DNA of 64,000 nt, from positions 4,741,501 to 4,805,500 of the forward strand of contig OY747705.1 in assembly GCA_963556495.2 (NCBI GenBank), given 5' to 3'. Both the position numbers and the translations under genes were made by a program. Positions 1-64,000 of the stretch are shown piece by piece (position 1 is the first letter of the stretch; each line of letters begins with the position of its first letter). Source of the DNA: Valencia hispanica (lineage: Eukaryota > Chordata > Actinopteri > Cyprinodontiformes > Valenciidae). The notes under the pieces were generated by a model, which saw only the letters and a program-made list of their open reading frames with translations, did no database searches and was not told the DNA's origin.

Positions 1-1597
1 ACAGCTTTCCTGTTACACCTCAGATGTTTTATCCTTCACCTCAGCCATGGACTCTTCTAATTCCACAAGTTTGACTTCAACCAAGTCAGGAAATGCTGCT
101 ACCCCCTTAGCCTCCCCTCCCACTTGTCTGTCTCCAAAAGTCAAGTTAAGAGGCAGCTGGAGAAACTGAACCGGAACAAGGCTGCAGGTCCAGATGGTGT
201 CAGCCCCAGAGTCCTGAAGGCCTGTGCAGAGCAGCTCTGTGGGATTCTGCAGCACATCTTCCACCTTAGTCTAACTCAGGAGAAGGTCCCAGTGTTGTGG
301 AAGACATCCTGCCTTGTTCCAGTACCCAAAAGAACTCACACATCAATCATCAATGACTATAGACCCGTTGCCCTGACATCCCACATCATGAAGGTCCTGG
401 AGAGACTCCTGTTGGCACCCCTGGGTAAGCAAACAAGAACGTATCAGGACCCACTGCAGTTTGCTTATCGCTGTGGAGTTAGAGTAGAAGATGCCATCAT
501 CCACCTACTTCAAGCAACCTACTGTCATGTGGACAAAGCAGGCAGCACTGTGAGGATCATGTTCTTTGATTTCTCTAGTGTATTTAATACAATTCAGCCT
601 GATTTGCTTTGTCAGAAACTCCTGAAGACACAGGTGGTGCCCTCAACAATCGCCTGGATCAATGACTACCTGACCAACAGACCCCAATTTGTGAGACTGA
701 AGAATTGTGTGTCAAACCAGGTGATCAGCAGCACAGGAGCACCACAGGGGACCGTACTCTCACCATTCCTTTTCACTCTGTACACCTCAGACTTCCAGTA
801 CAAATAGGAGACCTGTCATCTGCAGAAATACTCAGATGACTCTGCAATTGTCGGGTGTATCAGAGATGGACAAGAAGCTGAATACAGAGAGCTGGTGGAC
901 CGCTTTGTGACATGGTGTGGAAACAATCGTCTCACCTTGAATGTGATCAAAACAAAGGAGATGATTGTAGATTTCAGAAGAAACCGGGATAAGTCAAACA
1001 CTGTTTCCATCATGGGAGAAGAAGTGGAGGTGGTTGAGGAATATAAATACCTCGGTGTTCACCTTGACAACAGACTGGACTGGAGGCGCAACAGTGAAGT
1101 CGTCTACAAGAAGGGACAGAGCAGACTGTACTTCTTGAGGCAGCTAAGGTCCTTCAAGGTTTGCAGCAAGATGCTGCAGATCTTCTACAAGTCTGTTGTG
1201 GAGAGTGTAATCTCTTCAGCCGTCATCTGTTCGGGCAGCAGCATCAGAGCCAGGGATTTAAATAGGCTAAACAACCTGATAAAGAAGGCTGGTTCTGTTC
1301 TTGGGACAACTGTGGAAAATCTGGAGATGATAATGCAAAGAAGAATTCTTCATAAAATCAAAAAAATTATGGACAACCCTGAGCATCCTCTTCATGAGAC
1401 AGTCATACAACAACAGAGCGTCTTCAGTCGGAGGCTTCTTCAGCTTCGCTGCAATACAGACCACTACAGGAAATCCTTCCTGCCCACAGCCATCATCATC
1501 TACAACAACTCCTTAAAGAATTAATTATATGAGCTATACCAACACTTAATTTCCCTCTGGGATCAATAAAGTATTTTTGAATTGAATTGAATTGAAT
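1..1597 (+). mobile_element. Rex1-like non-LTR retrotransposon, 3' part
   Basis: This is a 5'-incomplete LINE. It contains a reverse-transcriptase region, then a short 3' UTR with an AATAAA-like signal (gatcaataaagtattt near 1560-1577), and ends in a TTGAA microsatellite-like tail near 1577-1597. The protein has the Rex1-type motifs NKAAGPDGVSP, NDYRPVALTSHIMKV and APQGTVLSPFLFTLY. A second copy of the same 3' end lies at 9950-10247, which confirms a dispersed family. The Rex1 name rests on recognising the protein and 3' end. The boundary with the L2 tail that follows is approximate. Confidence 0.8.
61..1524 (+). pseudogene. Rex1-like reverse transcriptase, one in-frame stop
   Basis: The frame is open from just after a TAA at 58-60 to the stop at 1522-1524, apart from one TAG at 805-807. 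Before the stop lie the fingers and palm motifs, including FFDFSSVFNT around the first catalytic Asp, and the GAPQGTVLSP block. The catalytic box YSDDSA (about 829-846) comes just after the stop, so a terminated product would lack the active site. The rest, with NRLTLNVIKTKEM and KYLGVHLDN, is the usual thumb and C-terminal part. No endonuclease is visible, so the copy is truncated at the 5' side or begins outside the window. It cannot be active as it stands. Confidence 0.8.
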
Positions 1598-2092
1598 ACC
1601 TGGTCTGGTATCCTGCTTAGCTGCAATGCCCTGTTGGATGGGGGGCATCGGCTTGGATGATGCTCCCAGTAACTGAACATCCACCGTGTCATGTTATCAA
1701 CTTTTTACTTCCTGTAACATAGCAAGTACTCTTAAATCAGATCTTCTGTTCCTTCAGTGTCTCTGCTCCGTCTTCTCGAACCACCAGATGGTCGCGGCAG
1801 ATGGCCGCTCGTACCGAGCTAGGTTCTGCTGGAGGTTTCTCCCTGTTGAAGAGGACTTTTTCTTCTCCACTGTCGCTACATGCTTGCTCAGTATGAGGGA
1901 TTGATGTGGTTGGAGTCTGTATCAACACTGCCAGTCAATGACTCGATGCAATCTGCTGGGATTCATTAGATAGAAAACTTTTAAACTGATCGGAATGTTT
2001 GTATGATTGTATTGAAATGACTTTTCTTGTAAAGTGCCTTGAGATGACATCTGTTGGGAATTGGCGCTATATAAATGAACCAAATTGAATTG
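1598..2092 (+). mobile_element. L2-clade LINE 3' UTR and tail
   Basis: This noncoding block matches the 3' ends of the L2 copies at about 47.6-48.2 kb (+) and 54.0-54.7 kb (-). Shared phrases are tcgctacatgcttgctcagt and ggcgctatataaat, followed by the TTGAATTGAA-type tail. It abuts the Rex1-like tail directly, so one element inserted beside the other. No coding sequence of this L2 copy remains here. Confidence 0.75.
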
Positions 2093-2779
2093 AACTTACT
2101 TGAGGGCTGTGTCTTTCTAAATAAACCCTAATATCTAACTGTTTAACCTCCACAGCAACTCAGCTGCAGACAGTTTCAAAGATCAAAAAAGCTCAGAGGG
2201 GCTAACTCTACTTTTCTATTGCAGTTAGCACCTCAGAGATTTTGATTTGTAAGGTGGAGAGATAAAATAAATGTATATCTCCAGCACACAGCCTTCAGGT
2301 AATAAATATTAAAATTTCAAATAATTTAAATATAAAATCATAATTATTAGGACAAGAATAGATTTATTAGACAAATCCATTTAAAGTTTTGTTAAAATTT
2401 TCAGATCTATAAAAAAACTGTTTTTGGACATTTTGATTTATCAAATTGTGGCACGTCTGGCTTTCCAGTCTTAATGTTCTGGTCCAAGTTGTTCATACAG
2501 TATTTTTAGACTACTGCTTATATGACCATTTTAGATGTGAGCTCCAAATGCTATGGGCTGGACCTTTTAGAGTTTCTGCAGCTGTAACTTAAATTTTTTT
2601 TTTTTTTTTTTTTACGTGTCCTGTTTGGCAGTGTGGAGTTCAGAATTGGTGTCTGAGTACCAAGTAGAAGCCCAACAGATTTACTTTCACAAGCGGAGCA
2701 GTACAGCTTTTGCTATAGTACTCCACTTGATATATGTGTGAAAAATCTTTATTATGAATTGTTGGGGTTTCCTGATGTT
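2093..2779. other. AT-rich stretch without a recognisable gene
   Basis: I see no open frame of substance and no familiar repeat. There is a poly-T run at about 2594-2613, which could be a retroposon tail in minus orientation, but no body could be assigned to it. Confidence 0.5.
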
Positions 2780-3990
2780 ATGGACACGGAGACGGAAAAT
2801 TAAGGAGAAGAAAGAAGGAAGATGAAGAAGAGAGGTAGGAAACAAAAAGTCAAGAGAGAGGGTGAGTTGAAAATACAAGAGAGGAAGGGGAACAAAGAAA
2901 ACACAGGAAGACATTGAAGTCTGCCTCCATACCCACAGGACGGCTGAGAGAGGGGGAAAAACAAAACAAAACACGAAAAAGGAACATCGACAAAACCAAC
3001 CAAACATTGTGAACTAAGAATTACACAACCACATCACACGAAAATAGATATAAAAATACAAAAATGTCACAGAAAAACTCATGGTACCGATTAATCAAGC
3101 TCTAGTAATGATAACCTCAGCCCAAGAATATTTCCTTAAACACCATAGACCCCACATCTATGTGCACCAGCATGCTAACTGGGAGGTTAGAATGCTGGTG
3201 CATATAAGGTTTCTCCATAAGAGTGTTCGATAGTTGGTGTGAGCAGACATCAATCCGTCTCCCAGGAATCGATGCAGACATGAAGGAGATCGGAGCAAAG
3301 ACCTCCAAAGGACCGCCAGAGCCCCAGGCGGACCCGGGCGGGGCCGACCGCATTCCCCAAGAGAGGAGCAAAGGAGAACCCCAGGGGAACATCCAGCGGC
3401 CACTATGCAGGGCCCGTGGGCTCCCAGCAGGGACCCGACAAGGGACCGGCCGACGAGGGGCCCCCGGCACCGCAGGGGCCGCCGCCGGCCTCCACGCGCC
3501 TCCTCCACCCTAGGCCACTCCCCACCGCCAACATCCCAGCGCCCCACCGATAGCCGCAGGGGACGGACAGCATCCCCAGGCCGGGCTCAGCCAGCATCTG
3601 GACACCAAGTTGTACCAGCTCCCGGGTCCTGATCCCGCTCAACGCAGGGCGCCGAGACCAGGCATCCAACGAGGGCAAGGGCCAGTCCAACCGGCCAATG
3701 AACCGGCCACGCACGGTGCGCACAGAACAGGTGATCAAACGAGCAGAGACGCCGGATCCGCATCCCGCCGAGCCACCGAGCAGGCACCACCCAACAATCC
3801 CAAACCTGGCACCTTTAAAAGAGGTGCCCCAACCAACCAAAGGAAGATATCGGCCCACCGCATCGGCCGACCGACACACCGGCCCCCCCAGGCCCGGCCA
3901 GGCACGCACCAGGTCCGAACCGGATTGACCACCGATGCACCGGCAGGCAGGGGCCCCCGTCACCAGCGTTGAGTGACGGAGGGGAAATAG
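2780..3990. repeat. Purine-rich then GC-rich block, probable dispersed repeat
   Basis: The first 230 bases are strongly purine-rich (GGAGA/GAAGAA type). From about 3280 to 3970 the DNA becomes very GC- and CpG-rich, unlike the AT-rich surroundings. Several overlapping frames are open on both strands, as expected from composition alone, and none has a recognisable domain or consistent start. The block stops sharply before an L2 3' fragment. It resembles a high-copy fish repeat or LINE leader, but I cannot name the family from sequence alone. A CpG-island promoter is a less likely alternative. Confidence 0.45.
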
Positions 3991-4044
3991 GCTTTAACTT
4001 TAATTCATTCACTGCTGCTCACCTTCAGCTCAGATCTAACCCCC

Positions 4045-4195
4045 AGATGGTTGTGACATTTGGCATACTGAGCCAGGTTCTGCTGGAGATTTTTTCCTGT
4101 TAAAGAGGAGTTTTTCCTCTCCACTGTCGCTACATGCTTGCTCAGTATGAAGGATTGCTAACGGATTGCTGTGGTTGGAGTCTGCATCAACAGGG
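4045..4195 (+). mobile_element. L2-clade 3' UTR fragment
   Basis: About 150 bases match the middle of the L2 3' UTR: a ctgctggagatttttt stretch, then the block containing tcgctacatgcttgctcagt and ggattgctgtggttggagtc. The canonical tail is missing, so this is a truncated scrap. Confidence 0.6.
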
Positions 4196-4253
4196 AACAA
4201 CCAAGACCAGCGCCATGGGAGGGCCGGGCCCACCCATTTAGGTATCGGGCCCA

Positions 4254-5165
4254 CCCAAGACAGATTACAACACCCTAATTTCCAATCAGGCTAAGTTTTG
4301 ACTCTGGTCCATACTCCACACCACTCAGTGGTGCTAATGCCACTAATAAATATAAAGAAGAAGTGTACTGTGTTATTGTTAGGCTAACTTGCATGGTAAC
4401 GGTAGTTCTGATGAAAACTATGTGAGAGAAACACAAAGAAGGGAATTATCAAGGCTTTGAGCAGCAGATGATGTTGGATTTTGTCAAAAGACATTTGTGG
4501 ACTGGCTATCTTAAAGTAGGACATAAAAACGACAGTTTTTGTTAGACATGGCTCTGTTCAGGATTTTGAAACATGGCTTCAAATGCTAAGTTGTCATTTA
4601 TTGCTTTCTGAGTGGTTTGACCAAAGCATGTACTATGTCTACAGTTATGATTGCATCGTTGATTGGCTTACATCTTTTGAATCACAAGTAGGGATAGGTT
4701 GGTGTTGGAGCTTGGAAGTTTCTTTAGCTTGGGTTGGGTCGTTGATAAGAATGGATTTTTCATGAATATCTCAAACTTTTTGGCACCGAGGCGACCTATA
4801 CTTGGAAGCCCTGCAAGGTTAGGCGGCCTTCCTTTCAAAGCAGAAGAGACCTGCTGATGTCTGGTAGCAGCTAGCAAACAATATCAACATAGTTGACAGC
4901 AGAATCCAGCGCAGCAGCGAGAAGCACTGATCACTCGCAGCTGCAGCACCAAAGCTCTTCAAAAGCTGCAAAGCTCTTCTATAAAGGAATATGCCTCACT
5001 CATGTACACAAGCAGACACAAAGCAGGATCATGACAGTGGCTTAACTGCGACGGCTTTTAGAGCACAAAAACGTTCTGGCCACCGATCTAGAACAGACCG
5101 GCTATTCGGAAAATCTCCTGGACCTCCCTTTGGCCAGCCCGCCTATGGAAGAACCGTAGCTTTTA
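4254..5165 (+). repeat. Unclassified dispersed repeat, longest copy
   Basis: Large parts of this block recur at 34530-35292, and its last 165 bases recur at 42431-42612. Shared landmarks are taggctaacttgcatg, ctttctgagtggttt, cggccttcctttcaaagcag and, at the end, cagcaggatcatga-like and ctggccaccratctagaaca stretches. There is no coding potential. It may be a non-autonomous DNA transposon or a LINE-derived segment. I cannot see terminal repeats with certainty. Confidence 0.55.
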
Positions 5166-5359
5166 AATGATGAATATTAATATATACATAGACAGAATGT
5201 CAAAAAGGGCAGATTTGACCCAGATATATGTAACACACTGCCAACAGGACATAAAAATGCAAGGAGGATGGGGAAGAAAAAAAAACAATTAGTAAAGCAC
5301 TCGGAGAGCACAGACCTCCGCCATGTGGAAAAAGGTAATTATATGAATGACATGCTTCG

Positions 5360-5399
5360 AAGTTTACTCCTAGTTACTTCAGTAACTAGGAGTAAACTT
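5360..5399. repeat. Perfect 19-bp inverted repeat with 2-nt centre
   Basis: The arms aagtttactcctagttact (5360-5378) and its exact reverse complement (5381-5399) are separated by TC. The next base pair outward does not match. The loop is too short for a microRNA-type hairpin. It may be the collapsed ends of a small element or a cruciform-prone site. Confidence 0.85.
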
Positions 5400-5854
5400 T
5401 CAGTAAGCATCATTAGCATAGAAAACTTAGGCTGTGCATGTTCAGTTTTATGAAATGCGAAGAGAAAAATGTCACTTTGCAAGAGTTTATTCTGCTTATT
5501 TTCTTGATGCCAGTTCATCTATTGTGAATAAGAAATGAGGCTATCAGAAGCCTTGGTTACTCTGAGGGAAAACGAGTAGAAACCCACGAAAACATCAGTT
5601 TTTGATCTGGAAGCTGAGAAGTTGATCACCAGCTCTGCAGCAGCAAATGTCCTTTTTTTCTCATAGCTATTCCTATTTACCATTGTTGGCGGTTGCTGTC
5701 AGTAGATACTGACTTGCTTGGAAATGTTCAAAGAGAGTAGGCACTTTCATTTTAAAATAACTACTCTGAATATTTAAATCTCAACTGTTACAAAAAAAAA
5801 GTGCCATTTGTATCCAAACAGGCAGACTGGCCTGCACTAGGTGTTTGAAAATGC

Positions 5855-5855
<1 letters not shown>

Positions 5856-5905
<50 letters not shown>

Positions 5906-5934
5906 TGTCTCTCTCTCTCTCTTTCTCTCTCTCT
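5856..5934. repeat. (CT)n microsatellite
   Basis: About 80 bases of CT dinucleotide with a few G and T interruptions. Confidence 0.95.
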
Positions 5935-6842
5935 GAGGGCTTACATTTTCAAAGCATCACAATTTTCCGTCTCAGTACGTAGCAGCCACTAGGGGAAGCA
6001 CTTGTCATCGTCCCTACTGTTTCTACGCCAACTCTTGTAAACCCCTTAAAAAAAGCACACTCTTTTCTTGAAGCTGAATTTTCTTCTCTTTTAAAATATT
6101 GGCAGCCTGGAACTATGAATGCAACTCGACCCTTAAAACTGCCATCAGTGTGTCCTTTCAGAGGAACAAAAGGAAAGTTAATGAAAGGTTCCCTGGTGAA
6201 CACAATTGCCATCTGATGCAAACCTTTGTTGTTTATCATCTCTACAAATTGTCCCACACATTGTGAACTAAAGTAAGAGTCCAGCACTTATAATTCAGAC
6301 TGATTTGTACCCATTTTCAACTGACATATGAAGACTTGAATAAAACAGTCTACACGTTTAGAAATGTTAGGGCATTTCTAATAACTACACAAAAAAGGAC
6401 ACATTTGTAAACATGTATAATTGCTCTCAGATCTTTAGCAGTTGTTAAAAGCACAAACATACCAATAATGCAGATTGATCACTTAATTCCTAACCCTTGT
6501 GTCACTTTGCCAATGAGGTGGCCAGGGATCAATACACCCATTATATATAAGAAGAAAGTAATGAGGAAAGGAGAAGCTGATGTCATGCAGTAGTGAGAGA
6601 CACCCAAGGCTGATATGGCATATCTTATATCAAGATAATAAGTCAAGTGGCCTTTTGACAGCTGTAAAAATGGAAAATACTTTAAGAAACCAGCGGGAAA
6701 GAAGTAAGGGCAACAGAAAGAACAGGAAATACAGAAGAAATTAGATTAAGACAAGGAGAGAGCTATGAGGGAACAGAAGGCAGATAGGTAACTCAGAAGG
6801 CATTGGATAGGCTATGGTATAACTATATAGTGTAAGTTTAGA

Positions 6843-7160
6843 TCCATCCATCCATTTTCTTTACCCGTCCATCCTAATGCAGGGTTGCGGGGGGGCTGGT
6901 GCCTATCTCCAGTGGTCAAGGGGCGAGAGGCAGGGTACACACTGGACAGGGTAACACAGAGACATACAGGACAGGGCAACACAGAGACAGGGTAACACAG
7001 AGAGACCAATTCACCTAACAGTCATGTTTTTGGACTGTACCTGGTGAGAACCCACAGGGAGAACATGCAAACTCCATGCAGAAAGACCCCAGGCCGGGAT
7101 TTGAACCCTGCACCTTCTTGCTGCAAGGCAACAGTGCTACCAACTGCGCCACTGTGCAAC
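6843..7160 (-). mobile_element. tRNA-derived SINE with ATGG-type tail
   Basis: Read on the minus strand, the head at about 7160 has an A-box-like gtggcgcagttggtagc and a B-box-like ggttcaaatcc, the internal Pol III promoter of a tRNA-derived SINE. The body contains the ctggagataggcacc stretch. The 3' end is an ATGG-type repeat (atccatccatcc on the plus strand, 6843-6854). That tail is like the Rex3/RTE tail at 38950, suggesting RTE machinery mobilised it. A second diverged copy lies at 52350-52735 (+). Confidence 0.7.
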
Positions 7161-9945
7161 CCTTATTTAGATATTTTAGTTTAGATATTTGTCAAAATTG
7201 TAGTGGAAGAAAAATATCTTCTTTCTCTAACAAGGATGAGGCTGCAGTCCATTAGGCGTTTTTTAGATTTTTAATAAGCAGATTGCCAGAATCATCAGAC
7301 ATACAGAGTCCCAGAGCTGAACCCATGCTTGAACTCTTCTGCACCCTCCTATTCCCAAAGCCTCATGGTATAACGTAAACTAATATTATTCTCCTCAGTC
7401 CCTCCCATGCCGTCTTGATGTCTAGGCCCCCAAGGGGCACTGTAAAGTAAAAGCCAACAAGTTCAAAGGACCCCCTGCTCAAATCTGCTCCTCACTGACT
7501 GTCTGTTTAAACATTCCTATGGTCTCTACATGACAAATTCCCTAGATGCATTTACTAACATATAACTAAGCAAATAATTCACATTACTTTGAAATATTCC
7601 CATCACACTCCGCTCTTTCTTTCACTACAGTAATACCCAAAACACAAAGGGGACAATTTGTGATGCTATTACAATTTACCAATTGGGTGCAGTGAGAGCC
7701 GACAAAAAAAAGACAATGATGCAATCAATTAATATTAAGACAGTAATCAGACAATCATGCTGGCCATGGAATTAGCTCAAAGTAACCAGAGATCATCCGT
7801 CTAGATGACTTTGTTTAGACTTGTTGTCAGAACCGAAAACCTTACCAGGGGTCTTTATTACCCCATTCGTGGTGTTTCTTTTCTTCACCATTTAATTCAT
7901 TTTGGTGGGAAAAGATTATGACGACCTCCTGCTTCAAGGACGGCCATACTTGTTTCGTCATCTGTCAGGACTCTAGAGAAAAAGACCCATCAGATAGAGA
8001 TATTATGTAGCCTCTTATAGCATGTGTCAATGAGATATTACATCTGGACTCGGTGTTGAACTGTGCGCGCTTCTCTTGTTGCTGTTCCACATCATGTACC
8101 CAAAGGCCCACCTCTGGTCCTCCTCAGCCTCTGTTTCCAGTGGCCCACGCCACTAATGAGTCCCCCTGAGAGGGGAGGAATCATCCCTCAGGAGGCCCAC
8201 ATTTCTACAGGCCTCCTGATGCAACCCTCAAGCCTTAAGTTTTAGGGCATGCAAGTTCAAACATATGTAAAGTAATTCAAAGGATTAGTCAGTTAGGTAA
8301 GTAAGTAAGCAAGTAAGTGATTAGGTAAAATCAGCAGACCTGGAAGTTTGGTTTAGATTAACTCTGATGCACCTGCATACACCAAGCAATCACAAACAAA
8401 CTCCAAGTTAATCAGAGTTAATGAGCCAAGCTTCATTAACTGAGCTCTGCACCCCAGAGGCTGCTTCAATGCATTTCTATTTATGCATCACACACACACA
8501 CTTCCGTTGTCAGGGAGTAGCCTCAACAGTTTCTGGAACATTTCTTCAGGCCTAAAAGTACAAAAGTCTGCTAAAATTCATGTGTAGGTGTTTGAAACTA
8601 GACAGATGACTTCACTGACACTTTGTTTTGTACATTCTGACATTACGAATTGCAAGACAGATAACTTTTGTTCTTTGTGGGACAAACAACTTTATGGGTT
8701 ATAGGTTGAGGATATGTTAAGTATAAAATGTCCACCTCATTTCCACCCTTTTGATTAATCTTAATCACTTCATGAACAATGTTATCAAAGGTACGTTTTT
8801 AAAACAAAACAAGAAAATAAAGTAACGAAAGGAAATAAAAGCGATATTGGATAAAATAAATGCATGCAGTTGTCATGGCATAATAAATCATCAACATTCT
8901 AGGTCAAAACATTTTTTTGAATTCTCCATTGCTGTTTAGGGCTGAAGCGAGACAGAGAAAAAATACTGTACAAAATGTTGATTTCACTTTGAAATCAAGA
9001 TTTTGTACATCAACCTAACCATTAAACTATTGTAAACTATTTCAATACATTTCATTGTCAGCACAAACATTTTTCCCTGTTCTGTCAATACACAATTTTA
9101 CCTGGTGGCAACAGTAAAAACAATAATATATTTTAAAAATACATTAGGTTCACAAGTGTTATGAAACTACCTTATACCTTATAAGGTAAGACCTTAGGTC
9201 AGATGCGGGTGGGTAAAAAATAAATGTATCATCTTTTCATTCAATCTTGACTTATAGATATCTTTAAAATAGCTACTTAGTCATGGTGACCTCATATGGG
9301 TTGAAACATTTCTACTCACGTAGCCAAAGATAGTAACAAATGGACATTAAACAAATCAATCAACATACACCTGTCATCAAAAAGCATTAGGCTTGTCAGT
9401 TTGTTACATTATAACCAAAGAACAAGACCCAGACCACATCTACTGCCTTTTTCTATAGAAAAAACAGTTACTCTTAAACATTTAACAAAAAATGGTTAAC
9501 AAAAAAGTTATGTCATCTCTACATTAAACCTTACAATGTTCGGTAAACTAGGCTACTGGCTTTTTTAAATTGGAGACAAATTCCATTGTTTGCTGCATGT
9601 TTAACATTGCTTCAATGGAAAACAAACACATATTTGTAAAGGTATTGGTTTTTAGGCGTTTAAGGTATTTAATTTAATACGTTTGGCCAAAAGGGTCAGA
9701 GCTTATTCTCACATTCCCTCCCCAACCCTTCTGACTGACACCTTAAATAGCATTTAGCAATCACTGTTTATCTTCTCCAGCACATCTTCTATCTTCTTGT
9801 TCGGCTCCCAAAGAACCGGTCCATGCCAGTCTAATAGTAAAGCATGAAGCAGTCCCTTAAGGCAGGACATTCAGTCGATATCTCTCTACTCTGACGTCTG
9901 TCACCCTGGTGATGTGACACATCTTTATCAGGAACATTAGGTTCT
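7161..9945. other. Long AT-rich stretch without a recognised gene
   Basis: No gene, RNA gene or familiar element could be assigned. There are short CA and GTAA-type simple runs (near 8300 and 8490) and scattered short open frames. It may hold old degraded repeats or ordinary intergenic DNA. Confidence 0.5.
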
Positions 9946-9949
9946 TTTC

Positions 9950-10247
9950 ATGGGACAACCGTGGAACATCTGGAGATGATGATACAAAGGAGGATTCTTC
10001 ATAAAATCAAAAGAAATTATGGACAACCCTTAGCATCCTCTTCATGAGACAGTCACACAACAACAGAGCGTCTTCAGTCGGAGGCTTCTTCAGTTTTGCT
10101 CCAATACAGACCGCTACAGGAAATCCTTCCTGCCCACAGCCATCATCATCTACAATAACTCCTTAAAGAATTAATTATATGAGCTATACCAACACTTAAT
10201 TTCCCTCTGGGATCTATAAAGTATTTTTGAATTTGAATTTGAATTAC
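9950..10247 (+). mobile_element. Rex1-like LINE 3' end fragment
   Basis: This matches 1306-1597 closely: the C-terminal coding end, the stop region aaagaattaattatatgag, then ccctctgggatctataaagt and a TTTGAA repeat tail. It is 5'-truncated to about 300 bases, the usual fate of LINE insertions. Confidence 0.8.
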
Positions 10248-10394
10248 GCTAGAACAATACGCTTTTTTCCTCTAACTTGACCTTCTGCCCTAGATACATT
10301 CACTAAGACAGAGAATAAGTAATAAAATCCTAATTACATTGGAATATTCCTGCAACAGGCCCATTCTATTATTTATTTCATACATTCGCTTAGG

Positions 10395-11010
10395 TAAAGA
10401 GTCTGGGTGTCATACTTTATAGTACACCTTCATTTCAGTCTCATATTCATTATATCACCCAGTCTGAATACTTCCACTTATGTAACATTGAATGACTATA
10501 TCCTTTTCTTACTCTCCATGCTGCTGCCTTCCTTGTCCATCGCATCGTCCCTTCCCGGATCGACGATTGCAATTTTCTTCTTTTTGGTCTCCTTAATAAG
10601 TCCCATCATAAAGTCCAACACCTTCAGAACTCTGCAGCTCGGTTCATAACTAGGACTCCCTCAAGAGAACACATTACCCCAGTTCTTCAGGAGCTTCACT
10701 GGTTGCCTATAGAATCCCGGATCAACTTTAAAATTCTAATTCTTGCATTTAAGTGCATCCATAGCCTTGCTCCTCTTTATCTGTGTGACCTGCTTCACAT
10801 CACCACTCCTTCCTGTACTCTAAGACCTTTGTCAGTCACTCCTCTTGATGTTCCTTTTGCCGGCCTTTCACCACGAGGAGCAGAGCTTTCAGTTGCTCTG
10901 TTCCTGGGCTCTGGAACTCACTTCCTCCTCTCATCAAAAATATTGACTCTCTTCCTTTATTTAACACAGCTCAAAACAATTCTGTTAAAACAGACTTATT
11001 GACTTTGCTA
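10395..11010 (+). pseudogene. Degenerate L2-like reverse-transcriptase C-terminus
   Basis: Broken frames carry the C-terminal L2/CR1 pattern: NSAARFITRTPSREHITPVL, then ELHWLPIESRINFKIL and LAFKCIHSLAPLYL. This parallels the intact L2 frame at 18057-20351 (NSAARVLTKTRRREHITPVL, SLHWLPVHFRIDFKVL). Several stops and frameshifts interrupt it, so it is an old copy. It is followed by a TTA microsatellite that may have grown from its tail. Confidence 0.65.
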
Positions 11011-11097
11011 TTTGATCATCATTTTGTTTGCTTGTCTTTGTATTATTTTTCTGTTTTTATTTTCTCTCTAAGGTAATCTTGGCTTTTAGAAAGGCAT

Positions 11098-11115
11098 TTA
11101 TTATTATTATTATTA

Positions 11116-11166
<51 letters not shown>
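11098..11166. repeat. (TTA)n microsatellite
   Basis: About 69 bases of TTA trinucleotide with one interruption. Confidence 0.95.
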
Positions 11167-11168
<2 letters not shown>

Positions 11169-11279
11169 CCTCCTATTGTTAGAATGAATCACAGTAACCA
11201 CTACTACTCCCTATGTGGAGCACAATTAAGTAGTCAATTACCCCAGGGATAATTAACTACTTCACAGTGAACACTGTGT

Positions 11280-11482
11280 TATGCTGCCCTATTAACCCTC
11301 ATCTCATCATTGTCCTCATTTGTGTCGCAATCATCCACACCTGATCCTCCTCCCCTTCTGCCTTCATAACCTGTCACTTCTCCTCACTCAGCGCCGGATC
11401 ATTGACGATGTCTCCATGGTGTGTTGTCCTGCTGTTATCCTGTCCTGCTCGTCCATGTCCTGTCTCTCCGTTCCTGTCTTCG

Positions 11483-11560
<78 letters not shown>

Positions 11561-11640
11561 CCTCCGCCACCAGCACCACTCTTTAATAAACATCCTTGCA
11601 CTTCTACCAGTGTCTGGGTTTGGGTCCATGCACCACACCA
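11280..11640 (+). repeat. LTR-like fragment containing a (TCA)n tract
   Basis: The layout resembles fish LTRs: a CT-rich stretch, ctcctcactcagcgccggat, then ctttaataaacatccttgca as a polyadenylation-like end and gtgtctgggtttgggtcc. A comparable order (ctcctcactc, then gccagattatcga) occurs at 24.7-24.8 kb. A TCA trinucleotide tract (11482-11560) interrupts it. It makes long His, Asp or Ser runs in six frames that are not real proteins. Termini and target duplication are not visible, so the LTR reading is tentative. Confidence 0.35.
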
Positions 11641-11659
11641 ACGTACTCCTGACACACTG

Positions 11660-13445
11660 ATTGAAAAATGTACTTGTAACTTTATAAAGACCAGATTTAG
11701 GATAGCAAAGTGCATGATGTTTTGCTGCCAACTTCAAGATAAAAAATATCTCTATCTCTGTTCAACTGCAAACTTCATGCAGTTCCTACACATTCTGAGA
11801 ATATCATGATTTACTGCTACCTACTGGTATGTTTGTTCCATCAAAATGTCAACCTTTGCGAGAATTTCCATGAGTTAGCGTGTTCCCTTGGCTTTTATCC
11901 TGCCCTGTACTCCGATCACCCAGCATGTGTAGTTGTTAAGTTTGTGATCTTAAGTCTTTCAGTTGTGAAACATACCTTTTGCTTAAACTAGTCTCCTAAA
12001 CTCCAAGTCTTTTCAAAAGCTGTGAAAACTGAAAGTCGTGTAATGTGTCTCCAGCTCAGCCTAAGGGACATGTCACTCAGCACTATTTCCAAGTACCTGC
12101 TGCAGGGTCCTTACTAATATGGTCCTTACTGCTTTTAAAATGAGGTTTTTGTCCTTATTCTGCACTCATAATTCAATCTTAGTCATTGTTTCTGCTTTTT
12201 TAATAGCTGGCCAAGTGATTATTGGAGTTGATACAGTTTCAGTCTCAACTCTTTTGCTTTGCTGTTTCTTTTGTCTCTTTACTTTGGCATACACATCAGC
12301 AAAGCCACCAAGATACAACTTTTTTTTTCCATCTTATTGACTTCTTTCTCTAGAGTTTAATTACTTGCAGTTCTCATAATGATAAACTGAACACAAAAGT
12401 CTTAATCTTGCTAAAAATCAAGAATACAAAAGAATGGTGGTGCAGTCTGCAAAAGGCCAATGGCCCTCTTTAGCATTCAAACTAGGCCTTAGTTGGATTC
12501 TAAACTATAGACTATTGTTCATTGTGAAACTGTAGTAAGAAGTTATTGCATATATGTGTTAAGCATTGAAAGTGGTAAAAATCCCAGAAAATATAAATAC
12601 ATTTGGTGTAAGCTTAGTTGATGACCAGTAACCCATTTTTGGTGGTGTAGTCTGAATTTTGACTGCATTTTTCCAACCAGAAAAACATTCAACATCATTG
12701 CTGATAACCTGGCGCAGGGGGTGCAAAGACCATAAGTATGTAGATGAGGTGACTGAGTACTGTTTCATTCAGAACCATTATCTGAGGCCACTCTTTAATT
12801 TGACAGGAACAGTTAACAAATAATAGGGGCTGATTGAGCATCATGCTGCACTTGAAGGCAGCTTTTGCAACCGGATTTAATAATCTTTAGTTGGTATTGC
12901 CAACTTCTCAGGACGGAAAGTAGCTAGTGAGTATTTCTTTGTATTTCTAGATTGTAAGATCAACAACTAGCAGGAAAGAAAACGTGGAATATTTCTGATC
13001 TTTGTCAGTCACAAAATAAAGTTCCGAAAAATAGCACATAGTAAGCAAATGTCATCTGGTTTCAGTGGTTTGCTAATGTTTTGCATATATTCAAAACGAC
13101 AGAACTCTGCACTATAAAAGGTAAAAACAACCTCTGCTTTAATACTTATACATATTGTACTGTATCTTATAATCATACCAGAGAGAACAAACCAGGTTAA
13201 TAAAACAAATACTTAACAAACTACTAAAAAAGAAACACCAATGTTAGTATCCAGGTTAGATTTTATTTCACTCTGAGAAATTTAATAACATTGCTCTTGA
13301 AGTCAATATTTTCATATCGTAACAATAGTTTTGATGCATCTGCAACACTTGTAACTGCACCTGTATATTTGCAGTAGTGAACCAGCAGACTATGGAAAGC
13401 CATTTGAGCATTTATTAGATATCTTTGATATCCAACTTTGAATCT
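11660..13445. other. AT-rich stretch without a recognised gene
   Basis: I find no coding domain or known repeat. The stretch ends where the ACTAGT ladder begins. Confidence 0.5.
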
Positions 13446-13449
13446 ATGT

Positions 13450-14090
13450 ACTAGTGAACACTTCATCCTCACTAGTAAGACAATTTGGCACACTAGTATA
13501 ACAACTAGGGTGCACTAGTATAAAAACTGTGTCTTACTTGTCACGTTTTTTCCACTACTGGTGGCACTTTTGGACTACTAGTATGCAATCAAACCTTACT
13601 AGTAAACGACTGTGCTGCACTAGTGACACAACTAGACCCAACTAGTAGGCATGTGTCACACACTATTAGCCTCCTGGACCCTACTAGTAGCGCATAAATG
13701 CCCACTAGTAGCACTAGTAAGGCATTTTTGACCTCACTAGGGCTACTAGTAAGAGACAAAATGGACACTAGTAGTACTAGTGGGGTGTGTTTTCCCTTAC
13801 TAGTACTACTAGTAACAGCGAGGATGCACACTTTCACACTAGTGAAAGCCAAAATGTCCACTAGTAGTTCTAGTGGACATTTTGGGTCTTACTAGTAGTA
13901 CTAGTAAGCTTAAACGAATCCCAATAGTACTACAAGTGGACATTTGTGATATCACTAGTACTACTTGTAAGGGCCAGAGCAACCACTAGTTGGGTTTTTG
14001 GGATCTTATGAGTACTACTAGTGAAGGCAAAAATGTCCACTAGTAGTACAAGTAAGGGTCCAACTGTGCACTAGTAGCACTACTCGAATT
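13450..14090. repeat. Left edge of the ACTAGT ladder (21-bp, then 31-bp spacing)
   Basis: The palindrome ACTAGT occurs at 13450, 13471, 13492, 13514, 13577, 13598, 13619, 13641, 13683, 13704, 13713, 13745, 13767, 13776, 13799, 13808, 13838, 13860, 13891 and 13900, among others. At the outer end the steps are 21-22 bp, with roughly 15-base spacers that differ from each other. Inward, the hexamer becomes paired at 9-bp steps (ACTAGTnnnACTAGT), and pairs repeat about every 31 bp with a partly shared spacer (ccaaaatgtcc). This looks like an older, diverged edge of the homogenised core at 14593-18035. No gene is present. Confidence 0.9.
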
Positions 14091-14094
14091 AATT

Positions 14095-14590
14095 AAACAA
14101 AATGCTAATGAGGAGGTGTGGACAGAATGCACTGAAACCTCTTGCTATTGGCTCTTCATAAAGAATTCCACCCAGCCAAAATTTAACCCTATAAAGCCTG
14201 ATAAACTTTCACTGTTGTAGTTGGCAATAATAATGATGATAATTAATAATATAATTAAAAATAACTATTATTTATATACTATATAGATGATGAATTAAGT
14301 CATACTAATATATATCTGAGAGGAAAATAATTAATGATTATGTTATAGGCATCTCTTTCTTATCATGAGGAAGTTTAAGCTGAGACAGCAAATAACAGCT
14401 AGTGCTGTTTGGGAAAGAGAAAATTTTAATTGTAACTGGTAGTCTTATGTTTTTACATAACCTACAGTGGTTGTTTGTCGAATGTATAATGAATTTGACA
14501 TTCAGATTCAAGTGTATGCCTATGCTTCATAATTATTCACTGTCCTGAACACTTAAAATACTCTTTTGGAAACATGATGTCATTAGATTT
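14095..14590. other. Non-repetitive AT-rich island inside the array
   Basis: About 490 bases without ACTAGT separate the left edge from the core. It is AT-rich, with no open frame of note and no recognised element. It could be an insertion, or original sequence around which the array expanded. Confidence 0.6.
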
Positions 14591-14734
14591 TGGTGCCCAC
14601 TAGTGGCCTCTAAATGCCCACTATTAGCACTTAACGGCAACTAGTAGCACTACTGGGCACTTAGCAGCCACTAGTAGCACTAGAGGCCACATAGCGGCCA
14701 CTAGTAGCACTAGTGGGCCTTTTGAGGCCACTAG

Positions 14735-16828
14735 TGGGCACTTAACGGCTATTAGTAGCACTGGTGGGCATTTTGAGGCCACTAGTAGAACTAGTGGGCA
14801 CTTAACGGTCAGTAGTACCACTAGCAGGAACATAGCGGCCACTAGTACCACTAGTGGGTACATAGTGGCCACTAGTACCACTAGTAGGTACATAGGGGCC
14901 ACTAGTAGCACTAGTGGCGCAAAGCTTAGAGGCCACAAGTAGCACTAGTGGGCATTTTGAGGCCACTGGTAAGACTAGTAGGCACTTAGTTGCCACTAGT
15001 AGCACTAGTGGGCACTAAGAGGCCACTAGTAGCACAAGTGGACATTTAGATGCCACCAGTAGCACTACTAGGCACTTAGCGGCCACTAGTAGCACTAAGC
15101 TTAGAAGCAATTATTAGGACTAGTGGGCACTTAACGGCAACTAGTACCGCTAGTAGGCACATAGCGGCCACTAGTAGCACTAGTGGGCACTTAGAGGCCA
15201 CTAGTAGCACTAGTGGACCTTTAGATGCCACCAGTAGCACTAGTGGACATTTAGATGCCACCAGTAGCACTAGTAGGCACTTAGCGGCCACTAGTAGCAC
15301 TAAGCTTAGAAGCCACTACTAGGACTAGTGGGCACTTAACAGCCACTAGTACCACTAGTAGGCACATAGCGGCCACTAGTAGCACTAGTGGCGCAAAGCT
15401 TAGAAGGCACTAGTAGCACTAGTGGGCATTTTGAGGCCACTAGTACCACTAGTGGGCACATAGCGGCCACTAGTAGCACTAGTGGGTACATAGCAGCCAC
15501 TAGTAGCACTAGTGGGCATTTTGAGGCCACTAGTGGGCACTTAACGGCCACTAGTACCACTAGTAGGCACATAGCGGCCACTAGTACCACTAGTAGCACT
15601 AAGCTTAGAAGCCACTAGTAGCAGTAGTGGGCACTTAATGCCCACTAGTACCACTAGTGGTCATTTTGAGGCCACTAGTAGAACTAATGGGCACTTAACG
15701 CCCACTAGTACCACTAGTAGGCACATAGCGGCCACTAGTAGCACTAGTACCACTGAGCTTAGAAGCCACTAGTAGCAGTAGTGGGCACTTGACGGCCACT
15801 AGTAGCACTAGTGGGCATTTTGAGGCCATTAGTCGAACTAGTGGGCACTTAACGGTCACTAGTACCACTAGCAGGCACATAGCGGTCACTAGTACCACTA
15901 GTGGGTACATAGTGGCCACTAGTACCACTAGTAGGCACATAGGGGCCACTAGTAGCACTAGTGGCACAAAGCTTAGAGGCCACAAGTAGCACTAGTGGGC
16001 ATTTTGAGGCCACTGGTAAGACTAGTAGGCACTTAGTTGCCACTAGTAGCACTAGTGGGCACTAAGAGGCCACTAGTAGCACAAGTGGACATTTAGATGC
16101 CACCAGTAGCACTACTAGGCACTTAGCGGCCACTAGTAGCACTAAGCTTAGAAGCAACTATTAGGACTAGTGGGCACTTAACGGCAACTAGTACCGCTGG
16201 TAGGCACATAGCGGCCACTAGTAGCACTAGTGGGCACTTAGAGGACACTAGTAGCACTAGTGGACATTTAGATGCCACCAGTAGCACTAGTGGACATTTA
16301 GATGCCACCAGTAGCACTAGTAGGCACTTAGCGGCCACTAGTAGCACTAAGCTTAGAAGCCACTATTAGGACTAGTGGGCACTTAACAGCCACTAGTACC
16401 ACTAGTAGGCACATAGCGGCCACTAGTAGCACTAGTGGCGCAAAGCTTAGAAGCCACTAGTAGCACTAGTGGGCATTTTGAGGCCACTAGTACCACTAGT
16501 GGGCACATAGCGGCCACTAGTAGCACTAGTGGGTACATAGCAGCCACTAGTAGCACTAGTGGGCATTTTGAGGCCACTAGTGGGCACTTAACGGCCACTA
16601 GTACCACTAGTAGGCGCATAGCGGCCACTAGTAGCACTAGTAGCACTAAGCTTAGAAGCCACTAGTAGCAGTAGTGGGCATTTTGAGGCCACTAGTAGCA
16701 CTAGTGGGCATTTTGAGGCCACTAGTAGAACTAGTGGGCACTTAACAGCCACTAGTACCACTAGCAGGCACATAGCGGCCACTAGTAGCACTAGTAGCAC
16801 TAAGCTTAGAAGCCACTAGTAGCACTAG
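14735..16828. repeat. 1047-bp higher-order repeat, two copies
   Basis: Segments offset by 1047 bp match across the whole unit (about 14735-15781 and 15782-16828), including the order of monomer variants and the positions of AAGCTT-bearing monomers. Differences are scattered single bases. This shows a segmental duplication of about 35 monomers, later than the original tandem growth. Confidence 0.85.
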
Positions 16829-17580
16829 TGGGCACTTAACGGCCACTTGTACCACTAGTGGGCACATAGCGGCCACTAGTAGCACTAGTAGCACCAGTGG
16901 CGAAAAGCTTAGAGGCCACTAGTAGCACTTATGGGCATTTCGAGGCCACTAGTAGCACTAGTGGGTATTTTGAGGCCACTAGTAGCACTAGTGGGCATTT
17001 TGAGGCCACTAGTAGAACTAGTGGCGCAAAGCTTAGAGGCCACTAGTAGCACTTGTGGGCATTTTGAGGCCACTAGTAGAACTAGTGGGCACTTAACGGC
17101 CATTAGTACCACTTGTAGGCTCATAGCGGCCACTAGTAGCACTAGTAGCACTAAGCTTAGAATCCACTAGTACCACTAGCAGGCACATAGCGGCCACTAG
17201 TAGCACTAGTAGCACTAAGCTTAGAAGCCACTAGTAGCACTAGTGGGCACTTAACGGCCACTTGTACCACTAGTGGGCACATAGCGGCCACTAGTAGCAC
17301 TAGTAGCACCAGTGGCGAAAAGCTTAGAGGCCACTAGTAGCACTTATGGGCATTTCGAGGCCACTAGTAGCACTAGTGGGTATTTTGAGGCTACTAGTAG
17401 CACTAGTGGGCATTTTGAGGCCACTAGTAGAACTAGTGGCGCAAAGCTTAGAGGCCACTAGTAGCACTTGTGGGCATTTTGAGGCCACTAGTAGAACTAG
17501 TGGGCACTTAACGGCCATTAGTACCACTTGTAGGCTCATAGCGGCCACTAGTAGCACTAGTAGCACTAAGCTTAGAATCC
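16751..17580. repeat. 415-bp higher-order repeat, two copies
   Basis: The unit at about 16751-17165 is repeated at 17166-17580 almost without change, including a cttatgggcatttcgagg variant and a gtggcgaaaagcttag monomer. The near identity implies a very recent duplication. Confidence 0.85.
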
Positions 17581-17590
17581 ACTAGTAGCA

Positions 17591-17800
17591 CTAGTAGGCA
17601 CATAGCGGCCACTAATAGCACTAGTAGCACTAGTGGCGCAAAGCTTAGAGGCCACAAGTAGCACTAGTGGGCATTTAGAGGCCACTAGTGGTACTAGTGA
17701 TACTAGTGGCCTCTAAATGCCCACTAGTGCTACTTGTGGCCTCTAAGCTTTGCGCCACTAGTGCTACTAGTGCTATTAGTGGCCGCTATGTGCCAACTAG
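17591..17800. repeat. Long inverted repeat reversing monomer orientation
   Basis: The arms 17591-17689 and 17702-17800 are reverse complements with about one mismatch, around a 12-base centre (ggtactagtgat). Left of it the monomers read GGCCACTAGTAGC. Right of it they read as the reverse complement. The similarity continues outward with more mismatches. It could form a hairpin of about 100 bp and marks a fold-back duplication. Confidence 0.85.
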
Positions 17801-18035
17801 TGGTACTAGTGGCTGTTAAGTGCCCACTAATTGCCTCAAAATGCCCACTAGTGCTACTAGTGGCTGCTATGTGGCCACTAGTGCTACTAGTGGCCGCTAT
17901 GTGCCCACTAGTGGTACTAGTGGCCATTAAGTGCCCACTAGTGCTACTAGGGGCTTCTAAGTTTAGTGTTACTAGTGCTACTAGTGGCCGCTATGTGCCT
18001 GCTAGTGGTACTAGTGGCCGTTAAGTGCCCACCAG

Positions 18036-20918
18036 TTCTACTTTAGTCAGCATGTCATGCAGCCAACTCACAACAGAGGACACACCCTGGACTTGGTCAT
18101 CACGCATGGCCTGTCCACCCGTGTGTCCTCTGTTGTTGACTTGGCTGTCTCTGACCATTACTGCGTGTTTTTTAACATCACCAGTTTTATCCAGCAGGAG
18201 ACCTCTGTGAGAACTGTCAGGAAGCGCCATCTAACCCCTGAAGTGGCTGCAGGTTTTCTAGAAGTTTTCCAAAAGTTTCCTCCTACTCTCTTACCTGCCC
18301 CCTGTGATTTTATCGTCAGTGATTTTAACAGAAGACTTCAGTCCGCTCTTGACCTGCTGGCTCCACTTAGAGTGAAACGCTCACATTCAAAACTTGCAGC
18401 GCCATGGAGAAATAACAATCTTAAAAAACTAAAGAGGGACTGCAGGGCGGCAGAGAGAAAATGGAGAAAAAATAAAACCACGATAAACCATCAATTATAC
18501 ACAGAACTTCTCAAATCCTATAATAATGCTGTAAGAAATTCAAGAAATGCTTACTTTTCAAAAATCATATCAGACAATAAAAAAAATCCTAAAATCCTTT
18601 TTTCCACCATTTATAAACTTTTTAACAGAGCTACTAATGCATTTCAGAAAACCCCCTCAAACACTCTTTGTAAGGAGTTCGCAGACCACTTCAGAGGGAA
18701 GGTAGACACCATCAGATGTAATATTTTATCTTCTCAGTGTAACATGGTTTTAGACAAATCTGAATGTGTGTCTCTACCAGAGGAAACGCTGGACAGTTTT
18801 GTCCTGGTAGAAGCTGGGACTCTTGATAAAGTTTTCTCCTCAGTGAGGCCCACCACATGTGTTTTGGACCCGATTCCCACTTCATTTTTTAAGCCATTTT
18901 ATGAATCTTTTAGGGATGAGATTTTAACCTTGATGAACTGCTCCCTTCAGACGGGGGTCTTTCCTGCCGCCTTTAAAGGGGCGGTAGTGAGGCCCCTGCT
19001 GAAGAAGAGCAATTTAGATTTTAATGATTTTAATAATTTTAGACCGGTATCTAACTTACCATTTTTAAGCAAGGTTTTAGAAAAGCTAGTTTTAATTCAA
19101 CTTAATGATTTTATTAATGAGCACAATGTCCTGGAGAAATTTCAGTCTGGTTTTAGGGTGAACCACAGCACAGAGAGGGCCCTTCTGAAGATTTTAAATG
19201 ATTTTAGAATAAATTATGACGCTCAGAAGGTGACAGTGTTGGTTCTACTGGATCTAAGCGCTGCCTTCAATACAGTGGATCACACTATTCTTTTAACCCG
19301 TTTAAAACAGATCGGCCTCTCTGGTGCTGTTCACAAATGGTTCACATCCTATCTCACAGACAGGACTTTTATGGTAAGTTTAGATACCTGCTCTTCTAGG
19401 GTCCACAGGATTACATGTGGTGTGCCCCAGGGTTCAATTTTAGGCCCAGTGCTTTTTAACCTTTATATGCTCCCTCTTGGCAGCGTCATCAGGAGACATG
19501 GAGTTAACTTTCACAGTTATGCTGATGATACACAGTTATACATCTCCATGTCTCCCGATGACACACAGCCAATGGATGCACTTTTTAACTGCATTTTAGA
19601 CATTAAATCCTGGATGGCAGAAAACTTTCTCCAGCTCAACCAGGACAAAACTGAAGTTTTAGTCATCGGTCCTGAGGCTCAGAGAGAGAAACTTTTACCA
19701 AAACTACAATCACTGTCTTTTAATCTCTCTTTACAAGTGAAGAACCTGGGCGTGATTTTTGACTCTGAGCTGACTTTTATTCCTCACATAAAAAATATCA
19801 CTAAAATAGGTTTTTATCAACTAAAGAACATCGCCAGAGTCCGCCCCATTCTCTCTCGGGCCAATACGGAGACACTGATGCATGCTTTTATCTCCAGTAG
19901 AATTGATTACTGTAATGCCCTGCTTTCTGGTCTTCCCAAAAAGAGTATATCAGGTTTACAACTACTACAAAATTCAGCAGCACGTGTCCTGACGAAGACC
20001 AGGAGGCGGGAGCACATTACACCGGTCTTAAAATCATTGCATTGGCTCCCCGTACATTTCAGGATCGACTTTAAGGTTCTTTTAATGGTTTTTAAGTGTC
20101 TTAATGGTCTTGGGCCTTCTTATCTCTCTGAACTGCTTTTACCATATAAACCTTCGCGGTCTCTGCGCTCCTCTGGCAGCCGTCTCCTTGTCACCCCAAA
20201 AGTCAGGACACACAAGCATGGCGAGGCGTCTTTCCAGTTTTATGGCCCTCACCTCTGGAACAGGCTGCCAGAGAACCTCAGGGCTGCAGAGAACATTCAT
20301 GTTTTTAAGAGCAGGCTCAAGACTCACCTTTTTAGCTTAGCTTTTAACTGATTATTATTTATCACTGTTTGTTTAATTGCTTTGGATGTTTTATATGATT
20401 ATATTTGTATCAGTTTTACTTTTCAATCTTAGCACATTAATTTACCGTTTCTTTTTATACTTTAATTTATCTTAATCCCCGTTCCAGTGTTTCCTCTGTG
20501 GGAGCCCTATGCCCCGGGAGCGGTGGTCGGTTGTAGCTGCCTGGGTGCTCTCCGGGTGGAGCTTGGGTGGAGGTGGGGGTCTTGGCCTTGCCTCCACTGG
20601 GTGCCCTGTGTCAGTGCCTCGGCTGCTGCTGTTAATCTACTGCTGCCGGGGCAGATGGCTCCTCTGATGGCGTTTCCTTGCATGGTTCATCTGCACTCGG
20701 CCCAATGTCCTTTTTTTACCTTTTCTTTTAACTGTGTGTGTGCATGGGAGATGGGTTGGGGGGAGGGGGGTATAACTGTGACCATGCTTTTAAATCTGTG
20801 GGGGAGGGAAGGGAAGGTGGTTTTATGTGGGGTCATTTTAATCTGTAAAGCACTTTGTGATGCAACTTCTTGTATGAAAAGCGCTTCATAAATAAAGTTT
20901 GATTTGATTTGATTTGAT
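18036..20918 (+). mobile_element. 5'-truncated L2-clade LINE inserted in the ACTAGT array
   Basis: Array monomers run up to about 18035, and ACTAGT monomers resume at 20919 immediately after a TTTGATTTGATTTGAT tail. The element starts inside the endonuclease domain, so ORF1 and most of the endonuclease are missing. It carries a long open frame (18057-20351), then a 3' UTR with a G-rich middle and gcttcataaataaagtttga before the tail. The insertion postdates the array. Confidence 0.9.
18057..20351 (+). CDS. L2-clade ORF2, reverse transcriptase (764 codons, N-terminally truncated)
   Basis: The enzyme copies LINE RNA at a nicked target site (target-primed reverse transcription). The N-terminus keeps the end of an APE-type endonuclease: THNRGHTLDLVI, then LAVSDHYCVFF with the usual SDH. 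The reverse transcriptase follows, with NFRPVSNLPFLSKVLEKLV, LLDLSAAFNTVDH (first catalytic Asp), GVPQGSILGPVLFNLYM and YADDTQLYIS (catalytic Asp pair). The C-terminal part has SLHWLPVHFRIDFK and WNRLPENLRAAE. The frame has no internal stop, unlike the other LINE copies here, so the insertion is fairly young. The ATG at 18057 is an internal methionine of a truncated copy. No promoter is evident, so function is unlikely. Confidence 0.88.
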   Translation: MQPTHNRGHTLDLVITHGLSTRVSSVVDLAVSDHYCVFFNITSFIQQETSVRTVRKRHLTPEVAAGFLEVFQKFPPTLLPAPCDFIVSDFNRRLQSALDLLAPLRVKRSHSKLAAPWRNNNLKKLKRDCRAAERKWRKNKTTINHQLYTELLKSYNNAVRNSRNAYFSKIISDNKKNPKILFSTIYKLFNRATNAFQKTPSNTLCKEFADHFRGKVDTIRCNILSSQCNMVLDKSECVSLPEETLDSFVLVEAGTLDKVFSSVRPTTCVLDPIPTSFFKPFYESFRDEILTLMNCSLQTGVFPAAFKGAVVRPLLKKSNLDFNDFNNFRPVSNLPFLSKVLEKLVLIQLNDFINEHNVLEKFQSGFRVNHSTERALLKILNDFRINYDAQKVTVLVLLDLSAAFNTVDHTILLTRLKQIGLSGAVHKWFTSYLTDRTFMVSLDTCSSRVHRITCGVPQGSILGPVLFNLYMLPLGSVIRRHGVNFHSYADDTQLYISMSPDDTQPMDALFNCILDIKSWMAENFLQLNQDKTEVLVIGPEAQREKLLPKLQSLSFNLSLQVKNLGVIFDSELTFIPHIKNITKIGFYQLKNIARVRPILSRANTETLMHAFISSRIDYCNALLSGLPKKSISGLQLLQNSAARVLTKTRRREHITPVLKSLHWLPVHFRIDFKVLLMVFKCLNGLGPSYLSELLLPYKPSRSLRSSGSRLLVTPKVRTHKHGEASFQFYGPHLWNRLPENLRAAENIHVFKSRLKTHLFSLAFN

Positions 20919-21656
20919 ACTAGTGGCCTCAAAATGCCCACTAGTCCTACTAGTGACACTAGTGGCTGCATGTTGCAACTTACATGTTAACTAGTAAAGG
21001 CTAGAATGCCCACTACTAGCACTAGTGGACATTAGTAACACACAATATTATGGTTTTACTAGTACCACTAGTGAAAGCCAAAAAGTCTACTAGTAGCACT
21101 AGTGAGACTCTTTTGATCTCACTATTACCACTAGAAGAGGGCAACATGTCTACTAGTACTACTAGTAAGTGCCTAAATGTGTACCAGTAAGTGGCAAAAT
21201 ATCCACTAGTAGCACAAGTAGGGGACTTTTACACCTTACTAGTAGTACTAGTGAGATCAAAAATGTTCACTAGTGTTACTAGTGGCACGGTTTTGTTTTT
21301 TTACTAGTGTGACTAGTAGAAGAAAGTTTGTCTCACTCGTGAGCTTCTGAACGTCACATGTAAATGCTTTGGCTGTACTTGTGCTCATCTGCGCATCACT
21401 AGTTCGCAACTAGCACACCACTAGTATGCAATTACACACTACTAGTGCGTGACTACACACTACTAGTGCAACATTTCTGTAACATGTGAGACATTTTTGC
21501 ACACTGGTAGGACAACTTTGGCATACTAGTAGGACAGCTACATCTTACTAGTGAGGCAAAACTGTGCACTAGTTGACAATTCTGTACCACTAGTGCTACT
21601 AGTGACATCATAAATTTCTACTAGTTAACATCTAGTGCTGCATTAGTAGTACTAGT
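20919..21656. repeat. Right edge of the ACTAGT ladder
   Basis: It mirrors the left edge. Near the L2 the hexamer is paired or tripled at 9-bp steps (20940, 20949, 20958; 21058, 21067; 21089, 21098; 21152, 21161; 21238, 21247; 21269, 21278; 21303, 21312). Toward the outside it becomes single at 21-22 bp steps (21420, 21441, 21462; 21525, 21547, 21568, 21589). Spacers near the outside are mostly unrelated. Degenerate forms (ACTAGA, ACTGGT, ACCAGT) sit in register where the exact hexamer is missing. Confidence 0.9.
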
Positions 21657-21812
21657 AGCATACAGATGTCAACTTGTGGACGCAGCTGTGTGGACGCGCC
21701 GATACCAGTTTCTTGGATGCGGGCGACTTGCTGCGGGGCAGCTTGACGCATGTAATCTAGCTGCCCTGCTGCCTGCACGCGCTGACTGGTGTGAACGCCC
21801 CTTAAGGCATTC

Positions 21813-21945
21813 AAACTTGAAGTGGATGCTAATCGTGTGGTAGCTGGAGCTGTTTTAATACAAGAAGATGAAGACAGAGATGATCATCTGGTTTGTTACT
21901 TTTCCCGTAAATTCAACAAGACTCAGCTAAATTACTTTGAACGCT
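21813..21945 (+). pseudogene. Ty3/gypsy RNase H fragment
   Basis: About 44 codons match the start of the RNase H-like domain of Ty3/gypsy Pol: LEVDAN, then AGAVLIQED and CYFSRKFNKTQLNY. This is a typical order in fish gypsy elements. The frame runs straight into Tc1 transposase sequence at about 21946, so it is a fusion by insertion or deletion, not a gene. No LTR, protease or integrase of the same element is nearby. Confidence 0.7.
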
Positions 21946-22500
21946 CACCATGCAAGACTCCATTGCTGAACAAAAAGTATGTTGAGGCTCGGTTAAAGAT
22001 TGCGAAACAGCATTTGGAGAAGCCTCTGGATTACTGGGAGACCATAGTGTGGTCAGATGGTCAGATGTCATTCTACACACCTTCACCCCAAGAACACCAT
22101 ACCAACAGTTAAGTTTTGGGGTGGAAGCATCATAGTGTGGGGCTGCTTTTCAGCAAAGGGTACTGGGAGACTTAATATTATTAAAGGGAGGATTAATGGA
22201 GAAATGTTCCGGGACATTCTGGATAAAAATCTGCTGCCATCTACCAGAAAGGTGAGGATGAAAAGAGGGTGCACATTTCAGCAAGACAATGATCCCAAAC
22301 ACAAGGCCAAGGAAACAATGAATTGGTTTCAAAGAAAGAAAATCAAGTTGCTTGAATGGCCCAGTCAAACACCTGACGTAAATCTAATGGAAAATCTATG
22401 GAGCGAGCTGAGGATCAAAGTTCATAAAAGAGGCCCAAGGAACCTTGAAGATTTAAAGACCGTTTGTGTGGAAGAATGGGCCAGAATCACTCCTGAGTAA
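21946..22500 (+). pseudogene. Tc1-type DD34E transposase, C-terminal half
   Basis: The transposase cuts and pastes DNA at TA sites. The first catalytic Asp is present (TIVWSDG), but the following segment is shortened and a frameshift separates it from the next part ([19 protein letters not shown]). The second Asp ([11 protein letters not shown]) and the Glu (LMENLWSEL) are 34 residues apart, the DD34E spacing. The frame then runs to the stop at 22498-22500. The N-terminal paired-like domain is missing. Confidence 0.8.
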
Positions 22501-22918
22501 TGCAGATGACTCGTCTCTCCATACAAGAGGCGTCTAGAAGCTGTTATCACCAACAAAGGCTTTTCTAAAAAAGTATTAATTAAAGTGTGTTCATTACTTA
22601 TTCCCTGTGTCATTTCACTTTATTCATTATGACTTAACGTGTATACTTGAATGTTTTGAAATCTTTGTATGAATTAGATATTTGGCTTGATGGCAACATC
22701 TGGTGGTCACGGCAGTGGACGCCGAAACCGTGACCAAAAATAAAATGTAAAGAACATCTCTTCTATTTGTGTAAGAAATAAGAATCTCTAAGATAATAGA
22801 AAACAACACAAAATCAACATAATGATGATCTGGTGGAAATGTTGTGTCAATAGCCCACTTAGAAATACCCTTACTGATAAAAATGCTGATGTGTCAAATA
22901 CTTATTCTCCCCACTGTA
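21946..22918 (+). mobile_element. Tc1/mariner element, 5'-truncated
   Basis: It starts inside the transposase (LLNKKYVEARLKIAKQHLEK) and ends at 22918 with cttattctccccactgta, a Tc1-type terminus adjoining TA-rich DNA. The 5' inverted repeat and N-terminal DNA-binding region are missing, replaced by the Ty3 fragment. It is immobile without its left end. Confidence 0.8.
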
Positions 22919-24575
22919 AATACAAATTTGTAGAATGCCAGTACCTCTAAAATGCTTTTCCTAATTCAATCCCACCCCACCAAACTGGCAGGCGTGACTC
23001 AATCATCGCAATCTTCCAATTCTAAGGTCACTGTTCAGAGTCATTCACTGTGCATGTAGATGCACTCTCATTGCTTCTGCCAATTTTGAGTGTCAGGTGT
23101 TTTCCTCATGAAGATATAGTCCTGGTTATTGTTCTTCCACCATGAAGCTGTTGATTATTGACCATTACAGTACGTGTTTCTGGCTCGCCTGCAGGATCAT
23201 TTTAATACATTTTGCAGTGATTGAGGCAGTCATCCACTATGAATAGAAGCCAACATAAGCCCCAACCAACTGTGGGACTTTTATTACACACATCACCATT
23301 TTCCTGTACCAGAAAACACACAGGTAAAGATGCTAATTTTAGCCTTCAATATTTCTTGTATATAGTTATTCTTTTCTATTTTTTGTTTGTTGTAGGGTTT
23401 CCAGGATCCAGACATTGACTGGAAGGAAAGTGGACTGTCTCACCAGAACCATTCAAACATCGCCGTTCCAAACACTGGCTATATATTGACAGAGGAACAA
23501 ATGGCACCTTTACATGAAGTGTTAATCCAAGAGCTGAATCCCGGTTGTTTGGGACATCTACATTGCAGCTGTTCAATTTGTTAAAAATTATTTTTAAATA
23601 AAAGGCCTATATAAACTCAACTATAAATAATTGCTTATTAAAGGACAGCTTTTTAATCTAAATACTGAAGAATTTGGTAAGTGGGAAATTAGACAGTTGA
23701 TAAAATCTCAATTGATAATTTCTAAACAATGAGAAAACTGTTTGTCAGTTTGCAGTGTTTGTGTTCCAAGATTGAATATTTGCAAGTTTATGTAGAACAT
23801 TAAAATGTTAAAATAAAACTGAAGGTGGGACATGTATTATAAAATAAAACACCACAGTAAACCGATCTGTTTTGTAGTTTATTTGGATCAACATGCATGT
23901 GACTCTTTGGTCAAAGAAAGTTCACCTCATCACTAATGTGATACTTGGAAGAGATTGCCTATATATATAGGCTGAAGAGAAGCACAGCAAATATTGTAAA
24001 TTCCATAAATTCCGTAAATACTGTAAATTCAAACCTTGAACAACAACTTCTACACAACAGCATAGAGTTATGTATTAGAGGACGAAATACCTAAATAAGG
24101 CCAAACCCTGCATCGCAGGTTTCAATGCAGACAAGGATGCCCCCCCTTAAAGGTCAAATAGTCTATATAATGGCATGGAATGCATAGGGTCACATAGCAG
24201 GTGGCGGCAGTGGGATGTCTGAAATCTATTTTCACATTGAGACTGTTTGACAGAATCTCCCATCCAGTCCAGAATTTGATGAGATTTGTCAGTTGATTTG
24301 AAGTTCCTGTGAGTAAAAAGAAAGCTTAGCGTTGAACTAAAATATCAAGTTTGAGTCAAAAAGAGGTTAATAACTCTAAAGAAATCAAAACAAAATATAT
24401 TTTCTTTAACAATGCAAGATTATTTGCTCAGCCAATAAACTTAATTCAGAATGGGAGTTGAAGTATCACAAAGGTTTTCTTCATAATTTGCTAGAACATG
24501 ATTGTCACTAATCTTTGCTAGGTTAACTACCAAAGACAAAGTGTATCAAGGAACAGTTGTAAAATGAAAGACTTA
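22919..24575. other. Region without a clear gene, holding a weak exon candidate
   Basis: This AT-rich DNA lies between the Tc1 end and a Tc1 inverted-repeat scrap. Apart from the possible exon pair at 23218-23602, I see no coding signal or known repeat. Confidence 0.4.
23218..23602 (+). other. Possible spliced exon pair with poly(A) signal
   Basis: A plausible donor (cacacag, then gtaaag, at 23323/23324) and acceptor (a T-rich tract ending ttgttgtag at 23395) define a 72-bp intron, a usual size in teleosts. After the acceptor a frame is open for 62 codons (23396-23584), starting GFQDPDIDWKESGLSHQN, with AATAAA at 23597-23602. The matching frame upstream is open only from 23243, with no ATG. 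I recognise no protein family. It could be a terminal exon, a decayed gene or chance. Confidence 0.25.
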
Positions 24576-24577
24576 GT

Positions 24578-24635
24578 TGACAAACTCAGCAAAAAAAGAA
24601 GTCCTCTGACTTTCAACTGTTTTTACTTTCAGTAA
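24578..24635 (-). mobile_element. Solo Tc1 inverted-repeat fragment
   Basis: The segment aaactcagcaaaaaaagaag, followed by tcctctgactttcaactgtt, matches the ends of the Tc1 element at 36793-38256. No transposase accompanies it. Confidence 0.65.
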
Positions 24636-24639
24636 TGGA

Positions 24640-25260
24640 GACTCCTGTCATGGCCCACGTTTCATTTGCACTTCCTCCTCACTTGTGTCTCCCTGCTATC
24701 ATGCCTCATGCTGTGCACCTGTGCATCAACCTCATTAGCTCATTGACATCACCTGCACTCACCACTACTTAAGCTCTCCTCACTCTCCACTCCCCTGCCA
24801 GATTATCGAAAACCTTTGTGGCAAGTAGAAGTCCAGCGTTCTTCAAGTTCCATGTTTTTTGCTCTGCCTGTGTATGACCTTGCTTTTGCCTCTCAGATTC
24901 AAAAGTTTTTCGTCTCACCCCAGTTGGCTCCTTTCTGCCTTTCTGTCTCCCGGAAACCGGACCTGCTCTCAGCTTTTCGACTCCAATCCCAGCCTTGCCC
25001 CTTGGATGAGATAAACCCCTTCTGCCTCTTCGTGTATGATCCTTGCTTGTTTACCTTGACCTCGCTGTCTCGCCTGCCCCATCCTGATTCGATTCACTGC
25101 TACTCAAGTCTGCAAGCATTTCTGCCCACGGCATTGTCCGAAGAGGAGAACTTGGGAACCCCAAGCTCCCTCCCACGTGACCGCTGGTCAGGCTCTGCTT
25201 GCCTCCTACAACATCGCCTCAACGCAGACCCTCGAGCAGCAGGTTAGTGGCACTAATCTG
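24640..25260 (+). repeat. LTR-like block, unclassified
   Basis: It begins with tgtcatggcccacg and contains a CT-rich promoter-like segment with cttaagctctcctcactctc and gccagattatcga, similar in order to 11280-11640. A frame at 24816-25247 is open but Ser/Pro/Leu-rich with no domain. A gypsy-type LTR is my best guess. No second LTR or internal domain is attached. Confidence 0.3.
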
Positions 25261-25303
25261 CCTTGCCGTGTTTTCCCTGTGGATGATTTTTTTATACTCA
25301 CCT

Positions 25304-25771
25304 CTACCGTTTCGCCGCAGTGAGCCTGCAGCAGTCCAGCTTCCTTTCTAGAACAAGAAACAAGAACAAGAAGTGGCTCAGAGCCGGTCCTTGATGCTGT
25401 CTCACCTCCGCCTTGAACTCCTCTGATACTCGTACAGCACACCTCACTGCTGTCTCACAGCTCTCATACATGTCCTGCACCACTTGAACATACTTCTCTG
25501 CCCCTCCAGACCACCTCATGCAATACCACAGCTCCTCTCTCAGCACCCTGTCATACGCTTTCTCTAAATCTACAAAGGCACAATGAAGCTCCCTCTGACC
25601 TTCTCTGTACTTCTCCATCAGCATCCTTAAAGCAAAAATTACATCTGTAGTACACTTTCTTGTCATGAAAGCATACTGCTGCATGTAAATGCTCACTTTT
25701 GACCTAAGCCTAACTTCCACCACTCTTTCCTACAGCTTCCTTGCACGACTCATGAGCTTTATTCCTCTGTA
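25304..25771 (-). pseudogene. RTE LINE reverse transcriptase, downstream part
   Basis: On the minus strand the frame carries KCTTDVIFALRMLMEKYREG, CAFVDLEKAYDRV (catalytic Asp) and LWYCMRWSGGAEKYVQVVQD, the RTE pattern. It continues from the RTE part at 33107-34320. The two are separated exactly by the ERV and its duplicated GTTGC. The rest of the reverse transcriptase after the HQGPALS block is lost, so the copy is 3'-truncated near 25300. Confidence 0.8.
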
Positions 25772-25776
25772 GTTGC

Positions 25777-26139
25777 TGTTAGGTTAAAAAAGTGGTTGAC
25801 CTACAAAGAATCACACACAAGGGTCGGAGAGAATATGGAGTCAATAAGCTCTGCAGAGGTAGATGTGGATAATCAGTTCTGCAGAGGGAGACCAGGAAAA
25901 TACTATAAGGAATGAGCCAACCGTGTCTGTCTGTTCTCAGCCTCCCAGTGTCCTAGTCTCTGGTCTCGAAGAGCACCCCCTCTGCAGTCTCTCTTTATTT
26001 AGTCACACTTCATTAACATATTAAAAGAACAGGATGTCATGCAAATGAGCATGTGACTGAAACCAAAATGACATTTAAAAAGTACATTAGAAAGACACCC
26101 TAAGAAAATAATAATACAACATTATTATTTTACCTAACA
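25777..26139 (-). repeat. ERV 3' LTR
   Basis: 363 bp, TG...CA-bounded. It contains an octamer ATGCAAAT (26039-26046 on the plus strand) near the U3 start and a TTTATT that reads AATAAA on the minus strand. The outer flank is GTTGC, matching the flank of the other LTR. Confidence 0.92.
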
Positions 26140-26149
26140 TTTCCCCCCT
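26140..26149 (-). other. ERV polypurine tract
   Basis: Immediately inside the 3' LTR the minus strand reads aggggggaaa, the standard plus-strand primer position of a retrovirus. Confidence 0.85.
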
Positions 26150-26455
26150 GAAATGTGGTTTTTAAATGTGATCATGAACAACAAAAAGTTGTAAAATAGG
26201 TAACAACTCCAATAATGTAAAAATATAAGAATCATAAAAACCAGACAACAAAAGGTTGCAAAATAAGTAGCATCCCAAATAAAAAAAAAAAAAAAAAAAA
26301 ACATAATAATAATAAGACATACAACAAATAAATTGCAAAAGTAAGTAGCAATTTCAAAAAGATATTAATGCGAGCTTCACCTAGACATCATCCAATTAAT
26401 CGCTACCTGAACAGTAGTTTAGATTAATGGAATCATAAAAAGGTTTTTACACATG
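26140..26455 (-). other. ERV region between env and 3' LTR
   Basis: About 300 noncoding bases lie between the env stop and the LTR. They include a run of about 20 A on the plus strand (26281-26300). No accessory frame is recognised. Confidence 0.7.
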
Positions 26456-27115
26456 TTAATCTTCTTCTTCATTTCTGTCTTCATCTTCAAGCCTCTGATT
26501 AAGAAGAGAGTATTGGACCATTGTGTTAGTTATCATCTTATTCATCATTTGTTTTATACATGGGAGAACACAACTAACAATAATGCAGAAAAGTATCAAA
26601 ATTACAATGAATGGCATAGCTATTTTTAAAAGAACCTGATACCACCTGCCAGTTGTCAACCAGCCCATGAGATCCCATTGTCCATTACTGCTTTCTTGTG
26701 ATTTTAAAAAGTCAGTTAATCCCTGCACCCGGTCATGAATGAGAGTCCAATTATCATGTGTACTAGGAATGTAAGTACAACAGTGTTCACCAATTACAGT
26801 ACCAAGTCCACCTTCAGAAGCAAAAAGAGTGTCCAGAGCTACCCGATGTTGCATCAGCATGGTCTTCATCGCCAGTTTTTCAGGATCGTTGGCCAGCAGG
26901 TTGGACATTTCAGCAAGGATGTCTGTGATGTTTTCCAAAGTCCACCAAACCTCGTTCATCCGTTTTGTCAGGCTTGCAACTCCAACAGGTGGGAACATGG
27001 TGTGGAAGATTCCTTTTGCATCACTGTAGAGAGGTTTTCGTCCACCATTGTCAGAGAATGGGTTGAACACTTGTGGAGGGTTGAATTCCTGTTTATTCAG
27101 CTCTGTAGGTTTAGA
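26456..27115 (-). pseudogene. env: ERV env, transmembrane subunit part
   Basis: The transmembrane subunit would fuse viral and cell membranes. Visible are an ectodomain with a heptad-like stretch (LENITDILAEMSNLLAND), a gamma-type segment before a Cys pair (GEHCCTYIP), a Trp-containing membrane-proximal part, a hydrophobic anchor (KIAMPFIVILILFCIIVSCV) and a short acidic tail. The residue six positions before the Cys pair, where gamma-type Envs have the first Cys of CX6CC, is Gly here. No clear furin site is visible. This part is in a different frame from the surface subunit. The break lies near 27110-27120. Confidence 0.85.
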
Positions 27116-27761
27116 AGGTGCCACACCAATCCTTAGGTAGGTAGAGGTAGAAAGTGTGACCACACTTCCAGATGTATCCGTCAGGCGTTCCCATGCCAAA
27201 TTGGGAGGGAACCTCTAGGAGATGGGTTCCTCTTTTGACAGTGGTTTTGAAACCACTTATCTTGTCTTGAAGTCGAGTGGTGTTGAGGGTTATGTATCTT
27301 GGCACAGATGTGTTTCCAATCGTCATCCAGTGGTTAATACGCATCATTTTCGTCTGGGTCGCTGACAAGGGTAGCGTGTCCTCACAGATGGAATTTTCTA
27401 AAAATGCATGTTTGTTGTTACAAGGGACTGAAAAACAGAAAGTGTCTTTTCCAGTAAGGCGTAGTAAGTTGATTCCTTTGGCAACTGAAGCATTCGTTTT
27501 TTTTGGAAAAGTCACCATGCTGGGACCATGTCCTGTTGTTCTCAGCAGTGCAGCAGTGAGGTAAGGTGGAACAGTCTGTTCCAACAGTTGTTGGAACAGA
27601 CTGTTTGGTACTATTTGGTACCAGGTGTTCTTGAACGCATGGTGGGTTAGAATTTTAGCTCTTCTTTCCTTTGATGTCTGGGCGTCATCAGGTGTGAGGA
27701 AAAAGCAGTGGAATAGAGGCAGGCAAACTGCCAGACAGGAGTGGAGCCAAACTAGTTTCAT
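27111..27761 (-). pseudogene. env: ERV env, surface subunit part
   Basis: The surface subunit would bind a receptor. The first true ATG is at 27761-27759, followed by a hydrophobic signal-peptide-like stretch (MKLVWLHSCLAVCLPLFHCF). About 210 residues follow, with several N-glycosylation sequons (NAS, NTS, NTT) and paired Cys. The end has the WKCGHTFYLYLP pattern typical of the C-terminal surface domain of gamma-type Envs. It is short for a gammaretroviral surface subunit and lacks an obvious CWLC. A stop follows because of the frameshift into the transmembrane part, so no full Env is made. Confidence 0.8.
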
Positions 27762-27909
27762 GTTGGCTAGAGGCAAATAACAGAACTAGCCCTCCAAAAC
27801 AGAGGTTTGACCTCTAAGGGGACAGGGATGCTGTTCTGCTGGGTTTGAGACCAGAGGCCCTATTGGTCACTCTGTCCTTTGTAGCCCAGACTTCCGCACT
27901 GTCCCGTGT

Positions 27910-29235
27910 CTAGTCCCCTAATTGCCTTTGCAATTTGCAGTGTGAGATGTGTATCCACGAGGGTCTCTCAGCGATTTTCACAGCCGTGGGCGTGGTCAAC
28001 AGGACTTCAAAAGGTCCTTCCCAGCGGGGACTCATCCAATTCTTCCTTTTAATCACCTTGATGAAAACCCAGTCTCCAGGTTTGATTGGCTTTTCAGGAT
28101 CCTGCAAAACAGAAGCAGAGATAGGCAGATTGTGTGCGTTTTGCACTTCTTTGGCTAGGATAATTTTCCTCATGTGATCAGCTAATGTGAGTTCTTCGTC
28201 TGCTTTTTGCAAAGCAGGCGCAACTAGAGGTAACCTGTAAGGTCTGCCATAAATGATTTCAAAAGGTGTTAAACCTTGGTTTGTTGGCGTGATTCTCATG
28301 TAAAGTTTTACTAGGTCCAAACACTCAGGCCATGGTCTTCTAGTCTCTGCAATGCATTTCCTGAGTCTGCTTTTGATGGTCCCATTATGTCTTTCTACTA
28401 AACCTGCACTTTGGGGGTGATAGGCACAATGATTTTTTAGTTGGATGTCTAAATGTTTTGCCATATTTTGAATAACCTCATTCACAAAATGTGGTCCATT
28501 ATCTGAATATATTACTTGTGGAATACCATGGTTTGCAATCATAGTTTTACATAGTGCTTTTGCCACTGTTAGAGCATCATTCTTTGCAGTGGGAATTATT
28601 TCCGGCCATTTGGAGAAAGCATCAATTATTACTAAGCAATATTTGTATGAGCCGCTCTGTGTCAGTTCAATGAAATCCATGTGGATTGTGTGGAATGGGT
28701 AGGCTGGTTGAGGAAATTGGCCTCGCTTGGGTCTCATATTCCCTTGTGGGTTGTGTTTGATACATGTTAGGCATGTCTTGCAAAAATGTTTTAAGTATGT
28801 TTCAAGGTTGTATGTTGTAAAGTGTTGCTGTATTATTGATACCATCCCCCCTGTGGAGACATGGCAAGGCCCATGGCTCTCAAGCGCAGCAGCTTTAAAC
28901 AGTGATTTAGGTAGGATGGGTTTATTACGAACTTCATAAAGTCTATTTTCGTTTAGAATGGCACCTTTTGTTTTCCATAATTGTTTTTCAGAAGAGGGAG
29001 CGGTTGTTTGCATGTCTTTCAAAACAGTCTGATCTATAAGTTCCTTATCTGTGGTCTGTGTAATTCCTAACTCTGCTTCCGCAGAGAGCGGATATTGTCT
29101 CACTCTGGGTGTAAAATGTGATTTAGCAGTTATTTGAACGGGAGCAATGGATGAGAGTAGGCCCACATCAGTGGGGCTTTTAGACCATAATGTGTCAGGG
29201 ACTTCTTTGAGTTGCTTTTCTTCCTCTTCAGTCAA
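27910..29235 (-). pseudogene. pol: ERV pol remnant: RT start fused to integrase
   Basis: Integrase inserts viral DNA into the host genome. The first ~55 residues are the start of a reverse transcriptase ([11 protein letters not shown], then [15 protein letters not shown]). The frame then passes directly into the linker and the integrase zinc domain (H-x3-H in [11 protein letters not shown]-x2-C in CKTCLTC). All RT catalytic motifs and RNase H are absent. The core has [15 protein letters not shown] and LVERHNG, with 35 residues between the second Asp and the Glu. The C-terminus has PGDWVFIKV and WEGPFEVLL, a GPY/F-type module. Integrase looks complete. The deletion kept the frame. Confidence 0.9.
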
Positions 29236-29353
29236 TAAAATGGTTTCTGCTTCTGGTCATTCTAGTGGTGCAACTTGAGTGGTGCAGTGGAGTGGCATGA
29301 TAAGGGGCAGTCTATATAAACCTGTGGATTCACTGAATTGCCAATGATCTTCT

Positions 29354-30202
29354 TTATTTTTCTTGCAAAGTTTTAAAATCTGTGGCGTTATTTTCTTTTC
29401 GCACCATATATCCCAAATCTTTCCAACGTGATGTACTGCTTTTTGTCAGGGATATATGCGGATCTGTAGGCAAATTGAAGAATGGTTTAAGGCTGGTAGA
29501 CAGTGTTACTGAGGCAGCTGAAACAGATTTTCCATCAGTAATGATGTGTGAGGTGAACACTACAGCAGGTGAGAGTTGCATAAAATAGTCTTGGAACTTG
29601 GGATCAGGTTCAGGCCTCAGAGCCATAGTCACATGTAACTGTGATGTAGGCATGATTTGTTTGTCAGGTTCAGGAACTACCTGCAAAGCTGTGTCCATCA
29701 TTGTTGTTGTATCTTTAAGGTTTTCTTTAGGTTCAACTCGTAAAAAATAGTACAGACCGAGTCCCTGTGGTCTATGAGTTGTATTTAGGTAAATGTCATC
29801 CTTTCCTGTTCTCACAGCTCTCATGCCGTCTCCCACTGGGATAATTGAGATTTTTAGGGCTGACATTAAGTCTCTGCCCAACAAATTGAGTGGACATTGT
29901 GGTGAAATGACTATTGAGTTTTTAGAACTAAACCTAGTTTTTGGATCTGTTATTAACACTGGTTTAGATAAAAATGAGTGCGTAGTAGCACCATCTGCTG
30001 ATTTGACCAAAATGCTTTCTTTAGATTCTGGCAGATTAACGCCAGAGGAGATCACTGTTCTGCAAGCTCCAGTGTCACAAAGGAGCTCTACCATTTGTTC
30101 ATTAATTTTAAGTGTTATGTAAGGCTTCTCTTTCAGAACATTAAGTAATTCCCAGGCGCCACAGCAATCCACCACCTCATTAGAGGCGGTAAAAGTATCT
30201 AG
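29354..30202 (-). CDS. pro: ERV protease
   Basis: This is an aspartic retropepsin that would process Gag-Pol. The active-site motif LLCDTGACRTVI is near the N-terminus, and LLGRDLMSAL is the conserved helix about 70 residues later. It lies in the same frame as gag, directly after a UGA stop (30205-30203). Its first nine codons after that stop have no ATG, so it would be made only by readthrough of gag. After the protease the frame continues for about 170 residues and ends at TAA (29356-29354). The pol remnant is in another frame, and a further TGA lies in that frame before 29235. Confidence 0.85.
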   Translation of the reverse strand, partial: LDTFTASNEVVDCCGAWELLNVLKEKPYITLKINEQMVELLCDTGACRTVISSGVNLPESKESILVKSADGATTHSFLSKPVLITDPKTRFSSKNSIVISPQCPLNLLGRDLMSALKISIIPVGDGMRAVRTGKDDIYLNTTHRPQGLGLYYFLRVEPKENLKDTTTMMDTALQVVPEPDKQIMPTSQLHVTMALRPEPDPKFQDYFMQLSPAVVFTSHIITDGKSVSAASVTLSTSLKPFFNLPTDPHISLTKSSTSRWKDLGYMVRKENNATDFKTLQEK

Positions 30203-30205
30203 TCA
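30199..30205 (-). promoter_or_regulatory. Gag-Pro stop in a readthrough context (UGA CUAG)
   Basis: On the minus strand gag ends CAA TGA, followed by CTAG, and the frame stays open into the protease. UGA followed by CUAG is an established context for efficient stop readthrough in animal viruses and some vertebrate genes. In-frame gag-pol separated by one stop is the gammaretrovirus layout. The RNA structure that would help readthrough was not assessed. Confidence 0.75.
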
Positions 30206-31775
30206 TTGCTGTGTGAACCGCGAGTGGTCTGGGGCAGTTGGACCCTGTGTATGGATCTGACCTCGCCCTCTGCCCCCTTCTTGGCCTCTGCCTCTGCTAC
30301 ATTCATTTGAAATGTGGCCTACTTTCCCGCAGATCCAACACGTGGGGGCAGTGTGGCCACCTTGATGTCTCCATGAACCCTGGGGTGTGTAATGATGTGT
30401 ATTCCTTCGTGGTCTAAACCCCCTTCCTTTGTTGTGGTTGTCACTTTGATAATAAACTTCCCCCTCATCGTCTTCAAGCTGGGTGTGAAATACCTGTGTG
30501 TCGGAGTCTGGAGGTTTTGGTTTCTTCCCCTTTCTTTTCATGACACCTTCTGCAAAACTTGCATTGGCCATAAGGGTAGTAAGGTCGCAAGTTTCCCATG
30601 TCAGAAGGTGATTTTTAATCCAATTAGTGATAGTGGGGTGGAAACTATGTAGCAGACCATTACACAAATGCCGCATATATGGGGTCTCATCACCACCCTC
30701 TTTAGTTAGGCCACTGTGGATATCATGTTCTTTTTGGTATCTGTATTTAAAATCATCTACAGTTTCCCCAGGCTTCTGTTTTATGGAGGCCATATGGCCA
30801 TAATCTGGTTTCTTTTTAAACTGTGCACGAACTTTAACCGCTACTGCATCAAATTGTTGCTTTAGTGCTCCCTGGAAATCATTCTGAAATTGTAACACAA
30901 CTCCGGCAGCATCTCTTCCTGTGTAATTTCCTCCTACATGGTGCCAGTCTTTTCCCAACGATGTAGCCATAGCCTGTCCTAATTCATGACCGTTTAACCG
31001 GTAGGATTTGACCACATCAACCATATCCTCTGTCAATTTTTCTGGATCCTCCTTATGGCTGGTGATTTGTTCTACAACCTCTTTAACGTCTTTAAGTGAC
31101 CATGGTCTAAAAACATATCTCGGAGTGCCATCGGCAGATGGTTCTTGAATCATAGGGTTAACATCTATTGAGTCCTCTGGTTCACTCTCATAAGACTTAT
31201 CCTCAGATTGTTTTGGACCTGACTTCTTTGTAATTCTAAGTCTTTGTTTTGTTGTGGTACCATCTGTTTTTTCTTCAATTGCAAATTGATCTCTTGGAAC
31301 AGGAGGATATAGACCTTCCCCTAAAGCCCCCGGCTGGTCTGATGGGGGTGTTGGTGGAGGTGCATAAGGTACTCCTCCAACAGCCCCAAGGGGGTCTGTC
31401 TGGGCTGTAGGTAGAGGTGCATAAGGAGGAAGACACAGTGTGAGTTTGTCACCGAGCTTTTTCATAAGAAAAGCCTCATCTTTAGAGCCTTTGTTTTTCT
31501 TCCTGTTTTGTATATTTTGCTTCCTTTTTTCTGTTTCATCAGCCCACACGTGCTATTTTTAACTGTGTCTGTTTAAGTTTTTTCTTTTGACCTTTAGCGA
31601 TAAGTGTTTTTGCTTCGAGAACACATACCAGTTCTTTCCATTGATTTCCTTTAAGTTTCCCGTCTACTTTATACTTTTTGCACCATTTTGTCAGAAACTG
31701 AAGATTTTCGGAGTCCTTTTTATGCATATACTTTGAATCTCCCTCTAATTTGTCGGTGGAAACATCGTTTCCCAT
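30203..31775 (-). pseudogene. gag: ERV gag with one frameshift
   Basis: Gag builds the particle. The ATG at 31775-31773 has a good Kozak context (aagATGG) and gives MGNDVS, a likely N-myristoylation signal, followed by a basic matrix-like region. The frame ends at 31539. The rest is in another frame, open from 31549, so there is a one-base-type frameshift at about 31540-31555. Downstream are a Pro-rich segment (LPPYAPLPTAQTD), a capsid region (YVFRPWSLKDV and later QKPGETVDDFKYRYQKEHD) and a nucleocapsid with one zinc knuckle (CWICGKVGHISNEC, C-x2-C-x4-H-x4-C) in a Gly/Arg-rich tail. The stop is UGA. Confidence 0.88.
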
Positions 31776-32723
31776 CTTTGCGTTGTTTTTATATAACCCT
31801 TATTGGGTTCTATTAATTGGTCTGGTAAAGTCTAGTGTTAGAATACCAAATAGTTCTAGGAGGATAACGACAATTATTAATATTAAGATTAAGGTGAATG
31901 AAAAAGCAAGAACTATTAAATTAGTCTGTCGATGAGTTAAAGTTAGTCATTTATTCTTTTATTAATTAAAATAATTTTTTGGTCATTTATTTGAGATTTT
32001 TAATTGTAATCAAATTCTGCTAAAACTGGATCGTATAGTTTTTACTCTAAGTGTCTCTTTTGTGCAACTAGATTGAGCCGTTTTATGGCTTTCTTAATCT
32101 AAGGATGTGTTGTGTAACCTATAATTCCGAACAGAACGTCTCTTGTAGTGCACGTCAAACCGTACGTTAACACCGTTAAGTTTCAGGTTGGACTGGCATA
32201 CATAAAGATTATGTCCTGTGCCTATCTTACTCTACCCACCTGGGGTGCGGTATATCGTATTGATTTTGCTGTTTGTGTTTTTACTCCCATACACTGGCGT
32301 GCTTTATTTCCCAGCGAGGTGGATTGGCTCGCAAACCTAACCCGTTACAACCGTTTCCCAGCAACGTGGACCGGTTCACAAACCTCGTCCGTTACACCCT
32401 TTTGCTGTAGTAATTAACGCGTTAATCACTTAAGGATCAACACCTGATATTTTATCAGAGAAGCTAAAGCGTCCTTTAGGCCCAAACAGCAGAATATACC
32501 CTGACTATCTTAGAATTGTTTATTTTTATTTTTATGTGAAGTTGCACAAAAAAGACGTACTCACAATCTCCCCCCTAAGCGAGTGATTCAAACCGAATCG
32601 ATCGCAAGGGAGCACGCGCAAGGGGTCCTCGTGGAAGTTATGCAGCCGGCCAGTGCAGCAATTCAGCGATCTGGACGTCAATAACAGTCCTTCGATGGAG
32701 ACCACCAGCGGGAGTGCTCCGTA
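31776..32723 (-). other. ERV leader between primer site and gag
   Basis: About 950 noncoding bases, expected to contain packaging and splice-donor signals. No coding frame is convincing. A 26-base piece of it (32613-32638) recurs with one mismatch at 35293-35318. Confidence 0.7.
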
Positions 32724-32741
32724 CGTTGAGTCACGGCACCA
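32724..32741 (-). other. ERV primer-binding site, tRNA-His type
   Basis: Three bases inside the 5' LTR, the minus strand reads TGGTGCCGTGACTC and then four differing bases. This is the complement of the 3' end of tRNA-His, as used by HERV-H and some other class I elements. The first 14 bases fit. Confidence 0.8.
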
Positions 32742-32744
32742 AGA

Positions 32745-33106
32745 TGTTAGGTTAAAAAAGTGGTTGACCTAAAAAGAATCACACACAAGGGTCGCAGAGA
32801 ATATGGAGTCAATAAGCTCTGCAGAGGTAGATGTGGATAATCAGTTCTGCAGAGGGAGACCAGGAAAATACTATAAGGAATGAGCCAACCGTGTGTGTCC
32901 GTTCTCAGCCTCCCAGTGTCCTAGTCTCTGGTCTCGAAGAGCACCCCCCTGCAGTCTCTCTTTATTTAGTCACACTTTATTAACATATTAAAAGAACAGG
33001 ATGTCATGCAAATGAGCATGTGACTGAAACCAAAATGACATTTAAAAAGTACATTAGAAAGACACCCTAAGAAAATAATAATACAACATTATTATTTTAC
33101 CTAACA
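32745..33106 (-). repeat. ERV 5' LTR
   Basis: 362 bp, nearly identical to the 3' LTR. On the minus strand it has TGTTAGG at 33106, the octamer region (plus-strand ATGCAAAT at 33006-33013) and AATAAA at 32966-32961. It serves as promoter and polyadenylation unit. It is followed on the plus strand by GTTGC (33107-33111). Confidence 0.92.
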
Positions 33107-34320
33107 GTTGCCACAATTCCGTACATCTTGCTTGCACTAGGACACTTTTCCTCCATTCATTGGGCATCTTCTCAGTCTTCAATATCTTGTTGAATCTAGT
33201 CAAAAACTCTCCTGCCGCCTCTCCTAGGCACTTCCTTACATCCACAGGACAAACTGCCTTTACCCTCTTCAAAGCTTTCCTCACTTTATCCTTACTAATC
33301 TCAGCTACCTCCTGATCCACAATAGTCGCCTCTTCTACTCTACGTTCTCTCTCATTTTCCTCATTCATCAGCTCTTCATTTCTTTATTCTCTCCCTCCTT
33401 ACTGTCAAACCTAGCATACAGGTCATCCTACTCCCTTTGTTTGGCCTTTGCCACATCTACCTTCATCACTGCTTCTCCCTGTACTCCTGTCTACTCTCCT
33501 TAGTCCTCTCAGTGTCCCACTTCTCCTTAGCTAACTTTTTTCTCTGTATATGCTCCTGGACTTCGTTCCACCACCAAGTCTCTCTAATCACATTAGCTGT
33601 AGCTTTCCAGTCATCTGGTAGCACCTCCAGGCCACCAAGAGCCTTCCTCAATTCCTCCCTGAAAACCTCACAACACTCCTCTTTGTTCAGTTTCCACCAC
33701 CTGGTCCTCTGCTCTGCCTTTGTTCTCTTCACCTTCCTCACCATCAGTTTCATCCTACAGACCACCATCCTATGCTGTCTACCACTACCTTGCAGTCACT
33801 AATCTCCTTCAGATCACAATGTCTACATAAGATGTAGTCCACCGGAGTGCTAATACCTCCACTCTTATAAGTCACCCTACAGTAAGTTCCTGCCTCTTCT
33901 AACTCACATCCTACCTTTGCGGCATGACCGCTAACAACGTTGATCATTAATTCTTCCGTTTCAAGCTTCAGCCTATCTGACACTCTTGTCACTTTCAGAA
34001 CGTTCCAAACAAACTCCTCCTTCAAGATAACTCGTACTCCATTTTTCTTTCCATCTACAGCATGGTAGAACTGGAACCTCCTAAGCTTCTAGCTTTGCTA
34101 GCTTTCCACCTGGTCTCCTGAACACAGAATATCCACCTTCCTTCTCTGCACCATCACCACCAGCTTACTAACTTAACCTGTCATAGTCCCAACTGTCAAT
34201 TCCACACTCTTGAATTTCCTCTTATCTCCCTGCCTTTGTCCTCTCCTCCGTCGACCAACAGTAGTCCAATTTCCAATGGCACCCTGTGGGTCAACAGCAC
34301 CGGTGGCAGACGTGGGCCTC
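33107..34320 (-). pseudogene. RTE LINE, endonuclease and RT start
   Basis: Minus-strand frames carry the end of an APE-type endonuclease (MKEEFVWNVLKV, then VTYKSGGISTPVDYILC), a linker (WWKLNKEECCEVFREELRKA, then VIRETWWWNEVQEHIQRKKL) and the start of RT (MNEENERERRVEEAT, VRKALKRVKAVCPVDVRKCL). This order is that of RTE elements whose endonuclease relatives are annotated as CFDP2-like. Stops and frameshifts interrupt it, and several internal segments look deleted. It continues at 25771 beyond the ERV. Confidence 0.8.
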
Positions 34321-34349
34321 AACTGATCCGGTTTGGAGGCCTACTTTTA

Positions 34350-34395
34350 ATTCAACTCCCATTAATTCAAAAATACTTTATTTATCCCAAAGGTA
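34350..34395 (-). mobile_element. Rex1-like 3' tail scrap
   Basis: The plus strand ttcaaaaatactttatttat followed by cccaaagg is the reverse complement of the Rex1-like terminus (gggat...aaagtatttttgaa). Only about 45 bases remain. Confidence 0.55.
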
Positions 34396-34398
34396 AAC

Positions 34399-34470
34399 TA
34401 CAGTTGAAACCAGATATTTACATACACTTCAGACATTTTTTTTCGTCTTTTCTGTGAAACATCAACCCAG
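34399..34470 (+). mobile_element. Tc1 inverted-repeat scrap
   Basis: The sequence ctacagttgaaaccagatat followed by ttacatacacttcagac is the outer end of a salmonid-type Tc1 family. The element body is absent. Confidence 0.6.
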
Positions 34471-34529
34471 ATTATTTTGTGCTTTTTTTACACCAATATG
34501 TTAGGATTCCAGGGGTTTGTCTGTGTTAA

Positions 34530-35292
34530 ATGCCCACCTAGAATTAATCAGGCTTTGTTCTGCTGAGCCAGACATACCAGTCGGTGGTGGTAATGCACCA
34601 ATTTATTGTTTGCAGACCGTTTATAAACACAAAGAATGAGAACAAGAACAAAAAGAAGTGTGCTGTGTTATTATTAGGCTAACTTGCATGCTAACGGTAG
34701 TTCTGATTATATTTTGTGAGAAATACACAAGGAAGGGAATTATAAAGATTTTGAGCGGCACATGATGTTGTATTTCGGATATAAGACTTGTTGTGGACTA
34801 ACTATCTAAAAGGAGGACATTGCTGGACTGCTGTGGATGTTAGACTGTTTTTGATGGAGATGGCTCTGTCTTGGGTTTTGAAATGTAGCTTTGAATGGTA
34901 AGTTGCCATTTATTTGCTTTCTGAGTGGTTTAACGAAAGTGTTTATTGTATCCACAGTTATAATAGTATAATTGATTAGCATGGATAATTTGAATCAGAA
35001 GCAGTGTGGTAGGATGGTGTTGAAATTTAGCCTGAGAGGTTGAAATTGTTTTTTTACCTCGGGTGGGTCATACATCAGAATTATTACAAAAAAAACAATT
35101 CCATGAATACTTCAGACGTTCTAGCGCAGAGGTGACCTATATTTGTAAGCACTGTGAGGTTAGGCGGCCTTCCTTTCAAAGCAGAAGAGAGCTAATGACG
35201 TCTAGTAGCAGCTAGAAAACAATGTTAAAATAAGTGAATACAAAATCCAGTACAGCAGGGAGAAGTACTAGTTGTACTCTGAGCTGCTGCAC
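34530..35292 (+). repeat. Unclassified dispersed repeat, second copy
   Basis: This parallels 4254-4960 with moderate divergence. It shares taggctaacttgcatg, the ctttctgagtggttt stretch and cggccttcctttcaaagcag. The distal 200 bases present in the first copy are missing here. It ends at a 26-base segment that matches the ERV leader. Confidence 0.55.
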
Positions 35293-35913
35293 CACGCGCA
35301 GGGGGTCCTCGTGGAAGTAATCCCATTTAAGGAATCCCAGCAGATTCCGTCAGTCATTGGCGTGAGGTTGGGCCCCGTTGATGCAGAATTTCCAACCATA
35401 GGAATCCTTCAGAAATCCTCATACTGAGCAAGCATGTAGCGACGGTGGAGAGGAAAAACTCCCCTTTAACAGGAAGAAACCTCCAACAAAACCAGGCTCA
35501 GTAGGAGCGGCCATCTGCCACGACCGTCTGGGGGTTTGAGAAGACAGAGCAGAGACACAGTAGGAACAGAAGATCTGATATAAGAGTACTTTCTATGTTA
35601 CAGAAAGTAAAAAGTTGAAAACATGAGACGGTGGATGTTCAGTTACTGGGAGCATCATCCCAGTCGATGCCCCCCGTCCAACAGGGCATTGGAGCCAAGC
35701 AGGATACCAGACCAGGTATATCTTCTATGGAGAAAATAACACTGAGAGAAAAAAAAGTTAACAGTCGAAATAACAGATTGTACTGTAATAAAACTGGAGA
35801 GTAGTAGTAGAAAAGGAAGTAGCAGAGTGAAGAAAATTGGTCAGTCTGTCCTCCAGCAGTCTAAGCCTATAGCAGCATAACTACAGAGATAGTTCAGGAT
35901 GACCTAAGCCACT

Positions 35914-36789
35914 CTAACTATAAGCTTTATAAAAAAGGAAAGTTTTAAACCTGGCCTTAAAAGTAAACAGAGTGTCTGCCTCACGAACTAAAACTGGGAG
36001 CTGGTTCCACAGGAGAGGAGCCTGATAACTAAAAGATCTGCCTCCCATTCTACTTTTAGAAATCCTAGGAACTACAAGTAAACCTGCAGTCTGAGAGCGA
36101 AGTGCTCTGTTGGGAACATATGAAACAATTAGATCTCTGATGTATGATGGAGCTTGATTATTAAGGGCTTTGTATGTAAGAAGAAGGATCTTAAATTCTA
36201 TTCTGGATTTAACAGGGAACCAATGAAGGGAAACTAAAACCGGACAAATGTGATCTCTCTTATTAATATTCATCAGAACTCTTGCTGCCGCATTTTGGAT
36301 CAACTGAAGGTTTTTAATGGCATTTTGTGGACTACCTGATAGTAAAGAATTACAGTAGTCCAGCCTTGAGATAACAAATGCATGGACTAGTTTCTCAGCA
36401 TCACTCCTGGACAAGATGTTTCTAATTTTTGCAATATTCCGGAGGTGAAAGAAAGAAATCCTTGAAACCTGTTTAATATGGGATTTAAATGTCATGTCTT
36501 GGTCAAAAATAACGCCAAGGTTCTTTACGTTATTACTGGGGGCCAATTTAATGCCATCCAGATGAAGTGATTGACTAATCAGTTTCTTTTTTAGAACTTG
36601 TGGTCCAAAGACAGCCACTTCTGTCTTGTCAGAATTTAAGAGCAAAAAGTTTAGGGTCATCCATGTTTTTATGTCTTCCAGACATGCCTGTAATCTACCT
36701 AACTGACTGGGATAATGTAGTTGTGTATCATCGACATTGCTGTGGAAATTTATCTCATGCTGTCTAATGATTCTACTAACTGGGAGCAT
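35914..36789 (-). pseudogene. L2 reverse transcriptase, C-terminal part
   Basis: The frame starts near the catalytic box, which reads NVDDTQLH here instead of the usual YADDTQLY. It continues with WMTLNFLLLNSDKTEVAVFG, NLGVIFDQDMTFKSHIK, NAAARVLMNINKRDHICPVL and LHWFPVKSRIEFK to LFYKAYS. The upstream half of RT lies at 38385-38940, beyond the Tc1 insertion. The catalytic Asp pair is intact, but the gene is split. Confidence 0.85.
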
Positions 36790-36792
36790 ATA

Positions 36793-38256
36793 AACTCAGC
36801 AAAAAAGAAACGTCCCTTTTTCAGGACTGTGTATTTCAACAATAATGTTGTAAAAATCCAAATAACTTTACAGATCTTCATTGTAAAGGGTTTAAACAAT
36901 GTTTTCCATGCATGTTCAATTAACCATAATCAATTAATTAACATGCACCTGTGGAATGGTCGTTAAGACCTTAACATCTTACAGAAAGTAGGCATTTAAG
37001 GTCCCAGTTCTAAAAACGCAGGACACTAAAGAGACTTGTCTACAGACTGTGAAAAAAACCCAAATAAAGATGCCCAGGGTCCCTGCTCATCGGCGTGAAT
37101 CTGCATTAGGCATGCTGCAGGGAGGCATGAGGACTGCTGATGTGGCTAGGGCAATAAATTGCCATGTCCGCACTGTGAGACGCCAAAGACAGGAAGGACA
37201 GCTCATCATCCTCACAGTGGAAGACCACGTGTAACAACACCTGCACAGGATCGGTACATTCGAATATCACACCTGCGTGACATGTACAGGATGGCCACAA
37301 CAAATGCCCGAGTCACACCAGGAACACACAATCCCTCCATCAGTGCTCAGACTGTCTGCAATAGGCTGAGAGAGGCTGGACTGAGGGCTTGTAGGCCTGT
37401 TGTAAGGCAGGTCCTTACCAGACATCACCAGCAACAACGCCAACTATGGGCACAAACCCACCTTCGCTGGACCAGACAGGATCAGTCACGGTTTTGTCTC
37501 ACCAGGGGTGATGGACGGATTCGTGTTTATCGTCGAAGGAATGAGCGTTATACCGAGGCCTGTACCATGGAGCGGATCGATTTGGAGGTGGGGGGTCCGT
37601 CATGGTCTGGGGCAGTATATCACATCACCATCGGAGTGAGCTTGTTGTCATTGCAGGCAATCTCAATGCCTTGCGGTACAGGGAAGACATCCTCCTCTCT
37701 CATGTGGTACCCTTTATGCATGCTCATCCGGACATGATCCTCCAGCAGGACAATGCCACCAGCCATACTGCTCGTTCTGTGCGTGAGTTTCTGCATGACA
37801 GCAATGTCAGTGTTCTGCCATGGCAAGCGAAGAGCCCGGATCTCAATCCCATTGAGCACGTCTGGGACCTGTTGGATCGCAGTGTGAGGGCTAAGGCCAT
37901 TCCCCCCAGAAATGTCCAGGAACTTGCAGGTGGCTTGGTGAAAGAGTGGGGTAACATCTCACAGCAAGAACTGACAAATCTGGTCCAGTCCAGTCCATGA
38001 GGAGGAGATGCACTGCAGTACTTCAAGCAGCTGGTGGCCACACCAGATACTGACTGGTACTTTTGATTTTGAGCCTCCCTTCATTCAAGGACACATTATT
38101 CTATTTCTGTTAATCACATGTCTGTGAAACATTTTTATTTTATGTCTTATGGTGTTGACTCTTTTAGTGATCATACAAATATTTACACACATGAAGTTTA
38201 CTGAAAGTAAAAACAGTTGAAAGTCAGAGGACGTTTTTATTTTTTTGCTGAGTATA
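36793..38256 (+). mobile_element. Tc1/mariner element inside L2
   Basis: The element is 1464 bp, flanked by TA (36791-36792 and 38257-38258), with ends starting actcagcaaaaaa on both sides. The left repeat is followed by gaaacgtccc and the right (reverse) by cgtcctctgactttcaactg. It sits in the L2 reverse-transcriptase coding region, just before the catalytic box. Confidence 0.9.
37070..38000 (+). pseudogene. Tc1 DD34E transposase, frameshifted
   Basis: The N-terminal helix-turn-helix (MPRVPAHRRESALGMLQGGM, then ADVARAINCHVRTVRRQRQ) is separated by a frameshift from the GRPRVTTPAQDRYIR linker and core. The first catalytic Asp region appears shortened before SRFCLTRGDGRIRVYRR. Another frameshift precedes MVWGSISHHHRSELVVIAGN. 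The second Asp (LQQDNATSHTA) and Glu (NPIEHVWD) are 34 residues apart. With two frameshifts it is dead. Confidence 0.85.
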
Positions 38257-38384
38257 TATGGTGAAAAGAATTGGTCCAAGCACAGAACCCTGTGGAACTC
38301 CACAAGTAACCCTTGAGAGTGAAGAAGATTTATCATTTAGATAAACAAGCTGGAATCTATCAGACAAATATGATTTAAACCAGC

Positions 38385-38940
38385 CTAGTGCTGTTCCTCT
38401 GATCCCTGCAACTTGTTCAAGAGAATATTATGATTGACTGTGTCAAAAGCAGCACTGAGATTTAACAAAACCAGAACAGACACCAGTCCATTATCTGAGG
38501 CCATGAGAATATCATTAGTAACCTTCACCAGTGCTGTTTCAGTGCTATGATGAGCTCTAAAACCTGACTGAAACTCTTCAAACAGCTCGTTACTGTTTAG
38601 ATGCTCACAGACTTGATTATCAACTATATTCTCAAAGACTTTGGACAAGAAATTAAGGTTAGATATAGGTCTGTAATTCACTAAGTCATCTTGATCAAGG
38701 GAAGGTTTCTTGAGTAAAGGTTTGATTACAGCTAGTTAAAATTATCGTGGTAGGCATCCGTTTACTAAGGATAAATTCATCATATCCAAAATGGGGCCAG
38801 GAACCAAATGGAAAACTTCCTTAAATCATTTGGTTGGGATTGGGTCCAACATACAAGTTGAAGGTTTAGATGAGGCAAAATTTTTTGATAATTCCGAAAG
38901 CTCGACTGGATCAAAACAGCCTAAGCAGAAATGAGGTTCT
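38385..38940 (-). pseudogene. L2 reverse transcriptase, N-terminal part
   Basis: Minus-strand frames include [56 protein letters not shown] and [17 protein letters not shown] with the first catalytic Asp. A stop or frameshift lies near 38735. It joins the endonuclease part at about 40800, beyond the Rex3, and the RT C-terminus at 36789, beyond the Tc1. Confidence 0.8.
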
Positions 38941-38949
38941 AAAGTTCTT

Positions 38950-40800
38950 TCCGTCCATCCATCCATCCATCCATCCATCCATTTTCTTCTGCTTATCAGG
39001 GGTCGGGTCGTGGGGGCAGCAGCTTGAGCAATGAGACCAAGACTTCCCTCTCCCCAGCCACTTGGTCCAGCTCCTCGGGAGGAATGGCCTGGGAGGCGCT
39101 CCAAGGCAAGCCGAGAAACTTAGTCCCTCCAGCGTGTCCTGGGTCTTCCCCTGGGCCTCCTCCCGGTGGGACATGCCCGAAAACCCTCACCAGGGAGGCG
39201 TCCAGGAGGCATCCTGACCAGATGCCCGAGCCACCTCAACTGACTCCTCTCGATGTGGAGGAGCAGCGGCTCTACTCTGAGCCCCCTCCGGATGACCGAG
39301 CTTCTAACTCTATCGCTAAGGGAGAGCTCAGACACTCTACGGAGGAAACTCATTTCAGCCGCTTGTATCCGTGATCTCGTTCTTTCGGTCACCACCCAGA
39401 GTTCGTGACCATAGATGAGGGTAAGAACGTAGATCGACCGGTAAATCGAGAGCTTCGCCTTTCGGCTCAGCTCTCTCTTCACCACAACAGACCGGTACAG
39501 CGCCCCACCAATCCGTCTATCGATCTCCCGCTCCATTTTTCCCTCATTTGTGAACAAAACCTCCAGATACATTAAACTCCTCCACTTGGGGAAGGACCTC
39601 ATCGCCGACCCAGAGAACGCACCCCACCCATTTCCGGCTCAAGACCATGGCCTTGGATTTGGAGGTGCTGATTCTCATCCCAGCAACTTCACACTCGGCT
39701 GCAAACCGCTCCAGCGAAAGCTGTAGATCACGTTCCCATGAAGCCAACAGGACCACGTCATCTGCAAAAAGCAGAGACCCGATCCTGAGGCCACCAAAAC
39801 GGATCCCCTCAACACCTTGGCTGCGCCTAGAAATCCCATCAATAAAAGTTATGAACAGGATCGATGACAAAGGGCAACCTTGCCGGAGTCCAACTCTCAT
39901 TGGAACCAACCCCAACTTACTGCCGGCAATGCGAACCAAACTCTGGCACCGGTCGTACAGGGACCTAACAACCCGTATCAAGGGGCCTGGTACCCCATAC
40001 CCCCCCCAAAGGGCTCCCCAAGGGACATGGTCGAATGCCTTCTCCAAGTCCACAAAACACATGTAGATCGGTTGGGCGAACTCCCACGCACCCTCCAGGA
40101 CCCTGCTGAGGGTGTAGAGCCGGTCCAGTGTTCCACGGCCAGAACAAAAACCGCATTGTTCCTCTTGGATCCGAGGTTTGACTATCCGTCGGACCCTCCT
40201 CTCCAGAACCCTGAATAGACCTTACCATGGAGGCTCAGAAGTGTGAAGTGTTGGAACACACTCTGTGTTCCCCGTTTTTAAAAAGGGGGACCACCACCCC
40301 GATCTGCCAATCCAAGGGAACTGCCCCCGATGTCCACGCAATATTGCAGAGCCGTGTTAACCAACACAACCCCACAACATCCAGGGCCCTGAGGAACTCC
40401 GCCCGAATCTCATCCACCCCCGTAGCCTTGCCACCGAGGAACTTTTTAACGACCTCGGTGACCTCAGCACCAGAGATTGGAGAGCCCGATCCAAAGTCCC
40501 CAAACCCTGCTTCCAGATTGGGAGGCGTGCTGGTGGGATTGAGGAGGTCTTCGAAGTATTCCATCCACCGACCCAAAACGTCCCGCATCGAGGTCAGCAG
40601 CACACCATCCACACTGTAAACAGTGTTGGTGGCAGACCGGTTCCCCCCCTGAGACCCCAGATGGTGGACCAGAATCGCTTCGAAGCCATACGGAAGTCGT
40701 TTTCCATGGCCTCGCCAAACTCCTCCCACGCCCAAGTTTTTGCCTCAGCGACCATCCGAGCCGCACTCCGCTTGGCCTGCCGGTACATATCAGCTGCTTC
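38950..40800 (-). mobile_element. Rex3 (RTE clade) LINE, 5'-truncated
   Basis: The minus strand starts inside the pre-RT region (ADMYRQAKRSAARMVAEAK) and ends in an ATGG repeat (plus-strand ccatcc run, 38954-38982), the Rex3-type tail. It lies inside the L2 between endonuclease and RT. Its first codons are read in frame with the L2 endonuclease, giving a chance fusion frame (40594-41766). Confidence 0.85.
39120..40735 (-). pseudogene. Rex3 reverse transcriptase
   Basis: Broken frames in order carry a DWQIGVVVPLFKNG region, CFVDLEKAFDHVPWGALW (first Asp), GLRQGCPLSSILFITFIDGI, SLLFADDVVLLA (catalytic Asp pair) and GMRISTSKSKAMVLSRK. Then come GKMEREIDRRIGGA, KRELSRKAKLSIYRSIYVL and QLRWLGHLVRMPPGRLPGEG at the C-terminus. 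Several frameshifts occur, for example near 40230, 40060 and 39600. No endonuclease is present in this copy. Confidence 0.85.
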
Positions 40801-40809
40801 CGATGCCTC

Positions 40810-42038
40810 ATTTACTGAGGAAGAAGTAATCATGTTTGGGAGGATGCCAATGATTTTATTTTTAATAGAATTAATTTTATTTATAAAGAATCCCATAAAA
40901 TCATCACTCCTAAGAGCTGGGGGAATAGTTGGCTTAACAAAGCTATGACTCTGTGTAAGTTTGGCAACTGTACTAAAACGAAACCTAGGATTGTTTTTAT
41001 TCGCCTCTATTAGTGATGACAAATATGCTGTTCTAGCTTTTCGAAGGGTCTTTTTATACAGCAGTAGACTGTTATTCCAGGTTAAATAGGAATCCTCTAG
41101 ATGTGTAGAGCGCCATTTTCTCTCCAACTTCCTAGTATTCTGCTTTAAAGTATGCAACTCTACGTTAAACCAAGGAGTCAGCCTCCAATGGCTAGCCACT
41201 TTCTTTTTTAAGCGGGCTATACTATCTAATGCCAAACGCAATGAGGAAGTAACGCTGTGAACCAGACCATCAATTTCTGAAGGGTTAGAGATGGAATTGC
41301 TACCATCCACTGTGTTACTCTGAGACACTGAGGAAAGTAAGAATGGAACAGATTCTTTAAAAATGGTTACAGCATTGTCTGATAAAGCTCTACTATAATG
41401 ACATTTTCTTTCAGATTTAAGATGGTCCGTTAAAGTAAATTCAAAAGTTATCAAGAAGAGGTCAGACGGGACCGGGTTATGTGGGTGGACTGTTATTTTC
41501 TCACACTCAATACCGTATGTCAGTACAAGGTCCAAAGTGTGTTTACCCGAGTGGGTGGATCCCTGTACTTTCTGAGTAAAGCCAATTGAGTCTAAAATAG
41601 TATTAAAGGCTGCATTAAGGCTATCACTTTCAGTGTCCACATGAATATTGAAGTCCCCCACTATCATGACCCTATCAGTATTTAATACTAAATCAGATAA
41701 AAAATGTGAGATCTGATCCAAGAATTGAGAGTAAGGGCCTGGTGGACGACACAAAACCACAAACAAAAATGGTCTTAATGTTTTGCAGCTTGGTTGAGGA
41801 AAATTAAGGGTTAGATGTAAGAACTGTAGCTATCAATTGGTCTGGGATTAATTAGTAAATCAGAACAAAAAATGGTTGCAACGCTTCCTCCTCGCCCAGT
41901 ACTTCTAGGAATGTGAAAATTTAAATGATTGGAAGGAGTTGACTCATTTATAGTGACATAATCCTCCTGCTGCAACCAGGTTTCTGTGAGACAAAGAAAA
42001 TCAATGTGATTATCACAAATCAAGTCATTTACTAACAA
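40810..42038 (-). pseudogene. L2 endonuclease and linker
   Basis: The minus strand has [20 protein letters not shown] (the Glu-containing APE motif), then after a frameshift near 41790 RVMIVGDFNIHVD, KHTLDLVLTYGIEC and a domain ending that has PSDLFLITFEF where SDH is usual. The linker LTPWFNVELHTLKQNTRKLE and FRFSTVAKLTQSH leads toward RT. The final codons before 40800 pass into Rex3. Confidence 0.8.
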
Positions 42039-42430
42039 AGTCTTTGAGGAGAGCGATCCTACATTTAATAAAGCACATTTAATAGATTTATTTTTCTGTT
42101 TATTTAAAGTCGTATTTATTTTTATGAGATTTCCATGATTTGCTTTGTTGGGTTAACTTTTAATCCATTTAGTTTTGACCGTAGGCAAGACACTGTTTCT
42201 ATAGGGTAATGGGTGGGTAACAGTACAGAAGCAGCAGAGAGGTTGGTTAAACTACGACTCTGCTTCCTGGTCTGGACCCTGGGTTGTCAGTGTTTTTTGA
42301 GGACTAATAAATTCGACAATATTCTTAGAAAGAAGAGCTGCTCCATCCAAAGTGCGATGGATGCCGTCTCTCCGGATCACACCAGGTTTTCCCCAAAATG
42401 TTCGCCAGTTATCAATGTAGCCCACATCTT

Positions 42431-42612
42431 ATGCAAAGGAAGAGGCCTTATTCATGTACATGTGCAAACACACAGCAGGATCATGAAAGTGGCTAGACCG
42501 CGGCTGCTTTTGGAGTGCAAAAATAAATTTTCTGGCCACCAATCTAGAACAGATTGGCCATTCGGGAAAACTCCAGAACCTCCCCATGGCCAGCCCGCCC
42601 TGAAAGACTCAA
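42431..42612 (+). repeat. Unclassified dispersed repeat, third fragment
   Basis: This corresponds to the last 165-175 bases of the copy at 4254-5165. It shares cagcaggatcatga and ctggccaccaatctagaaca, and ends in ggccagcccgcc. Confidence 0.55.
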
Positions 42613-43082
42613 ATGACGTGTATATACATTGGCTTGCAAAAGTATTCGCCCCCCTTGAACTTTTCCGCATTTCGTCACATTACAGCCACAAACATGAATC
42701 AATCTTATTGGAATTCCACATGAAAGACCAATACAAAGTGGTGTATACGTGAGAAGTGGAACGAAAATCAAACATGATTCCAAACATTTTTTTACAAATA
42801 ACTGAAAAGTGGGGTGTTCGTAATTATTCAGCCCCCTTTGATCTCAGGGCAGTCAGTTGCCCATAGACATTGCCTGATGAGTGCTAATGACTAAATAGAG
42901 TGCACCCGTGTGTAATCTAATGTCAGTACAAATACAGCTGCCCTGTGATGGCCTCAGAGGTTGTCTAAGAGAATGATGGGAGCAACAACACCATAAAGTC
43001 CAAAGACCACACCAGACAGGTCAGGAAAAAAGTTATTGGGAAATTTAAATCAGGCTTAGGCTACAAAAAGATTTCCCAAGCC

Positions 43083-44660
43083 TTGAACATCCCACAGAGC
43101 ACTGTTCAAGCGATCATTCAGAATTGGAAAGAGTATGGCACAACTGTAAATCTACCAAGACAAGGCTGTCCACCTAAACTCACAAGCCGAACAAGGAGTG
43201 CGCTGATCAGAAATGCAGCCAAGAGGCCCGTGGTGACTCTGGAAAAGCTGCAGAGATCTACAGCTCAGGTGGGGGAATCGGTCCATAGGACAACTATTAG
43301 TCGTGCACTGCACAAAGTTGGCCTTTATGGAAGAGTGTCAAGAAGAAAGCCATTGTTAAAAGAAAACCATAAGAAGTCCCATTTGCAGTTAGCCACAAGC
43401 CATGTGGGGGACACAGCAAACATGTGGAAGAAGGTGCTCTGGTTAGATGAGACCTAAATTGAACTTTTTGGCCAAAATGCAAAACGCTATGTGTGGCGGA
43501 AAACTAACACTGCACATCACTCTGAACACACCATCCCCACTGTTGAATATGGTGGTGGCAGCATCATGCTCTGTGGGTGCTTCTCTTCAGCAGGGACAGG
43601 GAAGCTGGTCAGAGTTGATGGGAAGATGGATGGAGCCAAATACAGGGCAATCTTGAAAAAAAAACCTCTTGGAGTCTGCATAGGACTTGAGACTGGACCG
43701 GAGGTTGTTGTACTTCAGTCTAGTTCCCATACTAGACACTGAAGTCCCCATATTCTCCCAGGTTCTTATATTCTCTGACAACCTGGAAACGGCAAAACAA
43801 ATTACACAGGACTCAATAGTTTCATTATGATATATCTATATATATCAGGAATAGAGCATTCACTCTATTCAAAGATCATTTATTTACTTCAGCCTTTTAT
43901 TAGCAACATTCAGCAAAGTTACACCCTGCAGAGGAGGAGCAGTTCCTCCCCTGCTCACAGTCAACCAATTAGAAAAAAACACCTTATAATACACAATTTG
44001 TGATAGGTTCCCTCTTATGATAATGCTATGCTCCTAAAAGTTCTTCTCAGCTTGCTGGAAGAATTTCCCCTGAGGTAAAAAGTCTTCACACCCATGTAGT
44101 CACTTTAAACAACAAATCCCAATTTCTCAATAAAGTATTAAACTTACTCTGCAAGAACAGTTGTGTCAAATTACGCATGTCCTAAGTATAATTAAGGACC
44201 ACACATGTTGAGTTACTTCTTACACATTCTATGTGTGACATATTTTAAATAATTGGTGCCTTTAAACTTCAATTGATTAGAGGATTCACAATACTTGCAC
44301 CTATGCTATTTTCTTTTGACACATCTCTTTTTGGAGTGCATGTACCTTCTAAATATTCTCAACAAGGCTCACCTTCCAGCACGACAACGACCCTACACAT
44401 AAAGCCAGGAAAACAATGGAATGGTTTAAAACAAAACATATCCATGTGTTAGAATGGCCCAGTCAAAGTAAATCCAATCGAGAATCTGTGGCAAGATCTG
44501 TAAACTGCTGTTCACAAACGCTGTCCATCTAATCTGACTGAGCTGGAGCTGTTTTGCAAAGAAGAATGGGCAAGAATTTCATTCTCTAGATGTGCAAAGC
44601 TGGTAGAGACATACCCTAAAAGACTGGCAGCTGTGATTGCAGCAAAAGGTGGTTCTACAA
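43083..44660 (+). pseudogene. Tc1 transposase split by a solo LTR
   Basis: The paired-like N-terminus (IPQSTVQAIIQNWKEYGTTV) is followed by a GCPPKLTSRTRS linker and the core with KVLWLDET, where the first Asp is followed at once by a stop (43456-43458). Then come [20 protein letters not shown] and [20 protein letters not shown]. Beyond the LTR the coding region resumes (cttccagcacgacaacgacc at 44372-44391) and carries the Asp of HDND and a Glu region (cgagaatctgtggcaagatc), with a shortened segment before it. It is dead from the stop, the LTR and the deletion. Confidence 0.85.
43706..44364 (+). mobile_element. Solo LTR inside the Tc1 transposase
   Basis: A 659-bp foreign segment begins TGTTG and ends CAACA. 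It is flanked by AGGT (43702-43705) and AGGC (44365-44368), a 4-bp duplication with one change. It has CCAAT (about 43973), a TATAA-like cttataatac (about 43983) and AATAAA (about 44131) in plus orientation. The Tc1 coding sequence continues on both sides. The internal retroviral or retrotransposon part is lost, as in LTR-LTR recombination. It does not resemble the 363-bp LTRs of the ERV at 25.8-33.1 kb. Confidence 0.75.
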
Positions 44661-44887
44661 AGTATTGACTCAGGGGGCTGAATAATTACGCACACCCCAC
44701 TTTTCAGTTATTTATTTGGAAAAAATGTTTGGAATCATGTATGATTTTCGTTCCACTTCTCACATGTACACCACTTTGTATTGGTCTTTCACGTGGAATT
44801 CCAATATAATTGACTCATGTTTGTGGCTGTAATGTGACAAAATGCAGAAAAGTTCAAGGGGGCCGAATACTTTTGCAAGCCACTGTA

Positions 44888-46562
44888 TAATGGATTATCT
44901 CTTCTCTTTGGCCCTGCTCTGGATCCATGAAGCCTCTTTTTCAACTTCTCTGGGACCTGAAGTCGTAGTTCAGATATTTGAGCTTTAGAAATGCTGATCA
45001 GCTACTCTCAATTATAAAAACATTACTTTGTTGCCATGGTTATGCATCATAACAATTGTATAAAGGTAGAAACATAAACATCCCTCCAGCTGCAAAGCAT
45101 CCGAAAACAGAGGGAAAAATGTATCTAAACATGTAATCCATCAACCAAAAAATTGATTAATGAAAATCTATGAAAAGAACAAATCAGAACTAACAGAGCT
45201 GCTCCAACAACAAGCTAATGAATAGCTTACTGTTGAATTTACAGTAAAGGATAAGAAATAAAATACTCCTCTTTGTACTTGTGGCCAACAACAAGAAGTA
45301 TGAATCTAATAAAAATATTAATAATAGTATGATACAATGTGCCTCATGTAAGCCACACGGGTTCTTGGGGAGGGGGTTCGAATGACTTCCACAAAGGGAA
45401 AAATCACTTTAAAAACACAATCTGAAACAATAAAGCTCTTAATCACTGTATTAAAGTTGAAAGTAAAATTGACCCTTAATAGTATGTAACATATTCAGTT
45501 TGTTCAAATCAACTTGATGGTTTTTGAGGATAACAACTTTGTTTGCTTGTGTTTGAACAGAAGCTATTCCCTTTATTTTTATTGTTTCAAAGTCCATTAG
45601 TTATTCTTAAAAGTGATTTTTTTAAGTCTAAAAAGACAAAAGCACAAAAAACTAAAAAAAGACAAAAGAAATTTTGAAAATGTGAAAGGAATGAGTATAT
45701 ACGTATTTTTTAAACTCATTTGAAAGGGTCTTAATAAGCTGTGGACATGGGGAAACTCTTCTGACTCTAATGGGGGACTTGGCCTGCAGAGTTTGAGAAC
45801 CACTGTGAAAACGGATCAACATACTTAAGTTTTCTGAAGCTAGAACATTAGAAAACCATCTAAGGTTCAAATTATAGGTGTTTTTCACATCTTCAATAAG
45901 TCTAATTCGTTATCTTTTAAAGGGGATAGATGTATATGGCATCCATTGTTTCCTCAGAGACATTATTTCAAGTTGACCAACTGCTGATGAGATAGTATCA
46001 TTTGTAAAGCTGATATCCATCACCAAAGGGATTGAATGTTGTATTGACTGGTGAATGTTAGAAGGAATTTAAATGGGATCACATAAATCCTGGTAGCGAA
46101 CTATAATTCACCTTAGTTGATCTGATCGATTGCTGTGTATAACCAAGAAAGACCTATCAGACTCATGCTATCTAAACCAATAATGTGTAGTGGGACCAGG
46201 ATAGCTTCCTAGATGGTCTAAGAGAATTTGGTCATCAATCTTGTTGAAAGCTCTGATAAAGTCCAGAAGTACTTGTACTGAAACTGAAGCGAGAGTCTGA
46301 AGAAGTTATAGATTATTTACCACTGCTGGAGGAGCAAATTATGTACTGTACAGTTTTTTTCTGAACTGGAGTTGGGAAAATAAAAATCTATATGTTGATG
46401 AGCTACTCAATTCATGACATTCCACAGCATAGCTTTAGAAATGAAGTTTTTTTTTTAATCATGCTAAAATGAAATTACTGGTTTCTTTACATCTTTTTGT
46501 CTTGCTGTGTGACCTGCAGAAATCCTGTTTTTACTTTTACAAGCTTAATATATTGTATTAAG
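44888..46562. other. AT-rich stretch without a recognised gene
   Basis: I see short Lys- and Phe-rich open frames typical of AT-rich DNA, and no domain or known repeat. It lies between two DNA transposons with clear target duplications. Confidence 0.5.
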
Positions 46563-46570
46563 TTTGTTCA

Positions 46571-49206
46571 CAGTGCTTTAAGTGGAAAAAAATAAGTGCC
46601 GGTACTCCCTTTAATGACCTGCCCTCAGTCTGTGATACAAATATGGGACAAAAACATGGGTGATATTTATGTACATATAGATCAATCTATTGATCTATAG
46701 ATTTATTGTAAAGAAATTACAAAGAACAAAAGGATAAATCCAGTTCTAAATCAAATCCACGAGCCAAATGAGCAAGTATCACGGAACCACGGAATCAAGC
46801 CAAATGTAAACGTGGACAAGAAAACTCTAAATTCTAGATTCTAAAGTCTAAATATTTCAGATGCTATGCAGGTGATACAAAAACCTCTGGCATGTCAGAA
46901 ACTATTGTGGCTCCTGTACTCTGGTAATAACCAGTGTTGGGTATAGTTACTTTGGAAAGTAGTTAATTAGGTTACAGCGTTACCATCAATTAAAAACATA
47001 AATCCCATATTAAACAGGTATTTCCTTCTTTCACCTCCGGAATATTGCTAAAATTAAAAACATCCTGTCCAGGAGTGATGCTGAGAAACTAGTCCATGCA
47101 TTTGTTACCTCAAGGCTGGACTACTGTAATTCTTTACTATCAAGTAGTCCACAAAATGCCATTAAAAGCCTTCAGTTGATCCAAAATGCGGCAGCAAGAG
47201 TTCTGATGAATATTAAAAAGAGAGATCACATTTCTCCTGCTTTAGCTTCCCTTCATTGGCTCCCTGTTAAATCCAGAATAGAATTTAAGATCCTTCTTCT
47301 TACATACAAAGCCCTTAATAATCAAGCTCCATCATACATCAGAGATCTAATTGTTTCATATGTTCCCAACAGAGCACTTCGCTCTCAGACTGCAGGTTTA
47401 CTTGTAGTTCCTAGGATTTCTAAAAGTAGAATGGGAGGCAGATCTTTTAGTTATCAGGCTCCTCTCCTGTGGAACCAGCTCCCAGCTTTAGTCCGTGAGG
47501 CAGACACTCTGTTTACTTTTAAGGCCAGGCTTAAAACTTTCCTTTTTGATAAAGCTTATAGTTAGAGTGGCTAAGGTCATCCTGAGCTATCTCTGTAGTT
47601 ATGCTGCTATAGGCTTAGACTGCTGGAGGACAAACTTACCAATTTTCTTCATTCTGCTACTTCCTTTTCTCCTACGACTCTCCAGTTGTATTACAGTACA
47701 TTCTGCTATTTCGACTGTTAACTTTGTGTTCTCTCAGTGTTTTTCTCTCCATAGAAGATATACCTGGTCTGGTATCCTGCTTAGCTACAATGCCCTGTTG
47801 GACGGGGGCATCGACTGGGATGGTGCTCCCAGTGGCTGAACATCCACTGTGTCCTGTAATCAACTTTTTACTTTCTGTAACATAGAGAGTACTCTTCTAT
47901 CGGATCTTCTGTTCCTTCTGTGTCTCTGCTCTGTCTTCTCCTACTGAGCCTGGTTCTGTTGAAGGCTTCTTCCTGTTAAAGGGGAGTTTTTCCTCTCCAC
48001 CGTCGCTACATGCTTGCTCAGTATGAGGGATTGCTAAAGGATTGCTGTGGTTGGAAAGTCTGCATCAACGGGGCCCAACCTCAAGCCAATGACTGACGCA
48101 ATCTGCTGGGATTCCTTAAATAGGAAACTTTTTAACTGATTGGAATGTTTGTATAAATGTATTGAAATGAGTTCTTGTTAAGTGCCTTGAGATGACATCT
48201 GTTGTGAATTGGCGCTATATAAATAAACTGAATTGAAACTTAATTAAAAGTAATCAGTTACATTACAGCGTTACCCATTCATAAAAGTAAAGCGTTAGAG
48301 AACTTATGCATTACCAAGAATTAAAAGCCAGTTAGCAGCGCCTCACACATGCTGCAACTTAATTGACACACAGCCTCCTTAAAATGCACCGAGAAGTCGT
48401 GACGATGAATAACGTCAGTCATCCAACTAAATTAACTCTGCATGATAACAACAGGAAAGACAGCCAGCAATAGGCTATTCCACATAGCGTTTTATTAATT
48501 ATTTTTTTGATCCTAGAACATATGAATCCAAAACACTTATCCAGCCCGGGTAGCCTGATAGCCTGAGTGGTGTTTGAATACAAGATGTTTTAAATTTTAA
48601 GTGGAATTTTTTGCGGTCGACAGAAACTTTTCCCAATGCAGAGTTTGCATTTTACCGGTATATTCTTTTTTTTTCGTTGACGAAATTAAAATAATATCTG
48701 TACTTCCACAACGCTGTGCTACGTTTCTCTGCCATCTTGCCAGGAGTTCAAAAACTCTCACACACACATAGGGTCAGGAGAAGAAGGGCACAGATGAATC
48801 ACAGCACTGTGGCTCCGCTGACACAGCCACAGGTGGCATCGTTCCTTTCACTTATCTACGACAACAAAAGCACTTGAACATAACGCAATGGGAATTTCCA
48901 CTTCACAAGTGGAGAGTATCATCTTTCCCATACCACATGAAGGCAGCAGTACAGCAAGCTTTATGCGTATAAACAAGGGTTTTATTTTGAGGCGATTTTT
49001 ATTATAAACAAACAGAAGCTGTAAACTGTTGGGAAGTCTGAGGAGGGTATTGACTGCTGAGGAAAAGTCCAGGTACTCATCAACACATGCTGGAAAAACG
49101 TTCCGGTACGCAGCGCACGCTGGAAATAAGTCCCGGTACGCTGAGGAGTAAAATTTAGAAGTGCCGGTACTGCGTACCCTTGCGTACCGTCCCACTCAAA
49201 GCACTG
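46571..49206. mobile_element. Non-autonomous hAT element carrying an L2 fragment
   Basis: The termini CAGTGCTTTAAGTGG (46571) and the reverse complement CCACTCAAAGCACTG (49206) form inverted repeats with one mismatch. They are flanked by an exact 8-bp duplication TTTGTTCA (46563-46570 and 49207-49214), the hAT signature. No transposase frame is visible. Without the L2 (about 47000-48237) the element is about 1.4 kb. An internal stretch (ccagtgttgggtatagttac at about 46932) resembles a common fish DNA-transposon terminus and may be a further nested piece. Confidence 0.82.
47000..48237 (+). mobile_element. L2-clade LINE 3' fragment with RT C-terminus
   Basis: A 5'-truncated L2 inside the hAT. 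Its coding end (frame at 47176-47565, plus an upstream broken part) has NAAARVLMNIKKRDHISPAL, LASLHWLPVKSRIEFKILLL, GGRSFSYQAPLLWNQLPAL and a stop after LFDKAYS. The full 3' UTR follows with tcgctacatgcttgctcagt and ggcgctatataaataaactg, then a TTGAA tail. It is close in sequence to the copies at 35.9 and 54.7 kb. Confidence 0.85.
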
Positions 49207-49365
49207 TTTGTTCACCTATAATGAGTGGTGCAGATAAAAACAACGTAAGGATATTATTACCAAAATGTTTTATCCGTGGTGTATTAGAATGTATTCAAAG
49301 GGTCTTTCCTTCTGTAAAGAAGCTGCTGACAAGGTGCTGTGGAGAATTTTGTTAAAGATTACACA

Positions 49366-50470
49366 TTTCAATTCAGTTTATTTATATAGCCCCAATTCAC
49401 AACACCTGTCATCTCACAGCACTTTACAAGTCATTTCAATTCAATCTTACATACATTCCAATTAATCCTCCTTAAAAGTTGTCTATCTAACGAAACCCAG
49501 CAGATTGCAGTGAGTCATTGACTTGCAGAATTCACTCATCTTGGACCAACATGTAGTGACAGTAGTAGTCCTTTGTGTTGTGTCGTCGACTTCACAGCGA
49601 TCCCTGATATTGAGCAAGCATGTAGCGATAGGTGGAGAGGAAAAACTCTTTTTAACAGGAAGAAACCTCCAGCAGAACCAGAACTTGGCTCAGTACAAGC
49701 GGCCATCTGCTATGACCAGCTGGGGGTTTGAGAAAACAAAGCAGAGACACAAAACGAACAGTGGAACAAATGTAGGAGTACTTTCTATGTTAAAGAAAAT
49801 AAAAGGTTGATAACAGGAGAGGCAAAAAGTTCAGTTACTGGGACATCCCACCTGATTTCCCACTCCAACAAGGCCTCTCAGCAGAAATGGAATGTCAGAT
49901 CAGGTGTAGCTTTTTTAGAGAGAAATACACTTAAGGAAAACAAAGTTAACAGTTGAAATAACAGCAGGTAATGGAATTGGAGAGTAGTAGAAGAAGAAAG
50001 TAGCAGAGTGAAGAAAAGTTGTCAGTCTTTCCTCCGGCAGACCAAGCCTATAGCAGCATAACGACGCCTGGCCTGAAAAGTAAACAGAGTGTCTGCCTCA
50101 CGGACTAAAGCTGGGAGCTGGTTCCACAGGAGAGGAGCCTGATAACTAAAAGATCTGCCTCCCATTCTACTTTTAGAAATCCTAGGAACTACAAGTAAAC
50201 CTGCAGTCTGAGAGCAAAGTGCTCTGTTAGGAACATATGGAACAGTCAGATCTTTGATGTCTGATGGAGCTAGATTATTAACAGCTTTTTATGTGAGAAG
50301 GAGGATCTTGAAATCTATTCAGCCTAGGGCTGTTTCTTTGATCCCTGCAACATGTTCAAGCCTTTCTAAGAGATGATTGTGATCGATTGTGTAAAAAGCA
50401 GCACTGAGATCTAACTAGACCAGAACAGACACAAGTTCATTATCTGAGACCATGAGAATATTATTAGTAG
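49366..50470 (-). mobile_element. L2-clade LINE fragment with internal deletion
   Basis: The minus strand carries the L2 3' UTR and tail (plus-strand ttcaattcagtttatttata at 49366) and a short C-terminal coding piece. It then jumps from the LHWLP region (about 50315) to the earlier RT region (ctgtttctttgatccctgca), so several hundred bases are deleted. There is no usable frame. Confidence 0.75.
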
Positions 50471-50756
50471 CTAAAAAGATTAAAATCTTTAACAGTAAAC
50501 AAGATTTAAAGTAATGTGCAATACACATAATGGGTTTATCATTCTTTCAATTTCTCTCATAAGCTGGCACTGTGACTTGTTGCTTTAAAGGTAACAAAAA
50601 GGTACCAGTACACAGTTTCTATCAAGAAAATTAAATAACTTTCACAATAAAGATCATACGTTCTGGATACATTCTCTTTCTTTACTTCAAGCATTGAAAT
50701 AAATGCTGGCATAAAACAATAACAGTGCTCTTTTTGAGATACCGTGATGATGGCTG
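50471..50756. other. Short unassigned stretch between L2 and Tc1
   Basis: About 285 bases, AT-rich, with no recognised feature until the SINE head split by the Tc1. Confidence 0.5.
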
Positions 50757-50758
50757 TA

Positions 50759-52347
50759 CAGGTCCTTCTCAAAAAATTAGCATATTGTGATAAAGTTCAT
50801 TCTTTTCCATAATGTAATGATAAAAATTAAACTTTCATATATTTTAGATTCATTGCACACCAACTGAAATATTTCAGGTCTTTTATTGTTTTAAAACTGA
50901 TGATTTTGGCATACAGCTCATGAAAACCCAAAATTCCTATCTCAAAAAATTAGCATATTTCATCCGACCAATAAAAAAAAAAGTGTTTTTAATACAAAAA
51001 AAGTCAACCGTCAAATAATTATGTTCAGTTATGCACGCAATACTTGGTCGGGAATCCTTTTGCAGAAATGGCTGCTTCAATGCGGCGTTGCATGGAGGCA
51101 ATCAGCCTGTGGCACTGCTGAGGTGTTATGGAGGCCCAGGATGCTTCGATAGCGGCCTTAAGCTCATCCAGAGTGTTGGGTCTTGCGTCTCTCAACTTCC
51201 TCTTCACAATATCCCACATATTCTCTATGGAGTTCAGGTCAGGAGAGTTGACAGGCCAATTGAGCACAGTAATACCATGGTCAGTAAACCATTTACCAGT
51301 GGTTTTGGCACTGTGAGCAGGTGCCAGGTCGTGCTGAAAAATGAAATATTCATCTCCATAAAGCTTTTCAGCAGATGGAAGCATGAAGTGCTCCAAAATC
51401 TCCTGATAGCTAGCTGCATTGACCCTGCCCTTGATAAAACACAGTGGACCAACACCAGTAGCTGACATGGCACCCCAGACCATCACTGACTGTGGGTACT
51501 TGACACTGGACTTCAGGCATTTTAGCATTTCCTTCTCCCGAGTCTTCCTCCAGACTCTGGCACCTTGATTTCCGAATGACATGCAAGTACTTTGGACCAC
51601 TGAGCAACAGTCCAGTGCTGCTTCTCTGTAGCCCAGGTCAGGGGCTTCTGCCGCCGTTTCTGGTACAAAAGTGGCTTGACCTGGGGAATGCGGCACCTGT
51701 AGCCCATTTCCTGCACACGCCTGTGCACGGTGGCTCTGGATGTTTCTACTCCAGACTCAGTCCACTGCTTCCGCAGGTCCCCCCAGATCTGGAATCGGTC
51801 CTTCTGCACAATCTTCCTCAGGGTCCGGTCACCTCTTCTCGTTGTGCAGCGTTTTCTGCCACACTTTTTCCTTCTCACAGACTTCCCACTGAGGTGCCTT
51901 GATACAGCACTCTGGGAACAGCCTATTCGTTCAGAAATTTCTTTCTGTGTCTTACCCTCTTGCTTGAGGGTGTCAATGATGGCCTTCTGGGCAGCAGTCA
52001 GGTCGGCAGTCTTACCCTGATTGCGGTTTTGAGTCATGAACCAGGCTGGGAGTTTTTAAAAGCCTCAGGAATCTTTTGCAGGTGTTTAGAGTTAATTAGT
52101 TGATTCAGAGGATTAGGTTAATAGCTCGTTTAGAGAACCTTTTCATGATATGCTAATTTTTTGAGATAGGAATTTTGGGTTTTCATGAGCTGTATGCCAA
52201 AATCATCAGTTTTAAAACAATAAAAGACCTGAAATATTTCAGTTTGTGTGCAATGAATCTAAAATATATGAAAGTTAAATTTTTAGCATTACATTATTGA
52301 AAAGAATGAACTTTATCACAATATGCTAATTTTTTTAGAAGGACCTG
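50759..52347 (-). mobile_element. Tc1/mariner element, nearly complete
   Basis: TA flanks (50757-50758 and 52348-52349) and inverted repeats of more than 200 bp starting caggtccttctcaaaaaatt on each end. An inner repeat of aaaaaattagcatatt occurs within each terminal repeat, as in IR/DR-type Tc1 elements with two transposase sites per end. The length of 1589 bp is normal for the family. It is inserted in the first bases of a SINE. Confidence 0.9.
51025..52037 (-). pseudogene. Tc1 DD34E transposase, core deletion and frameshift
   Basis: The ATG at 52037 starts MTQNRNQGKTADLTAAQKAI, an HTH region with CSQSAVSRHLSGKS, then a basic GRKRCTTRRGDRTL linker and a second DNA-binding half ending KPLLYQKRRQKPLTWA. 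At about 51590 a small deletion and frameshift remove the first catalytic Asp region (after WSKVL). The second frame continues with GARVWRKTREKEMLKCLKSS, MVWGAMSATGVGPL, FQHDLAPAHSA (Asp) and NSIENMW (Glu), 34 residues apart. It ends TKYCVHN. Otherwise it is well preserved. Confidence 0.88.
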
Positions 52348-52349
52348 TA

Positions 52350-52735
52350 TGGTGGCACAGTTGGTACCACTGTACCACTGCAGCAAGAAGGTCATTGGTT
52401 CAAAATCCAGCATGGGTTCTTCCTGCTTGGAGTTTGCCCATTTTCCTCGTGCATGCTTGGGGGCTCTGCAGGTACACCGGCTTCCTCCCACAGTCCAATA
52501 CATGACTGTTAGGTTAACTGGTTATTCTAAATTGGCTTTAGGCATTGTGTGTTTGTGTGTGTATTGTGTGTGTGCATTCTGTGTTGCTATGTTGCTTTTT
52601 AATGACCTGATGCCCTGTCCAACGTATACCCTCCATCTCGTCCAATGACTGCTGGACGAGAAGCTCCCAGACAAGGGTGGCGTGAATTGAACATTTTCCA
52701 TATTTGAGCGTTTTTTTTTTAAACGGATGGACATG
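52350..52735 (+). mobile_element. tRNA-derived SINE, second copy
   Basis: The A-box-like tggcacagttggta and B-box-like ggttcaaaatcc sit at the head, followed by cggcttcctcccacagtcca, a TG-rich middle and an ACGGATGG-type end. It is the same family as 6843-7160, in the other orientation. The first bases of its head (about 50751-50758) lie on the other side of the Tc1, which inserted at a TA within the head. Confidence 0.65.
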
Positions 52736-52889
52736 TTCAATGTTACGCACAAAGTTCAGGTAATTGAATCAATCAAAAAAAAGATTCCCATGAGAAGATC
52801 TGCCCATCATCTCAGACCCGTACCCAATGCATCTCACAAACTGAGAATTTGTTCCCTGATTTAAAAATACTTAATACTTAATACTTAAG

Positions 52890-53960
52890 ATACTTAAGCT
52901 CCTCTACTTGGGGCAGGACCTCATCCCTGACCAGGAGAAGGCACTCTACCGTTTTCTGACTCAAGACCATGGTCTTGAGTGCTGATTCTAATCCCAGCTG
53001 CTTCTCACCTGCCTGCAAATCGCTCCAGCGAAAGCTGTAGATGACGTTCTGATGTAGCTAAGAGGTCCACATCATCTGAAAAAAGCAGAGACCCGATGCT
53101 AAGGCCATCAAAACGAATCCCCTCAACACCTTGGCTTTACCTAAAAATCCTTGGCAGAGTCCAACTCTTACCGTAAAGAGCTTGACTTATGGCGGGCAAT
53201 GCAAACCAAGCTCTGACACCGGCCATAAAGGAACCTAACAGCCTGTATCAAGGGACCTGGTACCCCCTACTCCAAGAGTACACCCCCCACAGGACTCCCT
53301 AAGGGACAAGGTTGAATGCCTTCTCCAAGTCCACAAAACACACGTGGACCGGTTGGGTAAACTTCCATGCAACCTTCCAGGACCCTGCTTAGGGTGTACA
53401 GCTGGTCTAGTGTTCCATAACCAGAACTAAAACCGCATTGTTCCTCCTGGATCTGAGGGTCAACTATCCGTTGGACCCTCCTCTCCAGAAACCCCGAATA
53501 GACCTTACCAGGGAGGCTAAGAAGTTTTAGAACCAAACATGTAGAAGCAGCTTTCCATTTCTATGCCGCTCTATTCTGGAACAAATTTCCAGAGAACTGC
53601 AAAGATGCTGAAAGACTGAGTTATTTTAAATCATGGCTGAAAACCCATCAGTTTAGAGCTGCTTTTGAGTATTGTTTTCATGTATCATATGTTTTGTGTG
53701 TGTTTCATGCTTTATTTGTGCTTTAATTCTATCCCTAATCATATAAAGCACATTGAAATACCTTGTTGTTGAAAGTGTGCTTTACAACTAAAATTGCCTT
53801 GCCTTTTAAATAGGGGGACCACCACCCCGGTCTGCAAATCCAAGGGAACTGCCCCCGATGTCAATGCAATATTGCAGAGCCGTTATCAAACACAGCCCCA
53901 CTACATCCAGAGCCTTGAGGAACTTCGGGTGAATCTCATCTATCCCCGGAGCCTTGCCAC
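52890..53960 (-). pseudogene. Rex3 RT fragment, interrupted
   Basis: The minus strand matches 39565-40430 of the other Rex3: LLSLPGKVYSGFLERRVQRI, IQEEQCGFSSGYGTLDQLYT and the palm region with deletions. An L2-type tail (53535-53810) is inserted between the two parts. It is highly decayed. Confidence 0.75.
53535..53810 (+). mobile_element. L2-like LINE 3' end with TTGCC-type tail
   Basis: The last codons read as AFHFYAALFWNKFPENCKDA and LSYFKSWLKTHQFRAAFEYC, the C-terminus of an L2-type ORF2. They are followed by a 3' UTR with catataaagcacattgaaat and the tail aattgccttgcctt. It is a different subfamily from the other L2 copies here, and is inserted in Rex3. Confidence 0.7.
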
Positions 53961-53990
53961 ATAGGAGCATTTCCACTAAAATGTTTATGA

Positions 53991-55316
53991 ATTCAATTCA
54001 ATTCAGTTTATTTATATAGCGCCAATTCACAACAGATGTCATCTCAAGGCACTTAACAAGAAGTCATTTCAATACAATTATACCAACATTCCAATCAGTT
54101 AAAAAGTTTCCTATTTAAGGAATCCCAGCAGATTGCGTCAGTCATTGGCGTGAGGTTGGGCAGATTTCCAACCACAGCAATCCTTCAGCAATCCCTCATA
54201 CTGAGCAAGCATGTAGCGACAGTGGAGAGGAAAAACTCCCCTTTAACAGGAAGAAACCTCCAACAGAACCAGGCTCAGTAGGAGCGGCCATCTGCCACGA
54301 CCGTCTGGGGGTTTGAGAAGACAGAGCAGAACACAGAAGGAACAGAAGATCCGATATAAGAGAACTTTCTATGTTACAGAAAGGAAAAAGTTGATAACAG
54401 GACACAGTGGATCTTCAGTTACTGAGAGGATCATTCCAGTCGATGACCCCCGTCCAACAGGGCATTGCAGCCAAGCAGGATACCAGACCAGGTGTATCTT
54501 CGATGGGGAGAAAAACACTGAGAGAAAACAAAGTTAACAGTCGAAATAACAGAATGTATTGTAATACAACTGGAGAGTCGTAGGAGAAAAGGAAGTAGCA
54601 GAGTGAAGAAAATTGGTAAGTCTGTCCTCCAGCAGTCTAAGCCTATAGCAGCATAACTACAGAGATAGCTCAGGATGACCTAAGCCACTCTAACTATAAG
54701 CTTTATCAAAAAGGAAAGTTTTAAGCCTGGCCTTAAAAGTAAACAGAGTGTCTGCCTCACGGACTAAAGCTGGGAGCTGGTTCCACAGGAGAGGAGCCTG
54801 AAAACTAAAAGATCTGCCTCCCATTCTACTTTTAGAGATCCTAGGAACTACAAGTAAACCTGCAGTCTGAGAGCGAAGTGCTCTTTTAGGAACATATGGA
54901 ACAATTAGATCTCTGATGTATGATGGAGCTTGATTATTAAGGGCTTTATATGTAAGAAGAAGGATCTTAAATTCTATTCTGGATTTAACAGGGAGCCAAT
55001 GAAGGGAAGCTAAAACAGGAGAAATGTGATCTCTCTTTTTAATATTCATCAGAACTCTTGCTGCCGCATTTTGGATCAACTGAAGGCTTTTAATGGCATT
55101 TTGTGGACTTCCTGATAGTAAAGAATTACAGTAGTCCAGCCTTGAGGTAACAAATGCATGGACTAGTTTCTCAGCATCACTCCTGGACAGGATGTTTCTA
55201 ATTTTAGCAATATTCCTGAGGTGAAAGAAGGAAATCCTAGAAACCTGTTTAATATGGGATTTAAATGTCAAGTCTTGGTCAAAAATAACGCCGAGGTTCT
55301 TTACGTTATTACTGGC
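53991..55316 (-). mobile_element. L2-clade LINE 3' fragment
   Basis: The minus strand has the RT C-terminus (frame 54690-55271, starting MTFKSHIKQVSRISFFHLRN and ending LFDKAYS), then the full 3' UTR and TTGAA tail (plus-strand attcaattcaattcagttta at 53991). The coding part is open and very close to the copy at 47.0 kb, so both are fairly young. It is truncated at the 5' side at about 55316. Confidence 0.85.
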
Positions 55317-58300
55317 ATGAATTCATGCTTGATGCTAACCACAGTTTATCTATTAGTTATAGATAGAATTCAAATAAATTGGCTCTGTCAATAGGGTTGT
55401 ACCTTATTATACATACCAAGAATAGTCTGCCTACTTAACTATTGCTCTGATTTATTGCAACATTTTTCACTGTACTTTGTGAAAATAACAGGGTGTCATC
55501 ACAGTCAAGAAAGAACACACATTTGGTATGCTCATAGTATATCACAGATTTATGATTTACATATTGGGATAAAAGGTATAGGTTTTCCAATCTGATCAAT
55601 TTTACCTTCAGTTAATGTGTTTCATCAACAGTTGAATCACTTAAAGGAACGATTCATTCGCTTACAATCTGTAGCTGTGTCGTAGCAACATCCTAGAAAT
55701 AACATCCTGAATAGGAAATATCCCTGACCTAGTAAGACGTTCTTTCAGGACTGCCTTGAGAAAGACAAGACCTGGATGTCACAGTGACAAAATATTTTGT
55801 CTCTACTTATCACTTTTTTATACCCACTGGGTTTGTGGCAGCAAATCCTATTAAGATTTTGAAGAGATGACAATTGCCACCTTTAAAAACAGTGCAAATG
55901 ACTTGCATGTCCTAGTGTTGAGGTGTGTATTTCTGCTGATAATTAGAGAAATCTGCTTAGTGAATTACATACTGAAAAGGATCTGATGACAACCCTGAAT
56001 ATGGGGGGGAATCAACCAATAGTGCAATCTTAATGGATTTGGGTCTTTTCATGAGATATAAATCTCTATGGATTCATATAAATAGTTGGATAACAAACCA
56101 GAACTCGAGCCACACACCTTAGCATCCACGTATGGCAGTGAGATTTTAATTGTTTTTGTTCATTGGTCCAAAGCAAGTTGTATAATTTGGCTGCTATATA
56201 AACTTAACGACATAGATAACAAATGGATGAAGAAAGATAAAACTTTCAACTGATTTTCTTCCATTTCAAATTGTCTTTGAAATTAACAAAATTAAGAACT
56301 CTGACAATATTTGAATATATATATATATATAACATAACCAAAATAATGAAATATAGTCAACATTGTTAAGGATTTAGTCTTTTGAAATTGAAAATTCCTT
56401 TTTGTTCTATGACACCAGCCTTGACCACTCTGAACACTCTTTGTTCAGTAAATGGTTACCCAGAATTTCTCTCGAATAGACTTCTTAAATATATTGAGGC
56501 ACAAAGCTGCCTTTCTAGCTCTCTGCAGTACAATTTATCTAAACTTATCTCAATTGGGTTTAGGCTGGGTGATGGTAGCGGCCAGCCATCACTCTCCTTT
56601 TGGGTCAGATAGCGCTTGCGTTTTTGGGTTATAGTTCTGTCATTATCCTGAAATGTTCCTTTTGCAGTAAAAAAATACTTTGTTGGGCAGTTTCCATTAG
56701 AGGTAGTTCCATTATAGATGTTTTTTGCTTGAATAAATGAACTTGTAAAATGTGTAAATCTCTTCGAAAATACTGAAGTTATTACAATAAAACTAATTTA
56801 TACAAGAAGATATGAGTCTTCAATGTATTGCTAGAGCTACATATCTCATCTCTTCTTTAAAATGTATGCACAAATCAAAAGAATCTGATTTTTTTAAATA
56901 CCAAAGCCAAAAAGATTGAATAAATTTTTGATTTTTGCATGTGTTCCACATTAAGGACTGGTTCACAGCCTTATGGTGAATAATCAGTTGCATTAAAACC
57001 AGTAGTACCTATATGGCCTAACATATTCTAGGTGAAAAGTAAACCCATCTTTTGTGCATGTAAGGTTTTACATATGAGCCCACATTAGGCAGGTGTTTGA
57101 GGTTACATATAAGTCATATACAAGAACATTATTTTTCACACATTCCTTAAGATGTATAGAAGTTTTGCAACAATAGGTTTTTGGTTTGGCTATGAATAAC
57201 TATAAATATGTCCCAAAGGCAGTCAGTGGTTTAGATTAAATTACTAGGGGTGCCACCTGATTATCAGGAAATAATAACCAAATAACTTTCAGTCTCAAAT
57301 TTTGTTTAATGAGTACCTGCCTAGTCATGTGTGCTATTATAGGACAATAGATGAAGGCGTTAACTAGTATATCAGCATTGTCAAACAGCAACCCTGCACA
57401 CATATACAGAATAAAATGAGGCAATGTCTCTCCAAATTATAAGAATGTATCAGCAAAAAAACTTCATCTTCCAGGAAAAATACTTTCGTCGAAAAACTGT
57501 AATGAAAATGAAAAGAATGAATGCAAAGCAGAAATGAAGATAAAACATTATTCTAATTAAGTAATAGTATTGCTGTTGCTTCCCCAATACCTTTTCTTCT
57601 GATTTGGAACTGAAGTATAGCTGACTAGAACTGTTAACTAAGTAGTAATTCACAATGGAATCACAAAGTGAGTTCAGGCAATTGGAATCCTCAGGAATCA
57701 ATGTTGGACAGACACATGGGTTGCCTCAGGGTAGACGGACAAAGCAATATTAAATAAAAAAAATTATATACTATATGTTTATACAATGGTTCCAACCCCT
57801 GGAACCTCCTTCTTTTTGCTCATAAACATTTGATCTTTAATTAACATTTCTAATTTAGTCTTACCCATGTCTTGCACAGAAGGTGTTGCCTTTTTTAAAA
57901 CATAAGAAAAATGAGCACACCCACAAATGTTATAGAACATCCCCTATATCATTTATTAACTTTTCTGAACCATGGCAAATTCTTTGACTGGCACCACAAT
58001 GAGTGAAACGTAAGACCTAACCTACAAATTTAATTACCTTCTACTGACACAGTATCTCCTCTTTGGAACACAGCCATATGGAACTACAGGGCATATTTAT
58101 AGCACTAAATATTGATTACATTCAAACTGTTTGTTAAACCTCTCTTTAACAGGATGGTATAATTGTAATACTCAACATTTTATTAAATAATTAGCCGAAT
58201 TAGAAATCAATTATCCTTTTGCAATTGATTATTCATGTATTATTCATACGCATCAGTAAAATATAGTATAGAGTTAATAAAAGGCCTCTTAACCTTCCTT

Positions 58301-58750
58301 TAGTGTTAGGGTCGGCTCCAACCTGTTTTAAGGTTTTAAATGCAGGAAATTACTATATAAATTGATTTATTGCATTAAGACTTTTTGTGAGAAACTTCAA
58401 GTTAAACGAAGTAAAATTTAAAATAACAATTTTACCCTTTACCGGTAATTTTACGGATGCAGACCTAATAACAAGAGCGGACTTTTCGCGGAATGGTGTT
58501 TGCGTTCAGATTATCAGGTAATGTTCTGGGAAAGCTGGAAGCGCGCGCATTGATGGCGTATAAATGTCACTATTTTCCCTTCAGCTTCTTCGCTGATTTC
58601 TCTTACTTCTTCACACCAAGGCATCAAAAACACCCCGCACGGCAAAATTTGAAGCTTAAATATTCGGAGCTTGAAGCTCGTCCAAAGCGAATTGGATGCA
58701 TGCAAAATATACCACTTTCACGCGCGTCAAGCCGGAAATACATAACTTGT
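55317..58750. other. Long AT-rich stretch without a recognised gene
   Basis: No gene or named repeat could be supported. There is a short AT microsatellite near 56318-56330. From about 58440 the GC content rises toward the Harbinger relic. Confidence 0.5.
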
Positions 58751-58754
58751 GTGA

Positions 58755-61119
58755 GGAGCTAGTGCTAGAAAGAAAAACAGGGAAGAGAGAGTCTCGATTC
58801 CCTATTTACTGTGGAGAGCAGGGCAGCGGCGTAGAGGACGTACTCGCCGTACTTGGGTCCACCAGGTCCTCCAGAAGCGTGAGCAGTTTGGTGAGTTTCA
58901 CCACTTGCTCCAAGAGCTGCGTCTGGATGATGGCCGCTTTAAGCAATAAGATAAGATAAGATAAGATAAGATAAGAGATACTTTAAAAATCCCCGTGGGG
59001 AAATTAAGTTTCGGTACAACCAATCCAAGATCATACAAACAATTACAAACATTAACACAATACAGGATTTGGAAGACCGCGGTAGCAGCCGGCTTTACCA
59101 GCGCCCCTTTTAGCAGATAGAAATGATTCACAATAGGTAGGAGGGGTGAACAGGGGAAAAAAGATAACTCAGCCCAGCCCCCTACAGAGAGCCGAGCCGA
59201 GGTGCTGAAAAAAACCACTGCAAAAACATATAAGCACATGTATCGGTCATAACATATGAGAACACAAATGGGACAGGGAGGAGGTTCAGGAACCCTCCGT
59301 ACAGAAAAACCAGTCGCGGCCATCCAAACCAAGCGCCCATCATTTCGCTGTCCGAAGAGTGGGCAGGAGTCTTAGGGTACTTAGGGTACCGCAAGCATGT
59401 TGAAATCCAGGACTGCGTGCATGTCTGTAGCTGTGGCATAAGCGTGCGTGCGTGCATGTATGTGTGCATTAATGCAAGACAATGAAACTCCTCTCAGTTA
59501 AATCCCAGAGTCTGTCGCCTGTGATGTAATATACGACCTTGGGGCTGAGTCAGGGAGCTCACAGGCTCATGTGGTGGATGGGGGAGTGGGTTGGGATGGA
59601 GCATCCTTTTGCACACACATCCAAGCGAGTTTTTGTTAGGTCTACCAAGACCAGGGAGTCAAATCCCAGTAGATAAGAAGTTGTTTTGGAGACAGATGAA
59701 GATCATTTTCCCTCTTGCCTTGGAGTCTGTCAGTGGTCCGAGTTCAGTCCAAATAACCAAATTGTGGGTCAGATGGCCTTCCAGCCAGCTGAGAACTTCT
59801 CCAAATTATTACCCAAGCAGCGAAACGAGTCCAATTTTGCTCGCACATCACAAATAGTTTGAGTGTTGAAAGCACAGCAACCTTCCTGTAGCCCAGGCAG
59901 CCTGCCAATTGCTGCCTTTAAGCTTGAAGTTTACGATACCTCAGAAAATCCACCTGCGATAATCAGCAGATATCCGGTTATCATGAATCCAATTATATAA
60001 ATGTTTCCAGCGTCCTCAATGGTCAAAAGTGAGAGACACAAGATCCTCCACGATGTTCCATCGGAACAACTCGGCTCTCCCTTTTAGCCGTTCTCCGGGA
60101 AAAAAATTGATTAATTGTATTAAGAGACCAGCTGACCAGAACCAGATCCAGAACCATAGTTGTTCTTTACGGAGGAGAATGCAAAGAGAGGCTCCAAAAA
60201 TAGTTGACAAGACAGAAGAATGCAAAAGTAGACAACAGTAGGGAGGGAAAGAGAAAAGCGTCCATCCTCGCAGAGAGCTGCTGTCCCGCATCGGTCCAAG
60301 CATCGCCCGCCGAGACACCAACTACAGGTGCTCAATTCCACCTGCTGAGCGCCTGCCCATCTGCCTGCGGTTAGTAAAAGTGTATAATACATGTATAATA
60401 TGGTAGTCCTTTATCAATATCTGTGCTAATATATGCTATGCTATCAGTGTATGCTGTCGGTGTTTACTGATAGCAAACTGTGGTATGGAGACCAGTTTAT
60501 AGTATTTCTATTGATAAAGTCCGGATTTAGTTTAATTTAGACCTGGTTTAATTCTAGTATAGGACCAGTCTAATATTTGTATATAATCAGCAGCTGTCAG
60601 ACTCTATAATTGGCACACTGTAGTTGTAGAAGTTGCTAGCAATCAAATAGCCTAAAGATATGGCAAAGTTAAGACAAAACAGTACAGACTATTTTGTATA
60701 ATATTAACTATATATTATATGATTATTCATATAACTATAAAATATTTCATAAAATATTTATATATTGTAATTTCACTCTGAGCTCAACAAAGTATTTTTG
60801 AATTTGAATAATGTATTTATAACTACAGGACAGATAATACTATTTTTAAATAATGTTCTCAAGGTTCCTTGTCGGAGACTCCTGTAGGACCATCGCGTCC
60901 CGTTTCCGAGTTGGTGTCTCCTCAGTGTGCCAGATCATCCCCCAGGTAGAGACGGCCATCTGGGACTGTCTAGTGGATGACTACATGGCTGTACCTTCCA
61001 CTGAACACTGGCGGTCCATTGGAGAGGGATTCCAGGAGCGGTGGAACTTCCCTCTCTGCTGTGGAGCTCTAGATTGGAAGCATGTCCAGATCAATCTTAC
61101 CAATCATTTATTTTTTTAA
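58755..61119 (+). pseudogene. PIF/Harbinger (HARBI1-like) transposase relic with an intron
   Basis: Three pieces fit one transposase. Piece 1 (58755-58944) has RRTWVHQVLQKREQFGEFHH and LLQELRLDDGRFK. Piece 2 (60272-60369) has ELLSRIGPSIARRDTNYRCS and PPAERLPICL. Piece 3 (60864-61119) has FLVGDSCRTIASRFRVGVSS, VCQIIPQVETAIWDCLVDDY and ERWNFPLCCGALDWKHVQI. Pieces 2 and 3 join through a donor (GTTAGT at 60370) and acceptor (CAAG at 60863) that restore an Arg codon. Between pieces 1 and 2 a retroposon is inserted and about ten residues are missing. The usual GAxDGKH reads GALDWKH, and the rest of the catalytic core is absent. Confidence 0.78.
58945..60265 (-). mobile_element. Retroposon with ATAAG-type tail inside the transposase
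   Basis: The plus strand starts with an ATAAG repeat (58945-58977) followed by atccccgtggggaaattaag. This is a fish LINE-type 3' end read in minus orientation, where it runs through cttaatttccccacggggat to a CTTAT repeat. About 1.3 kb of moderately GC-rich DNA with no long frame follows. It lies exactly between two parts of the Harbinger transposase. I read it as a non-autonomous LINE-mobilised retroposon. The family name is not certain. Confidence 0.6.
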
Positions 61120-61512
61120 TAAATGGAGCTTGCCTCCAACATCAACAAATCTCTCTTTATTCTCTTGTCTTCACAGTGTTATGTTCCTATATAGTAGTAT
61201 ATTTTTGCTTTAGTATTATATTCATTGAACACTACATAATGTCTAAATAAAGTTGTGTGGCAATATTTGCTGTGTAGTAGAACTAACTGAGACATTATTA
61301 ATCAAAATTTATTTGAAAAAATATTCAATAAATCTCAAACAGAAACAAACAAATATGAAAAATATAACTATTTACAGACAGGGACAGGAATAAAAAGGAC
61401 CATGCTTAGGAGCTGGAAGAGCCTCAGTGTCATTGGAAAGAGAAGAAGAAAAGTGCGTTGTTCCTGCCTTGGAGACCCTGCTGCCTCGTGTTTTAATCCA
61501 AATGCCTGATTA

Positions 61513-62820
61513 CTAGGGTCCAATGGTTCCAGTTGTAATACAGCTGTGGTGTTTAAAAAAAATGTATTTATGAATTTGGAATTTGATGAACTCTCTTGTC
61601 TGAGGTGGCATGCTCTCCAGAGCAGGAACATGGCTGAGGAGGAAGTGCTCAGTTGGAGACTGGCTGCCACGGCCTCTTGAGGCGCGCCAGGATGGCCAGC
61701 TCCACCTCAGACCGACCATCCTGGGACCAGTCCCTCGTCTGCCTGGATGCTCTCCTCCTCTGTGGGCCTGTGAAACAAAGCACAAAACAACACAAAGTAA
61801 TGAGAAGGCTGCTACTAGATTTTCATTTTCAACATGGTAAAAAACAGGCTATAATATGATTGGTTGTAGATTACTAGTAAAGGTAACTATTCACAAAAAG
61901 TGAGTTAATGTGAATGTTAAAAGCTATCAGTGGTTGCTGTACATCTGATTTATACATGTCACATTTATGGTTGCTACAATTTCCTTCAGACACCTGTGGG
62001 TGCAGCAGCAGCAGCAGGGATGGGGAGCCAGGATAAGGAACAGGGGATGGCTCTACTGCAGAAACAGTTGACTGTCAAGATAATATTAAATGTTAAGTCA
62101 ACAGGTTGATAATAGTCATAGAGAAATTATATACAGTGGTCCCTTGTTTATTGCAGGGGTTATGTTCTAAAATAACTTTAAAACCCCTCACCACACACTT
62201 TATACACTTTTCTCAGACATACAATAACATTTACTCACATTTCTCCCTAGTTTAAAACTCTAAGAAGTTCAAAGTATTGTAGATTTTAAAAAAAGTACTA
62301 ATATTCTGCGGTTTCTTTGTCAGTGAGCTGCTCTAGTACGTCTTTTTCCACTGAAGGTCTCGGAGCAGGTGTCTGTTTATGAGTGAGGAACATAGTTATG
62401 GGTAGTTATGAGAAGATTCTCATAACCAGACATGATAAATTTGGCAAGCGCAGTAGACATGACACGGAGGAGATAAACAATTACCTCCAATCAATCAGGA
62501 CGCAGAACGAATTGCGCTGGAAAATTGTGCTGTGCTATAAAGAAATCAACGAAACAGCGAGGCCGTGAAGGGTGAACCATGTTATAGTGAGGGACCACTG
62601 TATATCTACTGTTTATTAGTAATAACATACATGCCTGACAACAGTTCAGTTATGTATGACAACATACATAACTGAACATTAGCGCCTACGTTAATTCATT
62701 GTAAACATACCTTCTGTCTCGGACTCCCCTGCTGCTTCCAGAGGCTGTCCCTGGTCCTCTGGGAGGATGTTCTCCGCGGTCCGAAAGTTAACCCCCCATG
62801 TCCTAACACTGGACGGGGTA
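61513..62820 (-). pseudogene. MADF/BESS-like partner gene of the Harbinger element
   Basis: PIF/Harbinger elements encode a second, Myb/MADF-type DNA-binding protein that works with the transposase. On the minus strand are three exon-like pieces with splice sites: about 62820-62711 (acidic, EDQGQPLEAAGESETE, donor gtatgt), 62055-61994 (after ttctgcag, donor gtgtct) and 61767-61513 (after tttcacag). The last contains EVELAILARLKRPWQP in one frame and HFLLSHVPALESMPPQTREF in another, a BESS-like motif, so a frameshift separates them. It is tail-to-tail with the transposase. Confidence 0.5.
62134..62600. mobile_element. MITE, Tc1/mariner (Tigger-like) type
   Basis: A 467-bp element bounded by CAGTGGTCCCT and its reverse complement, with TA on both sides (62132-62133 and 62601-62602). 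It has no transposase. The interior resembles widespread CAGTGGTCCC elements. It lies in an intron of the Harbinger partner gene. Confidence 0.8.
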
Positions 62821-62839
62821 AGCCGTATTGCATCATTTC

Positions 62840-64000
62840 CTGTTGTCACTGTTGTGCTTCTTGTAAGCTGTTTGGTGTTCAGACTCTCTTGAATTGATCT
62901 TGTTTTCTCTGTGCTGAGGCCTCTCTAAGTTATCTTAACACACAAGCACACTGAAACACAAGTTTTGTGGTGGTGTACTTTATGTTTTGGGAACTCCTTG
63001 TGTTTCACACAGTTTTTCTTGGGGTGGTAAGGTCTGGCTAGCTCAGTTAGCTTAGCTTCATTGCAGCTATGGCTACTCTTCTCTCTCCTGTCTCTAACTC
63101 TTCTCTTCTCTCTTGCTCTCTCTGTCAGATGTTTAGTTACTTCCCTGCCTCCTTTAGAGATAATGGTAACTGTAATAAATGTAATATTTTTGTATCTTTG
63201 GAGGTGAGGGTATCAGAATTAGAAGCACGGCTCTGCGCTGTTGAAAAACCAGCAGATAGCCGAAGCCCATTAGCCAGCGCGGAGCCAACAAGGATAGAAC
63301 CCCCTAGCTTTCCTCCAGTAGAGCCCGCGCAGCCGGGACCTCAGGCCGGCTGGGTGACGGTACGTTGGAAGCATAGTTCTAGGACCCAGCCCACGGGCCA
63401 CCACCAACCGGTCCGCATTTCTAACAGATTTTCCCCGCTCAACGACACACCCGCTGAGAAGCCGACCCTGGTAATTGGCAGCTCCATAGTCAGAAACGTG
63501 GCATTAGAGACACCATTGACCAGAGTCAAATGCTTGCCAGGGGCCAGAACGGGCGAGATCAAATCCTACCTGAAACTGCTGGCTAAAGATAAGCGTAAAT
63601 ACAGTAAGATTGTTATTCACACTGTCGGTAATGACACCCGGTTACGCCAATTGGAGGTCACTAAAATTAGTGTTGCTTCGGTGTGTAAGTGTGCCAAAAC
63701 AATGTCAGACTCTGTAATCTTTTCTGGTCCCCTGCCTGATCGGACCAGTGACGACATGTTTAGCCGCATGCTGTCATTCCATCAATGGTTGTCTAGGTAG
63801 TGTCCTGCAAAAGATGTGGGCTACATTGATAACTGGCGAACTTTTTGGGGAAAACCTGGTCTGATCCGGAGAGACGGCATCCATCCCACTTTGGATGGAG
63901 CAGCTCTTCTTTCTAGGAATATGACCGAATTTATTAGTCCTCCAAAACACTGACAACCCAGGGTCCAGACCAGGAAGCAGAGTCGTAGTTTAACCCACCT
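62840..64000 (+). mobile_element. L2-clade LINE, 5' end, continues beyond window
   Basis: A 5' UTR of about 230 bases precedes ORF1. The element continues past the window end toward ORF2. The ORF1 C-terminus and the following spacer match the minus-strand copy at 42200-42430 (acaacccagggtccagacca, shared in reverse), so both are one family. The start point is approximate. Confidence 0.75.
63069..63953 (+). pseudogene. L2 ORF1, SGNH/esterase-like, one in-frame stop
   Basis: ORF1 proteins of L2/CR1 elements bind RNA and carry an esterase-like domain. The ATG at 63069 follows cattgcagct. The N-terminus has two CxxC-type pairs (SCSLCQMF, CNKCNIF) and a short coiled stretch (LEVRVSELEARLCAVEK). 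A Pro-rich part follows, then the SGNH domain: TLVIGSSIVRNVALE (the nucleophile block, GSS instead of the usual GDS), VIHTVGND (usually HxGTND) and VIFSGPLPDRTSDDM. A TAG at 63798-63800 interrupts it. The same frame continues with VGYIDNW and [14 protein letters not shown] (the Asp/His block) to a stop at 63951-63953. Confidence 0.82.

Follow-up and report, generated by a model that had tools for sequence, protein, structure and literature searches.

Within the window, by which we mean the whole 64,000-nucleotide stretch of Valencia hispanica DNA that was analysed, an array dominated by the palindrome ACTAGT carries 222 exact hexamers between positions 13440 and 21670, compared with 8 across the remaining 55.7 kb. 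An earlier note on this DNA had described such an array, with single sites 21–22 bp apart, pairs 9 bp apart and a 30-bp centre, and our counts agree: the outer zones show spacings of 21/22 bp and their multiples, the zone inside the outer ladder alternates spacings of 9 and 22–23 bp, and the central array alternates 9 and 21 bp. The ~490-bp island and the inserted LINE that it mentioned were also found, the island as a standard part of a transposon family and the LINE as an insertion.

Comparison of sequence blocks with 13 other loci delimits a truncated, non-autonomous foldback transposon copy at 13391..21678 (forward strand), from which the segments islR and Rend are missing. In each of the 39 other copies scored, the element begins at the equivalent of window positions 13383–13392 (query position 84–93), which places the start of the element at 13391, before the boundary of 13450 given earlier. 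The forward strand then reads through the left terminal inverted repeat ahead of the first site (13391..13449), which starts with TATGGAAAGCC and recurs, inverted, at the opposite end of other copies; a ladder of single ACTAGT sites in 21–22-bp steps (13450..13703), defined by spacing counts and by a 10.5-bp phase in the family consensus; and, by the same counts, a zone in which sites pair at a distance of 9 bp and the pairs recur every ~31 bp (13704..14092). The non-repetitive left island, islL (14097..14595, forward strand, ~0.5 kb), is present in nine further loci with the same end; its homologues include L005 (93.2%) and L036–L044, it lacks a long ORF, and by eye it contains the words TATAAA, ATTGG and ATGCTAAT.

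The left arm of the central array (14600..17700, forward strand) is built from a 30-bp unit (9 + 21), according to spacing and column conservation, and its right arm (17701..18042, reverse strand) is inverted; positions 17366–18042 form an imperfect palindrome, 80.7% identical to its own reverse complement. The right arm is interrupted by the LINE, which is foreign to the element (18046..20920, forward strand) and whose ORF at 18057–20351 carries RVT_1 (E = 2.2e-34). Past the LINE lie a last array remnant (20921..20937, reverse strand), assigned from its sequence and from array matches at 20918–20955 in L005, and the segment Rout (20938..21678, forward strand), where paired sites give way to a single-site ladder that stops at a break; Rout is 93.9% identical to L005 7371–8117. 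Fuller copies continue for up to 1051 bp (Rend) beyond Rout, and the array's right edge in the window is therefore a break and not the element's outer edge, for which reason a candidate target duplication at that edge was dropped. The mirror-symmetric grading from edges to centre, noted previously, can be seen in the window, but it comes partly from the internal palindrome, and the right edge is internal to the element. A pairing of the two islands as inverted copies was rejected as unconvincing (213 matches in 561 columns).

The exact 33-bp end of the element occurs 183 times (93 + 90) in the 1.29-Gb host genome, and a control occurs 0 times. The first 100 ends listed include 34 convergent pairs, 24 of which were retrieved. 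In 28 copies, leaving aside L041, where the second end has diverged, and L047, which has two right ends, we found a perfect 6-bp target duplication in 16 and none in 12, compared with 0 of 756 mixed pairs; the mean identity of the 6-bp flanks is 0.80 in copies and 0.28 in mixed pairs. Perfect duplications of 7 to 12 bp are absent (0/28) and one of 3 bp occurs once (1/28). The termini are TATGG..CCATA in the copies examined, with CATGG at one end in L018/L041, and the consensus left end differs from the right end of L005 at 7 of 300 columns, giving a terminal inverted repeat longer than 30 bp. In the centre, the 30-bp array has been homogenised and its length varies among copies, and two small copies (690 and 685 bp) consist of end ladders only; we rejected these as proof of a minimal mobile unit, since deletion after insertion would look identical.

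The array belongs to a mobile element and is not a local satellite. The common outer boundaries and target duplications that had been proposed as a check are both present (39/39 starts; 16/28 perfect 6-bp duplications), and because the copies have them, the suggestion of a satellite that spreads hexamer by hexamer is unsupported. Another earlier proposal, subterminal repeats of a large non-autonomous DNA element, named the right kind of structure but, in CACTA, the wrong superfamily. CACTA/EnSpm elements have CACTA termini and are described as making a 3-bp target duplication, whereas the copies here end in TATGG..CCATA, make 6-bp duplications and have a perfect 3-bp duplication in only 1 of 28; this assignment was rejected.

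A 6-bp duplication, TAYGG..CCRTA termini and a terminal inverted repeat longer than 30 bp are shared with IS3EU/GingerRoot elements, according to extracts of PMC10045372 and PMC12730594. The family differs from these elements in its kilobase foldback arms, in lacking a transposase gene in every copy checked, and in its phased palindrome ladder, which is absent from the descriptions in those extracts. Its anatomy is that of a foldback element, with long inverted arms of graded tandem repeats in variable number. We therefore consider it likely that the window array is a dead, right-truncated, non-autonomous cut-and-paste transposon of IS3EU type, built as a foldback element, in which ACTAGT would provide putative transposase-docking sites. 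The family so assigned has recently spread. In L042–L044 and in the islands of L005, no long ORFs were found other than array translations, and a search of the islands for a coding remnant yielded overlapping stop-to-stop frames of 66–67 aa at most. Among the host-genome matches listed, none of the elements ending in TATGGAAAGCC proved to carry a transposase gene, nor was there, by eye, any rva_4 match within 10 kb of TATGGAAAGCC-type ends among the matches and ends listed.

We now turn to the sites themselves. The 29 outer ACTAGT sites of the family consensus keep a 10.5-bp phase (R = 0.88), and the central array is unphased at this period (R = 0.08); Rout and its mirror instead follow a period of 10.6 bp, with R at 10.5 bp of 0.24 and 0.37, respectively. 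Between the two element ends, 11 of 144 hexamer positions have changed (7.6%), compared with 84 of 250 spacer positions (33.6%; neutral simulation, P = 0.0008), and between subfamilies the corresponding values are 7/522 (1.3%) and 70/1616 (4.3%; P = 0.001). Rout and its mirror in L005 give the same direction (12/191 versus 68/437; simulation, P = 0.012), where four tests count as one comparison, since L005, L039, L040 and L037 have nearly the same right end. The second end of L038 shows a non-significant difference (24/205 versus 95/483; simulation, P = 0.24) over a stretch that exceeds the homologous part by ~85 bp. Across 27 young copies, in contrast, hexamers and spacers have changed equally (10/4698, 0.21%, versus 32/14553, 0.22%; P = 1.0).

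The hexamer is thus constrained in the mobile lineage and free to decay in landed copies. The earlier idea that selection keeps the sites is supported between subfamilies and between the two ends, but not among the 27 young resident copies; likewise, the comparison of motif with spacer that it called for gives equal divergence after insertion and unequal divergence in the mobile lineage. This combination of equal decay in residents and hexamer conservation in the moving line separates transposition-linked selection from mutation bias and host upkeep.

Three lineages of rva_4-integrase elements in the same genome were compared. An 8.46-kb rva_4 element on C9 has TACGG termini, a perfect 6-bp duplication (GATTTG/GATTTG) and a 21-bp ladder of a palindrome other than ACTAGT, whose sites (up to 3 mismatches) lie near the element ends only; its right end has just three, at 39, 61 and 82. 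In its overall plan, this pair of ends resembles that of the ACTAGT family. Its putative link to IS3EU rests on the termini and the duplication. The rva_4 elements with IS3EU-type ends in the host genome carry terminal inverted repeats that differ from those of the ACTAGT family. The lineage at L090 has no array in 4.5 kb. The lineage B loci L088 and L089 contain a long array of ACTAAATATTTAGT at 19.45 bp; they were not counted as support because their visible homology boundary is not TAYGG-like.

ACTAGT is probably a docking site for the enzyme that mobilises the element. A full element would read Lout ladder, island, inverted central arrays, island, Rout and Rend ladder. The transposase, or a partner of it, may bind the palindromes with two-fold symmetry, and sites on the same helix face, two or three turns apart, could load transposase in rows at both ends, allowing it to pair them. 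Slippage, unequal exchange and inversion may have produced the central array from the end sites, and its length would vary freely. More speculatively, and we regard this as doubtful, IS3EU transposases in general may load as helically phased rows on family-specific palindromes two turns apart; here, the row would have become a multi-kilobase array that diverts transposase from an autonomous relative, with runaway growth in mid-array as a by-product and the ladders that other IS3EU families build from other palindromes as its record.

The homogenised central array, with its different lengths between copies, is what one would expect of an ordinary satellite with growth in situ at its centre and decay at its edges, and the earlier note's growth from the middle fits this part of the element, where the 10.5-bp phase seen at the ends is absent. 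For the whole structure, however, a satellite without mobility of its own has a negligible probability: it conflicts with outer boundaries shared at many places and with convergent paired ends, and the 6-bp duplications already refute it, leaving it as a description of central length change. A foldback transposon of another superfamily, P-type like Galileo or Mutator-type like Drosophila FB, with coincidental IS3EU marks, would explain an anatomy that resembles FB, Tetris, Tm1 and Galileo and the lack of a transposase found for the ACTAGT family. We consider it unlikely, as the terminal motif fits TAYGG..CCRTA and the duplication is exactly 6 bp: the 9-bp duplication of FB and Tm1 is perfect in 0/28 copies, as is one of 7 or 8 bp for the P superfamily (~8 bp in published extracts).

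Two further alternatives concern the hexamer. Exchange between the ends seems real, given their 7 differences in 300 columns, but it is very improbable that mutation bias or gene conversion between sites, and not selection for transposition, keeps the hexamer: conversion tracts would take the spacers along, yet these differ at 33.6% beside hexamers at 7.6%, and a mutationally cold hexamer would not be unprotected in young copies. The ladder might instead serve another host or element function, for example by binding nucleosomes or a regulator, or by forming a promoter unit with the islands. The promoter-like words seen by eye in the islands agree with this, and a 10.5-bp phase suits any row of bound protein; nevertheless, we find it rather unlikely, as young resident copies show no constraint and the different-palindrome ladder of the rva_4 element points to a common role in transposition. 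The IS3EU-kind foldback transposon remains our preferred reading.

Although foldback arms and subterminal repeats were described long ago, the function of their many sites is mostly untested, as published extracts on Galileo and on piggyBac/piggyBat ends indicate. Among the systems described in such extracts, Drosophila FB also has mirrored ends followed by ~30-bp repeat blocks in variable number, but with 9-bp duplications, end sequences of 467–479 bp and different repeats (PMC7642927). Tetris of Drosophila virilis is likewise a non-autonomous foldback element whose terminal tandem repeats can expand into arrays, with a 220-bp unit and 8–10-bp duplications (PMC4079207), and Tm1 of root-knot nematodes has composite terminal repeats with short tandem motifs in variable number, but a 13–15-bp unit, 9-bp duplications and a Phantom/Mutator-type transposase (PMC3169594). 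Galileo has long terminal repeats holding demonstrated sites for a transposase domain, the first of them ~70 bp from the end, compared with 59 bp for the first ACTAGT here; in contrast, it belongs to the P superfamily and has few sites (PMC3688188, PMC3573991). The ends of piggyBac/piggyBat carry subterminal palindromes bound by paired transposase domains, and an extra inner site alters activity, but the superfamily is another and the sites per end are few (PMC11707139). Open-access paper text gave no match to four words from the array, each 15 to 19 letters long, and no IS3EU foldback element or such ladder was described among the open-access titles and abstract starts listed on fish foldback, IS3EU and ladder topics. 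This one genome offers copies that are nearly identical, subfamilies that have diverged, derivatives with deletions and a relative built on another palindrome, and consequently the effects of site, spacing and helical phase on transposition are each open to test. The case also illustrates a route from a transposon end to a satellite-like array.

Window positions 13300-14100 served as a query against the 29 contigs (1.29 Gb) of the host genome. The search gave 461 candidates, and scoring covered 40 of them: one was the window's own match, and the remaining 39 all start at query position 84-93 (window 13383-13392). Exact matches to a 33-bp pattern at the element's end number 93 in forward and 90 in reverse orientation, compared with 0 occurrences of the same pattern read backwards. 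Among the first 100 ends listed, 68 make 34 convergent pairs, separated by 685-8019 bp (median 5091). Where both ends of a copy were in hand, the target duplication was exactly 6 bp: 16 of 28 copies have a perfect one (mean identity 0.80), as opposed to 0 of 756 mixed pairs (mean identity 0.28), and none of the 28 has a perfect duplication at 4, 5 or 7-12 bp. The other 12 agree at 4 or 5 of 6 positions (five copies) or at three or fewer (seven copies, three with a remnant of another copy's end visible by eye in the flank). These results show that the ACTAGT array is part of a dispersed mobile element, and the common starts and 6-bp duplications uphold the earlier note's option of a non-autonomous DNA transposon. 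Short end remnants (TATGGA.., ..CTTTCCATA) immediately adjoin full copies at the loci L021, L074/L075 and L076/L077, and are perhaps excision footprints or repeated insertions at element ends.

The element has the termini TATGG..CCATA with its 6-bp duplication, and its two ends differ at 7 sites across the first 300 columns. IS3EU families are described, in the available part of the source, as having TA..TA termini and, as a rule, 6-bp duplications (PMC10045372); for rust-fungus IS3EU, the corresponding excerpt gives 6-bp duplications, TIRs longer than 30 bp and TAYGG..CCRTA termini (PMC12730594). The element matches these partial descriptions in termini, duplication length and TIR length (PMC10045372, PMC12730594). 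The CACTA-type origin suggested earlier is ruled out by the exact 6-bp duplication, which is the wrong length, and duplication length likewise excludes the 9-bp foldback lineages. No autonomous partner with TATGGAAAGCC ends was found among the ends and rva_4 matches listed.

The 27 young copies, chosen because they matched the window query best, differ on average by 1.56 positions per 713 bp (0.22%), and the query itself carries 41 substitutions from their consensus. Because the young copies differ so little, though they were picked by a diverged query, the spread of the element is recent, and it is likely active today.

The full block order, seen in loci L005 and L039, comprises the left outer ladder (Lout, 706 bp), the left island (islL, about 0.5 kb), a forward array, an inverted array, the right island (islR, 475 bp), the inner right block (Rout, 747 bp) and the true right end (Rend, 1051 bp); in other copies, inner blocks are missing. 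Length varies in the central array: it measures about 0.1 kb in L044, 0.3 kb in L036 and L037, 2.9 kb in L005 and 3.4 kb in the window, whereas L045 and L046 have none. Drosophila FB elements, as the accessible part of PMC7642927 describes them, have mirrored ends followed by variable-number blocks of 27-31-bp repeats, and the element's body is similar. The islands (L005 3504-3997 and 6886-7360; window 14097-14595) hold inward-pointing, promoter-like words by eye (TATAAA, ATTGG, ATGCAAAT or ATGCTAAT), possibly leftovers of a transposase gene. When Lout and Rend are compared (L005 2784-3489 and 8468-9168), they are near-identical over their outer 300 columns but old and diverged over the following 400; the change is abrupt, as if exchange between the ends had stopped there.

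Within the window, exact ACTAGT occurs 222 times at 13440-21670 and 8 times in the rest. From left to right, a 21/22-bp ladder gives way to pairs 9 bp apart and then to a 30-bp array; past the centre, similar zones recur reversed. The mirror-symmetric grading described earlier holds to that extent. Positions 17366-18042 form an imperfect palindrome (80.7% identity to its own reverse complement). In the window copy, Lout and islL are followed by a long array in the left arm, a short one in the right arm, which also contains a LINE, and Rout. Because this copy lacks islR and Rend, the right edge of the array is a break, and an internal palindrome accounts for part of the mirror symmetry. Pieces of Tc1-type transposase, with DDE_3 and HTH_Tnp_Tc3_2 matches, lie just right of the array (22057-22500) and at 51522-52037, and pieces of a retroviral-type element match rve, MLVIN_C and zf-CCHC at 26456-31549 (minus strand). 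At G000:C1:10124818-10132521 lies one more tandem array that contains ACTAGT; its unit is 32 bp long, and its sequence is seemingly unrelated.

The proposal that the hexamer is preserved over its spacers fared differently by comparison. Among the 27 young copies, hexamer changes (10/4698) and spacer changes (32/14553) are equally frequent, but three copies of other subfamilies show 7/522 against 70/1616 (P 0.001), a sample in which L007 and L008, both 24 substitutions from the consensus, may have changes in common. The element's two ends, compared over columns 300-700, show 11/144 against 84/250, a ratio as low in 0.08% of neutral simulation runs under the same picking rule. Rout of L005 and its mirror show 12/191 against 68/437 (simulation P 0.012), and in central arrays minority bases make up 2-5% of motif columns versus 15-21% of spacer columns. 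The window copy, compared with the family, shows no difference in Rout (8/204 and 24/533) and 5/167 against 36/535 in Lout (P 0.09); the second end of L038 (24/205 and 95/483, from a stretch that overran the homologous part by about 85 bp) lies within neutral expectation. Our reading is that resident copies decay freely while hexamers are held in the lineage that keeps jumping. A mutation bias that keeps the hexamer, or maintenance of each array by the host, is made less likely by this same combination of free decay and conservation. Because of that combination, we read the pattern as the probable mark of sites needed for transposition.

The phase of the sites, expressed as a score R at a given period, reaches 0.88 at 10.5 bp in the consensus left end (713 bp, 29 exact sites) and 0.87 in the right end (31 sites). 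When each step was randomly shifted by up to 1 bp, the observed R was reached in 2 of 1000 trials for the left end and in 1 of 1000 for the right. Because R is high and rarely matched by jittered steps, the outer ladder holds one helix face over about 700 bp, where the spacing is single (21-22) and where it is paired (9+22) alike. A chance 21-bp repeat unit could yield the phase of the first, single-site zone only; the 31-32-bp steps that follow keep the same period, which such a unit does not account for. Rout and its mirror are best phased at 10.6 bp (R 0.75 and 0.85) and poorly at 10.5 bp (0.24 and 0.37), and the L005 central array has an R of 0.08 at 10.5 bp and a maximum of 0.32. Since its length varies and its sites are out of phase, the central array is most plausibly a by-product.

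We infer from sequence that the transposase or a partner protein would bind ACTAGT with two-fold symmetry, and that sites arranged in rows, at spacings of two or three turns, may load it side by side at both ends. The long-TIR repeats of Galileo contain demonstrated THAP-domain sites, of which the first lies about 70 bp from the terminus, according to the part of PMC3688188 available; the element's first ACTAGT similarly starts 59 bp in. Since an inner site lowers piggyBat activity, as reported in an excerpt of PMC11707139, a long ACTAGT array could by analogy restrain as well as help transposition.

Elements with the rva_4 integrase core (PF24764) account for at least 159 matches in the same genome, where 150 of 477 candidates were scored; three lineages were examined, the first in three copies (contigs C9, C12 and C11, the C11 sequence stopping short of the left end), the second in two and the third in a single copy. 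In the first lineage, whose 309-aa ORF matches rva_4 (E 1.2e-25), the C9 element is 8462 bp long; its termini are TACGGAGCCCC, and GATTTG flanks it on both sides as the duplication. The flanks of the C12 copy match at 5 of 6 positions, and its left terminus seems 5 bp short. When up to 5 mismatches are allowed, sites resembling the palindrome TTCGTGGCCACGAA lie 39, 82, 103, 124, 145, 167, 188, 209 and 230 bp into the C9 left end, and two more, weaker in match, follow at 260 and 372 bp. The C12 right end has them at 39, 82, 103, 123, 144, 165, 187 and 208 (a weak one at 17), and the C9 right end at 39, 61 and 82 only. At up to 3 mismatches, the palindrome occurs 10 times in the C9 element, always close to the ends. 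An element with the published IS3EU marks thus bears a 21-bp ladder of a different palindrome. Clean support comes from one of the three lineages, because L090, from another lineage, has no array in the 4.5 kb examined, which held no located ends, and the L088/L089 lineage has a long ACTAAATATTTAGT array (period 19.45 bp) with visible ends that are not of the TAYGG type. The array of this 14-bp palindrome adjoins rva_4 at L088 1-199 and L089 4673-5001 and in the neighbours L093 and L095. On contig C15 it has 76 near-sites within about 1.7 kb, and its copy on C17 grades, by eye, from diverged to homogenised.
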